A stretch of DNA of 64,000 nucleotides, taken from positions 248,001 through 312,000 of the forward strand of contig NZ_CP029426.2 in NCBI RefSeq assembly GCF_002266435.3. Reading direction: 5' to 3'. This stretch comes from Bradyrhizobium amphicarpaeae. Its GTDB lineage: Bacteria > Pseudomonadota > Alphaproteobacteria > Rhizobiales > Xanthobacteraceae. A program made the position numbers and the translations under genes. Below the pieces are notes generated by a model. The model searched no databases and was not told where the DNA came from. It saw only the letters and a program-made list of their open reading frames with translations. Shown in pieces: positions 1 to 64,000 of the stretch; the stretch's first letter is position 1; every line of letters begins with the position of its first letter.

Positions 1-2
1 GG

Positions 3-233
3 GCTGTCACGGCGTCGCACTTTTCGATGAATTGCCTGAAGCCGGCGATCGGTTGCCATTTCGTCGCCAAGGGAGCGACGCTTCGCGCCGGGCGCAGGCA
101 GGTATTCGCCCGCGCCGAGTTGTTCGCAGCTGATGAGCAAGATCGTCTGGCTCTCGTCGCGACCGGCGAGGCCGTGCTCGTCCCCACCGGGGAGCCGTCG
201 CGCAAGATCGATGGAGTTGGGCCATGGCTCTGA
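3..233 (+). CDS. PaaI-family thioesterase, C-terminal part (cut by window edge)
   Basis: The reading frame is open from the first base and ends at a TGA at 231-233, so the gene begins outside the window. The visible 76 residues resemble the C-terminal half of a hotdog-fold PaaI/YdiI-type acyl-CoA thioesterase: an HFSMNCLKPA strand, then AGRRQVFARAELFA and LVATGEAVLVP, the last strands of that fold. The stop lies inside the next gene, whose ATG is at 224, so the two are probably translationally coupled. The catalytic residues would lie upstream and cannot be checked. The assignment rests on the strand pattern only. Confidence 0.6.
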   Translation, partial: AVTASHFSMNCLKPAIGCHFVAKGATLRAGRRQVFARAELFAADEQDRLALVATGEAVLVPTGEPSRKIDGVGPWL

Positions 234-1036
234 CACTCGTCACCGGCGGCTCAGGTCACCTGGGCCGGGACGTCGTCGATCGCCTGGTTCGCGACGGGCG
301 CCGCGTCCGGGTATTCGCGCGATCGCCGCGCACGCGTTCGGACGTCGAATGGGCCGCAGGCGATCTCGCCACAGGCGCCGGCCTGCACGAGGCGCTGCGT
401 GATGTCGATACGGTCATCAATGCGGCGACGGATTCGCCGATCGCGCGGCGGGGCGGCGTCCATCCGATCGATTTCTTCAGGTCGCCCTCCGCCGTGGACG
501 TCGGTGGAACGCAGCGACTGCTGTCGCTCTGCGCGGAGAGCGGAGTGCAACATTTCCTGCACGTTTCCATTGTCGGGCTCGACCAGGCGACCCTGCCTTA
601 CGCGCGGGTCAAGCTCGCCGGCGAACGGCTGGTGCGTGCGTCAGCGCTTTCCTGGTCGGTCGTTCGCGCGATGCCGTTTTATTACCTGCTCGACAAATTG
701 CTCTCGCGTCTCGCCTGGCTGCCGGTGTGGCCCGTGCCAACCGCGCTGTTCAATCCAGTCGATACGTCGGATGTCGCCGATCACGTTCTGACCTGCGCGT
801 TCGACGGGCAGCGCGGCGTGCGTGCGGAGATCGGCGGCCCCGAAGCTCTCGATCTCGTTGCCTTCGCCCGCCAGTACCAGACGGCGAGGAAGCTGCATCG
901 GAAAATCCTGGCGATCGGCCTGTCCGAGGCGAAGGCGCAAGGGATGGGCCTTGTCGTCAGCGAGGGGGCGCGCGGAGTTCTGCGCTGGGCGGACTGGCTG
1001 CAGCGCAACGATCCGGACATGCGAAATGCGGCCTAG
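224..1036 (+). CDS. NAD(P)-binding SDR/NmrA-like protein
   Basis: A 270-residue protein with a Rossmann start, TGGSGHLG at residues 7-14, followed by an alternating beta-alpha pattern and INAATDSP after the fourth strand. This is the atypical SDR or NmrA-like type that binds NAD(P) and often acts as a reductase or redox sensor. A conventional YxxxK pair is not obvious; YARVK near residue 125 is the nearest candidate. Its ATG overlaps the end of the preceding thioesterase gene by 10 bp, which suggests one transcript. Substrate unknown. Confidence 0.75.
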   Translation: MALTLVTGGSGHLGRDVVDRLVRDGRRVRVFARSPRTRSDVEWAAGDLATGAGLHEALRDVDTVINAATDSPIARRGGVHPIDFFRSPSAVDVGGTQRLLSLCAESGVQHFLHVSIVGLDQATLPYARVKLAGERLVRASALSWSVVRAMPFYYLLDKLLSRLAWLPVWPVPTALFNPVDTSDVADHVLTCAFDGQRGVRAEIGGPEALDLVAFARQYQTARKLHRKILAIGLSEAKAQGMGLVVSEGARGVLRWADWLQRNDPDMRNAA

Positions 1037-1256
1037 CGCAATTGGCGAAGTCGGTCGTCCGTCCCTGACGTGAGGCCTAAGGCCGCAGCACCCCAGCGAA
1101 TGCGGGCTGCCTGCGGGGCGCGCTGATCTTTTCGCCGTCGTTAGAAGAACTCTAAATCCGATTGGCCGCGTAACGGATTGACTTCACCATCACCTTTGCT
1201 TCCTTCAGTCCGGCTTCGCGGCTCGCGTAGCGCGCACGACAGAGGAGGAGAGTTTC

Positions 1257-1535
1257 GTGAAGGTCATTCGTTTTGTTGCCATTGCACTGACGGTTGGAAT
1301 GGGCATGGGGTCGGCGGCCATGGCCGACGGGTTCAAGGATTGCACCAAGCTCGACAAGGCGTCGTGGAAGCCGGCCAGCGAGGCCGAAGCCAAGGCCAAG
1401 GCGCTCGGCTACGAGGTGCGGCGCTCCAAGATCGAAGGCTCCTGCTATGAGGTCTACGGCGTCAAGGAAGGCAAGCTTTACGAGCTGTTCTACAGCCCCG
1501 AAGATCTCAGCCTCAAGCACACGATCGCCAAGTAA
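1257..1535 (+). CDS. Secreted PepSY-like protein
   Basis: A 92-residue protein with a clear signal peptide (residues 1-22, ending SAAMA). The mature part is one small domain with the PepSY pattern: helix AEAKAKALGYEVRRSK, then strands around CYEVYG and KLYELFYSP. An AGGAGGA-like ribosome site (gaggaggag) lies just before the ATG. PepSY proteins are periplasmic and often inhibit proteases or accompany membrane cytochromes. The next gene is a cytochrome b561-type protein, an association common for this family. Two Cys (C26 and C62) could form a disulfide. Confidence 0.75.
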   Translation: MKVIRFVAIALTVGMGMGSAAMADGFKDCTKLDKASWKPASEAEAKAKALGYEVRRSKIEGSCYEVYGVKEGKLYELFYSPEDLSLKHTIAK

Positions 1536-1635
1536 GGCTTCAAGTAAGGCTTGAAGCAGGTCGCGGCCTGGACTGCGCAGACATTGATTGCGCAAGGCAG
1601 AGCTCGAGGATGGTCTTTGCTTGATTGAAGAAGCG

Positions 1636-2214
1636 ATGCCACAAGCGCGCGGGGCGTCCGGCGGGACCCCTGCGGATCGAACCGTTCCGCGGACGGTCGC
1701 AGTCTGGGACCTCCCGCTGCGCCTCTGGCACTGGGCTCTCGCGGCCTGCGTTCTGGCCGCGTGGTTCACGCCCCCCGTCTACGACCGGCTTCACCGCGTC
1801 GTCGGCTATGCGGTGCTGGGGCTTCTCGCGTTCCGCCTCGTCTGGGGCTTCTGGGGAAGCCGCTATTCGCGCTTCCGCATGATCAGGGTCAGGCTTCGCG
1901 CGGCGCCAGGCTATCTCTGGAATCTGCGCCGCGGCATGACCGGCCGTTATATCGGGCTCAATCCCGCGGGCACGTTGATGCTGGTGGCCTTGATGCTGGC
2001 GCTCGCCGTCTCGGCGATCACGGGCGCGATGTCGGTCACCGTCACCTTCTTCGGCGTCTGGTGGGTGGAGGATATCCACCATTATTCATCCGACGCCGTC
2101 ATCGTCCTGGTCGTGCTGCACGTCGCGGGCGTGCTGCTGATGGGGCTGCTCCAGCGCGAGAGTCTGGTCCGCGCGATGATCACCGGGCGAAAGCGCATCC
2201 GGCATCATCTGTGA
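1636..2214 (+). CDS. Cytochrome b561-type membrane protein
   Basis: About 192 residues with four hydrophobic segments and paired histidines suited to di-haem b ligation: LRLWHWAL in helix 1, DRLHRVVGY before helix 2, IHHYSS before helix 4 and VVLHVAGV in it. This is the Ni/Fe-hydrogenase b-type / cytochrome b561 bacterial family, which passes electrons between quinones and a periplasmic partner. I chose the ATG at 1636; the frame stays open upstream to 1588, but that extension is not hydrophobic and looks non-coding. It follows the PepSY gene by 100 bp on the same strand and probably works with it. Confidence 0.75.
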   Translation: MPQARGASGGTPADRTVPRTVAVWDLPLRLWHWALAACVLAAWFTPPVYDRLHRVVGYAVLGLLAFRLVWGFWGSRYSRFRMIRVRLRAAPGYLWNLRRGMTGRYIGLNPAGTLMLVALMLALAVSAITGAMSVTVTFFGVWWVEDIHHYSSDAVIVLVVLHVAGVLLMGLLQRESLVRAMITGRKRIRHHL

Positions 2215-2251
2215 AGTTGAGTTGGAATGAGCAAGCTACAGGCTCGGTCTA

Positions 2252-2275
2252 ACCTCTCCCGCTTGCGGGGGAGGT
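2252..2275. repeat. Palindromic intergenic repeat (family E) left of the IS
   Basis: An imperfect hairpin of type CCTCTCCCGC TT GCGGGGGAGG with one mismatch, followed by a GC-rich tail to about 2310. The same motif occurs at 3503-3526 and 53229-53250. It lies 38 bp after the cytochrome b gene and may also end its transcript. The IS element inserted about 40 bp further on. Confidence 0.75.
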
Positions 2276-2314
2276 CGACGCGCGAAGCGCGGCGGGTGGG
2301 GGCTCTCTCCTCTT

Positions 2315-3442
2315 GGGGACTGTTGCGTAATCCATCAATTGTGATTCTCTAGGGCGAAGCCTTGGAGATTGACGATGGCAGTGAAGCAGACGGGGCAGCC
2401 GAGCTTTATAGAGGCGTGGTTGCCGAAAGGGGCTGGCGCTAATGCGGCGCTGGATCGGCTGTCTGGCTTGGTCAAATGGTACCGGTTCGAGAAGCTGCTC
2501 GCCCATTTGCGTGATGAAGCGGGGCCCGGTCGTCCAGGCTATCCGGTGCTGGTGTTGTTTCGCGCTGTGCTGCTGCAGTCACTCTACGGTCTGTCGGAGC
2601 GCGAACTCGAGGAGGCGCTGGGCGACCGGTTGTCCTTCAAGCGCTTCGTCGGTTTGAGTCTTGAGGACGCGACGCCCGACCATACGGTTCTGAACCGCTT
2701 CCGGAACCAGCTCGTCGAACAAGGTCTGTTGGAGAAGTTGTTTGGTGAACTCGATCGTCAGCTTGAGAATGCCGGCGTCATCCTCAAGCGCGGCACGATG
2801 CTGGATGCGACCTTGATCCAGGCAGTCTCGGCTCCTCCGAAGGAGGATCGTCCCTCAAACGACCCTGACGCCCGGTTCACCAAGCGGCAAGGCAAGAGTG
2901 GCTCGACCTTCGGCTACAAGGCTCATGTCGGCGTCGACGAAGGATCAGGCCTGATCCGCTCGGTTCTGACCACGCCCGCCAATGTCAACGACACCACGCC
3001 GGCCGATGAGTTGATCCGCGGCGACGAAGCCGTGGTGTGGGCCGATGCGGCTTACGATACCCATGCCAGACGAGCCCGGCTGAAGGCGGAGGGCAAAAAG
3101 CCCCGCATCGCCCGACGTCCCAACCGCCACCATCCGGAGTTGCCGCCGAGGCTCAAACGCTACAATCTTCTCGTCTCTCGACGACGGGCGACAGTCGAGA
3201 CCACCTTCGCTACCCTCAAACGCAGGATGCGGCTGACCTGCATCCGTTACGTCGGTCTCATGAAGGCAAGCGGACAAGTCCTGCTTGCCTCCATCGCATT
3301 TAACATGAGGCGATGGGCCACGATCGCCGCGTGAGCCGCCCCCCGAGCGCGACCACCACAGACCTTCGCCAGCAATCGCCCCCAACCAAGACCTTCTCCT
3401 CTGCCGTCTTCAGCTCCAAAAGCCAATAGCGCAACAGGCCCC
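2315..3442 (+). mobile_element. IS5-family insertion sequence, apparently complete
   Basis: A 1128-bp element. Its ends match as inverted repeats: GGGGACTGTTGCG at 2315-2327 against GGGGCCTGTTGCG read inward from 3442 on the other strand (12 of 13). TCTT occurs just outside both ends (2311-2314 and 3443-3446) and is the likely 4-bp target duplication. The boundary is slightly ambiguous because the right flank continues with GGGGAC, like the left tip. It carries one full-length transposase and separates two copies of a palindromic repeat. Nothing looks decayed. Confidence 0.85.
2375..3334 (+). CDS. IS5-family DDE transposase
   Basis: A 319-residue transposase. The N-terminal DUF772-type domain is visible as LFRAVLLQSLYGLSERELEEAL and TPDHTVLNRFR. 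The DDE residues fit LDATLIQA (first Asp), ADAAYDTH (second Asp) and TVETTFATLKRR (Glu), with the IS5 signature GYKAHVGVDE between them. The ATG at 2375 has GGAG about 10 bp upstream; an in-frame TTG at 2369 is the alternative. The frame is uninterrupted, so the enzyme is probably functional. Confidence 0.92.
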   Translation: MAVKQTGQPSFIEAWLPKGAGANAALDRLSGLVKWYRFEKLLAHLRDEAGPGRPGYPVLVLFRAVLLQSLYGLSERELEEALGDRLSFKRFVGLSLEDATPDHTVLNRFRNQLVEQGLLEKLFGELDRQLENAGVILKRGTMLDATLIQAVSAPPKEDRPSNDPDARFTKRQGKSGSTFGYKAHVGVDEGSGLIRSVLTTPANVNDTTPADELIRGDEAVVWADAAYDTHARRARLKAEGKKPRIARRPNRHHPELPPRLKRYNLLVSRRRATVETTFATLKRRMRLTCIRYVGLMKASGQVLLASIAFNMRRWATIAA

Positions 3443-3502
3443 TCTTGGGGACACTCTCAAGAGACTTCAGACAATCCCAATGCGGAGACACCCTCTCCCC
3501 AA

Positions 3503-3526
3503 CCCTCTCCCGCAGGCGGGAGAGGG
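3503..3526. repeat. Palindromic intergenic repeat (family E) right of the IS
   Basis: A perfect hairpin, CCCTCTCCCGC AG GCGGGAGAGGG. It ends about 20 bp before the stop of the LON-domain gene on the minus strand. Together with 2252-2275 it brackets the IS, so the pre-insertion intergenic region between the cytochrome b and LON genes was repeat-rich. Confidence 0.8.
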
Positions 3527-3547
3527 AGCGCACCGTCCTCGCGCCCC

Positions 3548-4225
3548 TCACTGCAACGGCGGATCGCCGCTGGTGCGCTTCTTGGCGAGGTCCATCTCGG
3601 TCACTGCGATCAGGACTTCGGCGCGGGTCTTCAGGTCGGGCGCTTCCAGCATGGCCTGCTTCTCCGCGGGGCCATAGGGCGACATCATCGCCAGCGCGTT
3701 GACGAGGGCTTCGTTGGGCGCGCTTTCGACGCCTTCCCAGTCGACCTTGAGATTGTTGGCCTTCAGGAAGTCCGCCAGCACGGCCAGCAGCGCCTCGCGA
3801 TCGACCTCGTCCTCGCCCATGCGCGCGGTGAAGTCGTTGGCGAAGGTGAAGAAATCCACCTTGCACTGCCGGTAGGCGGTGAGCACCTCGAGCTCCTCGA
3901 GCACCTTGAAGCGCGAGACGCCGGTGAGCTCGAGGATGTAGCGGCCGTCACCGGATTCGGCCAGCTGGGTGATGCGGCCGACGCAGCCGACCCGGAACAG
4001 CGTCGGCTTGTCGGAATTCTTCGGCGAGTGCGCGACGTCCGGCTGGATCATGCCGATCAGGCGATGGCCATCGCGGAAGGAATCGTCGACCATCGACAAA
4101 TAGCGCGGCTCGAAGATGTTGAGCGGCATCTGGCCACGGGGCAGCAGCAGCGCGCCCGGCAGCGGAAACACCGGAATGATCTCCGGGAGGTCGGCGGGCC
4201 CGCGATATTCGATGTTGATCGGCAT
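3548..4225 (-). CDS. LON substrate-binding-domain protein
   Basis: A 225-residue protein that is essentially the N-terminal substrate-binding domain of Lon protease without ATPase or peptidase parts. The N terminus has the typical IPVFPLPGALLLPRGQMPLNIFEPRY, followed by GMIQPD and VGCVGRI. In many bacteria such stand-alone proteins (COG2802) are of unknown function. It lies downstream of the YbbN-like gene on the same strand, 86 bp away, which is the usual alphaproteobacterial arrangement and suggests a proteostasis link. Confidence 0.9.
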   Translation of the reverse strand: MPINIEYRGPADLPEIIPVFPLPGALLLPRGQMPLNIFEPRYLSMVDDSFRDGHRLIGMIQPDVAHSPKNSDKPTLFRVGCVGRITQLAESGDGRYILELTGVSRFKVLEELEVLTAYRQCKVDFFTFANDFTARMGEDEVDREALLAVLADFLKANNLKVDWEGVESAPNEALVNALAMMSPYGPAEKQAMLEAPDLKTRAEVLIAVTEMDLAKKRTSGDPPLQ

Positions 4226-4251
4226 CTGCCCGGTTCCCCCTTGGACTTGCT

Positions 4252-4300
4252 AGCGCGTGATTCGGAAAAGTGTGCAGTGGTTTTCCGAACAGATCACGCT
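4252..4300. repeat. Short inverted repeat between ybbN-like and LON genes
   Basis: An inverted repeat with arms CGTGATTCGGAAAA and TTTTCCGAACAGATCACG around a short loop. The arms pair except for three extra bases in the right one. It fills most of the 86-bp gap between two same-strand genes, so it could form a structure in the shared mRNA. No second copy was found in this window. Confidence 0.6.
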
Positions 4301-4311
4301 CGAAAAAGCCC

Positions 4312-5235
4312 TCACGAGAACAGGATCGTCGACAAACGCTTGCGGCCCTCGACCGTTGCATCATCCGTGCCGCCCCAGGCCTCGAAGAACTGCACCAGCT
4401 GCTTGCGGGCGCCGTCGTCGTTCCATTTGCGGTCGCGCTTGACGATCGCGAGCAGCTGCTCGGTCGCGGCCGCACGGTTGCCTTGCGCGTTCAGCGCGGT
4501 CGCGAGGTCGAATCGGGCCTGATGATCGAGCGGGTTTGCGGCGACTTTCTGTTCCAGCTCCGCCACGGGTCCAAGCGATTGCGCCTGCTCGGCGAGATCG
4601 ATCGCGGTCTGGACCGCCTTCACGGCGGGGTCGTTGCGCTTGGATTCCGGCACCATCGCCAGCGTCTGCTTGGCCTGCTCCATCGCACCGGAACTGGCGT
4701 AGCATTTCGCCAGGCCAGCGAGTGCCGCGATGTTGGTGGAATCATGCTGGAGCACCTCGGCGTAGATCTGCGCTGCCGCCGCCGCATCGCCCTCGGCGAG
4801 CACGGCTTCAGCCTCCTGCAGGATCTCGGCGATATTGGGCTCGCCCGGCGCAGTCACGCCCTTGGTCAGCTTTTCGATGAAGGCGTTGAGCTGGCTCTCG
4901 GGCACCGCGCCCATGAAGCCGTCGGCGGGCTGGCCGTTGACGAAGGCGATCACGGCCGGGATCGACTGGATGCCCATCTGGCCAGGGATCGCCGGATGCT
5001 GGTCGATGTTCATCTTGACCAGCTTGACCTTGCCCTTGGCCGCCTTGACCGCCTTTTCGAGCACGGGGGTGAGCTGCTTGCAGGGGCCGCACCACTCCGC
5101 CCAGAAGTCGATCAGCACCGGCTGGCGCTTCGATTCCTCGATGACGTCCTTCACGAAGGTCTGGGTGGTGGTGTCCTTGATCAGATCGGCCGCAGCCGGG
5201 TTTGCGGCTTCGTTACCCTGGTCGATGATCGTCAC
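4312..5235 (-). CDS. ybbN: YbbN-like thioredoxin with TPR-type C-terminal domain (co-chaperone)
   Basis: A 307-residue protein. Residues about 25-130 form a thioredoxin fold with WCGPC (Cys49, Cys52) and the cis-proline in SIPAVIAF (Pro93). The rest is helical and Ala-rich with TPR-like pairs (AQIYAEVLQHDSTNIAALAGLAKCYASSG). That is the layout of the YbbN/CnoX chaperedoxin family, which holds unfolding clients for GroEL or DnaK. E. coli YbbN lacks the redox CxxC, but here it is intact, so oxidoreductase activity is plausible. It is followed by the LON-domain gene on the same strand. Confidence 0.88.
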   Translation of the reverse strand: MTIIDQGNEAANPAAADLIKDTTTQTFVKDVIEESKRQPVLIDFWAEWCGPCKQLTPVLEKAVKAAKGKVKLVKMNIDQHPAIPGQMGIQSIPAVIAFVNGQPADGFMGAVPESQLNAFIEKLTKGVTAPGEPNIAEILQEAEAVLAEGDAAAAAQIYAEVLQHDSTNIAALAGLAKCYASSGAMEQAKQTLAMVPESKRNDPAVKAVQTAIDLAEQAQSLGPVAELEQKVAANPLDHQARFDLATALNAQGNRAAATEQLLAIVKRDRKWNDDGARKQLVQFFEAWGGTDDATVEGRKRLSTILFS

Positions 5236-5508
5236 GGCATCCCCTCGTCAATGTCTGGAACGGCGGCTCTTTAGCACGTCGCCGCTTCCGATGCTTCGCT
5301 GTCGGCTCCTAGATTGGGCCGGGACGGCCGAATTTCAATCCATTGCAGCCGATTCGCCGGTTCCGGGTCACTTTCGAGCCATTTGGCCGCATTCAGGCTC
5401 CATATTGGTCCCGGATTGCGCATCTATGCCGCCGGTAGCTGTTGCATTCCCCTCCCGGTTTTGGCATACGACAGCCGTTGCCGGCGCGTCACGCGACCGA
5501 CACAGGAT

Positions 5509-5583
<75 letters not shown>

Positions 5584-5723
5584 GTTTTTCCCAAGCATCC
5601 GGATGAGTAGCCTATTCCCGTCGGGGCGAGTTGCCTGCACCGTTTTGACGAAGGCCGTGAAAGCTGCCCCGGGCCGCAAGACTGGATTGGGCGCCAATCC
5701 GGAATTCAGGGTAGCCGACCCAG

Positions 5724-6374
5724 CTAGACAGCGCGCAGGAGTTCTTTGGTCTTTTCCAGCGCTACATCCGCGATCAGCCTATATGGATCTTTGATCGAAA
5801 GTTGATTGATCGCGGCCCTCACGAAGTCAGGCTTCAGGTTTTCGATTGTTGCCAGCGTATTTGAGACACCGTCGCGATAGCCGGCCAACTCCTTGATGAT
5901 CGATTCCGCGTGTCTTTCGCTGCCAGCTGCGATGTCAAATATGTCGCGCGGGGCAATGTTCTTGCCGCGGTGATGGATCTTCTTTGCAATGATCTCCGGG
6001 ATTGTCTCCAGAAGCACCGCTTCACCCTCTACTGTCGCTCGCGTTGTCGGTGATGATGTCAGCGACGGCGCGACGATAAAGTCGATCTCGCCAAATTCGA
6101 AGCCAAGCTTCAGAAGCCGTGTGCCGTCTCCCCCGTAGTCAGTAGGTCTCACCTCGAAATCGAAGTCATTCTTCTGTGGATCGAGGAACGGAAGAACTTG
6201 AGGATCCGGGAGAAAGATATCGACATCGTGGCTTATCCGATGATCGATTTGCAGCATCATCGCCGTGCCGCCGCCGAACGTCCAACGATCGATGATTTCC
6301 TGCTCGGCGTTCGCCTGCCGAATCATCGCCACGGCAATGCGAAACAGTTGCGCCCAATCTGAATGAGCGCTCAT
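5724..6374 (-). CDS. AbiEii/AbiGii-type nucleotidyltransferase (putative toxin)
   Basis: A 216-residue protein with the nucleotidyltransferase core of the AbiEii family: FGGGTAMML (residues 33-41), HDVDIF supplying Asp50 and Asp52, and a third acidic residue in EIDFIV (Asp98). The helical part has the family-typical EIIAKK and RDIFDIA. AbiEii proteins act as the toxin half of type IV toxin-antitoxin or abortive-infection pairs by transferring nucleotides to tRNA or other targets. The gene starts three bases after the stop of an 89-residue gene. It is less GC-rich than its neighbours and lies next to tRNA-Gly, which suggests acquisition. Function as a toxin is inferred. Confidence 0.8.
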   Translation of the reverse strand: MSAHSDWAQLFRIAVAMIRQANAEQEIIDRWTFGGGTAMMLQIDHRISHDVDIFLPDPQVLPFLDPQKNDFDFEVRPTDYGGDGTRLLKLGFEFGEIDFIVAPSLTSSPTTRATVEGEAVLLETIPEIIAKKIHHRGKNIAPRDIFDIAAGSERHAESIIKELAGYRDGVSNTLATIENLKPDFVRAAINQLSIKDPYRLIADVALEKTKELLRAV

Positions 6375-6377
6375 CTG

Positions 6378-6647
6378 CTACGCCGCAAGCGGATAGGTTT
6401 GTCCCGAAAACTCTGCGAACGCCTTCGCCGCTACGACCAGTTGGTCGTGGCTGATGCCATGCATCTCAGCGAAGGCGACCTGCAAGTCGGGATGGACATC
6501 CCCAAAAAACGACGACATAGGACCGCAGGCGGCCTTCGCGGAAGAGTGGTCCAGCAGGCAATGAACAAGCTCCTGCGCGTTCAGCCTCTTGCGATACGGC
6601 GCATTCACGGTAGCCAGAACCAGGACGGGGATATTCATCTGCGTCAC
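6378..6647 (-). CDS. Small protein paired with the AbiEii-like gene (hypothetical)
   Basis: An 89-residue protein, GTG start at 6647 or ATG nine bases later (MNIPVLVLATVNAPY). I do not recognise the family. It has no transmembrane segment and no obvious helix-turn-helix, so it does not look like the usual AbiEi antitoxin with a winged helix. Its stop is three bases from the start of the AbiEii-like gene, so the two are almost certainly co-translated. Position suggests a partner or antitoxin, but nothing in the sequence proves that. Confidence 0.6.
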   Translation of the reverse strand: MTQMNIPVLVLATVNAPYRKRLNAQELVHCLLDHSSAKAACGPMSSFFGDVHPDLQVAFAEMHGISHDQLVVAAKAFAEFSGQTYPLAA

Positions 6648-6801
6648 TATCTGATTGCCTGTTCAATATAGGATCGACCGAACGGGCTTGGCAATCGATT
6701 GGTTTCCTCTGTGTTCCACTGCAGAGTGGGTCGCACCGAACCTCGCCAGATTCCTCCGCGGAAGATGCCTTCCGCTGTTGAGATGGGGCATTTGAGATCA
6801 A

Positions 6802-7788
6802 ATGACAGTTCTCGTCACCGGCAGTGCCGGCCATCTTGGTGAAGCCATCATCCGCACCCTGCGCAGCCGGGGCGCACCCGCTCGCGGGATCGATCTGAAA
6901 CCATCGCCCTTCACGGACGCCGTCGGCTCGATCGTCGATCCCGGCTTCGTGCGCGAGCAGATGTCCGGCGTCGCTGCCGTGATCCACACCGCGACGCTGC
7001 ACAAGCCGCATGTGGCGACCCACAGCAAGCAAGACTTCGTCGACACCAACGTCACCGGCACGCTCAATTTGGTCGAGGCGGCGGCGAGCGCCGGCGTGAG
7101 GAGCTTCGTCTTCACCAGCACCACCAGCGCGTTCGGCTCGCAGCTTCGCCCCTCGGCCGGACAGGCCGCCGTGTGGGTCACCGAGGATCTGCCGCCGGTG
7201 CCGAAGAACATCTATGGCACCACGAAACTGATGGCGGAGACCCTGTGCGAGCTGTTCCATCGCGAGCGCGGCCTGCCGGTCGTGGTCCTGCGGACCTCGC
7301 GCTTCTTCCCTGAAGACGATGACGACCCGGCGATGCGCTCGGCTTACACGCCGGAGAACGCGCAGGCCAACGAGCTGCTCTATCGCCGGCTGGACATCGC
7401 GGACGCCGTGAGTGCCCATCTGCTCGCGATCGAGCGCGCGCCAGACATCGGTTTCGCCCGCTACATCGTCTCCGCCACCAGCCCGTTCGAGCCGCGTCAT
7501 CTCACTGCGCTCGCGCGCGATGCGGCCGGTGTCGTGTGCGAGCTCTTTCCAAATTGCGGGCAGCTCTATGCGGCGCGGGGCTGGAACTTCTTCCCCGCGA
7601 TCGACCGCGTCTACGTCAACGACCGCGCGCGGCGCGAGCTGGGCTGGCGGCCGGAATTCGACTTCGCGCATGTGTTGCGCAGTGTGCGCGAAGGCTGCGA
7701 TTTTCGCAGTCCGCTGGCGCGCGAGATCGGCGCGAAGGGCTATCACGACACAGTGTTCGACGATGGACCCTACCCCGTGGCCGGTTAA
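6802..7788 (+). CDS. NAD-dependent epimerase/dehydratase (extended SDR)
   Basis: A 328-residue extended short-chain dehydrogenase. VTGSAGHLG at residues 5-13 binds the cofactor, FTSTTS carries the catalytic Ser/Thr near 107, and the YxxxK pair is Tyr138/Lys142 in IYGTTKLMAE. Such proteins epimerise or dehydrate nucleotide sugars or reduce related carbonyls. LRTSRFFPEDDDD and a C-terminal LGWRPEFDF, typical of the family, are present. It stands alone, so the substrate cannot be deduced. Confidence 0.88.
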   Translation: MTVLVTGSAGHLGEAIIRTLRSRGAPARGIDLKPSPFTDAVGSIVDPGFVREQMSGVAAVIHTATLHKPHVATHSKQDFVDTNVTGTLNLVEAAASAGVRSFVFTSTTSAFGSQLRPSAGQAAVWVTEDLPPVPKNIYGTTKLMAETLCELFHRERGLPVVVLRTSRFFPEDDDDPAMRSAYTPENAQANELLYRRLDIADAVSAHLLAIERAPDIGFARYIVSATSPFEPRHLTALARDAAGVVCELFPNCGQLYAARGWNFFPAIDRVYVNDRARRELGWRPEFDFAHVLRSVREGCDFRSPLAREIGAKGYHDTVFDDGPYPVAG

Positions 7789-8133
7789 GCCCCGCGATTG
7801 ATGTTTTGCCCGACGAGTCAACCGCCTGCAGGGTCTTACCTCCGCGACGAGATCTGCGCGGTTCTACTGTGCATGGGGTTGTTTTCGCGTTTTTGGTTTC
7901 TGGCTCTCGGTCTTGATTCCGCATTGCAGCGAGATCGCTGTCGCTACGGTGTTCGCTCGTTACATTCCGTCTCAATTTTTATGCGGCGCAACCACTGCGC
8001 ACGCGACGCCCTTCCCAGCGCTCGCAGATGTGCTAGCCTTTTGCGTCTGCCTCCTGGCAGAACCGAACTTCGCCTCTCGACGAACAAAACAAAATAATCG
8101 CAGCCCTGACGGCTGCCTTAGGGGAGTGACGCG
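7789..8133. other. Intergenic region, no gene seen
   Basis: 345 bp between the epimerase and the PQQ-type dehydrogenase. It is poorer in GC than the coding DNA, with a T-rich tract around 7875-7900. Open frames here lack coding character. The last 15 bp hold a good ribosome site (GGGGAG) for the next gene, and the upstream part probably carries its promoter. Confidence 0.5.
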
Positions 8134-9402
8134 ATGACATCGATGTTCCATCGATCCGTGTTGGCGCTTGCAGCCGTGGCCCTTCTTGCGGGGACCAGCG
8201 CTGGTCACGCGCAGGACAAAAGCAAGCCGCTGAAGAAATACGAATCCGGCACCAAGGAATTCTGGACCCATCCGCCGGATGACTGGTTCCTGGGGGACGA
8301 GACCGAGGCGCAGAAGGGCCTCGCGCCGCCATCGGGGCCGCCGACCGGCGCGTCCGATGCCGAGCTCGCCAACATCGTCAAGAAGGTCAAGCTGCCGCCG
8401 GGCTTCAAGATGGAAGTCTATGCCTCCGGCGTGCTGGCCGCGCGGCAGATGGCCTGGGGTGACAAGGGCACGCTGTTCGTCGGTTCGTTCGGCCTCGGCA
8501 ACGTCTACGCCATCAAGGACAATGGCGGGAAGAAAGAGGTCAAGACCATCCTCAAGGGGCTGAACATGCCCACCGGCCTCGCTGTCAAGGACGGGGCGCT
8601 CTATGTCATCGCGGTCGACAAGCTGATCCGCTACGACGACATCGAGAACAAGCTCGACAATCCCGGCGAGGGCAAGGTCGTCTATGACGACATGCCGTCC
8701 TATGCCGCGCATGGCTGGAAGTACATCGCGGTCGACAAGGAAGGCTGGTTCTACATTCCGTTCGGACCGCCCTTCAACATCGGCATTCCCCCGACCAGCG
8801 TCTCGCAGATCCGGCGTGTCGATCCCAAGACCGGCAACGCCGAGATCTACGCGCTCGGCGTCCGCAACTCGGTCGGCGGCGACGTCGATCCGCGCACCGG
8901 CAAGTACTGGTTCACCGAGAATGCCCGCGACTGGATCAGCGATGACCTGCCCAGCGACAAGCTGAACATGATCAACAAAATGGGCGAGCATTTCGGCTAT
9001 CCCTATTGCCACCAGGGCAATCTGCCGGACGACAAGTTCGCGATGGGCCACAAATGCTCCGAGTTCACGCCGCCCGTGCTGAATCTCGGCGCCCATGTCG
9101 CTCCGCTCGGCATGAAGTTCTATACCGGCGACCAGTTCCCCGCCGAGTACAAGAACAACATCCTGATCGCCGAGCACGGTTCCTGGAATCGCCACAAGTA
9201 CCAGGGCGGCCGCATCATGCGCGTCATCGTCGGGCCTGACGGCAAGAACGCCAAGCAGGAGGTGTTCGCCTCCGGCTGGATCGAGGGTGACCAGGGCTAT
9301 CTCGGCCGCCCCGACGACATCATCCTCGCCAAGGACGGTTCGATCCTCGTCGCCGACGACTGGGCCGGCGCGATCTATCGCATCAGCTACAGCAAGAAGT
9401 AG
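8134..9402 (+). CDS. PQQ-dependent sugar (sorbosone-type) dehydrogenase, periplasmic
   Basis: A 422-residue protein with a signal peptide (residues 1-26, cleavage after GHA). The mature part is a six-bladed propeller of the glucose/L-sorbosone dehydrogenase family: PPGFKMEVYASG, ARQMAWGDKGTLFVGS, PTGLAVKDGALYVI, GVRNSVGGDVDP, ITRNARD-like TENARDW and LIAEHGSWNRH. These soluble enzymes oxidise sugars with PQQ and give electrons to a c-type cytochrome. The next gene, on the same strand, encodes a dihaem cytochrome c, a fitting acceptor. Actual PQQ use is inferred, since some homologues lack it. Confidence 0.85.
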   Translation: MTSMFHRSVLALAAVALLAGTSAGHAQDKSKPLKKYESGTKEFWTHPPDDWFLGDETEAQKGLAPPSGPPTGASDAELANIVKKVKLPPGFKMEVYASGVLAARQMAWGDKGTLFVGSFGLGNVYAIKDNGGKKEVKTILKGLNMPTGLAVKDGALYVIAVDKLIRYDDIENKLDNPGEGKVVYDDMPSYAAHGWKYIAVDKEGWFYIPFGPPFNIGIPPTSVSQIRRVDPKTGNAEIYALGVRNSVGGDVDPRTGKYWFTENARDWISDDLPSDKLNMINKMGEHFGYPYCHQGNLPDDKFAMGHKCSEFTPPVLNLGAHVAPLGMKFYTGDQFPAEYKNNILIAEHGSWNRHKYQGGRIMRVIVGPDGKNAKQEVFASGWIEGDQGYLGRPDDIILAKDGSILVADDWAGAIYRISYSKK

Positions 9403-9418
9403 CGCGACGTAACGAAGA

Positions 9419-9449
9419 GGCTGCGATCGGGCGACCGTCGCAGCCTTTT
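9419..9449 (+). terminator. Rho-independent terminator after the PQQ-type dehydrogenase
   Basis: Stem GGCTGCGA (9419-9426) with TCGCAGCC (9438-9445) and a loop of 11 bases that can pair further, followed by TTTTC. It lies 17 bp after the stop codon, so at least part of transcription ends before the cytochrome gene. Confidence 0.85.
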
Positions 9450-9480
9450 CCTTGTGACGGGCCTGCGATGGAACACGTCC

Positions 9481-9562
9481 GTCATGCCCGGACTTGATCC
9501 GGGCATCCATCAACGAAGAGCCTGCAAAAGGGATGGATTGCCGGGTCAAGCCCGGCAATGAC
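9481..9562. repeat. Intergenic palindromic repeat (family B)
   Basis: A two-armed repeat starting GTCATGCCCGGACTTGATCC and ending CCCGGCAATGAC, each arm itself a hairpin. The same element occurs at 39337-39421 and, degraded, at 30727-30812. It sits between the dehydrogenase terminator and the cytochrome c start. Confidence 0.8.
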
Positions 9563-9579
9563 AGCCGGAGAAATCAGCG

Positions 9580-10164
9580 ATGCGAGTCGGTCGGTTCGGA
9601 ATTCTGCCTGTGGCGCTTTTGCTCGCATCTATCCCGGCCCAGGCCGCCGACAATGCCGCGATCAAGGAGAAAGCCTCGATCTGCTCCGGCTGTCACGGCG
9701 AGAACGGCGTCTCGCAGACCGAGAACATCCCCTCGCTGGCCGGCCAGCCCGATCAGTTCCTGCAATGGCAGCTCGTGTTCTTCCGCGCCGGCTCGCGCAA
9801 GAACGAGCAGATGCAGCCGATCGTCGAGCAGCTCACCAACGAGGACATCCGTAATCTCGGCGCCTATTTCTCGCAGCTGCCGCCGCCGAAGGGATCGGAG
9901 GACGGGGATCCCGACCTGTCGAAAAAGGGCGGGCAAGTTGCCGCCGGCCGCCGTTGCGCCTCATGCCATACGGACAGCTTCGCCGGCACCAAGGGAGTGG
10001 CGCGACTGGCGGGCCAGCGCGAGGAATACCTGGTCAAGGCATTGCACGACTACAAGGCGGGCTTGCGCGTCGGCGGCGGCGTCGCCGCGATGGCCGATGT
10101 CGCCTATCGCATGAGCGACGAGGAGATCACGGCCGTGTCGCATTATCTCGCGCATTTGAAATAG
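9580..10164 (+). CDS. Dihaem cytochrome c (c4-like), periplasmic
   Basis: A 194-residue protein with a signal peptide (residues 1-22, ending PAQA) and two haem-binding sites: CSGCH at 35-39 and CASCH at 126-130. Each half has the class I pattern (helix, CxxCH, PSLAGQ or RLAGQ, distal Met such as EQMQP). This two-domain layout is that of cytochrome c4. GGAGAAA lies 7-13 bp before the ATG. It follows the sugar dehydrogenase and probably carries its electrons to a terminal oxidase. Confidence 0.9.
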   Translation: MRVGRFGILPVALLLASIPAQAADNAAIKEKASICSGCHGENGVSQTENIPSLAGQPDQFLQWQLVFFRAGSRKNEQMQPIVEQLTNEDIRNLGAYFSQLPPPKGSEDGDPDLSKKGGQVAAGRRCASCHTDSFAGTKGVARLAGQREEYLVKALHDYKAGLRVGGGVAAMADVAYRMSDEEITAVSHYLAHLK

Positions 10165-10245
10165 CGCGAAGCTGTTGCGGCCAACTTTGCTGTCGTGCCG
10201 GGCTCGCGCTTTGCGCGCCCCGGGGATAACGGTCGGGACTACGAT

Positions 10246-11169
10246 CTACCCCGCCCGCTGCTTCTCATATGCCTTCAAATGCGTGTAGGCGATGCGCAGC
10301 TTCGGCACCGGCACCTTGCCGGCATCGGCGCGCGCGATGAGATCGCCGATGACGTGGTCGGCCTCGACCGGCAGGCCGGCCTTGATGTCGCGGAACATCG
10401 AGGCCGTCATCGGCGAGCCCTCGGTGGTGAGGTTGCCCTTCACCCGCTCGAAGAACGGCCCGCCCGGCGCATAGCCTGCCGCCGTGGCGATCGCGCTGGT
10501 CTCGTCGAGCATGCCGAGCAGGAAATCCCGGCCGCCGGGAGCTGCGAGGATGTTGCCGACAGAGGTGCGCATCAGGCTGGTGGAGGCCGCGAGCGAGGAG
10601 AGGAACACCCATTTTTCCCACATGTCCTGCATGATGTTCTGGCTGGCGGTGGCACCGTTGATGCCGCTCTTGAAGGCTTCGTCGATCGCCTTAACGCGAT
10701 CCGACAGCTTGCCGTCGCGCTCGCCGTAATTGATCGACTGCATCGGCTGGAGCTGCACAACCTCGCGCTTCTCGTTCAGGGTCGCCGCGATGGCGCAGAG
10801 GCCGCCGAGCACGCGCTCCTTGCCGAATTTGGCATCCAGGATGTCCAGATGCTTCATGCCGTTCAGCATCGGGATGATCGCGGTGTTTGGTCCGACCGCG
10901 GGCGCAAACGATTTGATGGCGTCGTCGAGATCGAACGCCTTGCAACTCAAGAGCACGACATCGAACTTGTCCCTGAGCGCATCGGCCTGCACCGTTGGCG
11001 GATTCTGCAGCGTCACGTCGCCATTCGGGCTCTTGATGACAAGACCCGCGCTTGCGAGCTCGCCGGCGCGGCGCGGCCGGACCAGGAAGGTGACGTCACG
11101 GCCGGCCTGCAACAGCCTGCCACCGAAATAGCCGCCGATGGCGCCGGCGCCGACCACGAGGATACGCAT
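10246..11169 (-). CDS. panE: 2-dehydropantoate 2-reductase family protein
   Basis: A 307-residue protein of the ketopantoate reductase (ApbA/PanE) family, which makes pantoate for coenzyme A using NADPH. GAGAIGG (residues 7-13) is the nucleotide-binding turn, LSCKAFD follows strand 4, and the C-terminal domain has EKWVFLSSLAA and DIKAGLPVEADHVIG with the conserved Lys and Glu. The family also includes other 2-oxoacid reductases, so pantoate synthesis is likely but not certain. It faces the cytochrome c gene tail-to-tail. Confidence 0.85.
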   Translation of the reverse strand: MRILVVGAGAIGGYFGGRLLQAGRDVTFLVRPRRAGELASAGLVIKSPNGDVTLQNPPTVQADALRDKFDVVLLSCKAFDLDDAIKSFAPAVGPNTAIIPMLNGMKHLDILDAKFGKERVLGGLCAIAATLNEKREVVQLQPMQSINYGERDGKLSDRVKAIDEAFKSGINGATASQNIMQDMWEKWVFLSSLAASTSLMRTSVGNILAAPGGRDFLLGMLDETSAIATAAGYAPGGPFFERVKGNLTTEGSPMTASMFRDIKAGLPVEADHVIGDLIARADAGKVPVPKLRIAYTHLKAYEKQRAG

Positions 11170-11210
11170 GGGATCTTCTCTCTTTTTGCTGTTGGCGGTC
11201 TATCTATAGT

Positions 11211-11240
11211 CGTCATTGCGAGCGAAGCGAAGCAATCCAG
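11211..11240. repeat. Half-copy of intergenic repeat family A
   Basis: CGTCATTGCGAGCGAAGCGAAGCAATCCAG-type arm without the matching second arm. Full two-armed copies occur at 19536-19654 and 57856-57940. It lies between two minus-strand genes. Confidence 0.7.
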
Positions 11241-11282
11241 AATGCTACCGCGATCACATTCTGTCGCCGGAGAGAAAAGGGA

Positions 11283-11891
11283 TTACGTCCCCAACACCAT
11301 CTCCTCGACCTCGCGCAGCTGCTCCTTGCCGAAGAACATCTCGTTGCCGACGAAGAAGGTCGGCGAGCCGAACGCGCCGCGGGCGACCGCCTCCTCGGTG
11401 TTCTTGATCAGCCTGCCCTTCACTTCCGGCTCCTGAGCCCGGGTGAACAGCCTCTCGGCATCGAGTCCGGAGGACGCCAGGGCCTTCGCCGCGATCTCGG
11501 GGTCGTCCATCTTCTTCGGCTCGCGCCACATGTGGTGGAAGGCAGCCTCGACGTATTTTTCGAACACGCCCTCGAGCTGAGCTGCGATTGCCGTGCGCAT
11601 CAGGTTCAGCGTGTTGACGGGGAAGTGCGGATTCCAGACGTAAGGCTGGACCTTGAATCGCTTGATGAAGCGCTCGGTCTCGACCTGCTGAAATTCACGC
11701 TTGTTCTTGACGCCGGCGAGCGTCTCGGCCGGGGACCTGTTGTTGGTCGACTTGAAGATGCCGCCGAGCAGGATTGGGACGTATTCGAACTTGACGCCGA
11801 TGCGCTGCTCGATCGCGGGGATCGCGAGGTGGCTGAGATAGGCGTTGGGGCTGCCGAAATCGAACAGGAACTGCGGGGCTATGCGGGTCAA
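11283..11891 (-). CDS. 2-hydroxychromene-2-carboxylate isomerase (DsbA-like thioredoxin fold)
   Basis: A 202-residue protein of the HCCA isomerase family (kappa-class GST fold). The N terminus, FLFDFGSPNAYLSH, supplies the glutathione-contacting Ser; later come NTLNLMRTA and FGSPTFFVGNEMFFG with the cis-Pro. The family isomerises 2-hydroxychromene-2-carboxylate in naphthalene-type degradation, and many members have other GSH-dependent roles. I chose a TTG start at 11891 because AGGGAG lies six bases upstream and the length then fits the family. An ATG at 11963 would add 24 unlikely residues. Confidence 0.82.
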   Translation of the reverse strand: MTRIAPQFLFDFGSPNAYLSHLAIPAIEQRIGVKFEYVPILLGGIFKSTNNRSPAETLAGVKNKREFQQVETERFIKRFKVQPYVWNPHFPVNTLNLMRTAIAAQLEGVFEKYVEAAFHHMWREPKKMDDPEIAAKALASSGLDAERLFTRAQEPEVKGRLIKNTEEAVARGAFGSPTFFVGNEMFFGKEQLREVEEMVLGT

Positions 11892-11993
11892 TTCGATCTC
11901 CCTGAGATGACATCTTGATCTGACTTTCCGCGTATTGTGACGCAGCGTGTCCCACAAATCCACCGTTTAATGATGATCATAATACTTTGACCA

Positions 11994-13343
11994 TCAGGCG
12001 ATGCGCCGGATCGTCCGCTTGCGCCAGACCAGGAAGTAATAGCCCATCTGCAAAACGAACATGGCGCAGAACACGATGGGATAGGCGGCCCATATGCCCT
12101 GAAGGCCGATCGCGCGGCTCAGGATCACCGCGGCCGGCAGCTCAATGGCGAGAATCGCGAAGATCGCGAGCAGCATCGGCGTCAACGCGACACCGGCCGC
12201 GCGCATTGCACCCGAGAACACCGTGGCGAGGCCAAACGGCACCGAGCTCCACAAGGCGATGAAGAGCAGCTCTTTCGCCAGATCGAGCACGGCGCCGTTG
12301 GTGATGAAGATGCCGAGGATGGCGCGCGGCGCGAGATAGATCAGCGCCACGAGGCCGCCGGTCAGGACCAGGTTGAACACGAGCCCGGTCCGCACGATGC
12401 CGTCGAGCCGGGCCCTGTCGCCACCGCCGACAGCCTGCGCGCCGAGGATCGAGACGGCGATGGAAATCGACATCGCCGTGAACTGCGTGTAGCCCATCAC
12501 CTGGTTGACGGCGCCGTAGGCCGCCGTGGCGTCCGATCCGTAGCCGTTGACGAGGCCGAGCAGCACCAGCTCTGCGATCGCCATCACCACCATGCCGACG
12601 GCGCTCGGCAATCCGATGCCGAGGATTTTTCCGAGCATGGCGCCGTCGAGCCTGAGGTGACGCAGCAGCGCCGTGTCCGGCGCGAGCGCGTGCTTCTTCC
12701 TTCGCAGATACAGCGCCAGCGCGATCAAGGTGAGCGCGTTCGAGATCGCGGCCGCCCATGCCGGGCTGGTGATGCCGGCCGCCGGCAGTCCGAGCGACCC
12801 ACGGATCAACATCGGCGTCAGGATCAGGCCGATCGCAGTCGACAACGCCAGCGCCAGCAGCGGCGTCAGCGCATCGCCGACGCCGCGGATCATCGCCGTC
12901 ATCAGCAGGAAGACGAAACCGAGGGGCATCGTCAGCAGCATGATGCGCGCATAGGCGCTGGCAGGAGCGAGAATGTCGGCCGGCGTCGCAAGCGCCATCA
13001 TCAGCTGACGGCTGAACAGCCCGCCGATCAGCGCGATCGAAATGGAAAGCAGAAGGCCGATCGCGAGCGTCGTACCCGCAACGCTCCTGATCTTTGCGTG
13101 CTCGCCAGCGCCGAAGGCCTGACCGATCAAGACGGTGGCGCCGGTGCTCAGCCCCATGACGAAAGCGAACAGAAAGAACATCACGGGAAAGAAAACCGAG
13201 ACGGCGGCCAGCGCGTCGACGCCGATCATCTGGCCGAGATAGACGTTGCTGACGGTGCCGAACAACGATTGCAGCGCGTTGCTCAGCATCAAGGGCGCGA
13301 GGAAGCGCAGGAATGTCATCGAGAGCGGCTTGGGCGCAGACAT
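11994..13343 (-). CDS. MATE-family efflux transporter
   Basis: About 449 residues with twelve hydrophobic segments arranged as two homologous halves, both with MatE features: MLSNALQSLFGTVSNVYLGQMIG and STGATVLIGQAFGAGE in the first, GIGLPSAVGMVVMAIAELV in the second. MATE proteins export drugs or metabolites by H+ or Na+ antiport. The second Met (13343) is preferred because GAAAGG lies about 9 bp upstream; the alternative ATG at 13358 adds five residues. Substrate unknown. Confidence 0.88.
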   Translation of the reverse strand: MSAPKPLSMTFLRFLAPLMLSNALQSLFGTVSNVYLGQMIGVDALAAVSVFFPVMFFLFAFVMGLSTGATVLIGQAFGAGEHAKIRSVAGTTLAIGLLLSISIALIGGLFSRQLMMALATPADILAPASAYARIMLLTMPLGFVFLLMTAMIRGVGDALTPLLALALSTAIGLILTPMLIRGSLGLPAAGITSPAWAAAISNALTLIALALYLRRKKHALAPDTALLRHLRLDGAMLGKILGIGLPSAVGMVVMAIAELVLLGLVNGYGSDATAAYGAVNQVMGYTQFTAMSISIAVSILGAQAVGGGDRARLDGIVRTGLVFNLVLTGGLVALIYLAPRAILGIFITNGAVLDLAKELLFIALWSSVPFGLATVFSGAMRAAGVALTPMLLAIFAILAIELPAAVILSRAIGLQGIWAAYPIVFCAMFVLQMGYYFLVWRKRTIRRIA

Positions 13344-13424
13344 GGATCGGCCTTTCATCAGGGCGCACGGAGCCGTTGCCGCGCAAGGCGCGGCCCGGCC
13401 GTCGATGGGGTATGTGAGAGCGCC

Positions 13425-14021
13425 TTAAGCGCGGTCGCTGTAGGCGAGCTTGACGATGTGGTCGCGGATGTCGGGTGGCCAGTCGGCGATCAGTCCGGCA
13501 AAGCGCCGCCGGTCATCCGCAAACAATGCGCGCGAAGCTTCCTCGAACTGCGGCAGGTTGCCCGCCATGGTCGACATGAAGTGATAGGCCGCATCGCGCG
13601 CCTGCCGTTCGCGGTCCTTGTCGCCGCTGGCGCGCCTCGCCTCGTCGACGAGCTTGCGCAGCGCGACCGAGGCGCCGCCCGGCTGCGCGCCGAGCCACTC
13701 CCAATGTCGCGGCAACAGCGTCACCTCGCGCGCGACCACGCCGAGCTTTGGCCGTCCGCGCCCGCGCGGCTCGCTCGGTGGTGCGGTTTCCTCGACCGGC
13801 GGCGGCATGAGCTTGGCCAGCCGCGCCAGCACCTCGCGATCCCCGCCGCGCAGATCGAAATCGATCGATCGGCCGGTGCTGTCCTCGAAGATGATGATCG
13901 GCTCGTCCGGCCGTGGCGCGACCCGCTTGACGACCAGCGCGACCTCGCCTGCCGGCCCAGACACAAGACGGCGATGCCCTTGGAAGGCGGTAAAAATCTT
14001 CTGCATTGGAATCATTGCCAT
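13425..14021 (-). CDS. DUF2239 family protein
   Basis: About 198 residues. It matches the DUF2239 pattern: IFTAFQGHRRLVSG at the start, VALVVKR, IIIFEDSTGRSIDFDLRG, the linker RGRGRPKLGVVAREVTLL, and PRHWEWLGAQPGGASVALRKLV. Function is unknown. The RGRGRPKLG stretch resembles an AT-hook, and the segment after it could bind DNA, but this is inference. I chose Met at 14021 (MAMIPMQ); the frame is open to 14159, but that would place the palindromic operator candidate inside the gene. Confidence 0.82.
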   Translation of the reverse strand: MAMIPMQKIFTAFQGHRRLVSGPAGEVALVVKRVAPRPDEPIIIFEDSTGRSIDFDLRGGDREVLARLAKLMPPPVEETAPPSEPRGRGRPKLGVVAREVTLLPRHWEWLGAQPGGASVALRKLVDEARRASGDKDRERQARDAAYHFMSTMAGNLPQFEEASRALFADDRRRFAGLIADWPPDIRDHIVKLAYSDRA

Positions 14022-14042
14022 TTTAACGACGTTGATCTGATT

Positions 14043-14078
14043 ATTACCCGGGTAGATTATCGGCGTCAATATACCCGG
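14043..14078. promoter_or_regulatory. Candidate operator: palindrome plus half-site upstream of DUF2239 gene
   Basis: A perfect palindrome TACCCGGGTA (14043-14052) lies 22 bp before the chosen DUF2239 start. A second, less perfect copy (ATATACCCGGAT, 14067-14078) lies with its centre 27 bp away. The stretch is strikingly AT-rich outside these cores. This looks like a two-site operator in the divergent region between the DUF2239 and GST genes. The regulator is unknown. Confidence 0.5.
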
Positions 14079-14181
14079 ATTAAAATATCCATCACGATGC
14101 TCGACATCGCGTTCCCGGGCTGGCAGGTACGCGGCCGACCGACGACGCCTAGCCACCACGCCTGCCTTGGGGACCTCGCCG

Positions 14182-14847
14182 ATGCTGACCGTTCACCACC
14201 TCAACAATTCCCGCTCGCAGCGCGTGCTTTGGCTGCTCGAAGAGTTGGGCGTGCCCTACGAGATCGTGCGCTATCAGCGCCAGCCGGACATGCGCGCGCC
14301 GAAGGAGCTGCGCGCCATCCATCCGCTCGGCAAGTCGCCCGTCATCACCGACAACGGCAACACCATCGCCGAGTCGGGCGCGATCATCGAATATCTCGTC
14401 GCGACCTACGGCGACGGCCGGCTGATTCCGCCGCCGAATACGCCGGAGAGGCTGCGCTTCACCTATTGGCTGCATTATGCCGAGGGCTCCGCGATGCAGC
14501 CGCTGCTGCTCAAGCTGCTGTTCACGCTGATGCCGAAGCGCGCGCCGGCGCTGCTTCGTCCGCTGGTGCGCAAGGTTTCGAACCAGGCGCTGACCACGCT
14601 GGTCAATCCGCAGCTCAAGCAGCACATGGATTATTGGGAAGGCGAGCTTGGCAAGAGCGAGTGGTTCGCCGGCAACGAGTTCACCGCAGCCGACATCCAG
14701 ATGAGCTTTCCGCTGGAAGCGGCGCAAGCGCGCGGCGGGCTCGAGCAGGGCCATCCCAAGGCGATGGCATTCCTCGAGCGCATCCATGCGCGCCCGGCCT
14801 ATGCGCGCGCGCTGGAGAAGGGCGGGCCGTATCAGGTGGGGCGGTAA
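14182..14847 (+). CDS. Glutathione S-transferase family protein
   Basis: A 221-residue GST. The N-terminal thioredoxin-like domain starts LTVHHLNNSRSQRVLWLLEE, with cis-Pro in LGKSPVITD and the glutathione-binding ESGAIIEYL. An all-helical C-terminal domain ends with AADIQMSFPLEAA and ERIHARPAYARALE. It probably conjugates or reduces electrophiles with GSH. I chose the ATG at 14182, with GGGGA upstream, over a TTG at 14167. It is divergent from the DUF2239 gene across a palindromic site. Confidence 0.88.
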   Translation: MLTVHHLNNSRSQRVLWLLEELGVPYEIVRYQRQPDMRAPKELRAIHPLGKSPVITDNGNTIAESGAIIEYLVATYGDGRLIPPPNTPERLRFTYWLHYAEGSAMQPLLLKLLFTLMPKRAPALLRPLVRKVSNQALTTLVNPQLKQHMDYWEGELGKSEWFAGNEFTAADIQMSFPLEAAQARGGLEQGHPKAMAFLERIHARPAYARALEKGGPYQVGR

Positions 14848-14891
14848 GCCTTCTCACCGCCCGGGAAGACGGCGCATGATGGCGCCGCCTG

Positions 14892-16187
14892 TCAGTGCGC
14901 GTGCAGCACGCGGCCGCGCGTTTCCGGCAGCGCAAAGGCGGCGATGAAGAACACCGCATAGGCCACCACCGCGAAGATCGCGATCGCATTCGCAAGCGAG
15001 GTCGATGCCGACAGCGCGCCGACGAGGAACGGAAACAGCGCACCGATGCCGCGGCCGAAATTGTAGCAAAAGCCCTGGCCGGAGCCGCGCAGCCGCGTCG
15101 GATAGAGCTCGGTCAGGAACGCGCCGATCCCGGAGAAATAGCCCGAGGCGAAGAAGCCGAGCGGGAAACCGAGCAGCCAGAGGATCTCGTTGGTGAGCGG
15201 CAGCTGTGTATAGAGCAGCACCACCGCCATGGCGCCGATCGAGAAGATCAGGAACAAATTGCGCCGTCCGATCCGGTCGGCAAGCCAGGCGCCGGTGAGA
15301 TAACCGATGAAGGAGCCGATGATCAGCGTCGACAGGTAGCCGGTCGAGCCGACGATCGACAGATGCCGCTCCTTGGTGAGGAATTGCGGCACCCAGAACG
15401 TGACGGCGTAATAGCCGCCCTGGCAGCCCGTCGCCATCAGCGACGCCAGGATCGTGGTCTTCAGGATCGGGCCGGAGAAGATTTCCCAGATCGCCGGGCG
15501 ATCGCCGCTCGCGGCGTGCCTGGCGCGAGCCTCGACCGCGATCGCCGGCTCGGTGACGGAGCGGCGGATGTAGAACACCAGAAGCGCCGGCAGCGCGCCG
15601 ATCACGAACATCCAGCGCCATGCGATCTCCGGCGGCAAGGCCGAGAACAGGATCGCCTGCGACAGCACCGCGAGGCCCCAGCCGACCGCCCAGCCGGATT
15701 GCACCGAGCCGACCGCGCGACCGCGATATTGCGGTCGGATCGCCTCGCCCATCAGCACGGCGCCTGCCGCCCATTCGCCGCCGAAGCCGAGGCCGAGCAC
15801 GGCACGTGCGATCAGGAGCTGGTCGAAATTCTGCACGACCGCACAGACCAGCGAGAAGAACGAGAACCAGATGATGGTGAACTGGAGCGTCCTCACCCGC
15901 CCGATATGGTCCGAGAGATAGCCGCCGAGCCAGCCGCCGATCGCGGACGCCAGCAGCGTCACCGTGCCGGCAAGACCAGCCGAGGCCGCATCGACCTTCC
16001 ACAGCGCGATGATGGTGCCGATCACCAGCGGATAGATCATGAAATCCATGCCGTCGAGCGCCCAGCCCGCCGCGCAGGCCCAGAACGTCCGGCGCTCGGG
16101 CACGTTCATGTCGCGATAGAACGCGAGAAGGCTGGTGTCTTCGATCTCCGTGCGCTCGATGCGCTGGTTCGGATCGGCTGGCGTCAT
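14892..16187 (-). CDS. MFS transporter (organic/aromatic acid symporter-like)
   Basis: About 431 residues with twelve predicted helices. MFS signatures are clear: GWLGGYLSDHIGRVRTL in loop 2-3 and LGLGFGGEWAAGAVLMGE in helices 4-5, a motif common in sialate and aromatic-acid H+ symporters. LDGMDFMIYPLVIG in helix 1 also fits that branch. I chose ATG at 16187, with GGGGAAA upstream, over an ATG at 16259. The substrate is probably a carboxylate but cannot be named. It follows the gamma-glutamyltransferase gene on the same strand. Confidence 0.82.
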   Translation of the reverse strand: MTPADPNQRIERTEIEDTSLLAFYRDMNVPERRTFWACAAGWALDGMDFMIYPLVIGTIIALWKVDAASAGLAGTVTLLASAIGGWLGGYLSDHIGRVRTLQFTIIWFSFFSLVCAVVQNFDQLLIARAVLGLGFGGEWAAGAVLMGEAIRPQYRGRAVGSVQSGWAVGWGLAVLSQAILFSALPPEIAWRWMFVIGALPALLVFYIRRSVTEPAIAVEARARHAASGDRPAIWEIFSGPILKTTILASLMATGCQGGYYAVTFWVPQFLTKERHLSIVGSTGYLSTLIIGSFIGYLTGAWLADRIGRRNLFLIFSIGAMAVVLLYTQLPLTNEILWLLGFPLGFFASGYFSGIGAFLTELYPTRLRGSGQGFCYNFGRGIGALFPFLVGALSASTSLANAIAIFAVVAYAVFFIAAFALPETRGRVLHAH

Positions 16188-16271
16188 GTGCGTTTCCCCG
16201 GCTATTTCTTTGGCCGCGGTGGTAGCATGCGCCGTGACCCGCGCAAGCCTTCGGTCCATGCAGGGACGGCG

Positions 16272-18023
16272 CTACTGCCCCGCTGCTTCCGCGCCCCGCG
16301 TGCGCGGATCGGGCGCGCCGAGCGGGCCGTTCGGCGTCACGACAATCGAATTGGCAGACGTCTGCCCCATCGGCTCCACGATCGTGTGGCCCATTGCCTT
16401 CAGCTCGCCCAGGACATCATTTGGAAAGCCGGCTTCGACACGGACTTCGTCCGGAAGCCATTGATGATGCAGCCGTGGCGCTGCAACTGCGGCAGCAACG
16501 TCCATCTTGTAGTCAAGGACGTCCACGATCACTTGCAGCACCGTCGAGATGATGCGGCTGCCACCGGGCGAGCCCGTCACCAGCACCGGCTTGCCGTCCT
16601 TGAGCACGATGGTCGGCGACATCGACGAGAGCGGCCGCTTGCCCGGCCCGGGCAGATTGGCCTCATAGCCGACCAGACCATAGGCATTGGAAGCGCCGAC
16701 AGCGGCGGTGAAATCGTCGAGCTCATTGTTGAGCAGCACGCCGGTGCCGTCGGCGACGAGGCCGACGCCGTAGCTGAAGTTCAGCGTATAGGTGTTGCTG
16801 ACCGCATTGCCGCGGGAATCGACGACGGAGAAATGCGTGGTGTTGCTGCCCTCGTGCGGCGAGGAGGCCGCGGAAACGAGCTCCTTGGATGGCGTAGCGC
16901 GTTCGGTCGAGATGCCGGAGCGCAGCTTGGCGGCGTAGTCCTTTGCAGTCAACGTCTCGATCGGTGCGTTGACGAAGGCGGGATCGCCGAGATAGCGCGC
17001 GCGGTCCGCGTAGGCCCGCTTCATCGCCTCGATCAGAAGATGCAGCGAGGCCGGTGTGCCCTGCTTCAAATCGGTAAGCTGAAAGCCCTCGAGGATGTTG
17101 AGCGTCTCCACCAGCACGACGCCGCCCGACGACGGCAGCGGCATCGACACGACGTCATAGCCGCGATAGGTGCCGCGCACCGGCGCGCGGATCACCGCCT
17201 GATAGGCCTTCAAATCGGCCGGCGTCATGATGCCGCCGGCATCCGTCACGGCCTTGGCGAGCTTCTCGGCGACCGGGCCCTCATAGAAGCCGCGCGGCCC
17301 CTGTGCAGCGATGGCCGACAGCGTTTCAGCGAGATCGCCCTGCACCAGCCGGTCGCCTTCACCGATCGGCCTGCCATCTGGCCGCGAGAAGATCCTGGCC
17401 GAAGAAGGCCAGCGTGCCAGCCGCCGGTGCCAGCCCGGCATCGTGTCGGCCATGTCGTCGCTGACGACGAAACCATCGCGGGCGAGCGCGATCGCTGGCG
17501 CGAGCAATTGTGCCAGCGTGAATTGCCCCGAGCCGTATTTCTCCAAGGCCAAAGCGAGGCCCGCAACCGTGCCGGGCACGCCGACGCCTAGCGCGGAATC
17601 CCGTGACTTCGCAATATCGGGCTTGCCGTCGGCGCCGAGGAAGATTTGCGGCGTGGTCGCCGCCGGCGCCGTCTCGCGGTAGTCGATCGTGACGTCTTCG
17701 TTGCGGTCGGCGGAATGGATCACCATGAAGCCGCCGCCGCCGATATTGCCGGCACGCGGATAGGTCACGGCCATCGCAAAGCCGGTCGCGACCGCGGCAT
17801 CGACCGCATTGCCACCGCTGCGCAAAACATCGGCTCCGATCTGTGCGGATATCTTCTCCTGCGCGACCACCATGCCGTGCTCGGCGGCAACGGCGCGCAC
17901 CGTGTCGGGCGCCGCAGGAACATAGGCCCGCCGCGCATCCTGAGCGGTCGCGGGTGCGAGACCAAACGCCAGAGTGGCGACGACGGCAAAAAACGTCCGC
18001 CTGGTCGAATGTGACGACATCAT
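16272..18023 (-). CDS. ggt: Gamma-glutamyltransferase precursor
   Basis: About 583 residues. The N terminus has a twin-arginine-like signal (STRRTFFAVVATLAFG, cleavage near ATA-QDA). The large subunit has HGMVVAQ and GGNAVDAAVATGFAM; autocleavage before Thr395 in NTTHFSVVD would give the small subunit with that Thr as nucleophile. Later come PLSSMSPTIV and GSPGGSRII, both substrate-contacting. The enzyme moves or hydrolyses gamma-glutamyl groups of glutathione in the periplasm. Start chosen at 18023 (MMSSHS); the frame is open to 18059. Confidence 0.93.
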   Translation of the reverse strand: MMSSHSTRRTFFAVVATLAFGLAPATAQDARRAYVPAAPDTVRAVAAEHGMVVAQEKISAQIGADVLRSGGNAVDAAVATGFAMAVTYPRAGNIGGGGFMVIHSADRNEDVTIDYRETAPAATTPQIFLGADGKPDIAKSRDSALGVGVPGTVAGLALALEKYGSGQFTLAQLLAPAIALARDGFVVSDDMADTMPGWHRRLARWPSSARIFSRPDGRPIGEGDRLVQGDLAETLSAIAAQGPRGFYEGPVAEKLAKAVTDAGGIMTPADLKAYQAVIRAPVRGTYRGYDVVSMPLPSSGGVVLVETLNILEGFQLTDLKQGTPASLHLLIEAMKRAYADRARYLGDPAFVNAPIETLTAKDYAAKLRSGISTERATPSKELVSAASSPHEGSNTTHFSVVDSRGNAVSNTYTLNFSYGVGLVADGTGVLLNNELDDFTAAVGASNAYGLVGYEANLPGPGKRPLSSMSPTIVLKDGKPVLVTGSPGGSRIISTVLQVIVDVLDYKMDVAAAVAAPRLHHQWLPDEVRVEAGFPNDVLGELKAMGHTIVEPMGQTSANSIVVTPNGPLGAPDPRTRGAEAAGQ

Positions 18024-18127
18024 CAAAATCAAATTCCGTCGTGGCTTCGGACAGTTCACACGCCTCGCGGCAATGCTATACCGTTTGCCTCAAGAGAGGC
18101 AAAACTGTTCGTGATGAGGACTGCGCA

Positions 18128-19513
18128 ATGACGACGATCGCCCCGGACGCGCGCATGGGCGGCGTGCCGCGGACCTATCCGCCGCGCGCCGCCGTCGTCA
18201 GCTGGATTTTCTTCGACTGGGCCGCGCAGCCTTATTTCACGCTGATCACGACCTTCGTGTTCGCGCCCTACTTCGCCACCAGCATTGCGCCCAATCCCGC
18301 CACCGGCCAATCGCTGTGGGGATTTGCGATGGCGGCCGCGGGCCTTGCGATCGCGTTGATGTCGCCGGTGCTTGGGGCCATTGCGGATGCCTCGGGCCGC
18401 CGGAAGCCGTGGATCGCGGGATTCGGTGCGCTGCTGGTGGCGGCATCCTGGACATTGTGGATCGGCAAGCCCGGCGATCCCTCCATCATTCCTCCTCTGC
18501 TCACCGCCGTCGCGCTCGCCAGCATCGGTGCGGAGTTCGCCACCGTCTTCAACAACGCGATGATGCCGACGCTGGTGCCGCCGGAGCGAATCGGACGACT
18601 CTCCGGCACCGGCTGGGCCACGGGATACATCGGCGGCATCGTCAGCCTGATCATCGTGCTCGGTTTCCTCGCCGCGAATCCCGAGACCGGCCGCACGCTG
18701 CTCGGCATGATGCCGCTGTTCGGTCTCGATCCGATCAGCCATCAAGGCGATCGCATCGTCGGGCCGCTGACGGGGCTGTGGTTCGTGATCTTCGTGACGC
18801 CACTGTTTCTGTTCACGCCGGATTATCCGGCGAAGCGGCCATTGCGCGAGGCGCTGCACGAAGGACTGTCGGACCTGAAGCAATCGATCAAAGGACTGCC
18901 GAAGCAGAAGTCGCTCGCGGCGTTTCTGCTCGCCAACATGGTCTACACCGACGGGCTGGTCTCGCTGTTCGCTTTCGGCGGCATCTATGCCGCCGGCACA
19001 TTTGGCTGGCACACCATCCAGATCGGTACCTTCGGCATCATGCTCGCGATCACCGGCACGATCGGTGCATGGCTTGGCGGAAAGCTGGACGACCGCCTCG
19101 GGCCGAAGCGCGTCATCGCCGGCAGCTTGTTGCTGTTGCTGATATCCGTGGCGGCGATCCTTCTGGTGGACAAGGACCGCGTGCTGTTCGTCGCGGTGGC
19201 GCCACCGCAAGCTGGCGCTCCCTTGTTCTCGAGCGCGGCCGAGCGCGCCTATCTCGTGCTGGGCTGCCTGATCGGCGCGGCCGGTGGTCCACTCCAGGCC
19301 GCCTCACGCACGCTCCTGATCCGCCTTGCACCGAGAGACCGCATTGCGCAGTATTTCGGCCTGTTCGCACTGACCGGGAAGGTGACGTCCTTCATCGGAC
19401 CGCTCCTGATCGGCATGATCACCGCGGTGACCGCAAGCCAGAAGGCCGGCATGGCCGTGCTGGTGGTGTTCTTCGTCGCGGGATTAGGGCTGTTGATGCG
19501 GGTGCGGGACTAG
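18128..19513 (+). CDS. MFS transporter, UMF1/Atg22-like
   Basis: A 461-residue membrane protein with about twelve helices. [24 protein letters not shown] at the N terminus and [18 protein letters not shown] after helix 3 are typical of the UMF1 family related to yeast Atg22. The start at 18128 has GAGGA 10 bp upstream. Atg22 exports amino acids from the vacuole, but bacterial members are uncharacterised. It is divergent from the gamma-glutamyltransferase gene by about 100 bp, so an amino acid or dipeptide link is possible but unproven. Confidence 0.85.
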
Positions 19514-19535
19514 CCGCGCGACGCGATTTCACCGC

Positions 19536-19654
19536 CGTCATTGCGAGGAGCGACTTGTCCGCCGTAGCTCGAAGAGCGAAGGCGAAAGCGACGAAGCAAT
19601 CCAGATTGCCTCTGCGGAAAGATCCTGGATTGCTTCGCTGCGCTCGCAATGACG
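19536..19654. repeat. Intergenic inverted repeat (family A), full copy
   Basis: Left arm CGTCATTGCGAGGAGCGAC and right arm TCGCTGCGCTCGCAATGACG flank a central part with GAAGCAATCCAG and CTGGATTGCTTC. It fills the 151-bp gap between the tail-to-tail MFS and purH genes and may end both transcripts. Confidence 0.85.
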
Positions 19655-19664
19655 ATTTGATAGA

Positions 19665-21257
19665 TCAGTGCCGGAAGTGCCTTGTCCCCGTGAACACCAT
19701 GGCGATGCCGTGCTCGTCGGCGGCCTTGATCACTTCGTCGTCGCGCATCGAGCCGCCGGGCTGCACCACCGCGGTGGCGCCGGCCTCGATGCAAGCGAGC
19801 ATGCCGTCGGCGAACGGGAAGAATGCATCCGACGCCACCACCGAGCCCTTGGTGAGCGGCTCGCTGAGCTTCAGCTCGCTCGCGGCATCCTGCGCCTTGC
19901 GCGCCGCGATCCGCGCTGAGTCCACCCGGCTCATCTGGCCGGCGCCGATGCCGACGGTGGCAAGATCCCTGGCGTAGATGATGGTGTTCGACTTGACGTG
20001 TTTTGCGACCCGGAACGCAAACTTCAGGTCACGCATCTCCGCGTCGGTGGGCGCGCGTTTGGTCACGATCTTGAACGTCATGTCGTCGACCACGGCGTTG
20101 TCGCGGCTCTGCACGAGAAGTCCGCCGGCCACCGTCTTGGCGGTGAGGCCGGGCGCCCGCGGATCAGGCAGGCTGCCGGCGAGAAGCAGGCGCAAATTCT
20201 TTCTCCCGCCGATGATCGCGATCGCCTCTTCGGTCGCATCGGGCGCGATGATCACTTCCGTGAAGATCTTTGTGATCTCGCGGGCGGTGTCGGCGTCGAG
20301 CGGGCGGTTCATCGCGATGATGCCGCCGAAGGCCGAGGTGGAATCGCAGGCCAGCGCCCTGCGATAGGCCTCGACGAGGTTCGATCCCTCCGCGACGCCG
20401 CAGGGGTTGGCGTGCTTGACGATGACGCAGGCCGCGGTGCGCTTGGCGTCGAATTCGCCGATGCATTCATAGGCGGCATCGGTGTCGTTGATGTTGTTGT
20501 AGGAGAGCTCCTTGCCCTGGAGCTGCCGTGCGGTGGAGACGCCCGGGCGCTTGTCGGGTGTCGCATAGAATGCCGCGGTCTGGTGCGGGTTCTCGCCGTA
20601 GCGCAGCGACTGGATCAGCTTGCCGCCGAAGGCGCGGAAGTCGGGCGCATCGATCTCGAGCTGACGATTGAACCAGTTCGAGATTGCCGCGTCATAGGCC
20701 GCGGTGCGTGCATAGGCCTTTGCCGCAAGGCGCCGGCGCAGCTTCAGCGTGGTCGCGCCGTTGTTGGCGGCGAGCTCGTCGAGCACGGCCTTGTAGTCAT
20801 CTGCCTCGACGACGACGGCGACGTCGTCATGGTTCTTTGCGGCGGCGCGGATCATCGCGGGGCCGCCGATGTCGATGTTCTCGATGCAATCCTCGAAGCC
20901 GGCGCCTTTGTCGACGGTCGCCTCGAACGGATAGAGATTGACGACGAGAAGATCGATCGGCGCGATGCCATGCGCCTTCATCGCTTCCGCGTGTTCCTTG
21001 TTGTCGCGGATCGCGAGCAGGCCGCCATGCACTTTCGGATGCAGCGTCTTGACGCGGCCATCCATCATCTCGGGAAAACCCGTGAGGTCGGAGACGTCCT
21101 TCACCTTGAGGCCGGCCGCGGCGATCGCCTTCGCAGTGCCGCCGGTCGAGACCAGCTCGACATCATGGGCGGCGAGCGCCTTGGCGAATTCGATCAGGCC
21201 GGTTTTATCGGATACGGAAAGCAGGGCGCGGGTGACGCGGCGGGGATGGTCGGTCAT
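19665..21257 (-). CDS. purH: Bifunctional AICAR formyltransferase / IMP cyclohydrolase
   Basis: A 530-residue protein that performs the last two steps of de novo IMP synthesis. The N-terminal MGS-like domain has [10 protein letters not shown] and GGTAKAI. The formyltransferase part has KHANPCGVA, whose Lys-His are catalytic, RYGENPHQ and [10 protein letters not shown]. Start at 21257 ([14 protein letters not shown]) gives the normal family length; an upstream Met at 21341 does not. It is preceded on the same strand by the heparinase-like gene with a 165-bp gap, a neighbourhood seen in other Rhizobiales. Confidence 0.97.
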
Positions 21258-21422
21258 GAGCAAGATCCTCTGTCTTAAGGAGTGTCTATGCCCAGGCGCG
21301 CGGCGGATATGTGTCGCGCTTCCCGATGGTGCTCCATCCAAGGTCGCCAGTCGCGCGAACGAGGGCTCGATAGCAGTTTTCGGCGTGTTTCACAACGATC
21401 AGATGGGGCCGAATCCGCGCGT

Positions 21423-23180
21423 TCACAGCGGAAGTTCCGGCTCCCGCCGCGCATTTCTTCGGGCGTTGGTGACGGTCGGCGATGCCGTGGAGCGGACAAA
21501 GCTCCAGCGGATCGAGGGCGCCTGCCGCGCGTCCTGGCGGATCACGATCTGCGCGGTGCGGCGGGGGCCGTCATTGCCGGCGAGGAACACGCTGTCCTCG
21601 AGGTCGACCTTGTCGTCCAATGCTTCGAAGGTCCAGACGTCGCGGTTCGGCAATACCAGCATGACGCCGCGCGCATCCGACAGCCGGCTCGCCTTCACCG
21701 CGGGATGCAGATGGAAACGCAGCGCGAAATCGGCATCCGCGCCCTTGAAGCGTCCGCCCTGCGGCGGCGACAGCGTGTCCTCGCCGTCGATGCGGGCGCC
21801 GTCATTGGCGATCATCAGCACGCGGCGGTGGATCGCGCCGAATTTGGCGAGATAGCCGTCATGCGAGGTCGTGAGCAGCGTGCCGTTCTGCACGATCTCG
21901 CGATAGCTCTCGACCTCGACCGGCCCGCTGGTGACGGGCGAGCCGTGCAGGAGCCGCTTCATCGCCGACATCTCGACGAACTGGCATGACGACGTCTCGT
22001 GATAGGTCAGCGTCGAATGCGCCGCGGTGCCGCGTGCGAACGGCCGCCAATTGTCGCGGCCCGTGGTCGGCATGCCGCAATTGGTGACGATGCGGCTGAT
22101 GCCGGAGGACAGTTCGAACGACAGGCAGCCGGCATGGGCGTCGTGACTGACGCCGGCCGGCGGCGGCGGGCCGGTGTCGATGATCACGGTGGTCTGGCCG
22201 GCATCGAGCCGCTGGAAACCGGTATGCGGCATGTTGGCCATCGGCGCGCCGTGGGTGTCGTCATAGGCGAGCAGCGTGGCGAGCAGGTCCGACGATGTCG
22301 CGCTCATGCCGTTGAACAGCGCGAAATTGCCGTCGCCATGCCGGAAGAAGCGCAGCATCGGCATCATGCGGTCGATCGCGTTGAGCAGCGCCGGCGGCGG
22401 CGCGATGTTGCGCGCGGCAAAGGTCTGGCGCAGCGGCAGCAGGTCGATCAGGAGCTCGATCAGCGCGCCCGGGTTGCGGGAGATGTGTCCGCCGTCGGGC
22501 AGGATCTGCCGCTGCAACTCATCCGACAGCTTCTTCGATGCGCTGCGGATTTGACCCGCCTGGTTGGCGAGGCAGAGGGCCGCATAGCACAGCGCGATCA
22601 GCACCTGGAGTTTCGGCACCCCGTCGGGAATGTCGACCATGGTGTAGCGCAGGAAGCGGATCTCGCGGGCGAGGGCGCGCAGGTAGCGGCGGTAGAATTT
22701 GTTGTCGGTCTCGTTGAGCACCAGCGGCGCCTGCGACAGCAGCGAGATCACGCGCCGGGCCAGCACGTCGGCGCGTCGCGCGACCGGGCGACGCTTGTTG
22801 GCGGGGTTTGCGATCCAGTCCTCGATCAGCGCGCGTGCATTCGCTCGTGTCAGCGCAGTGTCGGCGGCGCGCAAATGGCGTAGCCAGCCGAAGCCGAGCA
22901 GCGCGACCTCCCAATCCTCCGACGGCGGCTCGAGATCGAAGATCGAACGGCCGTGGCAATTGACGATCTTGCCGGCGAAGACGAATCGGCCGGCATAGAT
23001 TTCGGCGGCGCGCGTCGCATCGGCGGTGCGCAGATCGTGCGGCGCGATGATCAGCCTGTCCGTGCGTCCCGGCCAGACCCGCGACAGCGCAACCGAACCG
23101 CCGCTCGCGCGCGCAAGCATGTTCCGCGCGAAGCGGTTCATGACCAGCGTCGAGATATGTCTGCGTTGAGCGACCGACAC
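21423..23180 (-). CDS. Heparinase II/III-like protein
   Basis: A 585-residue protein. The N-terminal half is helical with FAGKIVNCHGRSIFD and WEVALLGFGWLRHL, as in the alginate-lyase-like toroid of this family. The C-terminal half is beta-rich with the heparinase II/III catalytic region: AGCLSFELSSGISRIVTNCG and AHSTLTYHETSS. These enzymes cleave acidic polysaccharides, and in alphaproteobacteria the gene usually lies between rsmB and purH as here. No signal peptide is evident. Substrate unknown. Confidence 0.85.
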   Translation of the reverse strand: MSVAQRRHISTLVMNRFARNMLARASGGSVALSRVWPGRTDRLIIAPHDLRTADATRAAEIYAGRFVFAGKIVNCHGRSIFDLEPPSEDWEVALLGFGWLRHLRAADTALTRANARALIEDWIANPANKRRPVARRADVLARRVISLLSQAPLVLNETDNKFYRRYLRALAREIRFLRYTMVDIPDGVPKLQVLIALCYAALCLANQAGQIRSASKKLSDELQRQILPDGGHISRNPGALIELLIDLLPLRQTFAARNIAPPPALLNAIDRMMPMLRFFRHGDGNFALFNGMSATSSDLLATLLAYDDTHGAPMANMPHTGFQRLDAGQTTVIIDTGPPPPAGVSHDAHAGCLSFELSSGISRIVTNCGMPTTGRDNWRPFARGTAAHSTLTYHETSSCQFVEMSAMKRLLHGSPVTSGPVEVESYREIVQNGTLLTTSHDGYLAKFGAIHRRVLMIANDGARIDGEDTLSPPQGGRFKGADADFALRFHLHPAVKASRLSDARGVMLVLPNRDVWTFEALDDKVDLEDSVFLAGNDGPRRTAQIVIRQDARQAPSIRWSFVRSTASPTVTNARRNARREPELPL

Positions 23181-23297
23181 GCCTTGCCTTGAAGGGGGAG
23201 AGGATTCCGACGAATCCTTATTAATCCCAAAATCGAACGGCTGACACCACCTTGAACGGCGCGAATCAGTGTCGTGGTCGCAAAATCCGGTGCAAAA

Positions 23298-24644
23298 TCA
23301 GGATTTAACGAGTCGGGCCGCGAAAAATCCATCGAGCCCGCCGAGCTTGGGATCGGCGTTCGGCAGATGGCAGGGCAGAGTGCGAAGATCGCCTTCGGGG
23401 GTGAGGATTTCGCTCAGGCCCGCGACCTCCGACGCCACGATCGGGGCGCGGCGAAGCGCAGGTTCGGCCGCCAGCAGCGTGGCCACGGCCTGCTCGCCTT
23501 CCTCGGGTTCCAGCGAGCACGTGCAGTAGATCAGCGTACCGCCGGGCTTGAGCAGCGTCACGGATTTTCGCAGCAGCCGCTGCTGCAGCACGGTCATGGC
23601 GGCGACATCGGATTCCTGCCGCAGCCACGCCACGTCAGGATGGCGGCGGATCGTGCCGGTCGACGTGCAGGGCGCATCGATCAAAATACCGTCGAAGCCT
23701 TCGGCAGGGCCGGTCCATTCCACGGCGTCAGCGACGACGGTCTCGGCCTGGAGCGACAGCCGCGCCAGGTTTTCACGCAGCCGCGCCACCCGGGCCGGCG
23801 AGCGGTCGATCGCCGTGACATGTGCGCCGGCATGCGCCAGTTGCGCGGTCTTGCCGCCGGGGGCGGCGCAGAGATCGGCAATGGACTTGCCCTTGACGTC
23901 GCCGAACAGCCGGGCCGGCAGCGCCGCGGCGGCGTCCTGCACCCACCATTGTCCCTCGGCGAAGCCGGGCAGCATGGTCACCGAGCCGTGCAGCAACATC
24001 CGCACCGTTCCGGTCGGCAGCGCCTCGCCATGCAGGCGGCTCGCCCATTGCGCGGCATCGGACTTCACGGTGAGATCGAGCGAGGGCTCGTGGCCGAGTG
24101 CCAGCGCCATCTCCCTTGCGGTTGCTTCGCCGTAATGCGCGCTCCAGCGCGCGAGCAGCCATGGCGGCAGATCCAGCGATTGCGCGGCGACCTCCTCGAC
24201 CAGCGCCGCGCCCTCGCGCGCGCAGCGGCGCAGCACGGCATTGACGAGGCCGGCATAGCGCGCGGCGCGCCGGTCGGATTGCACCAGGCGAACGGAAAGG
24301 TCGACGGCCGCGTGATCCGGCACGTCCATCCAGAGGATCTGCGCCGCGCCGATCAGAAGCGCGCTCTGCGCCCGCGGCGCCTCGGAGGGGATGCCCTTGT
24401 CGAGCAGGCGGGACAGCACATGGCCGAGCGTGCCCAGCCGGCGCAGCACGGTGGCGACCAGGCGCCGCATCAGCGCGCGGTCGCGGTCGGCCAGCGTCTT
24501 CAATCCGGGATGGGCGCCGCTGCCGTCGAGCTGGTCGTCGAGCGTACGGTGCTTGTGCAGCACGCCGTCGACGATGTCGGCAGCAATCCGTCGCGCCGCG
24601 AGACCGGGCACTTCGGACGGAGGAGCGAAACGTTGAGATGGCAT
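23298..24644 (-). CDS. rsmB: 16S rRNA m5C methyltransferase RsmB-like (NOL1/NOP2/Sun)
   Basis: A 448-residue protein with an N-terminal NusB-like helical domain (residues 15-145) and a C-terminal SAM methyltransferase. DLCAAPGGKTAQLA (258-270) binds SAM, DAPC (Cys326) and CTCS (Cys374/Cys376) hold the two motif Cys of m5C enzymes, and HPDVAWLRQ follows. It methylates a cytosine of 16S rRNA. The Met at 24644 gives normal length; the frame stays open to 24980 only through the upstream region. Confidence 0.93.
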   Translation of the reverse strand: MPSQRFAPPSEVPGLAARRIAADIVDGVLHKHRTLDDQLDGSGAHPGLKTLADRDRALMRRLVATVLRRLGTLGHVLSRLLDKGIPSEAPRAQSALLIGAAQILWMDVPDHAAVDLSVRLVQSDRRAARYAGLVNAVLRRCAREGAALVEEVAAQSLDLPPWLLARWSAHYGEATAREMALALGHEPSLDLTVKSDAAQWASRLHGEALPTGTVRMLLHGSVTMLPGFAEGQWWVQDAAAALPARLFGDVKGKSIADLCAAPGGKTAQLAHAGAHVTAIDRSPARVARLRENLARLSLQAETVVADAVEWTGPAEGFDGILIDAPCTSTGTIRRHPDVAWLRQESDVAAMTVLQQRLLRKSVTLLKPGGTLIYCTCSLEPEEGEQAVATLLAAEPALRRAPIVASEVAGLSEILTPEGDLRTLPCHLPNADPKLGGLDGFFAARLVKS

Positions 24645-24828
24645 GCGGCTTAAGGTTCTGAGCGAGCGGCAGTTCCGCCGAGGGGCGCATGCCTTGAGAA
24701 CCCGATCTCTGGCACGCGAATATGCCAAATGTAAGAAAGGCCTCTCGCCTTTACAGCCCGCCATGACCATCTCAGCAATGCGATATTGGACCTCGCATGT
24801 CCCCCGATCCTGCGCTAGGAACCGCGCG

Positions 24829-25026
24829 ATGAGTGACCAGGCCTCCGTTCCCGATCGCAAGAAGCTTCCGCCGGCCGCCCAGCGCGCGCTGGCCGAGGCC
24901 GAGGCGCGCCGGCAGGCAGCGGCCGCGCACGACAAGGCTGCGCCGAAGGAATTGCAGGGGCCGAAAGGACCCGAGCCCACCCGCTACGGCGATTGGGAAC
25001 GCAAGGGTATCGCTTCGGACTTCTGA
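24829..25026 (+). CDS. DUF1674 protein, SDHAF4-like
   Basis: A 65-residue protein. The charged, Ala-rich N-terminal part is variable, but the end, GPEPTRYGDWERKGIASDF, is the conserved DUF1674 signature. Eukaryotic members (SDHAF4/Sdh8) help assemble the flavoprotein subunit of succinate dehydrogenase, and a similar role is likely here though untested. It is divergent from rsmB and followed by the nuclease gene. Confidence 0.88.
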   Translation: MSDQASVPDRKKLPPAAQRALAEAEARRQAAAAHDKAAPKELQGPKGPEPTRYGDWERKGIASDF

Positions 25027-25077
25027 GCGGTCACTCGCTCTTGCCGGTTCAGCCGACTCAGCCCTAGCGTGCGCGGG

Positions 25078-25668
25078 ATGTCGCGCTTCGATCCCAACCA
25101 TCCCTACCGGCCCGCCTACAGCGGCTCGCCGTTCGGCCGCCGCTTCTCCGGGCTGCTGCCGTGGATGTTCGTGGTCGGCGTCGTGACGGCGATCGTGCTC
25201 GGCTTTCGCCATGGACCGACGTGGCCCGTTCCACATGCGGATGACGGACAGTCGCGCGATGCCGAGATCATCCTGCAGCACTCCGGCAATTCCGACATGC
25301 GTCAGCCGGTCGATGTTGTCAGGACCGTGGACGGCGATACTTTCCTTGCGCGCGTGCATCAGCCCAACGGCCGCGATCTCGTTGCGCGCGTTCGCCTGCG
25401 CGGCATCGATGCACCCGAGATGAAAGCATCCTGCCAGGGCGAGCTCGACAAGGCGGAGGCCGCGAGCGATGCGCTGCGCAATTTGCTCGGCCAGGGCGGC
25501 GTCACGATCTTCAATCTCGGCCAGGACAAATATGGCCGCGTGCTTGCCGACGTTGCGACCAAGCGCACTGCCAACGTCTCGGCGGCGTTGCTCGCGGGCG
25601 GCTATGTGCGCAGCTACAATGGTGGCCACCGCGACGGCTGGTGCGGACGCGGCTGGCGCTTCTGGTAA
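25078..25668 (+). CDS. Membrane-anchored thermonuclease-like (SNase) protein
   Basis: About 196 residues. A single hydrophobic segment near residues 27-45 (LLPWMFVVGVVTAIVLGF) anchors it with the nuclease domain outside. That domain has the staphylococcal nuclease residues: VDGDTF (Asp), RVRLRGIDAPE (Arg and Glu) and KYGRVLADV (Arg). It should cut nucleic acids with calcium. I chose ATG at 25078; a GTG at 25069 is possible. Neither has a strong ribosome site. Confidence 0.88.
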   Translation: MSRFDPNHPYRPAYSGSPFGRRFSGLLPWMFVVGVVTAIVLGFRHGPTWPVPHADDGQSRDAEIILQHSGNSDMRQPVDVVRTVDGDTFLARVHQPNGRDLVARVRLRGIDAPEMKASCQGELDKAEAASDALRNLLGQGGVTIFNLGQDKYGRVLADVATKRTANVSAALLAGGYVRSYNGGHRDGWCGRGWRFW

Positions 25669-25670
25669 CA

Positions 25671-25698
25671 AAAAGCCGCATCGATCGATGCGGCTTTT
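25671..25698. terminator. Bidirectional terminator between nuclease and L,D-transpeptidase genes
   Basis: A perfect palindrome: AAAAGCCGCATCGA paired with TCGATGCGGCTTTT. The A run on one side and T run on the other serve both strands. It begins two bases after the nuclease stop and ends 22 bp before the convergent gene's stop. Confidence 0.93.
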
Positions 25699-25720
25699 CG
25701 ATTCAGGTCGCGCGCGGCGA

Positions 25721-26236
25721 TCAGCGCGTCACGACCACCGTCGTGCCGACGGAGACGCGGCCGTAGAGATCGGTGATGTCGTCGTTGAGCATGCGGATGC
25801 AGCCATAGGAGACGAAGCCGCCGATCGAGCCCGGCACGTTGGTGCCGTGGATCGCATATTCGCCGCCGGCCAGCGTCATCGCCGCGACGCCCATCGGGTT
25901 GCGCGGCGAGCCGCCGGGAATGACGTCCGGGATGCTCGGCTTGTCGCGCTTCACCTCGGCGGGCGGTGCCCAGGCCGGATTGCGATACTTTCCGTCGATG
26001 CGGGTGGTGCCGGCCCATTGCTTGCCGGACTTGCCGACGCCGACCGGGTAACGCACGGCCTGGCCGTTCCCGACGATGAGATAGAGCCGCCGTTCGCTGG
26101 TCTTGACCACGATCGTGCCCGGCGAGTAGTCCGCCAGATGCGTCCCCACCATTTCCGGCCGCGCCTGCGCCGCCGTCGACATCAAGACCCCGGCCCCGAT
26201 GGTGGCGGCCAGCGCCACAGCAATCCTTATCGACAT
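25721..26236 (-). CDS. L,D-transpeptidase (YkuD)
   Basis: A 171-residue protein with a signal peptide (residues 1-25, ending TAAQA). The YkuD catalytic motif is intact: His130 in HGTNVPGSIGG and Cys146 in SYGCIRM, with Arg148. These periplasmic enzymes make 3-3 crosslinks in peptidoglycan or attach proteins to it, and rhizobia carry many copies. The single-domain form has no LysM or peptidoglycan-binding domain. Confidence 0.93.
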   Translation of the reverse strand: MSIRIAVALAATIGAGVLMSTAAQARPEMVGTHLADYSPGTIVVKTSERRLYLIVGNGQAVRYPVGVGKSGKQWAGTTRIDGKYRNPAWAPPAEVKRDKPSIPDVIPGGSPRNPMGVAAMTLAGGEYAIHGTNVPGSIGGFVSYGCIRMLNDDITDLYGRVSVGTTVVVTR

Positions 26237-26680
26237 CGATCTTCCCCTAGCCCGAACGGATCGTCCAAATTACGCAGCACCGGCAATCGCCAGCTTGCCC
26301 GTCCTTGTCAGGGGACAATCTTAACCGCGCCCGTTAACCGGTTGGTTTCCAAGCACGGCCGCCAAGGGCCAGCCAGCAGGGGGAACAAAGGAAATGTTCG
26401 AAATAAAGTAAATGACCTGAAAACAACACTCGGCGGGAAAGATGCGGCCGCACGGATGCGCGCCCTGACAAGGCCGTGAGGGTGTGAACGGCCGTTGTTT
26501 TGGAGGGGGACACGAGCTTGGTCTCGTGTCACGGACGCGACGCGACGCGACGCAACGCGAGGCGGCGCGGCGCGGAGCCGGGACCCAGAGAGCCACACGT
26601 TATGCCGTTGGATGGCCCCGACTCGGCAGCGCACCGCGAAGTGCGCGTTGCGCTGCGTCCGGGGTACAAGAGAGCTTGCC
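26237..26680. other. Intergenic region with repeat element, no gene
   Basis: 444 bp between the L,D-transpeptidase start and the acs stop. The first 270 bp show nothing beyond the likely transpeptidase promoter. The rest is an inverted-repeat element, listed separately. Open frames here are repeat-driven and not coding. Confidence 0.55.
26509..26672. repeat. Intergenic element (family H) with hairpin and GACGC tandem repeat
   Basis: Begins with a perfect 8-bp hairpin (GACACGAG 26509-26516, CTCGTGTC 26523-26530). Then GACGC is repeated four times with a variant fifth (26534-26558). It ends with GCTGCGTCCGGGGTACAAGAG-type sequence that is a degenerate inverted copy of the left end CTCGTGTCACGGACGC. 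A partial copy lies at 59254-59311. It sits just after acs. Confidence 0.65.
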
Positions 26681-28627
<1,947 letters not shown>

Positions 28628-29028
28628 GCTTTCCCTCCACATACGGCAGGCCGAGCGCTGGCGACTGGCGAGCCGACTTGATCATTGACTGATTATGCGT
28701 CGGGCTAACCGGGCCCGACAAGGAGCACAAGCTGGACCTTCGGCGGGCCACCGGCCATGCGGAAGATCAAGGTCACCCGTTGAGATTGTCGCAGATTTGA
28801 AACAGGCCGGCGCGGGGCTTCGGGGCCGTGACCCGGATCCGCGCAATGGGCCTGCGCAGAGCCCTCATGCACCAGTTGAGGTATTCAGAAACCGCCTCTC
28901 GCTGATTCGGGACTCGCAATAGCGTTCGGAACACCCTAAATGGCCAACCCGGGTCCAACGAGACCCCTAGGAACAAAAATCAGAACAGCGGCATTGACCG
29001 ATAACAGACAGGGCTAAGGCATAAGGCT
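28628..29028. other. Intergenic region between divergent acs and topoisomerase genes
   Basis: 401 bp between divergent starts. It should hold both promoters, and the DNA is less GC-rich near 28920-29028. I could not pick out a convincing -35/-10 pair or operator, and the short frames inside are arginine-rich with no coding character. Confidence 0.5.
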
Positions 29029-30198
29029 ATGATGGATCAGCAGAATATCGGGACGATACGGCCCGCTTCAGCCGATCCTGCGGCCGTTGCGCTGGCCAAA
29101 GCCCTCGGACAATGGCCGAAACCGGCCCCTTTCAGTCGTCCGAGCCCGAAAAAGGCCTTCGATACGGCGCCCGCGGCGACGGTCGAGGCGCTCGCCAAGG
29201 AAGTCGGCCTCCGGCTCGGGGACCAGAACGAGCTGACCATCCGCCGCATCAAGCGCGGGAAGGGTTATTCCTTCGTCCGCCCCAACGGAGCGCATATCCG
29301 CGACGCCCGAACCATCCGCCGCCTGCATGCCATGGCGGTGCCGCCAGCCTATCGTGAGGTGCGCTACTCAGCCGATCCGAGCTTGCACCTCCAGGCCGTG
29401 GGACGCGATGCCGCGGGCCGGCTGCAATATCGCTATCACGCCGATTGGGAGAAGGTCCGCGAGCACCGCAAGGCGCATCGCCTGGAAAAGCTCGTCGGCG
29501 CGCTGCCAAAAATCCGGCGCAAGGTCTCGGCGTTCCTGTCAGGCGACGAACCGACGCGTGAGTTCGCGCTCTCGGCCGTGATCGAGCTGATCGCGCGCAC
29601 CGCGATCCGCCCGGGCAATGAATCCTACGCCCGTCTCAACGGCACACGCGGCGCGACCACGCTGCTGAAGTCCAACGTCACGCTGGAAGACGATTGCTTC
29701 GTGCTGACCTTCAAGGCGAAGGGCGGCAAGGCGGTGCGCAAGGAGTGCGACGCGGCCAAGCTGGTGCGCGCCATCGGTATTTTGCAGGGCGTCCCCGGCA
29801 AGCGCATGTTCCAGTACCGCGATGCCTACGGCATCGTGCGCGCGGTCAGCACCACGCAGGTCAACGCGTTCCTGCGCGAGATTGCCGGCATCAAGATTTC
29901 GCTGAAGGATTTCCGCACGCTGATGGCCTCGGCCGTCGTCGTGGAATCGCTGTCGCGGATCACGCCGGCGACGAGCCAGCGCGGCCGCAAGAAGCAGGTG
30001 CTGGACGCGATCCGCGCCGCTGCCGACAAGCTCTCCAACACGCCGGCGATCTGCCGCAAGAGCTATGTCCACGACACCATCGTCACCGCGTTCGAAGACG
30101 GTATCCTCGAACGTTTCGCGGCGACCATGAAGGGCCAGCGCTCGCAGGCACGGCGAGAGCAGCTCTTGCAGCAGGTGGTGGCGACCGCGGCGGTGTAA
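29029..30198 (+). CDS. Type IB DNA topoisomerase
   Basis: A 389-residue eukaryote/poxvirus-type topoisomerase IB that relaxes supercoils through a 3'-phosphotyrosine. The catalytic domain has RTAIRPGNESY (Arg), KGGKAVRKE (Lys), SLKDFRTLMAS (Arg296) and CRKSYVH with the nucleophile Tyr346. The N-terminal domain has YSFVRPNGAHIRD and VPPAYREVRYS, as in bacterial members. Such enzymes occur in Rhizobiales as additions to the usual type IA and II enzymes. Confidence 0.93.
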   Translation: MMDQQNIGTIRPASADPAAVALAKALGQWPKPAPFSRPSPKKAFDTAPAATVEALAKEVGLRLGDQNELTIRRIKRGKGYSFVRPNGAHIRDARTIRRLHAMAVPPAYREVRYSADPSLHLQAVGRDAAGRLQYRYHADWEKVREHRKAHRLEKLVGALPKIRRKVSAFLSGDEPTREFALSAVIELIARTAIRPGNESYARLNGTRGATTLLKSNVTLEDDCFVLTFKAKGGKAVRKECDAAKLVRAIGILQGVPGKRMFQYRDAYGIVRAVSTTQVNAFLREIAGIKISLKDFRTLMASAVVVESLSRITPATSQRGRKKQVLDAIRAAADKLSNTPAICRKSYVHDTIVTAFEDGILERFAATMKGQRSQARREQLLQQVVATAAV

Positions 30199-30213
30199 CT
30201 GTTCGTTACGACT

Positions 30214-30282
30214 GTAGCCCGCATGAGCGAAGCGATATGCGGGTACAGTGCTCCCGGATGTCGCTTCGCTCATCCGGGCTAT
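30214..30282. repeat. Intergenic inverted repeat (family C), reverse copy
   Basis: Arms GTAGCCCGCATGAGCGAAGC and GCTTCGCTCATCCGGGCTAT with inner half-repeats. Its reverse complement matches the copy at 41476-41546 closely. It fills the gap between the convergent topoisomerase and EVE genes and can fold as a terminator. Confidence 0.85.
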
Positions 30283-30290
30283 GGTACCAA

Positions 30291-30704
30291 CTAAATCCCG
30301 CCCATCTTGCAGACGATCTTCCACTCGTCCGCCGTCACCGGCTGCACCGATAGGCGCGAATATTTCACCAGCGCCATCTCGGCGAGCTTCTTCTCGGCCT
30401 TGATCGCGGCCATCGTCACCGGCGTCTTCAACGGCTTGTCGGCCTTGATGTCGACGCAGACGAATTTTTCGGTCTTGTCGGTCGGGTCGGGATAGGCTTC
30501 CTTGATGATCTCGGCGATGCCGACGATTTCCTTGCCTTCGTTGGAATGATAGAAGAACGCCTTGTCGCCCTTCTTCATGTTCACGAGATTGATGCGTGCG
30601 GTGTAATTGCGCACGCCGGTCCAGGCTTCGCCCTTGGCGCCCTTCGCCACCTGCTGGTCCCAGGACCACACCGATGGTTCGGATTTCACCAGCCAGTAGT
30701 TCAT
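30291..30704 (-). CDS. EVE-domain protein
   Basis: A 137-residue single-domain protein of the EVE/PUA-like family. It starts MNYWLVKSEPSVWSWD and has the typical GVRNYTARINL and GDKAFFYHSNEGKEIVGIAEI. EVE domains bind modified bases in DNA or RNA; the stand-alone type resembles human THYN1 and is widespread in proteobacteria. No partner gene adjoins it. Confidence 0.92.
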   Translation of the reverse strand: MNYWLVKSEPSVWSWDQQVAKGAKGEAWTGVRNYTARINLVNMKKGDKAFFYHSNEGKEIVGIAEIIKEAYPDPTDKTEKFVCVDIKADKPLKTPVTMAAIKAEKKLAEMALVKYSRLSVQPVTADEWKIVCKMGGI

Positions 30705-30726
30705 AGCGCCGCCCTATCCGTTCGCC

Positions 30727-30812
30727 ATGGCCGGGCTTGCCCCGGCCATCCAATTCTCTGCCATCAATTCAATATCAAGACGTGGACGCCCGCGACAAGC
30801 GTGGGCTTGACG
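30727..30812. repeat. Degraded copy of intergenic repeat family B
   Basis: First hairpin ATGGCCGGG/CCCGGCCAT (30727-30749) and second hairpin GCCCGC/GTGGGC (about 30786-30804). Same layout as 39337-39421, with more mismatches. It lies between gpsA and the EVE gene, both on the minus strand. Confidence 0.6.
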
Positions 30813-30819
30813 GAAGATG

Positions 30820-31800
30820 TCATTCCTCTGCCTTGAAGGGGCGCGTCATCAGTCCCGAGATCGCGGCGTCGATCGTGCTCCGGCCGCTCAGGATCGAAGC
30901 GACGGCTTCCGACACCGGCATCTCGACGTTTTGCGAAGCCGCGAGTTCGATCAGCACCGGCGCGGTGAACTCGCCCTCGGCCAGCCTGCCCGCGGGCGGC
31001 TGCTCGCCGCGTCCGAGCGCGAGGCCAAGGGCGAAATTGCGCGACTGCAGGCTCGAGCAGGTCAGGATCAAATCGCCGAGGCCGGACAGGCCGGTGATCG
31101 TCTCGCTGCGTGCACCGAGCGCGCGGCCGAGGCGCGTCAGTTCGGCAAAGCCGCGGGTCGTCAGCGCGGCCTGGGCGGAGGCGCCGAGCTTGCGTCCGAC
31201 CGCAATGCCGACCGCGATCGCCAGCACGTTCTTGGCCGCGCCGCCGATCTCGACGCCGCGGATGTCGGTGGAGTGATAGGGACGGAACGTCGGCGAGCCC
31301 AGCGCCTGCACCAGGTTGCTCGCCAGCGCCTCGTCTTTTGCCGCCAGCGTCACGGCCGTCGGCAAGCCGCGCGCGACGTCGTCGGCAAAACTCGGGCCGG
31401 ACAGGATCGCAGGTTGCGCGTGCGGCGCGGCCTCCGCGATCACGTCGGTCATGAATTTATGGGTGCCGTGCTCGATGCCCTTGGCGCAGGCAACGATCGG
31501 CACCGGCCTTGTCAGATGTGAGGCCAGCATGTTGACCGCGCCACGCAAATGCTGCGCCGGTGTTGCGATCAGCAGCATGTCGGCGCGCGCCGACTTGGCG
31601 AGATCGCTGGTGACGACGATTTCAGGAGCGATCCGCACGCCGGGCAGCCGCGGATTGTCGCGCGTCGATGCGATCCGCGCGGCATGTTCGACATTGCGCG
31701 CCCACAGCGTGACGCTCCGTCCCGCCCGTGCCGCCACGGCTGCGAGCGCAGTGCCCCAGGCCCCTGCTCCGATAACGGCGACGGAATTGAACGCCGGCAT
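30820..31800 (-). CDS. gpsA: Glycerol-3-phosphate dehydrogenase [NAD(P)+]
   Basis: A 326-residue cytosolic enzyme that reduces dihydroxyacetone phosphate to sn-glycerol 3-phosphate for phospholipids. [10 protein letters not shown] (residues 11-20) binds the nucleotide. [24 protein letters not shown] and [13 protein letters not shown] are the family motifs around the catalytic Lys and substrate site. It starts two bases after the tsaD stop, so the two form an operon. Confidence 0.96.
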
Positions 31801-31802
31801 CG

Positions 31803-32894
31803 CTAGTATCCCGCCCGGGTCTTGCCGTAGCCCGCCGGCGCGGTTGCGTTGGCGTCGAGCAGCCAGCGCGCGCGGGGCTGCGCTTCCATCGTGTCGGTCA
31901 GGCCGAGCGCGAGGCGTTCGGCCCCGGCCCAGGCGATCATGGCGCCGTTGTCGGTGCAGAGCGCGGGCGGCGGCATGATCAATTGCGTCCCGGCTTGCCG
32001 CGCGACCTCATCGAGGGCGCCGCGGATCGCCTGATTGGCGGCGACGCCTCCGGCCGCAACCAGTGCGCGCGGCGCGCCGAATTTTTCGCGGAACAGCCTG
32101 AGGCCGACGCTCAACCGGTCTGCGGTCGAATCCAGCACGGCGGCCTGGAAGCTCGCGCAGAGATCGCTGACGTCCTGCGGCGTGATCTCGCCGAGCCGGC
32201 TCGCTTCGGTGCGGACCGCCGTCTTCAATCCCGACAGCGAGAAATTGGCATCGGGCCGCCCCTGCATCGGCCGCGGAAACGCAAAGCGCGTGGCGTCGCC
32301 GCTTGCGGCCGCGCGCTCGACCTGCGGACCGCCTGGATAAGGCAGGCCCAGCATCTTCGCGATCTTGTCGAAGGCTTCGCCGATCGCATCGTCCACGGTG
32401 GTGCCAAGCCGCACATAGTGGCCGACGCCGGTGACCGCGACGATCTGGGTATGGCCGCCCGAGGCGAGGAACAGGCAATAGGGAAATTCGATTCCATCCG
32501 TGAGGCGCGGCGTCAGCGCATGCGCCTCCAGATGGTTGACCGCGACCAGCGGCGTGTCGTGCACCATCGCGATTGCCTTCGCGGTGGTGAGTCCGACGAT
32601 GACGCCGCCGATCAGGCCCGGCCCCGCCGCGGCGGCGACGCCGCCCAGCTGCGCGAAGCCTACGCCGGCCTCCTGCATCGCGTGCTTGATGATGCCGTCG
32701 AGCAGGTCGACATGAGCGCGGGCGGCGATCTCCGGCACCACGCCGCCGAAGCGGGCGTGTTCCTCGACCTGGGAACGCACGATGTTGGACAGGATCCTGC
32801 CGCTGCCGTCGGGCGCGCGTTCGACCACCGCCGCGGCGGTCTCGTCGCAGGTTGTTTCGATGCCAAGTACCAGCATTGGCGAATTGTTATCCAA
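31803..32894 (-). CDS. tsaD: tRNA threonylcarbamoyladenosine biosynthesis protein TsaD
   Basis: A 363-residue member of the Kae1/TsaD family, which joins threonylcarbamoyl to A37 of ANN-decoding tRNAs. It has [11 protein letters not shown], metal-binding His121 and His125 in [20 protein letters not shown] and a C-terminal [11 protein letters not shown] with a third metal ligand. The start at MDNNSPML (32894) is plausible; MLVLGIE at 32876 is an alternative. It forms an operon with gpsA and diverges from hemD. Confidence 0.96.
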
Positions 32895-33026
32895 TTTGCG
32901 CCCTTGCGCTCATCCGGAAAGCAGAGTTCTGGTACGTCCGGTAGCATTCCGGGGCCGGATCGCGCAATCGCCATGCGTAATCGTCCTCGTCATGCGTCGC
33001 CGCCAATTGGTTCGGGAACACCAGCG

Positions 33027-33773
33027 ATGTCCATTCTCGTTACTCGGCCGCATCCCGACAATGAGGCGACGGCGGAAAGTCTGCGCGCACGGGGGCTTGC
33101 CGTGCTGCTTGCGCCGGTGCTCAAGTTCGAGCCGGTCGCCTTCCATGACGAGAGCGAAGCTACCTACGGTGCCATCCTCGTCACATCCGCCAACGCGATC
33201 CGTGCCGTCGCGTCACAATCGCATGATCTTGGTCTGCTGGAGCTGCCGTTGTTCGCGGTCGGCGAACATACGGCTGCTGCGGCGCGCGACGCCGGCTTTG
33301 CCGAGGTGATCGTCGCCGGTGGCGATGCTGCGTCCTTGCGCGACCAGGTGATGCAGAGCGCGCGCGACAAGGTCCTGAAGAAGAAAAGCACGCTGCTGTA
33401 TCTCGCAGGCGCGGATCTGTCGCGCGACCTCGGCGGCGAGCTCGGTGCGGAGGGGTTCAGCGTGGTCACGCAGACGACCTATCGCATGGCGCCGGTCAAG
33501 CATCTGCCGCGCGAGGTCTGTGAGGGCTTTGCGGCCCACGGCGTCGAGGCGGTGCTGCACTACTCCCGGCGCAGCGCCCGGGCGTTCCTGGATGCGGCCA
33601 GGGACGAAGGCGTCGAGATCTCGGCGCTGGCGATACCGCAATGCTGCCTGTCCGAGACGGTTGCCAGCGTGCTGCGCGATGCCGGTGCGTCGCAGGTTCT
33701 GGTCGCTGCGACACCGGACGAAAATGCCTTATTCACCACCTTGGAGCGTGCGTTGCGCACCCGTTTGGCGTAA
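33027..33773 (+). CDS. hemD: Uroporphyrinogen-III synthase
   Basis: A 248-residue protein of the HemD family, which cyclises hydroxymethylbilane with ring-D inversion. The fold shows in LVTRPHPDNEATAESL at the start, ILVTSANAIRAV, LPLFAVGEHTAAAARDAGF, LYLAGADLSRDL and VLHYSRRSARAF. The family is divergent, so the call also uses context: the next two genes are the Mic60-like and HemY-like genes that normally follow hemD. hemC, often just upstream in relatives, is not here. Confidence 0.87.
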   Translation: MSILVTRPHPDNEATAESLRARGLAVLLAPVLKFEPVAFHDESEATYGAILVTSANAIRAVASQSHDLGLLELPLFAVGEHTAAAARDAGFAEVIVAGGDAASLRDQVMQSARDKVLKKKSTLLYLAGADLSRDLGGELGAEGFSVVTQTTYRMAPVKHLPREVCEGFAAHGVEAVLHYSRRSARAFLDAARDEGVEISALAIPQCCLSETVASVLRDAGASQVLVAATPDENALFTTLERALRTRLA

Positions 33774-33838
33774 GAGGTCGGGCCGAATCCGACGTAATCG
33801 GGTCCGTCCCGAGTATGGAAGTGTGAGGAACCGTCACG

Positions 33839-35089
33839 ATGGCCGACGACAAGCCTGAAGACGCAGGATTGGCTCCTGAGTCCGGCCGTGCCAAGCGCAC
33901 TCCGCCCACCATCGACCTCGAAGCCACTGAAGTCTCGACCCAGCCGCAGGAAACGGCCGTCGAGCCGGCGGCGCATCCGGAGCCCGAGCAGGCCGCGCAC
34001 GAGCAGGCCGGGGTCGAGGAATCCGAGGCTGGAGAGATCAAGTCCGAAGCGCTTGGGTCTGAAGAGATCAAGTCTGAGTCGCAGCCTGAACGTGTTGAGG
34101 AACAGCCCTCCGTCGTGTCCGCGCCGATTTCGCCCTGGATCATCGCGCCGTTCTCCGGCGCTGTCGCCGCGGCGGTCGTGATCGGGGTCGGCTGGATGCT
34201 GGGCTGGCCCGCCGTGCAGGCGCCGCCGGCCGCCCCGCAAGTCTCGAGCGCGACGGTCGATGCGCTCAGCGGCCGCGTTGCGGCTGTCGAAGCCAGGGCC
34301 GGCAAGCCCGCCGCCGATCCGGCGATGGCGGCGCGGATCGACGCGCTGGAGAAGTCCGCAAGCAGCTTGCGCAACGACGTCGCCAACCTGCGGACGCAAC
34401 TCGACAAGACCGCGAGCACATTGAACGATGCGAAAGCGGCGCCGCGCGTGGCCACGCCCGACCTCGCCGCTCTGAGCGATCGCATCGCCCAGCTCGAGCG
34501 TGCCGGCAAGACCGAACGCGCCGAGCTCGCGCAGCAGGGCGAGAAGATCGCCGATGCGAAGACGATGGACGACAAGCCGCTGCGCCATGTGGTGGCGGCG
34601 GCCCTGCTCGACGTCGCCGTTCGTCACGGCGATGCTTACGAATCGCAATTGGCCGCAGCGCGGTCGCTCGCCGCAAAGCCCGATATGCTGAAGCCGCTCG
34701 ACACCTTTGCCGCGTCAGGCATCCCGACGCCGGTGGCGCTGAGCCGCGAGCTGCTCAACATCGTGCCGAAGCTGTCGCCGCCGGTGGAAGCCCAGACCAG
34801 CGGCACGGGCATCGTCGAGCGCCTCCAGGCGGGAGCGTCGAAGCTCGTCCGCATCGAGCGCACCGACGGGGTCGGCAATGATCGCGGCGCCATCGTCGCG
34901 CGGGTGACGGCGGCCGCGTTGCGCAATGATTTCGTGGAAGCACGACGCGAGCTCAAGACGCTGCCCGAGGCCGACCGCGCACCGGCACAGGCCTGGCTCG
35001 ACAAGGCCGATGCCCGCGACGCTGCGCTCGCCGCCTCCCGCAAATTCGCCGACGATGCGATGGCGGATCTCGTCAAGCCTGCTCAATAA
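33839..35089 (+). CDS. Mic60/mitofilin-like inner-membrane protein
   Basis: A 416-residue protein with an acidic, Pro/Glu-rich cytoplasmic N terminus (residues 1-95), one membrane helix (about 100-122), a coiled-coil stretch (about 135-240) and a C-terminal mitofilin-like domain (VVAAALLDVAVRHGDAYESQLA, RTDGVGNDRGAIVARVTAAAL). This is the alphaproteobacterial COG4223 protein, ancestor of mitochondrial Mic60, which shapes inner membranes and contacts outer-membrane proteins. It sits in the conserved hemD-Mic60-hemY string with 36 bp to the next gene. Confidence 0.9.
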   Translation: MADDKPEDAGLAPESGRAKRTPPTIDLEATEVSTQPQETAVEPAAHPEPEQAAHEQAGVEESEAGEIKSEALGSEEIKSESQPERVEEQPSVVSAPISPWIIAPFSGAVAAAVVIGVGWMLGWPAVQAPPAAPQVSSATVDALSGRVAAVEARAGKPAADPAMAARIDALEKSASSLRNDVANLRTQLDKTASTLNDAKAAPRVATPDLAALSDRIAQLERAGKTERAELAQQGEKIADAKTMDDKPLRHVVAAALLDVAVRHGDAYESQLAAARSLAAKPDMLKPLDTFAASGIPTPVALSRELLNIVPKLSPPVEAQTSGTGIVERLQAGASKLVRIERTDGVGNDRGAIVARVTAAALRNDFVEARRELKTLPEADRAPAQAWLDKADARDAALAASRKFADDAMADLVKPAQ

Positions 35090-35125
35090 AGGTTCGCGCA
35101 ACAATCAGCGCGTATAGGGATCGTC

Positions 35126-36862
35126 ATGCTTCGCATCGTCCTCTTCCTCGTCCTGATCGCGCTGGCGGCGGCCGGCGCGGCCTGGGTTGCCGACCAGCCC
35201 GGCGATCTCGTCCTGAACGCGGGCAGTTTCCGCCTCTCGACGACGCTTCCCAGATTCGTGTTCATGCTCGGCCTGTTTGCCGCCGCCGTCGTGCTGGTCT
35301 GGAGCATCCTGACGATGATCTGGCGCACGCCGGGCCGCCTGCGCCGCCGTCGCCATGACAAGCGCCACGCCCGGGGACGCCACGCCATCACCCACGGCCT
35401 GCTCGCGATCGGTCATGGTGACACTGCGCTCGCCCGCCGTCACGCCGAGGCGGCGCGGCGGCATGCGCCGAATGATCCGCTCGCGCTGCTCCTGCATGCG
35501 CAGTCGGCGCAGCTCGAAGGCAATCGCGACGAGGCGCAGCGCGTCTTTCGCGTCATGGCCGAGCGCGAGGACACCCGCCTGCTCGGCCTGCGCGGGCTGT
35601 TCATCGAGGCGCAGCGCGCTGACGATGCGGTCGGCGCCGTGATGATCGCGGAGGAAGCGATCAAGCTGTCGCCGTCCTCGACCTGGGCCTCGCATGCGGT
35701 GCTCGGCTTCCGCTGCGCGCGTGGCGACTGGAGCGGCGCGCTCGCGATCCTCGATTCGAATCTGTCCGCAGGCCTGATCGACAAGCCGGCCTATCGCCGC
35801 CAGCGCGGCGTGCTGCTCACCGCACGCGCGCTGGAACTGGAAACCATGGACCGCGATGTCGCGCGCGAGAGCGTGATGGAGGCGATCAAGCTCGCGCCGA
35901 CGCTGGTGCCGGCGGCGGTGCTCGCGGCAAAATTCGAGAGCGAGGCGCATCAGGTGCGCCGCGCGATGAAGCTGGTGGAGGCCGCCTGGCTCGCCAATCC
36001 GCATCCCGATCTTGCGGAGGCCTATGCGCATGTGAAACTCGGCGACTCCGCGCGTCAACGCCTGCAGCGGGTCGAGACGCTCGCGGCCAAGACATCAGCC
36101 GACAAGCCCGGCCATGTCGAAGGTCAGCTCGCGATCGCGCGCGCCGCGATCGACGCCTCCGAATTCGCGCGTGCGCGCGAAGTGCTCGCGCCTTACGTCA
36201 ACGATCCGACCCAGCGCGTCGCGCTGCTGATGGCAGAGATCGAGCGTGCCGAGCATGGCGATAGCGGCCGTGCCCGCGCCTGGACCCTGCGCGCGGTGCG
36301 CGGCCGGCACGATCCGGCCTGGACTGCGGACGGTTATGTCAGCGATCGCTGGCGCCCGGTCTCCCCGGTCACCGGGCGGCTCGATGCGTTCCAATGGCAG
36401 ACGCCGGTCGCGAGCCTGCCTTCGGACAGGGGCACCACGATCGAATCCTCGGCCTTCGAGGAGGCCATGCTGGCGGCCCCGCCGCCGAAGCGGGTGACGG
36501 CGGCTCCCAGCGAAGACCCGGCGGAACCGCCTGCGACAGCACCGGCGCCGGTGCCGGCGGCACAGGACAATTCGCCCCCGACGGCCGAGGAAGAGCCGGC
36601 CGTTGCGACCGCCGAACCGGTCCAGCCGGCCCCCGAGCCCGCCGAATCATCGCCGCCGGCGGCAACGCCGGTGTTCCGGAGCCGCGCCGATCTCGGCAAA
36701 CCCGCGGCTGCGCCGATTCCCGCGGTCATCCCGATCGTCCGGGCCCCCGACGATCCCGGGATCGACGACGAGGGTCCGAGCGATGAATTTACGGAACAAA
36801 TCGGCACGCCCAAGGCCCAGGCCGGCGGCTGGCGCGGATTCTGGTCCCGCTGGGGCGCGTGA
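35126..36862 (+). CDS. hemY: HemY-like protein with TPRs
   Basis: A 578-residue protein. Two N-terminal helices (about residues 1-20 and 45-63) start the HemY_N domain, followed by HAITHGLLAIGHGDTALARRHAEAA and a run of TPR helices to about residue 400. The C-terminal 130 residues are Pro/Ala/Glu-rich and low-complexity. HemY of this type is an inner-membrane protein linked to haem synthesis by operon position, not the oxidase. Exact role unknown. Confidence 0.9.
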   Translation: MLRIVLFLVLIALAAAGAAWVADQPGDLVLNAGSFRLSTTLPRFVFMLGLFAAAVVLVWSILTMIWRTPGRLRRRRHDKRHARGRHAITHGLLAIGHGDTALARRHAEAARRHAPNDPLALLLHAQSAQLEGNRDEAQRVFRVMAEREDTRLLGLRGLFIEAQRADDAVGAVMIAEEAIKLSPSSTWASHAVLGFRCARGDWSGALAILDSNLSAGLIDKPAYRRQRGVLLTARALELETMDRDVARESVMEAIKLAPTLVPAAVLAAKFESEAHQVRRAMKLVEAAWLANPHPDLAEAYAHVKLGDSARQRLQRVETLAAKTSADKPGHVEGQLAIARAAIDASEFARAREVLAPYVNDPTQRVALLMAEIERAEHGDSGRARAWTLRAVRGRHDPAWTADGYVSDRWRPVSPVTGRLDAFQWQTPVASLPSDRGTTIESSAFEEAMLAAPPPKRVTAAPSEDPAEPPATAPAPVPAAQDNSPPTAEEEPAVATAEPVQPAPEPAESSPPAATPVFRSRADLGKPAAAPIPAVIPIVRAPDDPGIDDEGPSDEFTEQIGTPKAQAGGWRGFWSRWGA

Positions 36863-36962
36863 GCCGCATTTCGAACCCGGCTTGTCCTTGCCAATTCGGG
36901 TCATGCCCGATATCAGGAGCGCGCGTATCGGGGCCGGCATTGCCTTGGCCCCGGCAGGGTTC

Positions 36963-37038
36963 GCCGCAATAGCTCAGTTGGTAGAGCACGTCATTCGTAA
37001 TGACGGGGTCGGGGGTTCGAATCCCTCTTGCGGCACCA
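36963..37038 (+). tRNA. tRNA-Thr (CGT), CCA encoded
   Basis: A 76-nt cloverleaf: acceptor GCCGCAA/TTGCGGC, D arm TAGCTCAGTTGGTAGAGC, anticodon stem CGTCA/TGACG with loop TTCGTAA (anticodon CGT, 36996-36998), T arm GGGTTCGAATCCC, and encoded CCA at 37036-37038. Confidence 0.97.
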
Positions 37039-37159
37039 GCGCCTCGATTGTCCGGTCCTCGCAAGCCTGCGCTCTGCTCGCTGAAGTCGGCTCGCGCGCG
37101 TTGCGCTCCGCCCTTGTGTCACTACGATGCGCCGCCGATGAACGCGCGCAACGGGGCAA

Positions 37160-38812
37160 GTGGTGGGTACGGAGACGAGGGCCAGGACGGATTGGAGCGC
37201 ATGGCTGCGGATCTCCGGCTTCGTCATTCTCGCCGCCGGCATCACCGCCATCGTCGCTTCCAGATCGCTCGAAGCCTCACGGCTGCACGGGCGCTTGTCC
37301 GTTCCTCCGCTTTATGACGACGTCTCCTATTTTCTGGACGCCATCAGGTGGATGAATGCCGTCGGCGACCAGAGCATCGCCGCCAGCGCCTGGAATCTGC
37401 TTCACGACCACGCGCCGTTCTCGACGATGGTGGCGATCACGGGATTTGCACTGTTTCCCGGCAGCTTCATCGGGCCTTATCTCGTCCACGCTGTAGTGGT
37501 CTTTGCGTTTCTGCTCGGGATTGCCTGGATGGCGTGGCGGCGGCCTGCGCTGGAGGTCGCGTCGTGCCTGATCGCGGTCGCTTGCGTGCCGGTGCTGTGG
37601 CACACGGTGACCGAGGCGCGACCGGACCTGCCCTCGGGTCTTTTCATTGGCCTTGCTGTTGGGGCGATCGTTCGCCGCGGCGTGCTCGATCGCGGCGCAC
37701 GCGCGCTGGCCGGTCTCGGAATTGCCTGCGCACTGGCCGTCGGCATCAAGCCGACCGCGTTCTTTGCCACGCTCGCTCTGCTCGGCAGTGCATTTGCGAT
37801 CCGGCTGTTCGTCGATTGCCTGGAGGCGGGCGGATTGCGGACTTCGATCCGCAAGGCACTCGGTGCGCTGCTCTGGTTCGTGCTGCCGTTGATCGCGACC
37901 ACGGCCGTGCTGATCGGGCCCGCACTGGTCGAGACCGTCACCTACATCCTTCACGTTTTCGTCGGTCAGCGCGACCTCTGGACGACAGGCGAAAGTTTCT
38001 CGGCCGGTTTGCTGCGCTTCTCGATCGGCGGAGAAGGTCAGTTCGGTCTGCATTATTGGCTCGCCATCGGAACGGGCCTGATGCTGCTGCGTCTGGTGCT
38101 TGCGGCTATCTGCGGCAGCGCCGCGCTGCGCGACGCCGTCGTCCTGCTCGCTTCCGTGCTGATCGCCTATGCCATTCCCTCCGTCGCGGCGATCAAGACC
38201 TACTATTTCGGCGCGATGTTCTATGGCGTGTTCATCGTCGCGATGGTGCTCAACGGGTGCGCCAGTGTGGCGCTGATCGAACAGCTGCTCGTCCGCTTCG
38301 GTTTCCGCGACGACATCCGCCGCTATCTTCTCACGGCCGGCCGGGTGCTGGCGCTCGCATTCGTTCTCCAGCTTTTTCTCAGGCACGTCGTCATCGGCCA
38401 GATCAGCACTGCGACACCGCTGAGCGCGCAGCAGCAGGAAAGCATCCGCCTTGCGACCGGGCGGCTCTGGTCGCTGCTGCGGGAGATCAAGCCGGAAACG
38501 CCCGGCCCGCTCTATGTCGGCTTCTCGAGCCCTTATCCGGTGACGTCGGCGGCCATCCAGCTCTACGCGGCGCAGGCGAAGATGAATCTCGTCGTACGCG
38601 ACGAGCTGTATTTTCGAAGCGCACAGGAAACGGGCGATGCGTTGTTGAAGTCGAACATCCTCGTCGTCTCAAGCTCGATCCAGCACACGCTGGTCGGACC
38701 GCGCGTCGGCGATGAGCTCATTGCGCGCATGGACGCGGACAAGGGTGTCTGCCTGCTCGACAGCATGAGCTTTCCGGACGTGAGCTTGCGGATCTACCGG
38801 CGGGGGTGTTGA
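37160..38812 (+). CDS. Polytopic membrane protein, GT-C glycosyltransferase-like
   Basis: A 550-residue protein with about ten to eleven hydrophobic segments from residue 16 to about 415, then a soluble tail of about 135 residues. In the first extracytoplasmic loop, PPLYDDVSYFLDA has two acidic residues (Asp53, Asp54) placed like the catalytic acids of GT-C enzymes that use polyprenyl-sugar donors. Overall similarity is too low to name a substrate. The start is GTG at 37160 after GGGG. It directly follows tRNA-Thr and has no other neighbour in the pathway. Confidence 0.65.
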   Translation: MVGTETRARTDWSAWLRISGFVILAAGITAIVASRSLEASRLHGRLSVPPLYDDVSYFLDAIRWMNAVGDQSIAASAWNLLHDHAPFSTMVAITGFALFPGSFIGPYLVHAVVVFAFLLGIAWMAWRRPALEVASCLIAVACVPVLWHTVTEARPDLPSGLFIGLAVGAIVRRGVLDRGARALAGLGIACALAVGIKPTAFFATLALLGSAFAIRLFVDCLEAGGLRTSIRKALGALLWFVLPLIATTAVLIGPALVETVTYILHVFVGQRDLWTTGESFSAGLLRFSIGGEGQFGLHYWLAIGTGLMLLRLVLAAICGSAALRDAVVLLASVLIAYAIPSVAAIKTYYFGAMFYGVFIVAMVLNGCASVALIEQLLVRFGFRDDIRRYLLTAGRVLALAFVLQLFLRHVVIGQISTATPLSAQQQESIRLATGRLWSLLREIKPETPGPLYVGFSSPYPVTSAAIQLYAAQAKMNLVVRDELYFRSAQETGDALLKSNILVVSSSIQHTLVGPRVGDELIARMDADKGVCLLDSMSFPDVSLRIYRRGC

Positions 38813-38920
38813 CCACAGCCGGCCGGTTCGAAATTGCCCCGCGATTGTGTGAGGCCAATCACTTAAATCGGGGCGCCCTCCCCGTAATGTCCCGGCTACG
38901 CAAACACGGGGAGATTCCGC

Positions 38921-39313
38921 ATGCGCAAGCTCATTCTGGTTGCCGCCATGGTCCTGGCCTCCGCCTCGGCCCAGGCAGGCGACTCACGCAGCCTCTCACT
39001 GTCCGCGACGGGCGCTCAGGCTCCCGCTCCGCTGACCACGCCGACCTCGGCCACCACCACTTCGGCGCAGGTGAGCGAAACGGCGCCGGCCACCGAGGCG
39101 CCGAAATATTCCGATCGTCCGCCGGCCGTATCGCTCCCTGCGCCGGCGACTGCGGCGGCTCCGGCGGTGTCCACACCCGCGCCCACGCCGGCGCCGGTCG
39201 CGACGACCAGGCCCGCCACCAGGAAAGCGGCAAGCGCGGACAAGCCGAAGTCCAAGCGCTGGACCGAGCGTCGCATCATCAGCGAGCTGCACCGCCACGG
39301 CATCTATTGGTAA
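38921..39313 (+). CDS. Secreted Ala/Pro/Thr-rich protein (hypothetical)
   Basis: A 130-residue protein with a signal peptide (residues 1-19, ending SAQA). Most of the mature part is a low-complexity Ala/Pro/Thr linker. The last 25 residues are basic and look ordered, KRWTERRIISELHRHGIYW, and may be the functional part, held away from the membrane or wall by the linker. GGGAG precedes the ATG. Function unknown. Confidence 0.75.
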   Translation: MRKLILVAAMVLASASAQAGDSRSLSLSATGAQAPAPLTTPTSATTTSAQVSETAPATEAPKYSDRPPAVSLPAPATAAAPAVSTPAPTPAPVATTRPATRKAASADKPKSKRWTERRIISELHRHGIYW

Positions 39314-39336
39314 GCGGCCCTCTCGCTCTCAGTTAC

Positions 39337-39421
39337 CGTCATGCCCGGGCTTGCCCGGCATCCACGATCTTTCGACGCTGCTCTCAAAACGTGGATGGCC
39401 GGGACAAGCCCGGCCATGACG
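39337..39421. repeat. Intergenic palindromic repeat (family B)
   Basis: CGTCATGCCCGGGCTTGCCC to GGACAAGCCCGGCCATGACG, two hairpin arms around a spacer with ATCCACG and CGTGGAT. It lies between two convergent genes and matches 9481-9562 and 30727-30812. Confidence 0.85.
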
Positions 39422-39445
39422 CAAGAGTTGGAGATTGATTAGCGT

Positions 39446-40507
39446 CTACTGCGACACCGTCTGCACCACGCTCCCGAGCGGACGCGTGTTGGTGCTCGCG
39501 GTCGGCACCTTCATGTCCTTCATGATCGCTTCGTCGTATTCCGGCAGCGACGCCAGCGTCGTCTTGGCCTTCATCTGCACGACCTTGTAGCCGCCGGCTT
39601 TCAGCCGCGCGAGCAGCGCCGGCAGGGCCAGACCGGTATTCTTCTGGAAATCGTGCATCAGGATGATGCCCTTGCCGAGCTTGTCGAGCCGCGTCATCAC
39701 CGTCTCGATGATCTTCTCCGGCGTCGCGCCCTTGCGGAAGTCGAAGGAATCGACGTCGGTCGAGAACATCGCGACGTTGCGGGTGCCGAAATAGCTCACG
39801 ATCGCCGGATTGTGCTGGAGCTGCGGGAAGCGGAAGAACGGCGCGGGGTTGGCCCCGAGCGCGAATTTCACCGCGCTGATCCCCTTTTCGACCTCGTCCT
39901 TGGCCATCTGCTCGGTCATCTTCTTGCCGTTCAGATTGACGTGCGACCAGGTGTGCGTGCCGACCGTATGACCCTGGGCCAGCACTTGGCGCAGGATTTC
40001 CGGATGATAGGTCGCGTGCTTGCCGACCGAGAAGAACAGACCCTTGGTGCATTCATCCGCCAGCGCCTTCAGCACATTCGGCGTGTTCACGGGCCAGGGA
40101 CCGTCGTCGAAGGTCAGCACGACCTCCTTGTCGGTGAGGAAGTCGAATTGCTTGAAATGATCGAAGCCGAAGCCGGGGCCGCCGGTGGTGTCGATCTCGA
40201 CCACGCGGGAGACGCCCAGCGCGTTCGGATTGGCGCAGGTCGATTTCTGCTGAACCGGCATGGCCGGGGCGGGCGTCGGCGCGGGCGCCTGGGCAAATGC
40301 CGTCGGCCTGGCGGCGATCGTCGCGGTGGTCTCGACGTCATCCCTGGAGGCGAGCTTCGCCGGTGCCGGCAATGGATCGGCGGTACGGGCGGCAATTGTC
40401 TTGGGAGCGGCCTGGTCGGCGCGCGAGGAATAATAAAACCAACCGCCGGCGGCGATCACGACCGCCGCAACTACACTGGCCAGCATCAGGCCCAACGCAT
40501 TACGCAT
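39446..40507 (-). CDS. Polysaccharide deacetylase (NodB homology domain), membrane-anchored
   Basis: About 353 residues. An N-terminal helix (residues 4-22) anchors it; a Pro/Ala-rich linker runs to about 90. The NodB domain has TFDDGP (Asp134, Asp135) and HTVGTHTWSH (His185, His189 as metal ligands), and LMHDF near its end. It should remove acetyl groups from a periplasmic polysaccharide or peptidoglycan. A Met at 40507 with GAAAGAG upstream is preferred to 40522. Confidence 0.9.
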   Translation of the reverse strand: MRNALGLMLASVVAAVVIAAGGWFYYSSRADQAAPKTIAARTADPLPAPAKLASRDDVETTATIAARPTAFAQAPAPTPAPAMPVQQKSTCANPNALGVSRVVEIDTTGGPGFGFDHFKQFDFLTDKEVVLTFDDGPWPVNTPNVLKALADECTKGLFFSVGKHATYHPEILRQVLAQGHTVGTHTWSHVNLNGKKMTEQMAKDEVEKGISAVKFALGANPAPFFRFPQLQHNPAIVSYFGTRNVAMFSTDVDSFDFRKGATPEKIIETVMTRLDKLGKGIILMHDFQKNTGLALPALLARLKAGGYKVVQMKAKTTLASLPEYDEAIMKDMKVPTASTNTRPLGSVVQTVSQ

Positions 40508-40760
40508 CGCTACTCTTTCCAATCACGCAACCAAACCAGCGGAATTTCCCGCGCGACGAGCCATTAATGCGAAAGAACAGTTAACGTGACACCAACACGA
40601 CAGCGGTTGCAGAGGAATTTCAGCGAGGTGCTCCAAAGTGACCGAAGTCACAGAGAGAGGGGCTCGCGTGACCATCATCACAGTGGAAACTGTTTTGATG
40701 GAGCATCGTCGTTCCCATCAACAACGGGCGCCGTTGCGACGGCGCCAATGGGAGCTTCAA

Positions 40761-41081
40761 ATGACCAAGTCTCTTAACACCAAGTCTCTGACCAAGTCCT
40801 TCTCTGCCAGTATCCGCGACACCAGCCTGGCGCTGGGCTTTGCCGCCATCGTCTCGCTCGTCTCGACGACCTCGAGCTTCGCGTTCTCGGCCGAGGCGCA
40901 GCAGCAGTGCACCGGCGACGCCTTCCGCCTGTGCTCGTCGGAAATCCCCAACATCCCGAAGATCACGGCGTGCATGATGAAGCATCGCGCGGATCTGAGC
41001 ACCGGCTGCCGCGCCGTGATGGACAGGGATCTCGCCAAGGGCGCCTCGCGCAAGGTTGCTGACGCCCAGGACAGCCAGTAA
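40761..41081 (+). CDS. Secreted cysteine-rich repeat protein 1
   Basis: About 106 residues. A hydrophobic stretch (residues 18-37, LALGFAAIVSLVSTTSSFAF) followed by SAEAQ looks like a signal peptide. The mature part has a Golgi-type cysteine-rich repeat: QQQCTGDAFRLC, then ITACMMKHRADLSTGCRAVM, giving four Cys. An in-frame ATG at 40698 would add an odd Arg-rich stretch. It is paired with the similar gene at 41254. Function unknown. Confidence 0.7.
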   Translation: MTKSLNTKSLTKSFSASIRDTSLALGFAAIVSLVSTTSSFAFSAEAQQQCTGDAFRLCSSEIPNIPKITACMMKHRADLSTGCRAVMDRDLAKGASRKVADAQDSQ

Positions 41082-41253
41082 GAGCACGCAACACTATCGT
41101 CGTTGCGTCGGTTTGCTCCCCTCGCGATATGCCCCGGCATCGAGCCGGGGCAACGCGGCGGCGCCATTGCAGCCTGACAATAAAGCCGTTGCGGCTGAAG
41201 GATCGTCGCACTAGCTTCGCCCGCACATTCTTCCGGGCAAGAGGCATTATGCG

Positions 41254-41466
41254 ATGACCAGATTTCTTTTCATTCTTCCATTGCTCCTCGGCGCATCGGT
41301 CGCAGCCGCGCAGCAGCCGGGCCACGATGCCTGCGCGCGCGACGTCACCCGCTTCTGCCGCGCCGTGATGAACAATGGCGATGGCGCCGTGCTCGCCTGC
41401 CTGAAGCAGAACCGCGCCAAGCTGAGCAAAGGCTGCGAGAAGGTGCTTACGGATCACGGGCAGTAG
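41254..41466 (+). CDS. Secreted cysteine-rich repeat protein 2
   Basis: A 70-residue protein with signal peptide (residues 1-18, ending VAAA). The mature part is a single cysteine-rich repeat: ACARDVTRFC then VLACLKQNRAKLSKGC, the same four-Cys spacing as the upstream protein. Both probably fold into small disulfide-linked helical pairs in the periplasm. The two mature parts align although their N termini differ, so they are probably paralogues. Function unknown. Confidence 0.75.
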   Translation: MTRFLFILPLLLGASVAAAQQPGHDACARDVTRFCRAVMNNGDGAVLACLKQNRAKLSKGCEKVLTDHGQ

Positions 41467-41475
41467 GGATTTCGT

Positions 41476-41546
41476 CGTAGCCCGGATGAGCGAAGCGATA
41501 TCCGGGACGTCGGTTCCCGCATGTCGCTTCGCTCATGCGGGCTACG
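41476..41546. repeat. Intergenic inverted repeat (family C)
   Basis: CGTAGCCCGGATGAGCGAAG at one end and CTTCGCTCATGCGGGCTACG at the other, with TATCCGGGA and TTCCCGCAT inside. It is an inverted copy of 30214-30282 and lies between two convergent genes. Confidence 0.87.
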
Positions 41547-41558
41547 GACTCGAAAATC

Positions 41559-43247
41559 CTACGTGCTGCTTCCCGCCGCGGAGGCGACCACCGGCAGCAC
41601 CTCGGCACTCGCACGATCCGGCGTCTCCTCCTTCCAGCGCACCGAGCCGAACGGACGCTCCAGCATGCGGCGGATTCGCACCGGCCCGGGACCGACGTGG
41701 AAAGCCATCGCCTGCTGATGCAACGCGCGTTCGGACTGGGTCGAGCGGTTGCGTTGGCGCAGATAATCGAACCAGGTCGGGCAATGATAGCGCTCGGTCC
41801 ACAATTCGGGGTCGGCGATGTCGCGGGCGATCGACCAGCCATAGGCGCCGTTGCGTTGCCTCGAGAGCTGCACGTCCTGCATCACGTTGTGGAAGGCGCG
41901 CGCGTTCTCCTGAGACACACGGTATTCGATCTCCACCACCAGCGGCCCGCTCCGGCCGGTGATCGACAGCTTGACCTCGGGATCGGCGAGCACGTCAGCG
42001 TCCTCATTGCGGGCGCCGACGCGCGGCATCGTCAGCCAGATCCCGAGCAGCGGCGAGACCAGCATCAGGCCCGAGGCGGTCAGCAACGCGACCTCGACAC
42101 CGGCATAGTCGGTGAGATGGCCCCAGCCCCAGGCTCCGATGGCGATGCCACCCGAAATCGAGGCCTGGAATGCCGCAAGCGAGCGGCCGGCGACCCAGCG
42201 CGGCGCCGAGAGCTGCACGCCGATGTTGAACAGCGCCACCGCGGCCATCCAGACCGCGCCGGCCAGCACCAGCGCAGCTGCCGTCAGCACCGGCTCCGTG
42301 CTCAGGGCAAGCGCGGCCATCGCGAACGCCATCGAGATGGTGCAGGCGCGGATCGCGGCCTCGCCGCTCATCCGCTTGCGCAATTCGTGGATGTTGAGCG
42401 CGCCGACGACGGCGCCCATGCCGAAGGCGCCCAGCATGATGCCGTAGGTCTGCGCGCCACCATGCAAGAGGTCGCGTGCGACCAGCGGCATCAGCGCCAT
42501 GATCGCGCCGCCGATCAGGCCCATCACCAGCGTGCGCAGCAGCACGATCTTGATCGGCGGTGAATTGGTGATGTAGCGGAAGCCCGACACCATGGCGCGG
42601 TTGAGCTTCTCCCGCGGCAGCCGCGAGGGCTCGGTATTGCGCCGCCACATCAGCAGCACCACCAGCAGCGGCAGATAAAGGATCGCGTTGCAGGCGAATG
42701 CGGCGACCGCGCCGAGCGAGGCGACGATGACGCCGCCGACCGCGGGACCGAAGCTGCGGGCGATGTTGTAGCTGATGCCGTTCAACGCAACGGCCGAGGG
42801 CAGCGCGTCGGGCGGCACCTGCTCGCTGACCGAAGACTGCCATGCCGGGCCGAACAGCGCATTGCCGCTGCCCACCACGAAGCAGAAGGCGAGCAGCGTC
42901 TCCGGGGTGATGAGATTGAACCCGGCCAGCACCGTCAGTGCGGTCGCGCCGGTGAGCGCGATCATCAGCGAGACCAGGGTAACGATGCGGCGGTCATACA
43001 TGTCGGCGATGGCGCCGGCCGGCATGGAGATCAGCATGATCGGCAGCATCAAGGCGGTCTGCACCAGCGCCACCTTGTCCGCGGAGGCCGCCATCTGCGT
43101 CATCGCCCAGGCCGCGCCGACGCCCTGGATCAGGAGGCCGAGATTGGAGAGCAGGCTGGCGAGCCAGATGCGCCGGAACACGGTGAACCGCAGAGGCGCG
43201 GTAATGCCGTCGGCGGCAATTCTCTGGCGGTTCGTCTGCTCGGTCAT
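41559..43247 (-). CDS. MFS_3-type exporter with C-terminal soluble domain
   Basis: A 562-residue protein. Residues about 20-410 form a 12-helix MFS unit with SMPAGAIADMYDRRIV in loop 2-3 and GNALFGPAWQSSVSEQV, typical of the EntS-like MFS_3 family. Residues about 430-540 are soluble and start VVEIEYRVSQENARAFHNVMQ, like the antibiotic-monooxygenase-type domain that often ends these proteins. GAAGGGGAT sits just before the ATG. It diverges from the Tat-exported hydrolase, so a shared substrate is possible. Confidence 0.87.
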   Translation of the reverse strand: MTEQTNRQRIAADGITAPLRFTVFRRIWLASLLSNLGLLIQGVGAAWAMTQMAASADKVALVQTALMLPIMLISMPAGAIADMYDRRIVTLVSLMIALTGATALTVLAGFNLITPETLLAFCFVVGSGNALFGPAWQSSVSEQVPPDALPSAVALNGISYNIARSFGPAVGGVIVASLGAVAAFACNAILYLPLLVVLLMWRRNTEPSRLPREKLNRAMVSGFRYITNSPPIKIVLLRTLVMGLIGGAIMALMPLVARDLLHGGAQTYGIMLGAFGMGAVVGALNIHELRKRMSGEAAIRACTISMAFAMAALALSTEPVLTAAALVLAGAVWMAAVALFNIGVQLSAPRWVAGRSLAAFQASISGGIAIGAWGWGHLTDYAGVEVALLTASGLMLVSPLLGIWLTMPRVGARNEDADVLADPEVKLSITGRSGPLVVEIEYRVSQENARAFHNVMQDVQLSRQRNGAYGWSIARDIADPELWTERYHCPTWFDYLRQRNRSTQSERALHQQAMAFHVGPGPVRIRRMLERPFGSVRWKEETPDRASAEVLPVVASAAGSST

Positions 43248-43385
43248 ATCCCCTTCCAAATGGGCTGGCAGAAGTGGTCTTTGGGTGATTCCGGCAAATT
43301 CAGTGATGCCCGCGAAAGTCATTCGCTGTCCAGTGGTTGGACCGCTATAAGCGGTGCAAAGAGGCGGTTTGCCGGGGAGGAACAC

Positions 43386-44759
43386 ATGAAGCTGTCGCGA
43401 CGGACGATCCTGCAGGGCGCTGGCAGCTTGCCTTTCGCAATTGCGAGCTTGCGGACGGGCGCATTGGCCCAATCCGCCCCCGCCGCCGCGCCGGGCGCCG
43501 AGGTGCCGCCGATCCTGTTCGTCCACGGCAATGGCGACTACGACGCGCTCTGGATGACGACGCTATGGCGGATGGAATCCAACGGCATCGCGCGCGATCG
43601 CATGATGGCGATCAATTTCACCGATCCCAATGCACGCACCGATGACAAGGTCGAGCAGGCGAACCGTTCCTCGACCGAGGACCAGCGCCGCGAACTTGCC
43701 GCTGCGATCGCCGAGCTGAAGCGCCGCACGGGTGCGCCTCGCGTGGCGCTGGTCGGCAGCTCGCGCGGTGGCTATGCGATCCGCAACGTCATCAAGAACG
43801 GCGGCGCCGGCGATGTCAGCCACGCCGTCTTGTGCGGCACGCCCAATCACGGCGTGTTCGCCACCGACGACCAGCCGAACAGCGAGTTCAACGGCCGCGG
43901 TGCGTTCCTGCGCGGCCTGAACGAGGGCGAGAGCGAAGTGACGCCGGGTGTTGCCTTCCTCACCTTGCGCAGCGACGGCATGGACAAATACGCCCAGGCC
44001 GATGGCCGTTTCATCGGCAAGCCCGGCACGCCGACCGGTGTCACCGTTGAAGGACCGGAGCTGAAGGGCGCCACCAATCTGGTCCTCGGCGCACTCGACC
44101 ATCGCGAGGTGGCGTTTCACCCGCGCGCGTTCCGCGAGATCTACAAATTCATCGCGGGTCGCGAGCCCGCGCGCATTGCGATCGTGCCGGACCCAGGCGT
44201 CCGGCTGAGCGGTCTCGTCACGGGGACGCCCGGCGGCGTGCCAACCAATCGCCCGGTGACGGGCGCAACCGTCGATATCTTCCGCGTCGATCCTGAAACC
44301 GGAGAGCGCAAGGGCGGCGCGCTGCACAGCGCAAAGACCGGTGCCGATGGCCGCTGGGGGCCGGCGCAGGTCGATCCCGCCTGGTCGCTTGAATTCGTGC
44401 TGACATCGCCGGACGCGCCGACGACGCATATCTACCGTTCGCCTTTCCCGCGCTCGTCCGACGTCGTGCATTTGCGCGCCGCGCGCCCGCTCGGGCCAGC
44501 CGACAAGGACGCAGGAGCTGTCGTGATCATGTCGCGGCCGAGGGGCTATTTCGGCCTGCCGCGGGACGTGGTGTTACTCGACGGCAAGGAGCCGGCCGAC
44601 GTCAAGCCGGGCGTGCCCACGGATTCGGCAGCAACTCTGCGGCTTCCCACCAGCGAGGTTGGGCGCAACATCGTGGCCGAGTTCGGCGAAGAGCGAATTG
44701 TGGCGCGCGCCTGGCCTGCCCTGGAGAACAGGATTGCGATTGCCGAGCTGACTTACTAG
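43386..44759 (+). CDS. Tat-exported alpha/beta hydrolase
   Basis: A 457-residue protein. The N terminus, LSRRTILQGAGSLPFA, is a twin-arginine signal with cleavage near ALAQS. The catalytic domain has LFVHGNGDYD (oxyanion region, residues 45-54) and VGSSRGGY with Ser126 as nucleophile; GTPNHG follows as in lipases. Residues from about 275 form an extra C-terminal beta-rich part (VTGATVDIFRVDPETG) resembling a carrier-type beta sandwich. GGGGAGGAA lies before the ATG. An exported lipase or esterase is likely. It precedes the P450 gene by 31 bp. Confidence 0.83.
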   Translation: MKLSRRTILQGAGSLPFAIASLRTGALAQSAPAAAPGAEVPPILFVHGNGDYDALWMTTLWRMESNGIARDRMMAINFTDPNARTDDKVEQANRSSTEDQRRELAAAIAELKRRTGAPRVALVGSSRGGYAIRNVIKNGGAGDVSHAVLCGTPNHGVFATDDQPNSEFNGRGAFLRGLNEGESEVTPGVAFLTLRSDGMDKYAQADGRFIGKPGTPTGVTVEGPELKGATNLVLGALDHREVAFHPRAFREIYKFIAGREPARIAIVPDPGVRLSGLVTGTPGGVPTNRPVTGATVDIFRVDPETGERKGGALHSAKTGADGRWGPAQVDPAWSLEFVLTSPDAPTTHIYRSPFPRSSDVVHLRAARPLGPADKDAGAVVIMSRPRGYFGLPRDVVLLDGKEPADVKPGVPTDSAATLRLPTSEVGRNIVAEFGEERIVARAWPALENRIAIAELTY

Positions 44760-44790
44760 CTATTTGCCTGGGTCCTATCGGGAGAGAGCC

Positions 44791-46161
44791 ATGAACATCG
44801 CCAGCGTGCGCAGGCCCATCATCCCTCCGGCTCCCCCGCGTGCGCCCGACGACATGTCATTCTTCGGCCGGCTTGCCGTGATCCGGCACAACATGATCGC
44901 GACCTGGGGGCAACCCGCCTACGAGGAAGACGTCATCAAGGGCCGCTTCTTCCTCCACAACAGTTTCATCCTGAACCAGCCCGATGCGATCCGGCACGTC
45001 CTGCTGACCAATTACGAGAATTACACGCGCACGCCGGCGGGCATCCGCATGCTGCGCCCGGTGCTTGGCGACGGCCTTCTGATCGCGGAAGGTCACTCAT
45101 GGACGTTCCAGCGCCGCACGCTCGCGCCGGCCTTCACGCCGCGCGCCACCGCCAACCTCGTGCCGCACATGACGGCAGTGCTCGACGAGACCATTGCCAA
45201 GCTCGATACGCAGACGGGCGCGCCGGTCGACCTGCGCGAAATCATGCAGCGCATGACGCTGGAGATCGCCGGGCGCACGATGTTCTCGTTCGGGATGGAC
45301 CGGCATGGCGCGACCTTGCGCAACTTCATCATGGAATATGCGTCCCGGCTCGGACGGCCCTACTTCCTCGACATGCTGCTGCCGGTGTCGTGGCCGAGCC
45401 CGATGGATTTTGCCCGCGCCCGCTTCCGCAAGCGCTGGACCGGATTCGTCGCGATGCTGATCGCCGAGCGGCGTTCTGCCGGCAAGAAGGACGGCGCGCC
45501 GCCGCGCGACCTGTTCGATCTCATGGACGCAGCGCGCGATCCCGAGACCGGCAAGGGCTTCTCCGACGCGCAGCTCGTCGACGAGGTCGCGACCATGATC
45601 CTGGCCGGACACGAGACCACGGCAACCGCGCTGTTCTGGGCGCTCTATCTGCTGGCGCTCGATCCTGACACGCAGGAGGAAGTGGCGTCCGAGGCCCGGG
45701 GCGAGCATCTCGACAGCATGGCCGAGATCGATCGCCAGAAATTCTCCCGGGCGGTGATCGACGAGACCATGCGGCTCTATCCTCCGGCCTTCCTGGTCGC
45801 GCGCGCCGCACGCGAAAAGGACAATGCGGCCGGAATCGAGATCGGCAAGGGCGACATCATCATGATCGCGCCCTGGCTGCTGCACCGGCACGAGAAGCTG
45901 TGGGACCAGCCGAACGCGTTCATTCCTAAGCGCTTCATGGCGACGGCGGCGCCGGACCGCTTCGCCTATCTGCCGTTCGGCGCAGGTCCGCGCGTCTGCA
46001 TCGGCGCGCCGTTTGCGCAGGCCGAATCCGTGCTGGCGCTGGCCCGGCTGATCGGCGCGTTCCGTATCGAGCTCGCCGACCCGGCGAATCCTGTGATCCC
46101 GCTCGGCGTGGTCACGACCCAGCCGGACCACTCACCCATGTTCCGCATCACACGTCGGTGA
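44791..46161 (+). CDS. Cytochrome P450
   Basis: A 456-residue soluble P450. The I-helix has AGHETT (272-277), the K-helix ExxR is Glu325-Arg328, and the haem loop FGAGPRVCIG carries the ligand Cys403. It lacks an N-terminal anchor, as usual in bacteria. No reductase or ferredoxin gene is adjacent, so electrons come from elsewhere. The start at 44791 has GGAGAGAG upstream. Close spacing to the exported hydrolase gene suggests one transcript. Substrate unknown. Confidence 0.93.
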   Translation: MNIASVRRPIIPPAPPRAPDDMSFFGRLAVIRHNMIATWGQPAYEEDVIKGRFFLHNSFILNQPDAIRHVLLTNYENYTRTPAGIRMLRPVLGDGLLIAEGHSWTFQRRTLAPAFTPRATANLVPHMTAVLDETIAKLDTQTGAPVDLREIMQRMTLEIAGRTMFSFGMDRHGATLRNFIMEYASRLGRPYFLDMLLPVSWPSPMDFARARFRKRWTGFVAMLIAERRSAGKKDGAPPRDLFDLMDAARDPETGKGFSDAQLVDEVATMILAGHETTATALFWALYLLALDPDTQEEVASEARGEHLDSMAEIDRQKFSRAVIDETMRLYPPAFLVARAAREKDNAAGIEIGKGDIIMIAPWLLHRHEKLWDQPNAFIPKRFMATAAPDRFAYLPFGAGPRVCIGAPFAQAESVLALARLIGAFRIELADPANPVIPLGVVTTQPDHSPMFRITRR

Positions 46162-46210
46162 CAGGCCCTCGTCTGGCCGATGGCGTGATCACCCTAGATA
46201 GAGTCCCGTC

Positions 46211-47620
46211 ATGAGCGACATCCAGGCCCAGTTTTCCGTTCTCAACCAGACCGCCGACGCGAAGGTGGTCGATGCGATTGCGCGGCTGATCGAGGACGGC
46301 GAGGATCACGAGCTCAACCGCGTCAATGTCCTCGACTTCGCCACACAGCATGCCGTCGACGAAGAGCACGCGATTTCGGCCTTCCTGCACGCGGCGCGGC
46401 TCGGGCTGTTCGATCTCGGCTGGAACGTGCTGTGTCCGGGCTGCGGCGGCGTGCTCGGCGCGCATACGACGTTGAAGGCGCTCAAGCCCGACGACTATCA
46501 CTGCGCGCTCTGCGCTTGCGGCTACAAGGCCTCCGTCGACGATCAGGTCGAGGTGTCCTTCACTGTGAATCCGCGGGTCCGGCGCATCGCGGCGCACGAC
46601 CCCGATACGCTGCCGGTGTGGGAATATTTCAAGCAGGTGTTCTGGAGCTCCGGCGTCGACTTCAACAAGGACTCGTTCGCGACGCTGGCGAACGAGGTGA
46701 CGCTGGATACGATGGAGTTGCCGGCCGGCGAGAAGGCGACGATGTCGCTGCAGCTGCCTGGTGATTTCATCATCATCTTCGAGCCGGTCACGCACGCCGC
46801 CCATTTCATCGACGTCCAGGGCGAGCCGACCAGGGACCGTCAGCAGCTCGCCATCATGTACAACAAGGTGCAGGCCCCGACGGGGACCACGACCATGCGG
46901 CCCGGCCCGCTGCGGCTGTCGCTGGAGAACCAGGCCGGTGTGCGCGTGCTGCCGTCGGTGTTCATCGCCGCCGAGGCGCTCCACCATCTGATCGGCAAGC
47001 GCAAGCCGTTCCTCACCGCCAAGCGGATGCTGTCGAACCAGACCTTTCGCGATGTATTCAAGGCGGACAATCTCAGTCTCGATCAGCGGCTCCAGATCAC
47101 GTCGCTGACCTTCCTGTTCACGGATCTGAAGGGCTCGACGGCGCTCTACGAGCGCGTCGGCGATCTCGCCGCCTTCGATCTCGTGCGGGCGCATTTCCAT
47201 GCGCTGCTCGAGATCATCTCTTCCGAGAAGGGCGCCGTGGTGAAGACGATCGGCGATGCCGTGATGGCCACCTTCGTCCGGCCCGAGCACGCCATCGTCG
47301 CGGGCCTGCGGATGCGCGCGGCGATGGACGATCTCAACAAGCGGCGTGGCACCGACGATCTCGTCGTCAAGATCGGCATCCATGAAGGTCCCTGTCTCGC
47401 GGTGATGCTCAACGAGCGGCAGGATTATTTCGGCCAGACCGTCAACATCGCCGCCCGCGTGCAGAGCCTGTCGACCGCGCAGGAGATCCACATTACCGGC
47501 CCGGTGGCGGATGCGCCGGCGGTCGCCGCACTCCTTCGGCAACGCGAGATCAAGCCAATCCAGAAACAGGCCGCATTGCGCGGCATCGCCGACAAGATGG
47601 TGGTGTACGAGATTCCGTGA
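46211..47620 (+). CDS. Class III adenylate/guanylate cyclase with zinc-ribbon and DUF5939-like N-terminus
   Basis: A 469-residue protein. The C-terminal catalytic domain (about 290-465) has FLFTDLKGSTALYERVGD and KTIGDAVMATF with the two metal Asp, and VNIAARVQ with the transition-state Asn/Arg. The N-terminal part has four Cys (75, 78, 98, 101) in CPGC...CALC, a probable zinc ribbon, followed by a beta-rich sensor-like region of the DUF5939 type. No membrane segment is seen. It should make cAMP (or cGMP) in response to an unknown cytosolic signal. Confidence 0.88.
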   Translation: MSDIQAQFSVLNQTADAKVVDAIARLIEDGEDHELNRVNVLDFATQHAVDEEHAISAFLHAARLGLFDLGWNVLCPGCGGVLGAHTTLKALKPDDYHCALCACGYKASVDDQVEVSFTVNPRVRRIAAHDPDTLPVWEYFKQVFWSSGVDFNKDSFATLANEVTLDTMELPAGEKATMSLQLPGDFIIIFEPVTHAAHFIDVQGEPTRDRQQLAIMYNKVQAPTGTTTMRPGPLRLSLENQAGVRVLPSVFIAAEALHHLIGKRKPFLTAKRMLSNQTFRDVFKADNLSLDQRLQITSLTFLFTDLKGSTALYERVGDLAAFDLVRAHFHALLEIISSEKGAVVKTIGDAVMATFVRPEHAIVAGLRMRAAMDDLNKRRGTDDLVVKIGIHEGPCLAVMLNERQDYFGQTVNIAARVQSLSTAQEIHITGPVADAPAVAALLRQREIKPIQKQAALRGIADKMVVYEIP

Positions 47621-47630
47621 GGATTTCCGT

Positions 47631-47742
47631 TGTCGCCCCTGCGAAAGCAGGGGCCCATACCGCGTGATTTCGAGGATGGGCAGGATGGTCATCGCCAATC
47701 GAAAGCCTGTGGTTATGGGTCTCCGCGTTCGCGGGGACGACA
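47631..47742. repeat. Intergenic repeat (family F)
   Basis: Left end TGTCGCCCCTGCGAAAGCAGGGGCCCATA-type and right end TATGGGTCTCCGCGTTCGCGGGGACGACA, which are imperfect inverted copies, each itself a hairpin. It starts 10 bp after the cyclase stop and lies before the TerB gene. Only one copy in the window. Confidence 0.72.
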
Positions 47743-47903
47743 GCTGGGCTCAGCTTGCTCATCGCGCCCAATGCGTGCCTCTCAGATTGCCGAAACGTAA
47801 TGCAGCGCGCGGAACTGACGCACGTTGCGCCGGTTGAGTTTGCTGCTCATATAATGCTGGTAGCAACCGCGCCTCGCGGCTGTATCGATCTCGGTAGGAC
47901 CTT

Positions 47904-48392
47904 ATGCTCGACGGCCTGCGCCAATTTATCGCCGACATCGTCGCCCCCCATGACCAGAGCCGCACATTCGGTGACAGCGACTATCGGTTGGCTGCCACCG
48001 CGCTGCTGGTCCACGTGGTCTCGCTGGACGGCCAGCCGAGCGCGGGTGAGCAGCGCAAGCTGCACAGCCTGATCGAAAGCCATTTCGGGCTTGATCGCGG
48101 CACTGCGGATCGTCTGATTGCGGACGCAACCCAGGTCGAGGGCGAGGCGGTGGATCTCTATCACTTCACCAGCGTCATCATGCGCTCGCTCGACGAAGAC
48201 GGCCGCAAGCGCATCGTCCGGATGATGTGGGAGCTGGTCTATGCCGACGGCCAGGTCTCCGAATTCGAAGACAACGTCGTCTGGCGTGCCTCCGACCTGC
48301 TCGGGATCTCCCAGCGCGACCGGATCGACCTGAAGCATGCCGTGGCGGAGCGTGCCGGTGGTCAGGTGAAGGACGGCGCCGTCGGCGGCTGA
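47904..48392 (+). CDS. TerB-family protein
   Basis: A 162-residue all-helical acidic protein of the TerB type: LAATALLVHVVSLDGQPSAGE, then LIADATQ and MMWELVYADGQVSEFEDNVVWRASDLLGIS. The two acidic loops (SLDG, YADG) are the family's metal-binding sites. The family was named for tellurite resistance, but single-gene copies in alphaproteobacteria have no proven role. No other ter genes are nearby. Confidence 0.88.
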   Translation: MLDGLRQFIADIVAPHDQSRTFGDSDYRLAATALLVHVVSLDGQPSAGEQRKLHSLIESHFGLDRGTADRLIADATQVEGEAVDLYHFTSVIMRSLDEDGRKRIVRMMWELVYADGQVSEFEDNVVWRASDLLGISQRDRIDLKHAVAERAGGQVKDGAVGG

Positions 48393-48616
48393 CCGACACA
48401 CGCCGGCGGATCGCCGGTTGTGCTGACCACATGACGAAACTTTAATGTAGGTGCCGGCCGGCCGGCTCCGGATTTATCCGTAAATACCCGGGTTTCCCGC
48501 GCCCCTGTCGCCCGCTCAAGCGGCCATGCGGCCGACGGCGCTTGCCTGTCAAGCTCGGCTTATGCTCTCGTTCCGCCATTGCCGGGCCAAGAACTTCAAT
48601 TCAAGAGACTTCGATC

Positions 48617-49396
48617 GTGACTGAGCGGGTAACGTTGATCACCGGCGCTTCGGCGGGCATAGGTGCGGAGCTGGCGCGCGTGTTTGCCGCCAATGGACAT
48701 CGCCTCGCATTGACGGCGCGGCGCGCGGATCGATTGGAAGAGCTCGCGAACGAGCTCGCCGCCAGGGGTGGCAAGAAGCCGATCGTGATTGCCTGCGATC
48801 TCGAGAACCCCGACGCCGGCGAGACGATCGCAGCTGCGCTGGCCGCCGAAGGCGTCGAGCTCGATCACCTCGTCAACAATGCCGGCTTCGGCGTGTTCGG
48901 CGACGCCATCGAGCGCGATCGTGACGAGCAGGTCGGGATTGTCGATGTCAACGTGCGGGCCCTGACGGATTTGTCGCTGCGCTTCGCCGATCAGCTCATC
49001 AGGAACAAGGGCGGTCTTCTCAATGTCGGCTCGGTCGCGGGCTTCCTGCCCGGCCCCGGCATGGCGGTCTATTATGCGTCCAAGGCCTACGTGATTTCCT
49101 TCACCGAAGCGCTGCGGGCCGAGCTCGCACCGCGCGGCGTTCGCGTCACCGTGCTGTGCCCGGGTCCCGTGCCCACCGAATTCCAGGCGCGTGCCGGCGT
49201 CGGCTCCGGACATGATACGGCCCTTCTCAATGTTTCGGCGGCCGAGGTCGCGCGGGAGGCCTATCGTGGCCTGATGGCCAACAAACGGGCAGTGCTGCCC
49301 GGTCTCGGCATCAAGATTGTGCCGTTTGCGCTGCGCTTCTTCCCGCGGGGCTTCATCCTGGCCGCCACCAGCCGATTCCAGCGGCAGAGGCATTAG
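48617..49396 (+). CDS. Short-chain dehydrogenase/reductase
   Basis: A 259-residue classical SDR. GASAGIG (11-17) binds NADP, NNAGFG marks strand 4, and the catalytic Tyr/Lys is in YYASK. It ends CPGPVPTEFQARAGVG and a hydrophobic C terminus (FALRFFPRGFILAAT) suggesting membrane contact. The start is a GTG (48617); no better ATG keeps the fold intact. The DltE/YqjQ-like branch fits. Substrate unknown. Confidence 0.87.
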   Translation: MTERVTLITGASAGIGAELARVFAANGHRLALTARRADRLEELANELAARGGKKPIVIACDLENPDAGETIAAALAAEGVELDHLVNNAGFGVFGDAIERDRDEQVGIVDVNVRALTDLSLRFADQLIRNKGGLLNVGSVAGFLPGPGMAVYYASKAYVISFTEALRAELAPRGVRVTVLCPGPVPTEFQARAGVGSGHDTALLNVSAAEVAREAYRGLMANKRAVLPGLGIKIVPFALRFFPRGFILAATSRFQRQRH

Positions 49397-49517
49397 GTCT
49401 CGAAGCGCCCGTGCTGGCCCGGAGCTTGCTTCGGTTTTGATGTGTGCGCGAACTCACACGAAATTAACGATCGCTTAGTTATGCTGGCGGTCTGAACAGA
49501 TAGCACTCGCAGAGGCC

Positions 49518-50312
49518 ATGTCGTTCCGGACGGACAGGTTTGTTGGCGCAGAATTGGTGCCCTTCCCCAGAAGGACGCCACTCGCCGCCGCCTCAGATGC
49601 CCAATTGCCGGTTCTGATCATCCTGCACCAGGAATCCTCGACGCCCGGCCGCGTCGGCAATGCGCTGCGCGCGCTCGGCCATCACCTCGACATCCGCCGT
49701 CCGCGCTTCGGCGATGCCTTGCCGGAGACGCTCGACCGGCATGCCGGCGCCGTGATCTTCGGCGGGCCGATGAGCGCCAACGATCCCGATGACTACATCC
49801 GCCGTGAGATCGACTGGATCGAAATTCCGCTGCGTGAGCAGCGGCCGTTCCTCGGCATCTGCCTGGGGGCCCAGATGCTGGCGATGCAGCTCGGCGCCCG
49901 CGTCGCGCCGCATGCCGATGCGCTGACCCAGATCGGTTACTACCCGATCCGGCCCACAGCCGCGGGCCACGCCCTTTGCCCGGCCTGGCCGGCCCAAGTC
50001 TATCACTGGCATCGCGAGGGATTCGAGCTGCCGGCCGGTACGGAGCTGCTGGCGGAAGGCGACGATTTTCCGGTGCAGGCGTTCCGCGCCGGCAACGCCT
50101 TCGGCGTGCAGTTTCATCCTGACGTGACCTACGCGATGATGCATCGCTGGACCACGCGCGGCTATGACGGCTTCAGCGCGCCCGGTGCGCGGCAGCGACA
50201 TCATCATTTCGCGGATCGTGCCGTCTACGATGCCGCAGAGCGCGCCTGGCTCGACCATTTCATCGACGGCTGGCTGGCGCGCCGACCGGTCCTGGCGCAA
50301 GCCGCCGAGTGA
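49518..50312 (+). CDS. Class I glutamine amidotransferase-like protein
   Basis: A 264-residue protein with the nucleophile in GICLGAQ (Cys115) and the His in FHPDVT (His200). The third catalytic residue is usually Glu in HPE; here the place is Asp202. An N-terminal extension of about 30 residues precedes the amidotransferase fold. It is a stand-alone domain (GMP synthase-like), with no synthase partner nearby. Its acceptor is unknown. Confidence 0.85.
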   Translation: MSFRTDRFVGAELVPFPRRTPLAAASDAQLPVLIILHQESSTPGRVGNALRALGHHLDIRRPRFGDALPETLDRHAGAVIFGGPMSANDPDDYIRREIDWIEIPLREQRPFLGICLGAQMLAMQLGARVAPHADALTQIGYYPIRPTAAGHALCPAWPAQVYHWHREGFELPAGTELLAEGDDFPVQAFRAGNAFGVQFHPDVTYAMMHRWTTRGYDGFSAPGARQRHHHFADRAVYDAAERAWLDHFIDGWLARRPVLAQAAE

Positions 50313-50323
50313 TCCGCGCGTTC

Positions 50324-50388
50324 GCGCAAGTCCTTGGCGCAAGTCCTTGGCACAGGTCCTTGGCACAGTTTCTTGGCGCAAGTCTCTG
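50324..50388. repeat. 13-bp tandem repeat, five copies
   Basis: Five units of GCGCAAGTCCTTG-type (50324, 50337, 50350, 50363, 50376). The first two are identical; the others differ at one to four positions. It starts 11 bp after the glutamine amidotransferase stop and lies before the enoyl-CoA hydratase gene. Confidence 0.9.
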
Positions 50389-50460
50389 CCTCTTCCCTTG
50401 ATATGCTAGGCTCGTTGCCAACGAGCGCGCGAACGCGCCGGTAGACGAAGGGAGAGCGCC

Positions 50461-51273
50461 ATGGCCTACGAGCACATTCTCTATGAGGTGAGCGACAAGA
50501 TCGCGACCATCACGCTCAATCGCCCCGACCGCATGAATGCGTGGACGCCGACCATGGAGCGCGACGTGCGCCAGGCGATGGAAGCGTCGAGCAATGATGA
50601 CAATGTCCGCGTCATCATCCTCACCGGCGCGGGCCGCGCCTTCTGTGCCGGCGCCGACATGGATGCGCTGAAGGGACTCGACCCCGATGACGTCAGGCGC
50701 GCGTCGAACCTGCCGCCGTTCGACATGAATCGGCGTCCGGACTGGCAGACGCGCTACGGTTTCTATCCGTCGATCAAGAAGCCTGTGATCGCCATGCTCA
50801 ATGGCGCCACTGCGGGCATCGGCCTTGTCCACGCGCTCTATTGCGACCTGCGCTTTGCCGCTGACAACACCGTGTTCACGACCGCCTTCGCGCGGCGCGG
50901 CCTGATTGCCGAGCACGGCATCAGCTGGATGCTGCCGCGCATCGTAGGTCATGCCAATGCGATGGATTTGCTGCTCTCGGCGCGGCGCGTGCCGAGCGAC
51001 GAGGCGTTGCGGATCGGCCTGGTGAACCGGCTCTGCCCGCCGGAGAAGCTGCGCGAGGAGACCTATGCCTATGCGCGCGATCTCGCCGATTTCGTCTCGC
51101 CAAGCGCGATGGCCGTGATCAAGCGCCAGCTCTACGAGGTGCCGTTCCAGACCCTGGCGGAGGCAACGATCGAGGCCAATCGGGACATGATGGTGGCGCT
51201 GGCCGGTAGCGATTTCCGGGAGGGGGTCGCGAGTTTTATGGAGAAGAGAGCGCCGCGGTTTACGGGGAGGTAG
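50461..51273 (+). CDS. Enoyl-CoA hydratase/isomerase family protein
   Basis: A 270-residue crotonase. Oxyanion-hole regions are AFCAGADMDAL and MLNGATAGIGLVHALYCDLRFA; FARRGLIAEHGISWMLPRIVG carries the family's catalytic Glu. It should hydrate or isomerise acyl-CoA substrates in fatty acid or aromatic acid breakdown. The ATG has GGAGAG upstream. No neighbour shows which pathway. Confidence 0.92.
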   Translation: MAYEHILYEVSDKIATITLNRPDRMNAWTPTMERDVRQAMEASSNDDNVRVIILTGAGRAFCAGADMDALKGLDPDDVRRASNLPPFDMNRRPDWQTRYGFYPSIKKPVIAMLNGATAGIGLVHALYCDLRFAADNTVFTTAFARRGLIAEHGISWMLPRIVGHANAMDLLLSARRVPSDEALRIGLVNRLCPPEKLREETYAYARDLADFVSPSAMAVIKRQLYEVPFQTLAEATIEANRDMMVALAGSDFREGVASFMEKRAPRFTGR

Positions 51274-51290
51274 GGGGCGAGATCTGAGGA

Positions 51291-51380
51291 CGTAGCCCGG
51301 CTTCGCCCTTCGGGCTACGTCGCGGCAGCCTTCGCTACGAAGCGGCTTGCCGAGCCGAAGCAGGCGTAGCCTGCGAAGGC
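51291..51380. terminator. Hairpin region between enoyl-CoA hydratase gene and tRNA-Ala
   Basis: A hairpin CGTAGCCCG/CGGGCTACG (51291-51319), similar to the arms of family C, followed by a longer imperfect hairpin AGCCTTCG...CGAAGGCT up to the tRNA. It can serve as terminator for the hydratase and, on the other strand, for the tRNA. No clear T run. Confidence 0.6.
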
Positions 51381-51456
<76 letters not shown>

Positions 51457-51678
51457 GTTTGCTGGCCACTCTGGTGAATGCGGCCGACAACCGGGCGCCA
51501 TTTAAGTCCCCGCCAAGGTCAAGTCAAGGACGGGTGTAAGGCGGTTTTAGCCATTCAGGGTGCCGACTTCCCTTGTTTGGGCGGGGGGGAACCGATATCT
51601 AGCAAAAGGCGCCAATCCCGACCGCAGCCAGCGTTTTCAAAAGCCCGAGTCTCTTCAAAAGCCAGAGTCTTCCAAATC

Positions 51679-51969
51679 ATGCGTGCCGTTCTCGACATCG
51701 TCATCATCGTGCTCGACCTCTACGTCTGGCTCCTGATCGCCTCCGCGATCCTGTCCTGGCTGATCGCATTCAACGTCGTGAACACGCGCAACCAGTTCGT
51801 GTCGGCGGTGGCGGAGTTCCTGTATCGGATCACCGAGCCGGTGCTGGCGCCGATTCGCAATTTCCTGCCCAGTCTCGGCGGTCTCGACATCTCGCCGATC
51901 ATCCTGATCCTGCTCATCATGTTCATCGAGCGGGTGATCCTGTACTACATCTACCCGAACGTGATCTGA
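51679..51969 (+). CDS. yggT: YggT-family membrane protein
   Basis: A 96-residue protein with two hydrophobic segments (about 5-28 and 70-92) around the conserved RITEPVLAPIRNFLP, the YggT signature. The family has been tied to cell division or osmotic stress in some bacteria. It heads a run of three close same-strand genes, with DUF167 14 bp and folD further downstream. Confidence 0.93.
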   Translation: MRAVLDIVIIVLDLYVWLLIASAILSWLIAFNVVNTRNQFVSAVAEFLYRITEPVLAPIRNFLPSLGGLDISPIILILLIMFIERVILYYIYPNVI

Positions 51970-51983
51970 GCGGGCTGGAGCCC

Positions 51984-52328
51984 TTGGTTGCCGACAAAGC
52001 TTGTAAGGAACCCTGGCGTTACTCGGCCGCAGGCATCAGCATCGCGCTGCGGGTGACGCCGCGCGGCGGTCGCGACGGCATCGACGGGATCGAGCAGTTG
52101 GCCGACGGCCGCAGCGTGCTCAAGGTGCGGGTGCGCGCCATCGCCGATGGCGGCGAGGCCAACAAGGCCGTTCTGGGCCTGCTGGCGAAATCGCTGGGGG
52201 TCTCCAAGGCCGGCGTGAAGCTCCTGTCCGGCGCCACCTCGCGGCTGAAGCAGATCGCGGTCGACGGCGATCCGGCACGGCTCGGCGAAGCCCTGCGCCA
52301 GCTCGTCTCGGCCCAATCGAAAGACTGA
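51984..52328 (+). CDS. DUF167/YggU-family protein
   Basis: A 114-residue protein of the DUF167 family: [43 protein letters not shown] and [16 protein letters not shown], all hallmark stretches. Function unknown. The start is TTG at 51984, nine bases after CTGGAG-type sequence; no ATG gives the whole domain. It lies between yggT and folD, a common order. Confidence 0.9.
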
Positions 52329-52338
52329 GGGAACTGAC

Positions 52339-53223
52339 ATGACCGCTGAGATCATCGATGGAAAAGTCATCGCCGCGGAACTTCGGGCCCGCGTCGCCGA
52401 CGAGGTCGCCCGCGTCAAGCGCGAGCACAATCTGGTGCCGGGGCTGGCGGTGGTGCTGGTCGGCAGCGACCCCGCCAGCGAGGTTTATGTCCGCTCCAAG
52501 CACACCCAGACCCAGGCCGCCGGCATGGCCTCGTTCGAGCACAAGCTGCCGGCCGACGTCTCGCAGGCAGATCTCCTGGCGCTGGTCGCAAAGCTCAACC
52601 GCGATCCGGCCGTGCACGGCATTCTGGTGCAGCTGCCGCTGCCGAAAGGGCTGAACACCGAAGCTGTCGTCAACGCCATCGACCCCGCCAAGGACGTCGA
52701 CGGGTTGCATCCGAACAATGCCGGACGACTCGCCGGCGGTTTCGAGGCGCTGTCGCCCTGCACGCCGCTCGGCTGCATCATCCTGACCAAGAGCGTACAC
52801 GCTTCGCTGGAAGGCATGAACGCCATCGTCATCGGCCGCTCCAATCTGGTCGGTCGCCCGCTGGTGCAATTGCTGCTGAACGAGAACGCCACGGTGACGA
52901 TCGCGCATTCGCGCTCGCGCGACCTGCCCGGGCTCGTGAAGCAGGCCGATCTCGTCTATGCCGCGGTCGGCCGGCCCGAGATGGTGCGCGGTGATTGGCT
53001 GAAGCCGGGCGCGACCGTGATCGACGTCGGCATCAACCGGATCCCCAAAGAAGACGGCAAGACGCGCCTCGTCGGCGACGTCGCCTATCAGGAAGCGCTT
53101 GGGGTTGCCGGCGCGATCACACCGGTGCCGGGCGGCGTCGGCCAGATGACGGTGGCGTGCCTGCTGGTCAACACGCTGCGTGCGGCCTGTGCGATCGCCG
53201 AGTTACCAAAGCCGGCGGTGTAG
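52339..53223 (+). CDS. folD: Bifunctional methylenetetrahydrofolate dehydrogenase/cyclohydrolase
   Basis: A 294-residue Fol[15 protein letters not shown] carries the catalytic Lys, [12 protein letters not shown] and [12 protein letters not shown] are the signature regions, [11 protein letters not shown] binds NADP, and [14 protein letters not shown] ends the domain. It interconverts 5,10-methylene- and 10-formyl-tetrahydrofolate, feeding purine synthesis. It follows DUF167 by 10 bp. Confidence 0.97.
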
Positions 53224-53228
53224 TTCAC

Positions 53229-53250
53229 CTCGCCCCGCTTGCGGGGCGAG
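53229..53250. terminator. Perfect hairpin (family E repeat) between folD and ppa
   Basis: CTCGCCCCGC TT GCGGGGCGAG, fully paired. It lies six bases after the folD stop and 11 bp from the convergent ppa stop, so it probably ends both transcripts. It resembles the repeats beside the IS. Confidence 0.82.
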
Positions 53251-53260
53251 GGAGCAGGCT

Positions 53261-53797
53261 TCAGCCCTTTTTCTTCTTCTCGCGGTCCATGCCTTCGAGG
53301 ATCAGCTTGTGCGCGTCCTCCGGGCCGCCCCAGCGCAGGATCTTCACCCATTTGCCCTTCTCGAGATCCTTGTAGTGCTCGAAGAAGTGCTGGATCTGCT
53401 GCAGCGTGATGTCGGGGAGGTCCGAGTACGATTTCACCTTGTCGTAGCGCTGCGTCAGCTTCGATGACGGCACCGCCAGAATCTTCTCGTCGCCGCCGGC
53501 TTCGTCTTCCATGAACAGCACGCCGACCGGGCGCACGCTCATGACGGCGCCGGGAATGATGGCGCGGGTGTTGATGATCAGGACGTCGCAGGGGTCGCCG
53601 TCATCCGACAGCGTGTGCGGGATGAAGCCGTAGTTACCGGGGTAACGCATCGGCGTGTAGAGGAAACGGTCGACCACCAGCGTGCCGGCTTCCTTGTCCA
53701 TCTCGTATTTGATCGGTTCGCCGCCCACGGGGACCTCGATGAGGACGTTGACTTCGTGTGGTACGTTTTTCCCGATCGAGATCGCATCGATACGCAT
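53261..53797 (-). CDS. ppa: Inorganic pyrophosphatase
   Basis: A 178-residue family I pyrophosphatase. [10 protein letters not shown] is the metal-binding signature; [19 protein letters not shown] and [14 protein letters not shown] are also typical. It hydrolyses PPi with Mg2+ and so drives biosynthesis. Start at 53797 ([10 protein letters not shown]) with GGAG upstream; the longer frame to 53881 is not family-like. The C-terminal EKKKKG is lysine-rich. Confidence 0.96.
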
Positions 53798-53974
53798 TGA
53801 AGGCTCCGTTGTTGCCGAGGGTAAATCGCGCCCGGCAGCGATTTTGGCGCTGTCATACGCGGGCTTGGCCCGCTGATCCATCGCGTTTTTGTGAAATAAT
53901 GAATCCGGCGATCACCGGCGCAAAGGCAACGGTATCGACGGACGGGAAACGCTGCCAGACAGGCTTTCAGCAGC

Positions 53975-54484
53975 TCAATTGGTCCAGGCGAAGGCAACCT
54001 TGTCGAGCGACTTCGGCCCGAACCGCTCCGAGGAGCGCGCCACCATGCGTCCCCCCAGCGCCCGGTAGAACTCGGTCGCAGGGTCGTTGTCCGAAAGCGC
54101 CCACACCACCATGCTCTTCAGCCCGCTTTGCATCAGGTCGCGGCGGGCAGAGGCGAACAGGCGGCGGCCGAAGCCCAGGCCCTGGAATTCGGGGCGCAGG
54201 TAAAGCTCGTAGATCTCGCCGTCGAAATGCAGGCTGCGGGCGCGGTTGCGACCGTAATTGGCGTAGCCTGCGATCTTGTCGCCGAACACCAGCACGCTGA
54301 CGCGGCTGCCCTTGCGGATCGCGCTGTCCCACCATTGCGGGCCGCGGCGGTTGATCAGCTTTTCCAGCTCGGCGCCGGGGATGATGCCCTGATAGGCCGA
54401 GCGCCAGGCCTCGTCATGAGTTGACGCCACCGCAGTTGCATCTGCAGCTTTGGCCGGCCGGACCTCGATCAGGGTTGTGCTCAT
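53975..54484 (-). CDS. GNAT-family N-acetyltransferase
   Basis: A 169-residue protein with the GNAT fold: IEVRPAKAADATAVASTHDEAWRSAYQGIIP, YELYLRPEFQGLGFGRRLF with the acetyl-CoA loop (QGLGFGRR), and LSDNDPATEFYRALGGR. It acetylates an amine of unknown identity. A start at 54484 gives MSTTLIEVRP; a TTG at 54496 is possible. It stands alone. Confidence 0.88.
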   Translation of the reverse strand: MSTTLIEVRPAKAADATAVASTHDEAWRSAYQGIIPGAELEKLINRRGPQWWDSAIRKGSRVSVLVFGDKIAGYANYGRNRARSLHFDGEIYELYLRPEFQGLGFGRRLFASARRDLMQSGLKSMVVWALSDNDPATEFYRALGGRMVARSSERFGPKSLDKVAFAWTN

Positions 54485-54747
54485 GGGCGCAATCAAACCA
54501 AGTCACCGCCTCGGCGGCAAGGCCTATCGTTAATTATCGGTTAACGTGTGGATTTTGTGCATCAGTATCTTGACCATGTTGTACCGAAAAAAGACAGGAC
54601 GCCGACTCGAATGGCGCCGGCGTACCACGCGTCGGTGCAAAACTCCGTCTGCGGCAACGAATGAACGGCCATGGCAACGCAGAAAGTCCGCCGATACTGA
54701 TTCGTTCCGACTAATCTGATTGTCGCTGTTCTCGCTTCCGGCCATTC

Positions 54748-55647
54748 ATGCGGCTCCTCAACACCCTCGCACTTCTGCCTCTGCTGGCCCTGCTGACGGC
54801 GCCGCCTCTGTGCGCTCAGGTCACGTTTGGTCCTTCGGGCGAGGAGGGCGAACCGTTTCGCCGACAAGCGTGGCTTGTGCCGTCGCCGGATACCGACATT
54901 GCTGCGCGTGCCCTGCTGTTTCGCCCCATCGGTGCAGGTCCATTCCGGCTTGCGGTCGTCGCGCACGCCTCGACGCAGAATGCCTTGCGTCGAGCGCAAA
55001 TGCCGCAGCCGGCATATCGTCCGCTCGCCGGCTATCTCGTCGCGCGAGGTTTTGCCGTGCTGGTGCCGGAGCGGCTTGGCCATGGTGCGACCGGTGGCCG
55101 CTATGTCGAGGACCAAGGCGGATGTGACGAGGCCGACTATGCGCGTTCCGGCCGCGCAACGGCCGAGGAAATCCGGCTCGCGCTGGAGTTCCTGCGAAAG
55201 CAGGAGTTCATTCGCAAGGATGCCGCAATCGTGCTCGGCCATTCCGCCGGCGGCTGGGGTGCGCTGGCGCTCGCCAATACCGATCCGAAGGAAATTTCCG
55301 CGATCACGGTGTTTGCGCCCGGGCGCGGCGGCCATGCCAATGATGAGCCGAACCGGATCTGCGCGAAGCACACGCTCCTTGCCGCCGCAGCCGAGTTCGG
55401 CAAGGGCGCGCGGATTCCCGTCACGTGGCTCGTTGCGACCAATGACAGCTATTTTGCGCCGGCGTTTTCGAGAGCGCTCGCCGATGCGTTTCGCGGCGGT
55501 GGCGGCAAGGTCGATTTCCGCAGCCTTGCGGCGGTGGGTAGCGAGGGCCACTGGCTGATCGAAACCGAAGCCGGCGTCAAAGCCGCGAGCGGCGAGCTCG
55601 ACCGCGCGCTGAACCCATTCAAGCCGGTGACGACCAAAAAGCAATGA
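54748..55647 (+). CDS. Exported alpha/beta hydrolase (dienelactone-hydrolase-like)
   Basis: A 299-residue protein with a signal peptide (residues 1-23, ending PLCA). The hydrolase domain has LGHSAGGWGALAL with the nucleophile Ser, FAVLVPERLGHGATGG, and a late acid/His pair in ATNDSYFAP and GSEGHWLIE. It probably acts on an ester in the periplasm. Its stop overlaps the start of the DUF2269 gene (ATGA), so the two are coupled. Confidence 0.83.
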   Translation: MRLLNTLALLPLLALLTAPPLCAQVTFGPSGEEGEPFRRQAWLVPSPDTDIAARALLFRPIGAGPFRLAVVAHASTQNALRRAQMPQPAYRPLAGYLVARGFAVLVPERLGHGATGGRYVEDQGGCDEADYARSGRATAEEIRLALEFLRKQEFIRKDAAIVLGHSAGGWGALALANTDPKEISAITVFAPGRGGHANDEPNRICAKHTLLAAAAEFGKGARIPVTWLVATNDSYFAPAFSRALADAFRGGGGKVDFRSLAAVGSEGHWLIETEAGVKAASGELDRALNPFKPVTTKKQ

Positions 55648-56111
55648 CGCTGTATTTCCTGGTCAAATATCTGCATGTGCTCGGCGCCATCGTCATCCTC
55701 GGCACCGGAACCGGCATCGCCTTCTTCATGCTGATGGCGCATCGCACCGACGATGCGCAGTTCATCGCGCGTACCGCTGCGGTCGTCGTCATTGCGGACG
55801 CGATCTTCACACTGTCGGCGGTGCTCCTGCAGCCGATCACGGGCGGCTTGCTGATGATGCTCTCGGCAACCTCGATCACCGAGCGCTGGCTGCTCGCCTC
55901 GCTCGTGCTGTATGCCGTGGCAGGCCTGTTCTGGATCCCTGTCGTGTTCATGCAGATCGAGATGCGCGACCTCGCGCAGTCCGCCGCGGATCAGCGCAGT
56001 GCGCTGCCGGAGCGCTATTTCATCCTGTTTCGTCGCTGGTTCGCGTTCGGAATCCCCGGTTTCGGCGCGACGATGGCGATCTTGTGGCTGATGGTTGCAA
56101 AGCCGTTTTGA
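55644..56111 (+). CDS. DUF2269-family membrane protein
   Basis: A 155-residue protein with four hydrophobic segments: YFLVKYLHVLGAIVILGTGTGIAFF, AAVVVIADAIFTLSAVLLQPITGG, LLASLVLYAVAGLFWIPVVFM and the last one near the C terminus. KYLHVLGA and a conserved His fit DUF2269, possibly a haem or quinone-linked membrane protein, but this is unproven. It overlaps the preceding hydrolase gene by four bases and is followed 8 bp later by the SDR-DoxX gene. Confidence 0.85.
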   Translation: MTLYFLVKYLHVLGAIVILGTGTGIAFFMLMAHRTDDAQFIARTAAVVVIADAIFTLSAVLLQPITGGLLMMLSATSITERWLLASLVLYAVAGLFWIPVVFMQIEMRDLAQSAADQRSALPERYFILFRRWFAFGIPGFGATMAILWLMVAKPF

Positions 56112-56119
56112 GAGCAGTG

Positions 56120-57439
56120 ATGAACCCGCGAACCATCTTGGTGCTCGGCGCCTCCGGTCTGATCGGCCGCTTCGTGACGGACGATCTTCGCACGCGTGGC
56201 TTTCGCGCACTTGGCGTGGCGCGCAGCCTGTCGCCGGCGCAGAAGACGAGCATGCTCGATATCGAGCTTCCGATCCTCTCTCTCGATGCAGCTGTTTTGG
56301 CCCGGCTCCTGAGCGAGCATGCGGTGGATGTCGTCGTGAACTGCCTTGGCGTGCTCCAGGACGGGCCCGGCAGCGACACGGGGGCGGTGCATCGCGATTT
56401 CGTCGGGCGCCTGCTTGCGGCGATTGCCGACAGTGGGCGCGCGATCCGTCTGGTGCACATCTCGATCCCCGGAGCGGCCGCAGCCGACCGCACCGCCTTC
56501 GCAACGACCAAGCGCGAGGCCGAGCGGCTGATCGCGGCGTCCGGCGTTGCGCACGCCATCCTGCGGCCCGGCTTCGTCGTTGCACCGTCAGCCTATGGTG
56601 GCAGTGCGATGCTGCGTGCGCTCGCTGCGTTTCCGCTCGACCTGCCGGACAAGGAGATGGCGACGCCGTTCCAGCCCGTCGCGGTGGAGGACATTTCGGC
56701 CACCATCGCCTGGCTTGCCGCGCGCGACATTGACGACGTTGCCGCGAACGCGGTGAGCTGGGATCTGATGCAGGTTGAGCCGGTCACCATGGCCGGCGTC
56801 ATCGGGGAGTTCCGCCTTGCGTTCGGCACGGCCGGCTGGCCGCACATCGCGATGCCGTCGTTCATGCTGGACCTCGGCGCGAAGATCGGCGATCTCGCCA
56901 GCCATCTCGGCTGGATGCCGCCGATGCGCTCGACAGCCATCGCCGAGCTGCGCCGTGGCGTGCGAGGTGATGCTTCAGCGTGGCTCGCGGCAACAGGCAT
57001 TGCACCGAAGACGCTGGTTGAGACGATCGGCCGGCATCCCGCCACCATTCAAGACAAATGGTTCGCGCGCCTGTTTCTGGTCAAGGCGCTGATCCTTGCG
57101 AGTCTGGTTTCATTCTGGCTGGTCTCCGGCTTCATCGCGCTGTTCGTGTCCTACCGCGCCGCCGCCGGCATTTTGAGCGCGCACAACTTTCCGCCGGTGC
57201 TGGTCGATCCCATCACCATCTGCACCAGCCTGATGGACATGAGCATCGGGGCCCTGATTGCCTTCCGGCGAACGGCGGCGATCGGGTTGGTTGCGGGCAT
57301 CGTCGCGTCGCTCGGCTATATGGTGGGTGCGGCGATCCTGACGCCGGATCTCTGGATCGAACCGCTCGGCGCGCTGGTGAAGACGGGTCCGGCGATCGTG
57401 CTGATGCTGGTCGCGCTTCTGATGCTGGACAACCGCTGA
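56120..57439 (+). CDS. SDR-DoxX-like fusion protein
   Basis: A 439-residue protein. Residues 1-300 are an atypical SDR: LVLGASGLIGRFV binds the nucleotide, and RLVHISIPGAA and TTKREAERLI follow. Residues about 310-435 hold four hydrophobic segments of the DoxX-like type (VKALILASLVSFWLVSGFIALF, PITICTSLMDMSIGALIAF). So a soluble oxidoreductase is fused to a membrane domain, which suggests electron exchange with the membrane. The TGATG overlap couples it to the next gene. Confidence 0.85.
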   Translation: MNPRTILVLGASGLIGRFVTDDLRTRGFRALGVARSLSPAQKTSMLDIELPILSLDAAVLARLLSEHAVDVVVNCLGVLQDGPGSDTGAVHRDFVGRLLAAIADSGRAIRLVHISIPGAAAADRTAFATTKREAERLIAASGVAHAILRPGFVVAPSAYGGSAMLRALAAFPLDLPDKEMATPFQPVAVEDISATIAWLAARDIDDVAANAVSWDLMQVEPVTMAGVIGEFRLAFGTAGWPHIAMPSFMLDLGAKIGDLASHLGWMPPMRSTAIAELRRGVRGDASAWLAATGIAPKTLVETIGRHPATIQDKWFARLFLVKALILASLVSFWLVSGFIALFVSYRAAAGILSAHNFPPVLVDPITICTSLMDMSIGALIAFRRTAAIGLVAGIVASLGYMVGAAILTPDLWIEPLGALVKTGPAIVLMLVALLMLDNR

Positions 57440-57846
57440 TGCCACAATGGCCCGACGACGACGTGATCCTGTACGACGGCGTCTGCATCTTCTGCTCGCG
57501 CTGGGTGCGGTTTGTGGCCAAGCGCGACATGGCGAGACGGTTTCGGTTCACGCCGATCCAGTCGGACTATGGGGCGCAGCTCGCGCGGACATTCGGCATC
57601 GATCCTGAGGATCCCGATACGAATGCGGTCGTCCACGGCGGCGACGTGTTCATGAAATCGGACGCCGCGCTGACGGTGCTGTCCCAGCTTCCAGGCTGGG
57701 GCTGGGTGCGCGCGTTGTTCGCCGTGCCGAAGCCGCTGCGAGACCCCGCCTACAGCCTCATCGCACGTAACCGTTATCGCATTTTTGGGAAATACGATGC
57801 GTGCTTCGTGCCTGATGCGGATTTGCGGGCACGGGTGATTGAATAG
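57439..57846 (+). CDS. DCC-family thiol-disulfide oxidoreductase-like protein
   Basis: A 135-residue protein starting VILYDGVCIFCSRWVRF, the DCC signature with CxxC (Cys16, Cys19), followed by FRFTPIQSD and AVPKPLRDPAYSLIARNRYRIFGK. The family (DUF393) is a thioredoxin-like group of unknown substrate. The ATG overlaps the stop of the SDR-DoxX gene by one base. It ends the four-gene operon. Confidence 0.9.
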   Translation: MPQWPDDDVILYDGVCIFCSRWVRFVAKRDMARRFRFTPIQSDYGAQLARTFGIDPEDPDTNAVVHGGDVFMKSDAALTVLSQLPGWGWVRALFAVPKPLRDPAYSLIARNRYRIFGKYDACFVPDADLRARVIE

Positions 57847-57855
57847 TGGCTTCCT

Positions 57856-57940
57856 TGTCATCGCGAGGAGCGAAGCGACGAAGCCATCCGGAATCTTTCC
57901 GCGGCGGCAGTCTGGATGCTTCGCTGGGCTCGCAATGACG
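57856..57940. repeat. Intergenic inverted repeat (family A)
   Basis: TGTCATCGCGAGGAGCGAAG on the left and GCTTCGCTGGGCTCGCAATGACG-type on the right with inner GAAGCCATCC and GGATGCTTC. It lies between two convergent genes and matches 19536-19654. Confidence 0.83.
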
Positions 57941-57950
57941 GCGTTTGTGG

Positions 57951-59198
57951 CTACGGCCTGAGCAAAGCCGCCAGTACTTCCTTCGCCGCCCGCTCCCCAC
58001 TGTCTCGTGCCCCATGCGCCGTCGTGAAGAAGGTCGGCGAAGTCGCTTCCCCGGCGAAGAACAGCCGGCCATCCACCGACGCGGCCAGCACGGCGCGGTC
58101 TCCCGCATGGCCCGGCAGCGCATGCGAATAGGCACCGCGCGCGAAGGGGTCGTGACCCCAGCGCGACTCTGCGAGCGGCTTCAGCTTGCGGCGGATGTCG
58201 TTGCCGAGATAGTCCGCGATCTCATCGATACTTTGCGCGGCGAAGGCGCCCTCGCCGGCGTCCTCCAGTTCGCGCGCAAAGGTGCCGCCGAAAAAGCCGT
58301 CGATGCAGGGCTGGCCGAATGGGCGGATATGGTAGGTGCCCATTGCGGTGCGCATGGTCGCGCCGCGCAGGTTGCCTTCCTTCGGGAAGGCTTCTGCGTC
58401 CTCCAGCGCCAGCACCACCTTGTCGTCGACGCCGAGCGGCAGGCCAGCCGCGGCATCGACCTTGGCCGGCAAAGGCGGCGAGAAGCGGATGGCTTCGTCC
58501 GCAATCAGGTTGGTCGGCACCGTGACGATCACCTTGTCCGCAGTCAGCGTGCCCGACGACGTCTCGATCCGAATGTGCTTGCCGGAATGGTCGATCAGCG
58601 AGACGTTGCAGTTCAACGCCACCGGGCAGGAGGCGCCATAGGCAGCGATCAGCGCGCCATACCCGGCCCGGACGCGCCAATTGAAATAGGTGTCCTCGTA
58701 GGCGTCCATGTCGAGGATCGAGACCCGGTCGAGCTCACAGCCATTCACATAGGTCGAGACGGCATTGATCATCGGGTTCCAGCGATTGCCCGGCTCGAGA
58801 TATCGCTCGGCCGGCGCATCTTCGCCCGCTTCCGCAGCCTCGCTGACGCGGTCGTAGAATGCGTCGATCTCGCGCGCGAACTCATCGCGCTCCCGTTCCG
58901 GAAACACCTCGCCAAAGGCACGGTCGCGCCAGGGCGGCAGGTCGGTGTTGACCGCGAAATTCAAGCGCTTGGCGATGGCGACGAAGGAGTTCTTGTCGGC
59001 GGAGTGAAGCCAGCCGCAGCCGACATCGAAGATGACCTCAGGCGAGGCCTGCACCGTCCAGGCGCGGCCACCGAGCCTGTTACGCGCCTCCAGCACGATC
59101 ACGGAGAGGCCCGAGCCTTGCAACGCATGCGCGGCGCCGAGCCCGGCGGCACCGGCACCGATGATCGCGACGTCGACGGAGGACGGGAGGCTGGTCAT
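57951..59198 (-). CDS. FAD-dependent amine oxidase
   Basis: A 415-residue flavin monoamine-oxidase-type protein. GAGAAGLGAAHAL (13-25) and EARNRLGGRAWTV form the FAD site; GCGWLHSADKNSF follows. The C-terminal FAD part has LFFAGEATSPTFFTTAHGA. It should oxidise an amine, possibly a polyamine, producing peroxide. No signal peptide. Substrate unknown. Confidence 0.9.
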   Translation of the reverse strand: MTSLPSSVDVAIIGAGAAGLGAAHALQGSGLSVIVLEARNRLGGRAWTVQASPEVIFDVGCGWLHSADKNSFVAIAKRLNFAVNTDLPPWRDRAFGEVFPERERDEFAREIDAFYDRVSEAAEAGEDAPAERYLEPGNRWNPMINAVSTYVNGCELDRVSILDMDAYEDTYFNWRVRAGYGALIAAYGASCPVALNCNVSLIDHSGKHIRIETSSGTLTADKVIVTVPTNLIADEAIRFSPPLPAKVDAAAGLPLGVDDKVVLALEDAEAFPKEGNLRGATMRTAMGTYHIRPFGQPCIDGFFGGTFARELEDAGEGAFAAQSIDEIADYLGNDIRRKLKPLAESRWGHDPFARGAYSHALPGHAGDRAVLAASVDGRLFFAGEATSPTFFTTAHGARDSGERAAKEVLAALLRP

Positions 59199-59253
59199 GT
59201 GCGGGCTCTAGCACGTTCGCTGGAACGCAAGAAAGCCAGACAGATATGACGCT

Positions 59254-59311
59254 CTCGTGTCCCGGACGCGGTGCGGCGTGTAACGCCGCTCCGCAGAGCC
59301 TGGACCTGAGG
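59254..59311. repeat. Partial copy of intergenic element family H
   Basis: CTCGTGTCCCGGACGCGGTGC then CCGCAGAGCCTGGACC, parallel to the left half of 26523-26600 (CTCGTGTCACGGACGCG ... GGAGCCGGGACC). The right half is missing. Confidence 0.55.
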
Positions 59312-59320
59312 CGATGTTTC

Positions 59321-59410
59321 GTAGGGTGGGCAAAGGCGCGCTTGCGCCGTGCCCACCATCGTCGATTGGAAATTCAAAGGAGTGGGCACGCTACGCTTTG
59401 CCCACCCTAC
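59321..59410. repeat. Intergenic inverted repeat (family D)
   Basis: Perfect 15-bp terminal inverted repeats GTAGGGTGGGCAAAG (59321-59335) and CTTTGCCCACCCTAC (59396-59410) around a second inverted pair, GTGCCCAC / GTGGGCAC. It lies just after typA, whose stop is at 59433. Confidence 0.88.
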
Positions 59411-59432
59411 GGCATTCCGGCGAGCGGTGGCC

Positions 59433-61259
59433 TTACGCCACCGCTTCCTTGGACTTTTCCGCGCGCTTGCGCTCGTTCGGGTCGAGGTGCTTCTTGCGCA
59501 GGCGGATCGACTTCGGCGTGACCTCGACGAGCTCGTCGTCCTCGATATAGGCGAGCGCCTTTTCCAGCGTCATGCGGATCGGCGGGGTCAGGCGCACCGC
59601 CTCGTCCTTCGACGTGGTGCGGATGTTGGTGAGCTGCTTGCCCTTGAGCACGTTGATCTCGAGATCGTTGTCGCGGGTGTGCTCGCCGACGATCATGCCC
59701 TTGTAGACCTTCCAGCCCGGCTCGATCATCATCGGGCCGCGGTCTTCCAGCTTGAACATGGCGTAGGCCACTGCTTCGCCCTGGTCGTTGGAGATCAGCA
59801 CGCCGTTGCGGCGGCCCTGGATCTCGCCCTTGTACGGCGCATAGCCGTGGAACAGGCGGTTCATGATCGCGGTGCCGCGGGTGTCGGTGAGCAGTTCGCC
59901 CTGGTAGCCGATCAGGCCGCGGGTCGGCGCGTAGAACACCAGGCGGAGGCGGTTGCCGCCCGACGGCTTCATTTCGACCAGCTCGGACTTGCGCTCGCTC
60001 ATCTTCTGCACGACGACGCCGGAATGCTCCTCGTCGACGTCGATCACGACTTCCTCGATCGGCTCCAGGGTGGCGCCCGTGGCCTCGTCCTTCTGGAACA
60101 CCACGCGCGGACGCGACACCGAGAGCTCGAAGCCTTCGCGGCGCATGGTCTCGATCAGGATCGCGAGCTGCAATTCGCCGCGGCCCGAGACTTCCATCGC
60201 GTCCTTGTCGGAGGCTTCGACGACGCGCAGCGCGACGTTGCCTTCGGCCTCGCGCAACAGACGGTCGCGGATCATGCGGCTCGTCACCTTGTCGCCTTCG
60301 GTGCCGGCGAGCGGCGAGTTGTTGACGATGAACGACATCGACACGGTCGGCGGATCGATCGGCTGTGCCGGCAGCGGCACCTCGACGGTCGGATCGCAGA
60401 AGGTGTCGGCGACGGTGCCCTTGGTGAGGCCCGCAATGGCAACGATGTCGCCGGCCTCGGCCTCATCGAGCGGCGTGCGCTCGAGACCGCGGAACGCCAG
60501 GATCTTGGTGATGCGCCCGGACTCGACCAGCTTGCCCTCGGCGTTGAGCACCTTGACCTGCTGGTTCGGCTTCAGCACGCCGGAGGAGATGCGGCCGGTG
60601 ATGATACGGCCGAGATAGGGGTTGGCTTCCAGGATGGTACCGATCATCCTGAACGGACCTTCCTCGACCTTCGGCGGCGCGACGTGGCGCAGGATCAGGT
60701 CGAACAGCGGCTCCATGCCCTTGTCCTTCGGGCCTTCCGGGCTGTCGGCCATCCAGCCCTGCTTGGCCGACCCGTAGAGGATCGGGAAGTCGAGCTGCTC
60801 CTCGCTGGCGTCGAGCGCGGCGAACAGGTCGAACACCTCGTTGATGACTTCGGTCGGGCGTGCGTCGGGGCGGTCGACCTTGTTGATGACGACGATCGGC
60901 TTGAGGCCGACCTTGAGCGCCTTGGAGACCACGAACTTGGTCTGCGGCAGCGGGCCTTCCGCTGCGTCGACCAGCACCAGGGCGCCGTCCACCATGTTCA
61001 GGATACGCTCGACCTCGCCGCCGAAATCGGCGTGGCCGGGCGTGTCGACGATGTTGATGCGGGTGTCCTTCCACTGCACCGAGGCCGCCTTGGCCAGGAT
61101 GGTGATGCCGCGCTCGCGCTCCAGATCGTTGGAGTCCATGGCGCGGTCGGTCACCTTCTGGTTCTCGCGGAACGTGCCGGACTGCTGGAGGAGCTTGTCG
61201 ACCAGGGTCGTCTTGCCGTGGTCGACGTGAGCGATGATGGCGACGTTACGGAGGTTCAT
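59433..61259 (-). CDS. typA: GTP-binding translation factor TypA/BipA
   Basis: A 608-residue ribosome-binding GTPase. It has AHVDHGKTT (residues 10-18), [14 protein letters not shown] and [10 protein letters not shown] as G motifs, an EF-Tu-like domain 2, two EF-G-like domains and the BipA-specific C-terminal domain ([35 protein letters not shown]). It supports 50S assembly and growth under stress or cold. The start [16 protein letters not shown] fits the family. Confidence 0.97.
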
Positions 61260-61497
61260 GAGTGAGCTTCTTTGCGTTCGTACAATGGGTTAAGCGCGAT
61301 CTCGCCGGTCGGACCGGGACCTCTTCTCGAAACAACGCTGGAAGACTGAAAACGGGGCGCTTTCCGCCCAAAAAGGAAGCCCGGCCATATCGACCGGGCA
61401 GCCTACGCGTTGCGGCGCAATATATGCAAAAACGGCCAAAAAACAATGCGTTCTTTGCCCGTTGGTTGATCGAATTTTGTCCGGGAATCCCCGGGGC

Positions 61498-61779
61498 TTA
61501 GCTGCCGTTCCGGGCCGGCGGGGCCTTCCGCCCCTTGATGGCCGCCCAGATCAGGGCGACGCCGCCGATCCCCACCACCAGTCCAAGGAAGACGAACGGC
61601 GCGATGTCGGAAGCGATTTGGCCGCTGTCGGACACCGAAATGCCCCCGAACACGAGCGCGCACAGGCCCGGCAGCAGCAGGATCACCCCCGCTATCACCA
61701 TGAAAGCCGTAAGGCAGCCGCTACGCGCATGGTCCGGCGTGGGCAGAGGCGGCAGAACCGGCGGTGGCGTATCGCTCAT
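61498..61779 (-). CDS. Small two-helix membrane protein (operon with radical SAM gene)
   Basis: A 93-residue protein with a Pro-rich N terminus, two hydrophobic segments (residues 22-44 and 60-81) and a basic Pro/Ala tail. I do not recognise a family. Its ATG overlaps the stop of the radical SAM gene by four bases (ATGA), and GAGGAGG lies just upstream inside that gene, so it is certainly co-translated. It may anchor or present the substrate of the upstream enzyme, but this is inference. Confidence 0.78.
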   Translation of the reverse strand: MSDTPPPVLPPLPTPDHARSGCLTAFMVIAGVILLLPGLCALVFGGISVSDSGQIASDIAPFVFLGLVVGIGGVALIWAAIKGRKAPPARNGS

Positions 61780-63221
61780 TGTGATGCCTCCTCGCTTTGC
61801 CTTGCCTCGCGGTAAGTCTGCCCTTCGAGCCCGGCGCGAATGCCGTCGATCTTTCCGCTGCGGTAGAACAGATTGTAGGTGTCGAACGGAATGATCGCGC
61901 CCTGCTCGGTCACGAAATGGATGCAGCTGCGCTTGACGTTGCCGACGCAGAAATTGAAGCGGTCGAGAAACTGCACGATGGTGACGCGGAAGACGTTCTC
62001 GTAAGAGAGGCCTTCCGGCGCGTTGAAGCTCGGCAGACAGCACAACAATTCGCAGACGCGCTCGCTCGTGTTCAAAGGTCCCGACGACAGCGAGAACAGA
62101 TCGACGAATTTTTCCCGCAGTATCGGATATTTCTCCGGACTGATGGTGTTGGGCATCACGGCGACGAGCTGTTCCTGCGGGATCAGCGAGGTCAGCGGCA
62201 GCACCTTCTCGCCGTTGCGCAGGCCGTAGCCGATCGAGATGCTTTCGGGATTGCAGGGCAGCGGGATCATGTCCTTGTCGCCGAACACCCCGGTCTCGAT
62301 CACGCGCTTGCGGATCTCCGACAGCATGATGCGGTCGGTCTTCTCGTCGAAATTTTCGTTGCGGCCGGCGTCCTGCACCGGCTGCAGGGTGACGCCGCGC
62401 ACGCATGACCAGGTGAGCGCGTGGCGGACGATGTCGCCGATCTCGGTGTCGTTGACACCGCGCTTGATGGTCGCGACCAGTGTGGTCGAAACGCCAAAAT
62501 GCTCGAGATTCTCCAGCGCCTGCTGGCGGATTTTTCGCAAATCCGCGCCGCGCAGGTCGATCAGCGCATCGCGCTGTAATGAATCGAACTGGAGATAGAC
62601 CTCCAGCCCGCGCTTGTTCTCGGCCAGCCGTGCCACGAAATCCTTCTCACGCGCAATGCGCAGGCCGTTGGTGTTGATCATGACGTGGCGGATCGGGCGA
62701 GCGCGTACGGCGTCCAGGATTGCGAAGAAGTCCGGATGCAGCGTCGGCTCGCCACCGGATATCTGCACCAGGTCAGGCTCGCCCTCGCTCGCGACAAGCG
62801 CATCCAGCATCTTCTCGATGGTGGCGAGCGGGGTGAATTTCGTTCGCGCGGGCGAGGATTCGGCGAAGCAGACGGGGCAGGTCAGATTGCAGTGCTCGGT
62901 GATCTCGATCAGCGCCAGGCAGGAATGCTGCTCGTGATCGGAGCAGAGACCGCAATCATAGGGACAGCCGAACTCCGTGCGCTGCTGGAATTGCAGCGGC
63001 CGGTCGCCGGGCTTGATGAAATCCTTGCAGAGGCGCCAATAGGCGGCATCCGTCGACACCAACGTCGATTGGACGCCGTGCTCTTTGCAGCGCTTTTCGT
63101 GCCAGACCTCGCTGCCCAGGATCTGGATCTTGGTCGGCACCAGCTTCAGGCAGGTCTCGCAAAGAGATTGGGTCTGGCCCCAGAAAATATAGGGTCGCGA
63201 CTTACGCAACGGCGCGTTCAT
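61776..63221 (-). CDS. Radical SAM protein of the Tes (MJ0619)-like family
   Basis: A 481-residue protein with multiple metal sites. N-terminal CETC (Cys21, Cys24) and CKEH (Cys45, His48) resemble a rubredoxin-like site; FGCPYDCGLCSDH (Cys86, 90, 93) with Cys101 is a likely extra cluster; CNLTCPVC (Cys111, 115, 118) is the radical SAM [4Fe-4S] site, followed by SGGEPTLHPD. The C terminus has CVGNVKRSC (425, 433) and GAIIPFDTYNLFYR. I know this layout from archaeal tetraether synthase and its bacterial relatives, which join lipid chains; the substrate here is unknown. ATGA overlaps link it to both neighbours. Confidence 0.85.
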   Translation of the reverse strand: MNAPLRKSRPYIFWGQTQSLCETCLKLVPTKIQILGSEVWHEKRCKEHGVQSTLVSTDAAYWRLCKDFIKPGDRPLQFQQRTEFGCPYDCGLCSDHEQHSCLALIEITEHCNLTCPVCFAESSPARTKFTPLATIEKMLDALVASEGEPDLVQISGGEPTLHPDFFAILDAVRARPIRHVMINTNGLRIAREKDFVARLAENKRGLEVYLQFDSLQRDALIDLRGADLRKIRQQALENLEHFGVSTTLVATIKRGVNDTEIGDIVRHALTWSCVRGVTLQPVQDAGRNENFDEKTDRIMLSEIRKRVIETGVFGDKDMIPLPCNPESISIGYGLRNGEKVLPLTSLIPQEQLVAVMPNTISPEKYPILREKFVDLFSLSSGPLNTSERVCELLCCLPSFNAPEGLSYENVFRVTIVQFLDRFNFCVGNVKRSCIHFVTEQGAIIPFDTYNLFYRSGKIDGIRAGLEGQTYREARQSEEASQ

Positions 63222-63934
63222 GCAAGTAACTCGCTTTGTATGGGTCTCGCTTTGGGCGCCGTCGCGAGCATGACGCCGGCGTAGAGCAAAATTGACAGCG
63301 ACAGCAGATGAAACAGGGTGAAGGGGCCGATCAGCGTGCCGTAGGGCTTGAGGAATTCCCACAGGAAGCGTTGCGCTCCATAGTAGACGAGAACCAGGTA
63401 GAAACCATTGGTGATCACAAAGCCGTTCCGGTTCACGACCGCCAGCACATAGAGCAGCGCGAAGGCGGCCATGGCCGCGCTCTCGTAGAGCTGCACGGGA
63501 TGGCGCAGAATGCCGTCGCCAAAATCATGGGCGAAGGGCAGCGCGGTCGGCGTGCCATAGGTGAAATCGTCGAGGCCCGCGAAGTAGCAGCCGAGCCGGC
63601 CGATCGCGATGCCGAGCGCCAGCGGCAGCGCGAAACGTGCGCCGGTTCGCGCGGAAATCCCTGCGGACCATTTGTAGAACTCGATCGCGACGATGCCGCC
63701 GGCGATCGCGCCCTCGACCGAGCGGGCGATGCCGCTCTCGCCCGACAGCCACAGATTGGCGGAGCCGAACAGGTAGGCCCCGAGGCCCGCGCCGAACACC
63801 AGCGCGGCGACATAGGGCAGCTCGAAGGATTGCGCCGGAAACCGCAGGCGCTGTCGCGACAGCCAGTAGACAGCCGCGGCCGCCGCCAGCCATGCGGCAA
63901 TGTCGAAGACGGTGTGAAGGAATGCCCCGCTCAT
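63218..63934 (-). CDS. Lgt-like (prolipoprotein diacylglyceryl transferase family) membrane protein
   Basis: A 238-residue protein with about seven hydrophobic segments. Family features are GRLGCYFAG (112-120), HPVQLYE (145-151) and RFLWEFLK (189-196). Canonical Lgt has GRxGNF and a His in HGG; here the Asn is Cys116 and the HGG place reads EGA (74-76), so this is probably a paralogue, not the housekeeping lipoprotein enzyme. It likely binds phosphatidylglycerol or another lipid. Its stop overlaps the start of the radical SAM gene by four bases (ATGA). Confidence 0.8.
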   Translation of the reverse strand: MSGAFLHTVFDIAAWLAAAAAVYWLSRQRLRFPAQSFELPYVAALVFGAGLGAYLFGSANLWLSGESGIARSVEGAIAGGIVAIEFYKWSAGISARTGARFALPLALGIAIGRLGCYFAGLDDFTYGTPTALPFAHDFGDGILRHPVQLYESAAMAAFALLYVLAVVNRNGFVITNGFYLVLVYYGAQRFLWEFLKPYGTLIGPFTLFHLLSLSILLYAGVMLATAPKARPIQSELLA

Positions 63935-64000
63935 GCGGGGATATTAGCCCAGGTTCCAGCCGCGCGGGATAGTGCGCCCCGCTCGTTCTCCACGCCGGGG

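Follow-up and report, generated by a model that had tools for sequence, protein, structure and literature searches.

In the 64,000-nucleotide stretch of Bradyrhizobium amphicarpaeae DNA analysed here (the window), three overlapping genes form a cassette that genomes either carry whole or lack whole; they encode a membrane protein of the Lgt family, a radical SAM enzyme resembling Tes and a small two-transmembrane (two-TM) cysteine protein. This trio arrangement is more than chance, because the pair formed by the first two genes is kept together with the small gene in different genera and classes, and exists also in another phylum. Tentatively, and with less than even confidence, we suggest that the three parts act together as an accessory system of the inner membrane, whose product would be a lipid, or a lipid-protein conjugate, modified by radical chemistry.

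Layout and genomic context of the cassette

All three genes lie on the minus strand, in the order Lgt-like gene (63934-63218), radical SAM gene (rSAM; 63221-61776) and small gene (61779-61498), with an ATGA overlap at both the Lgt-like/rSAM and the rSAM/small gene junctions. The earlier note on this DNA had described three minus-strand genes with two ATGA overlaps, and its coordinates (63934-61498) agree with ours.

63218..63934, minus strand: Lgt-like membrane protein gene (238 aa; PF01790, predicted Lgt fold)
61776..63221, minus strand: Tes-like radical SAM enzyme gene, rSAM (481 aa)
61498..61779, minus strand: small two-TM protein gene (93 aa; single copy in the window)

The host genome is a 7.03-Mb single contig, and carries a separate canonical Lgt elsewhere (243 bits). 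The downstream neighbour of the cassette in Bradyrhizobium (59433-61259 in the window) is presumably typA/bipA, and in two other loci (L123 and L125) what we take to be an EttA-like ABC-F protein is encoded near the cassette in its place. That both of these neighbours are translation factors may be due to chance.

Presence, absence and pairing of the genes

Eight other genomes of the same genus (the genus assignment being inferred), drawn from a set of 297, were examined, and the pair is missing from four of them. In each of these four, all three cassette genes are gone from the site, and the flanking typA and the upstream gene, which looks to us like phoD, are both in place. In the closest pair-less genome (G112), DNA similarity ends 96 bp before the start codon of the Lgt-like gene and restarts where the small gene has its last sense codon. 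The cassette is thus naturally testable, as one genus has genomes with and without it.

The survey of gene neighbourhoods that the earlier note had proposed found the two genes side by side nearly everywhere. In the close set of 80 related loci, mostly Bradyrhizobium, the Lgt-like gene is immediately upstream of rSAM in 78, and the two loci without it begin close to a contig end, at 14 and 24 bases. The Lgt-like gene also lies by rSAM in each of the 13 more distant loci retrieved, whose rSAM orthologues have 52-65% identity, with gaps of 446 and 178 bp in L125 and L138, respectively, and with one gene between the two in L140, from a Massilia-like genome. The intervening gene (L140:4835-5653) encodes a protein with Sel1 repeats and a lipobox-like start; in this locus the small cysteine gene precedes the Lgt-like gene. 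Among named database relatives, those nearest to the G445 protein include Massilia, Duganella, Pseudoduganella and Undibacterium. Because typA, which is found in 78 of the 80 close loci, has no match in the 13 distant loci that keep the pair, synteny alone was rejected as the cause of pairing. In the Bacteroidota, a Persicobacter megaplasmid encodes an rSAM of 46% identity, and there the Lgt-like gene, rSAM and a 59-aa membrane ORF overlap in the same order. This small ORF (L142:6383-6562), which overlaps the rSAM gene, has no TM1 PGxC motif and has a Cys14 and a GIC close to its end.

Searches at higher ranks gave the same picture. Within the order, rSAM matches at E<=1e-20 were obtained in 27 of 297 genomes, 14 at identities of at least 58% and 13 divergent at 36-40%; the Lgt-like protein matched in 24 of the 297, 14 above 200 bits and the other ten below 38 bits. 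Within the phylum, rSAM was found in 12 of 398 genomes, all at identities of at least 52%, and Lgt-like matches came from 19 genomes, 12 at 79 bits or more and the other seven below 43 bits. In both searches the genomes with strong Lgt-like matches are exactly those with rSAM (in the order, rSAM of at least 58% identity), and by coordinates the two genes adjoin in all 14 and all 12. The earlier note had named an absence of conserved pairing in relatives as grounds for abandoning its idea; the same 14/297 and 12/398 genomes hold both genes. No Lgt-like neighbour was seen in the seven loci checked from the 13 genomes with divergent rSAM.

The radical SAM protein

Pfam recognizes Radical_SAM and a zinc-ribbon (PF23545) in rSAM, and the same scan of the window protein found no SPASM or peptide-recognition domain. 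The best-scoring curated NCBIfam model for the rSAM proteins tested is TrsS (NF045646; 295-328 bits), to which the window protein scores 297.8 bits against a cut-off of 490. For Tes (NF045702) the window protein reaches 256.9 bits and three distant orthologues 261-285 bits, against a cut-off of 450. Plain identity with TrsS was therefore rejected on its score, and plain identity with Tes on both the curated cut-off and the diagnostic residues described below. L133, with no Lgt-like gene nearby, passes the TrsS cut-off at 588.6 bits.

The best PDB sequence match of rSAM is MjTes (E = 1.7e-58). An AF2 model of rSAM (pLDDT 84, with low confidence at 355-365 and 374-394, reaching the CCLP motif) matches 7tom (MjTes) over its whole length (TM 0.78, E = 5.6e-38, 496 columns), a match that is partly non-independent because 12 Tes sequences were in the model's alignment; the next structure after 7tom and 7tol reaches E = 7e-10 over 219 columns. 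The profile search and structure prediction that had been proposed thus agree with Tes in the predicted fold and not in the curated cut-off. In a tree of 57 sequences, 33 proteins of the cassette rSAM type (gene context unseen for seven, and L080 cut off upstream) form one clade with a support of 100; the tree was rooted on the 14 archaeal Tes, and neither these nor the ten other relatives belong to the clade. In this tree the protein has a clade of its own; a radical SAM clade with a known non-lipid substrate would have spoken against the earlier note.

The rSAM protein has a rubredoxin-like site (C21/C24/C45/H48), an N-cluster (C86/C90/C93/H96) and a radical-SAM cluster (C111/C115/C118). All of the Cys and His positions listed in the earlier note are correct, and C86, C90 and C93 stand as members of its second site; as the fourth ligand, however, His96 is more likely, judging from the alignment, than the C101 it had given. 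His96 is present in 266 of 266 clade sequences and in 120 of 120 archaeal Tes, and Cys is not among the four commonest Tes residues at the C101 position. In this comparison of 266 with 120 sequences (240 of the 266 being database proteins whose gene context was unseen), CX2CX20CX2H, the Tes N-cluster C73/C77/C80 with its His, and CX3CX2C are invariant or nearly so on both sides. Three of the four Tes metal sites are thus kept in the rSAM clade, and the C-terminal site differs. The diagnostic cysteines of the clade are encoded as follows.

62253..62255, minus strand: codon of C323 (PLPCNP), invariant (266/266)
62037..62042, minus strand: codons of C394-C395 (CCLP), a clade-diagnostic pair, both Cys in 266/266
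61923..61925, minus strand: codon of C433 (KRSCIHF), invariant (266/266), one residue after the Tes Cys455 position

CC[LM]P exists in 265 of the 266 clade sequences and in none of the 120 Tes. Tes Met439 is replaced by Val (260/266), Tyr459 by Phe (262/266), Cys455 by Ser (265/266) and the PFC cysteine by Asp or Glu (PFD/PFE; 265/266), this last cysteine being kept in nine of the ten relatives outside the clade. The assumed conserved pair 425/433 does not hold, since C425 is variable (Cys in 157 and Asp in 109 of the 266) and the invariant residues are C323, C394, C395 and C433; nor does the protein end at GAIIPFDTYNLFYR, as had been stated, for it continues 27 residues beyond. The archaeal Tes (MJ0619) layout claimed for it accordingly stands for the fold and the first three sites, and fails for the C-terminal one. 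Which Tes cysteines bind the C-terminal cluster was assigned from conservation, Met439 alone being named in the available part of PMC9433317; on this assignment, the C-terminal cluster site of rSAM appears rebuilt relative to Tes. The accessible text of that paper describes Met439 and Tyr459 as completely conserved in archaeal Tes, and the reaction as going via a sulfur-carbon bond to a cluster (PMC9433317). The rSAM reaction may therefore differ from that of Tes in detail or in kind.

The Lgt-like protein

Pfam places the protein in LGT (PF01790) at 61 bits, above the cut-off of 24.9, whereas its scores against the NCBIfam Lgt models (34.9 of 334, 25 of 428 and 22.7 of 118.9 bits) all fall short. 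Its predicted model gave no Foldseek match at E<=0.001, and a later comparison found 5azb (Lgt fold). The equivalents of R143 and R239, which bind phosphatidylglycerol (PG) in Lgt (PMC4728403, in the part available), are Arg in 17 of 17 aligned family members. The N146-equivalent is Cys in 17 of 17 (C116 in the window protein), and the H103-equivalent is Glu74 in the window protein and Glu or another non-His residue in the family. According to the portion of PMC13251419 available, H103 and N146 are required in E. coli Lgt, conservation of H103 is not absolute, N146C is seen in distant Lgts, and low activity is presumed for a mycobacterial paralogue with N146C. Our open-licence PMC search on the mycobacterial Lgt paralogue yielded that paper alone. 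A conserved H7 near the start of TM1, together with C116, recalls the Y26H/N146C paralogue MSMEG_5408, the alignment at Tyr26 being unsafe.

The small cysteine protein

Little beyond one cysteine is common to the small two-TM proteins encoded by the pair, which constitute a fast-evolving family with sub-threshold Pfam matches only. In the window copy this cysteine is encoded as follows.

61660..61662, minus strand: Cys40 codon of the small gene; the residue (in LLLPGLC) is predicted to occupy the outer half of TM1

A profile search of six-frame fragments at the 93 pair loci detected the family in 91 of them, on the strand of the operon and never on the opposite one; the two misses are L065, which is cut at a contig end, and L079. 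The same kind of search found no member in the seven divergent-rSAM loci. Copies number from one to six per locus (six in L075), with at least two in 44 of the 93. With profile seeds hand-picked after the motif was noticed, and hence biased towards Cys, a single Cys is present in 152 of 153 copies (the window copy counted) and forms the most conserved column, followed by a Gly (94%); its commonest context is PGLC (80/152). The sole copy without Cys, L073:6473-6802, has LVLPLPLVSA. Copies of one locus have a median identity of 34%, yet nearly all keep the Cys, which favours a substrate role. A classical lipoprotein lipobox was rejected, because only seven of the 152 Cys motifs fit the pattern (of the PROSITE type), and PGLC of the window copy does not. 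Lys and Arg are more numerous in the tail after TM2 than in the loop in 146 of 152 proteins, equal in six and never fewer, which predicts that both ends lie inside; a median of 20 uncharged residues before the Cys predicts that it is placed towards the outer side.

Among the 297 genomes, with at most 18 scored candidates per genome, 13 small-protein matches below 1e-6 (in 11 genomes) all lie by rSAM, and the best match away from it is 1.2e-4; two pair-bearing genomes (G068 and G264) gave no match below 0.01, and a third (G135) gave one at E = 0.003. An unselected list of small TM ORFs contains three without the motif (upstream in L125, upstream in L126, and a 53-aa ORF in L129) and none for L072, L079 and L139, of which the profile later matched L072 and L139, not L079. 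In L125, L127 and L128 the small proteins have a greater length, and the profile matches them weakly. On the best reading, the small protein would be a substrate or scaffold; against a substrate role, tandem copies could also be subunits.

Possible function

In the pathway that we tentatively propose, the Lgt-like protein would bind PG at the outer face of the membrane, and would either move the diacylglyceryl group of PG onto the small-protein Cys or present PG to it. The cytosolic rSAM would then take a hydrogen from an acyl tail, belonging either to the attached group or to a lipid close by, and make a new C-C or C-S bond. The result would be a lipid-protein link with a modified tail, perhaps spanning the membrane; the sequence of the steps, the type of bond and the product are all conjectural. 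Pointing this way are three genes that co-occur, adjoin and are absent together, the predicted Tes fold and cofactor layout of rSAM, the predicted Lgt fold with its two PG arginines, and a near-invariant Cys predicted in the outer half of TM1 of a protein with both ends inside. Counting against it are the loss of H103 and N146 from the Lgt-like protein and of Tes Met439/Tyr459 from rSAM, the few lipobox fits, a nearest curated rSAM model that by score is TrsS and not Tes, the Persicobacter ORF without the TM1 motif, and the lack of small-protein matches in G068 and G264. The idea of the earlier note, that the operon modifies a membrane lipid or lipid-linked group, is partly supported: the coupling and the predicted folds speak for it, the changed Lgt H103/N146 and Tes C-site residues against it. 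A more specific version seems improbable: that the Lgt paralogue S-diacylglycerylates the intramembrane Cys (PGxC) of the small, often tandem proteins and that rSAM, with its new C-terminal cluster, joins the tails of that lipid to those of a different lipid or to another copy of the small protein, yielding a covalently membrane-spanning lipoprotein.

The main rival is that rSAM couples or modifies free phospholipid tails in the manner of Tes or Mss, with the Lgt-like protein supplying or orienting PG and the small proteins serving as subunits or anchors whose Cys is structural. The full-length predicted Tes fold, the largely kept PG site of the Lgt family and the failure of most small proteins to fit the canonical lipobox all suit this reading, as does the argument, in the part of PMC13274423 available, that bacterial Mss uses PG-bearing lipids; but a near-invariant Cys is unusual for a mere anchor that evolves fast and is often multi-copy, and in rSAM the site of the C-cluster on which the Tes reaction depends appears rebuilt, so we regard it as possible and somewhat unlikely.

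Small, often tandem and fast-evolving genes adjoining an rSAM gene also recall RiPP systems, in which case rSAM would modify the small protein itself, for example by crosslinking its Cys, and the Lgt-like protein would lipidate or hold it. Since the Pfam scan of the window rSAM shows neither a SPASM nor a peptide-recognition domain, and the Cys is predicted on the outer half, away from the cytosolic enzyme, this is very improbable. It is quite improbable, too, that rSAM has nothing to do with lipids, being instead a small-molecule enzyme of the TrsS type or another, and that the Lgt-like protein serves its pathway in some unrelated membrane task. TrsS gives the top NCBIfam score (298 bits, against 257 for Tes), and none of the relatives outside the clade showed an Lgt-like gene in the loci examined (L144 not among them), L143 and L145 adjoining a methyltransferase gene; yet the score lies below the TrsS cut-off of 490, and the strict coupling to an Lgt-fold protein and to small membrane proteins argues otherwise.

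If the small cysteine protein is indeed the substrate, the cassette would represent a new type of protein lipidation; and if the Lgt paralogue lipidates the Cys and rSAM couples the tails, the outcome would be a novel post-translational lipid modification that depends on radical chemistry.

Comparison with known systems

The earlier note knew of no description of the Lgt-coupled arrangement, and our search of open-licence PMC likewise found none of Lgt coupling, small cysteine proteins of this kind, the rebuilt cluster or the trio. Bacterial Tes homologues, those of Proteobacteria included, have been reported with function unconfirmed, and surveys count them as candidate makers of brGDGT-type lipids (PMC8941075 and PMC11868695, both in the parts available).

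The TrsS radical SAM (seleno)protein (NF045646), which is merely listed in the accessible part of a review (PMC13188914), is the top curated match by score, whereas the cassette rSAM stays under its cut-off of 490 and the TrsS-passing L133 has no Lgt-like gene nearby. In L143 (a Mycolicibacterium plasmid) and L145 (a haloarchaeal plasmid), a Tes/TrsS-like rSAM gene is followed by a methyltransferase gene, and in L143 genes for CcdA and a disulfide oxidoreductase lie upstream. Compared with Lgt (PDB 5AZB), the Lgt-like protein lacks H103, has an invariant Cys for N146 and a shorter arm region in the alignment, and scores far under the NCBIfam Lgt cut-offs, in a genome with a canonical Lgt elsewhere. 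Mss, the bacterial membrane-spanning lipid synthase, resembles the cassette, by description only, in its proposed radical coupling of tails (PMC13274423 and PMC11868695, available parts); it is argued to act on PG-bearing lipids (PMC13274423) and is treated as separate from bacterial Tes homologues (PMC11868695).

The closest known system is Tes, or GDGT-MAS (MJ0619; PDB 7TOL, 7TOM), with which the cassette rSAM shares domain order, the rubredoxin-like site, the N-cluster with its His, CX3CX2C and the full-length predicted fold. It differs in having 27-32% identity to Tes, in forming a separate clade, in scoring under the Tes cut-off, and in its seemingly rebuilt C-terminal cluster site. The clade is separable from Tes by four invariant cysteines, the loss of Met439 and its fixed partners, and should stand apart when membrane-spanning lipids or paleoclimate sources are inferred from Tes. 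Unlike Tes, the cassette rSAM is coupled to genes for an Lgt-like protein and a small protein.
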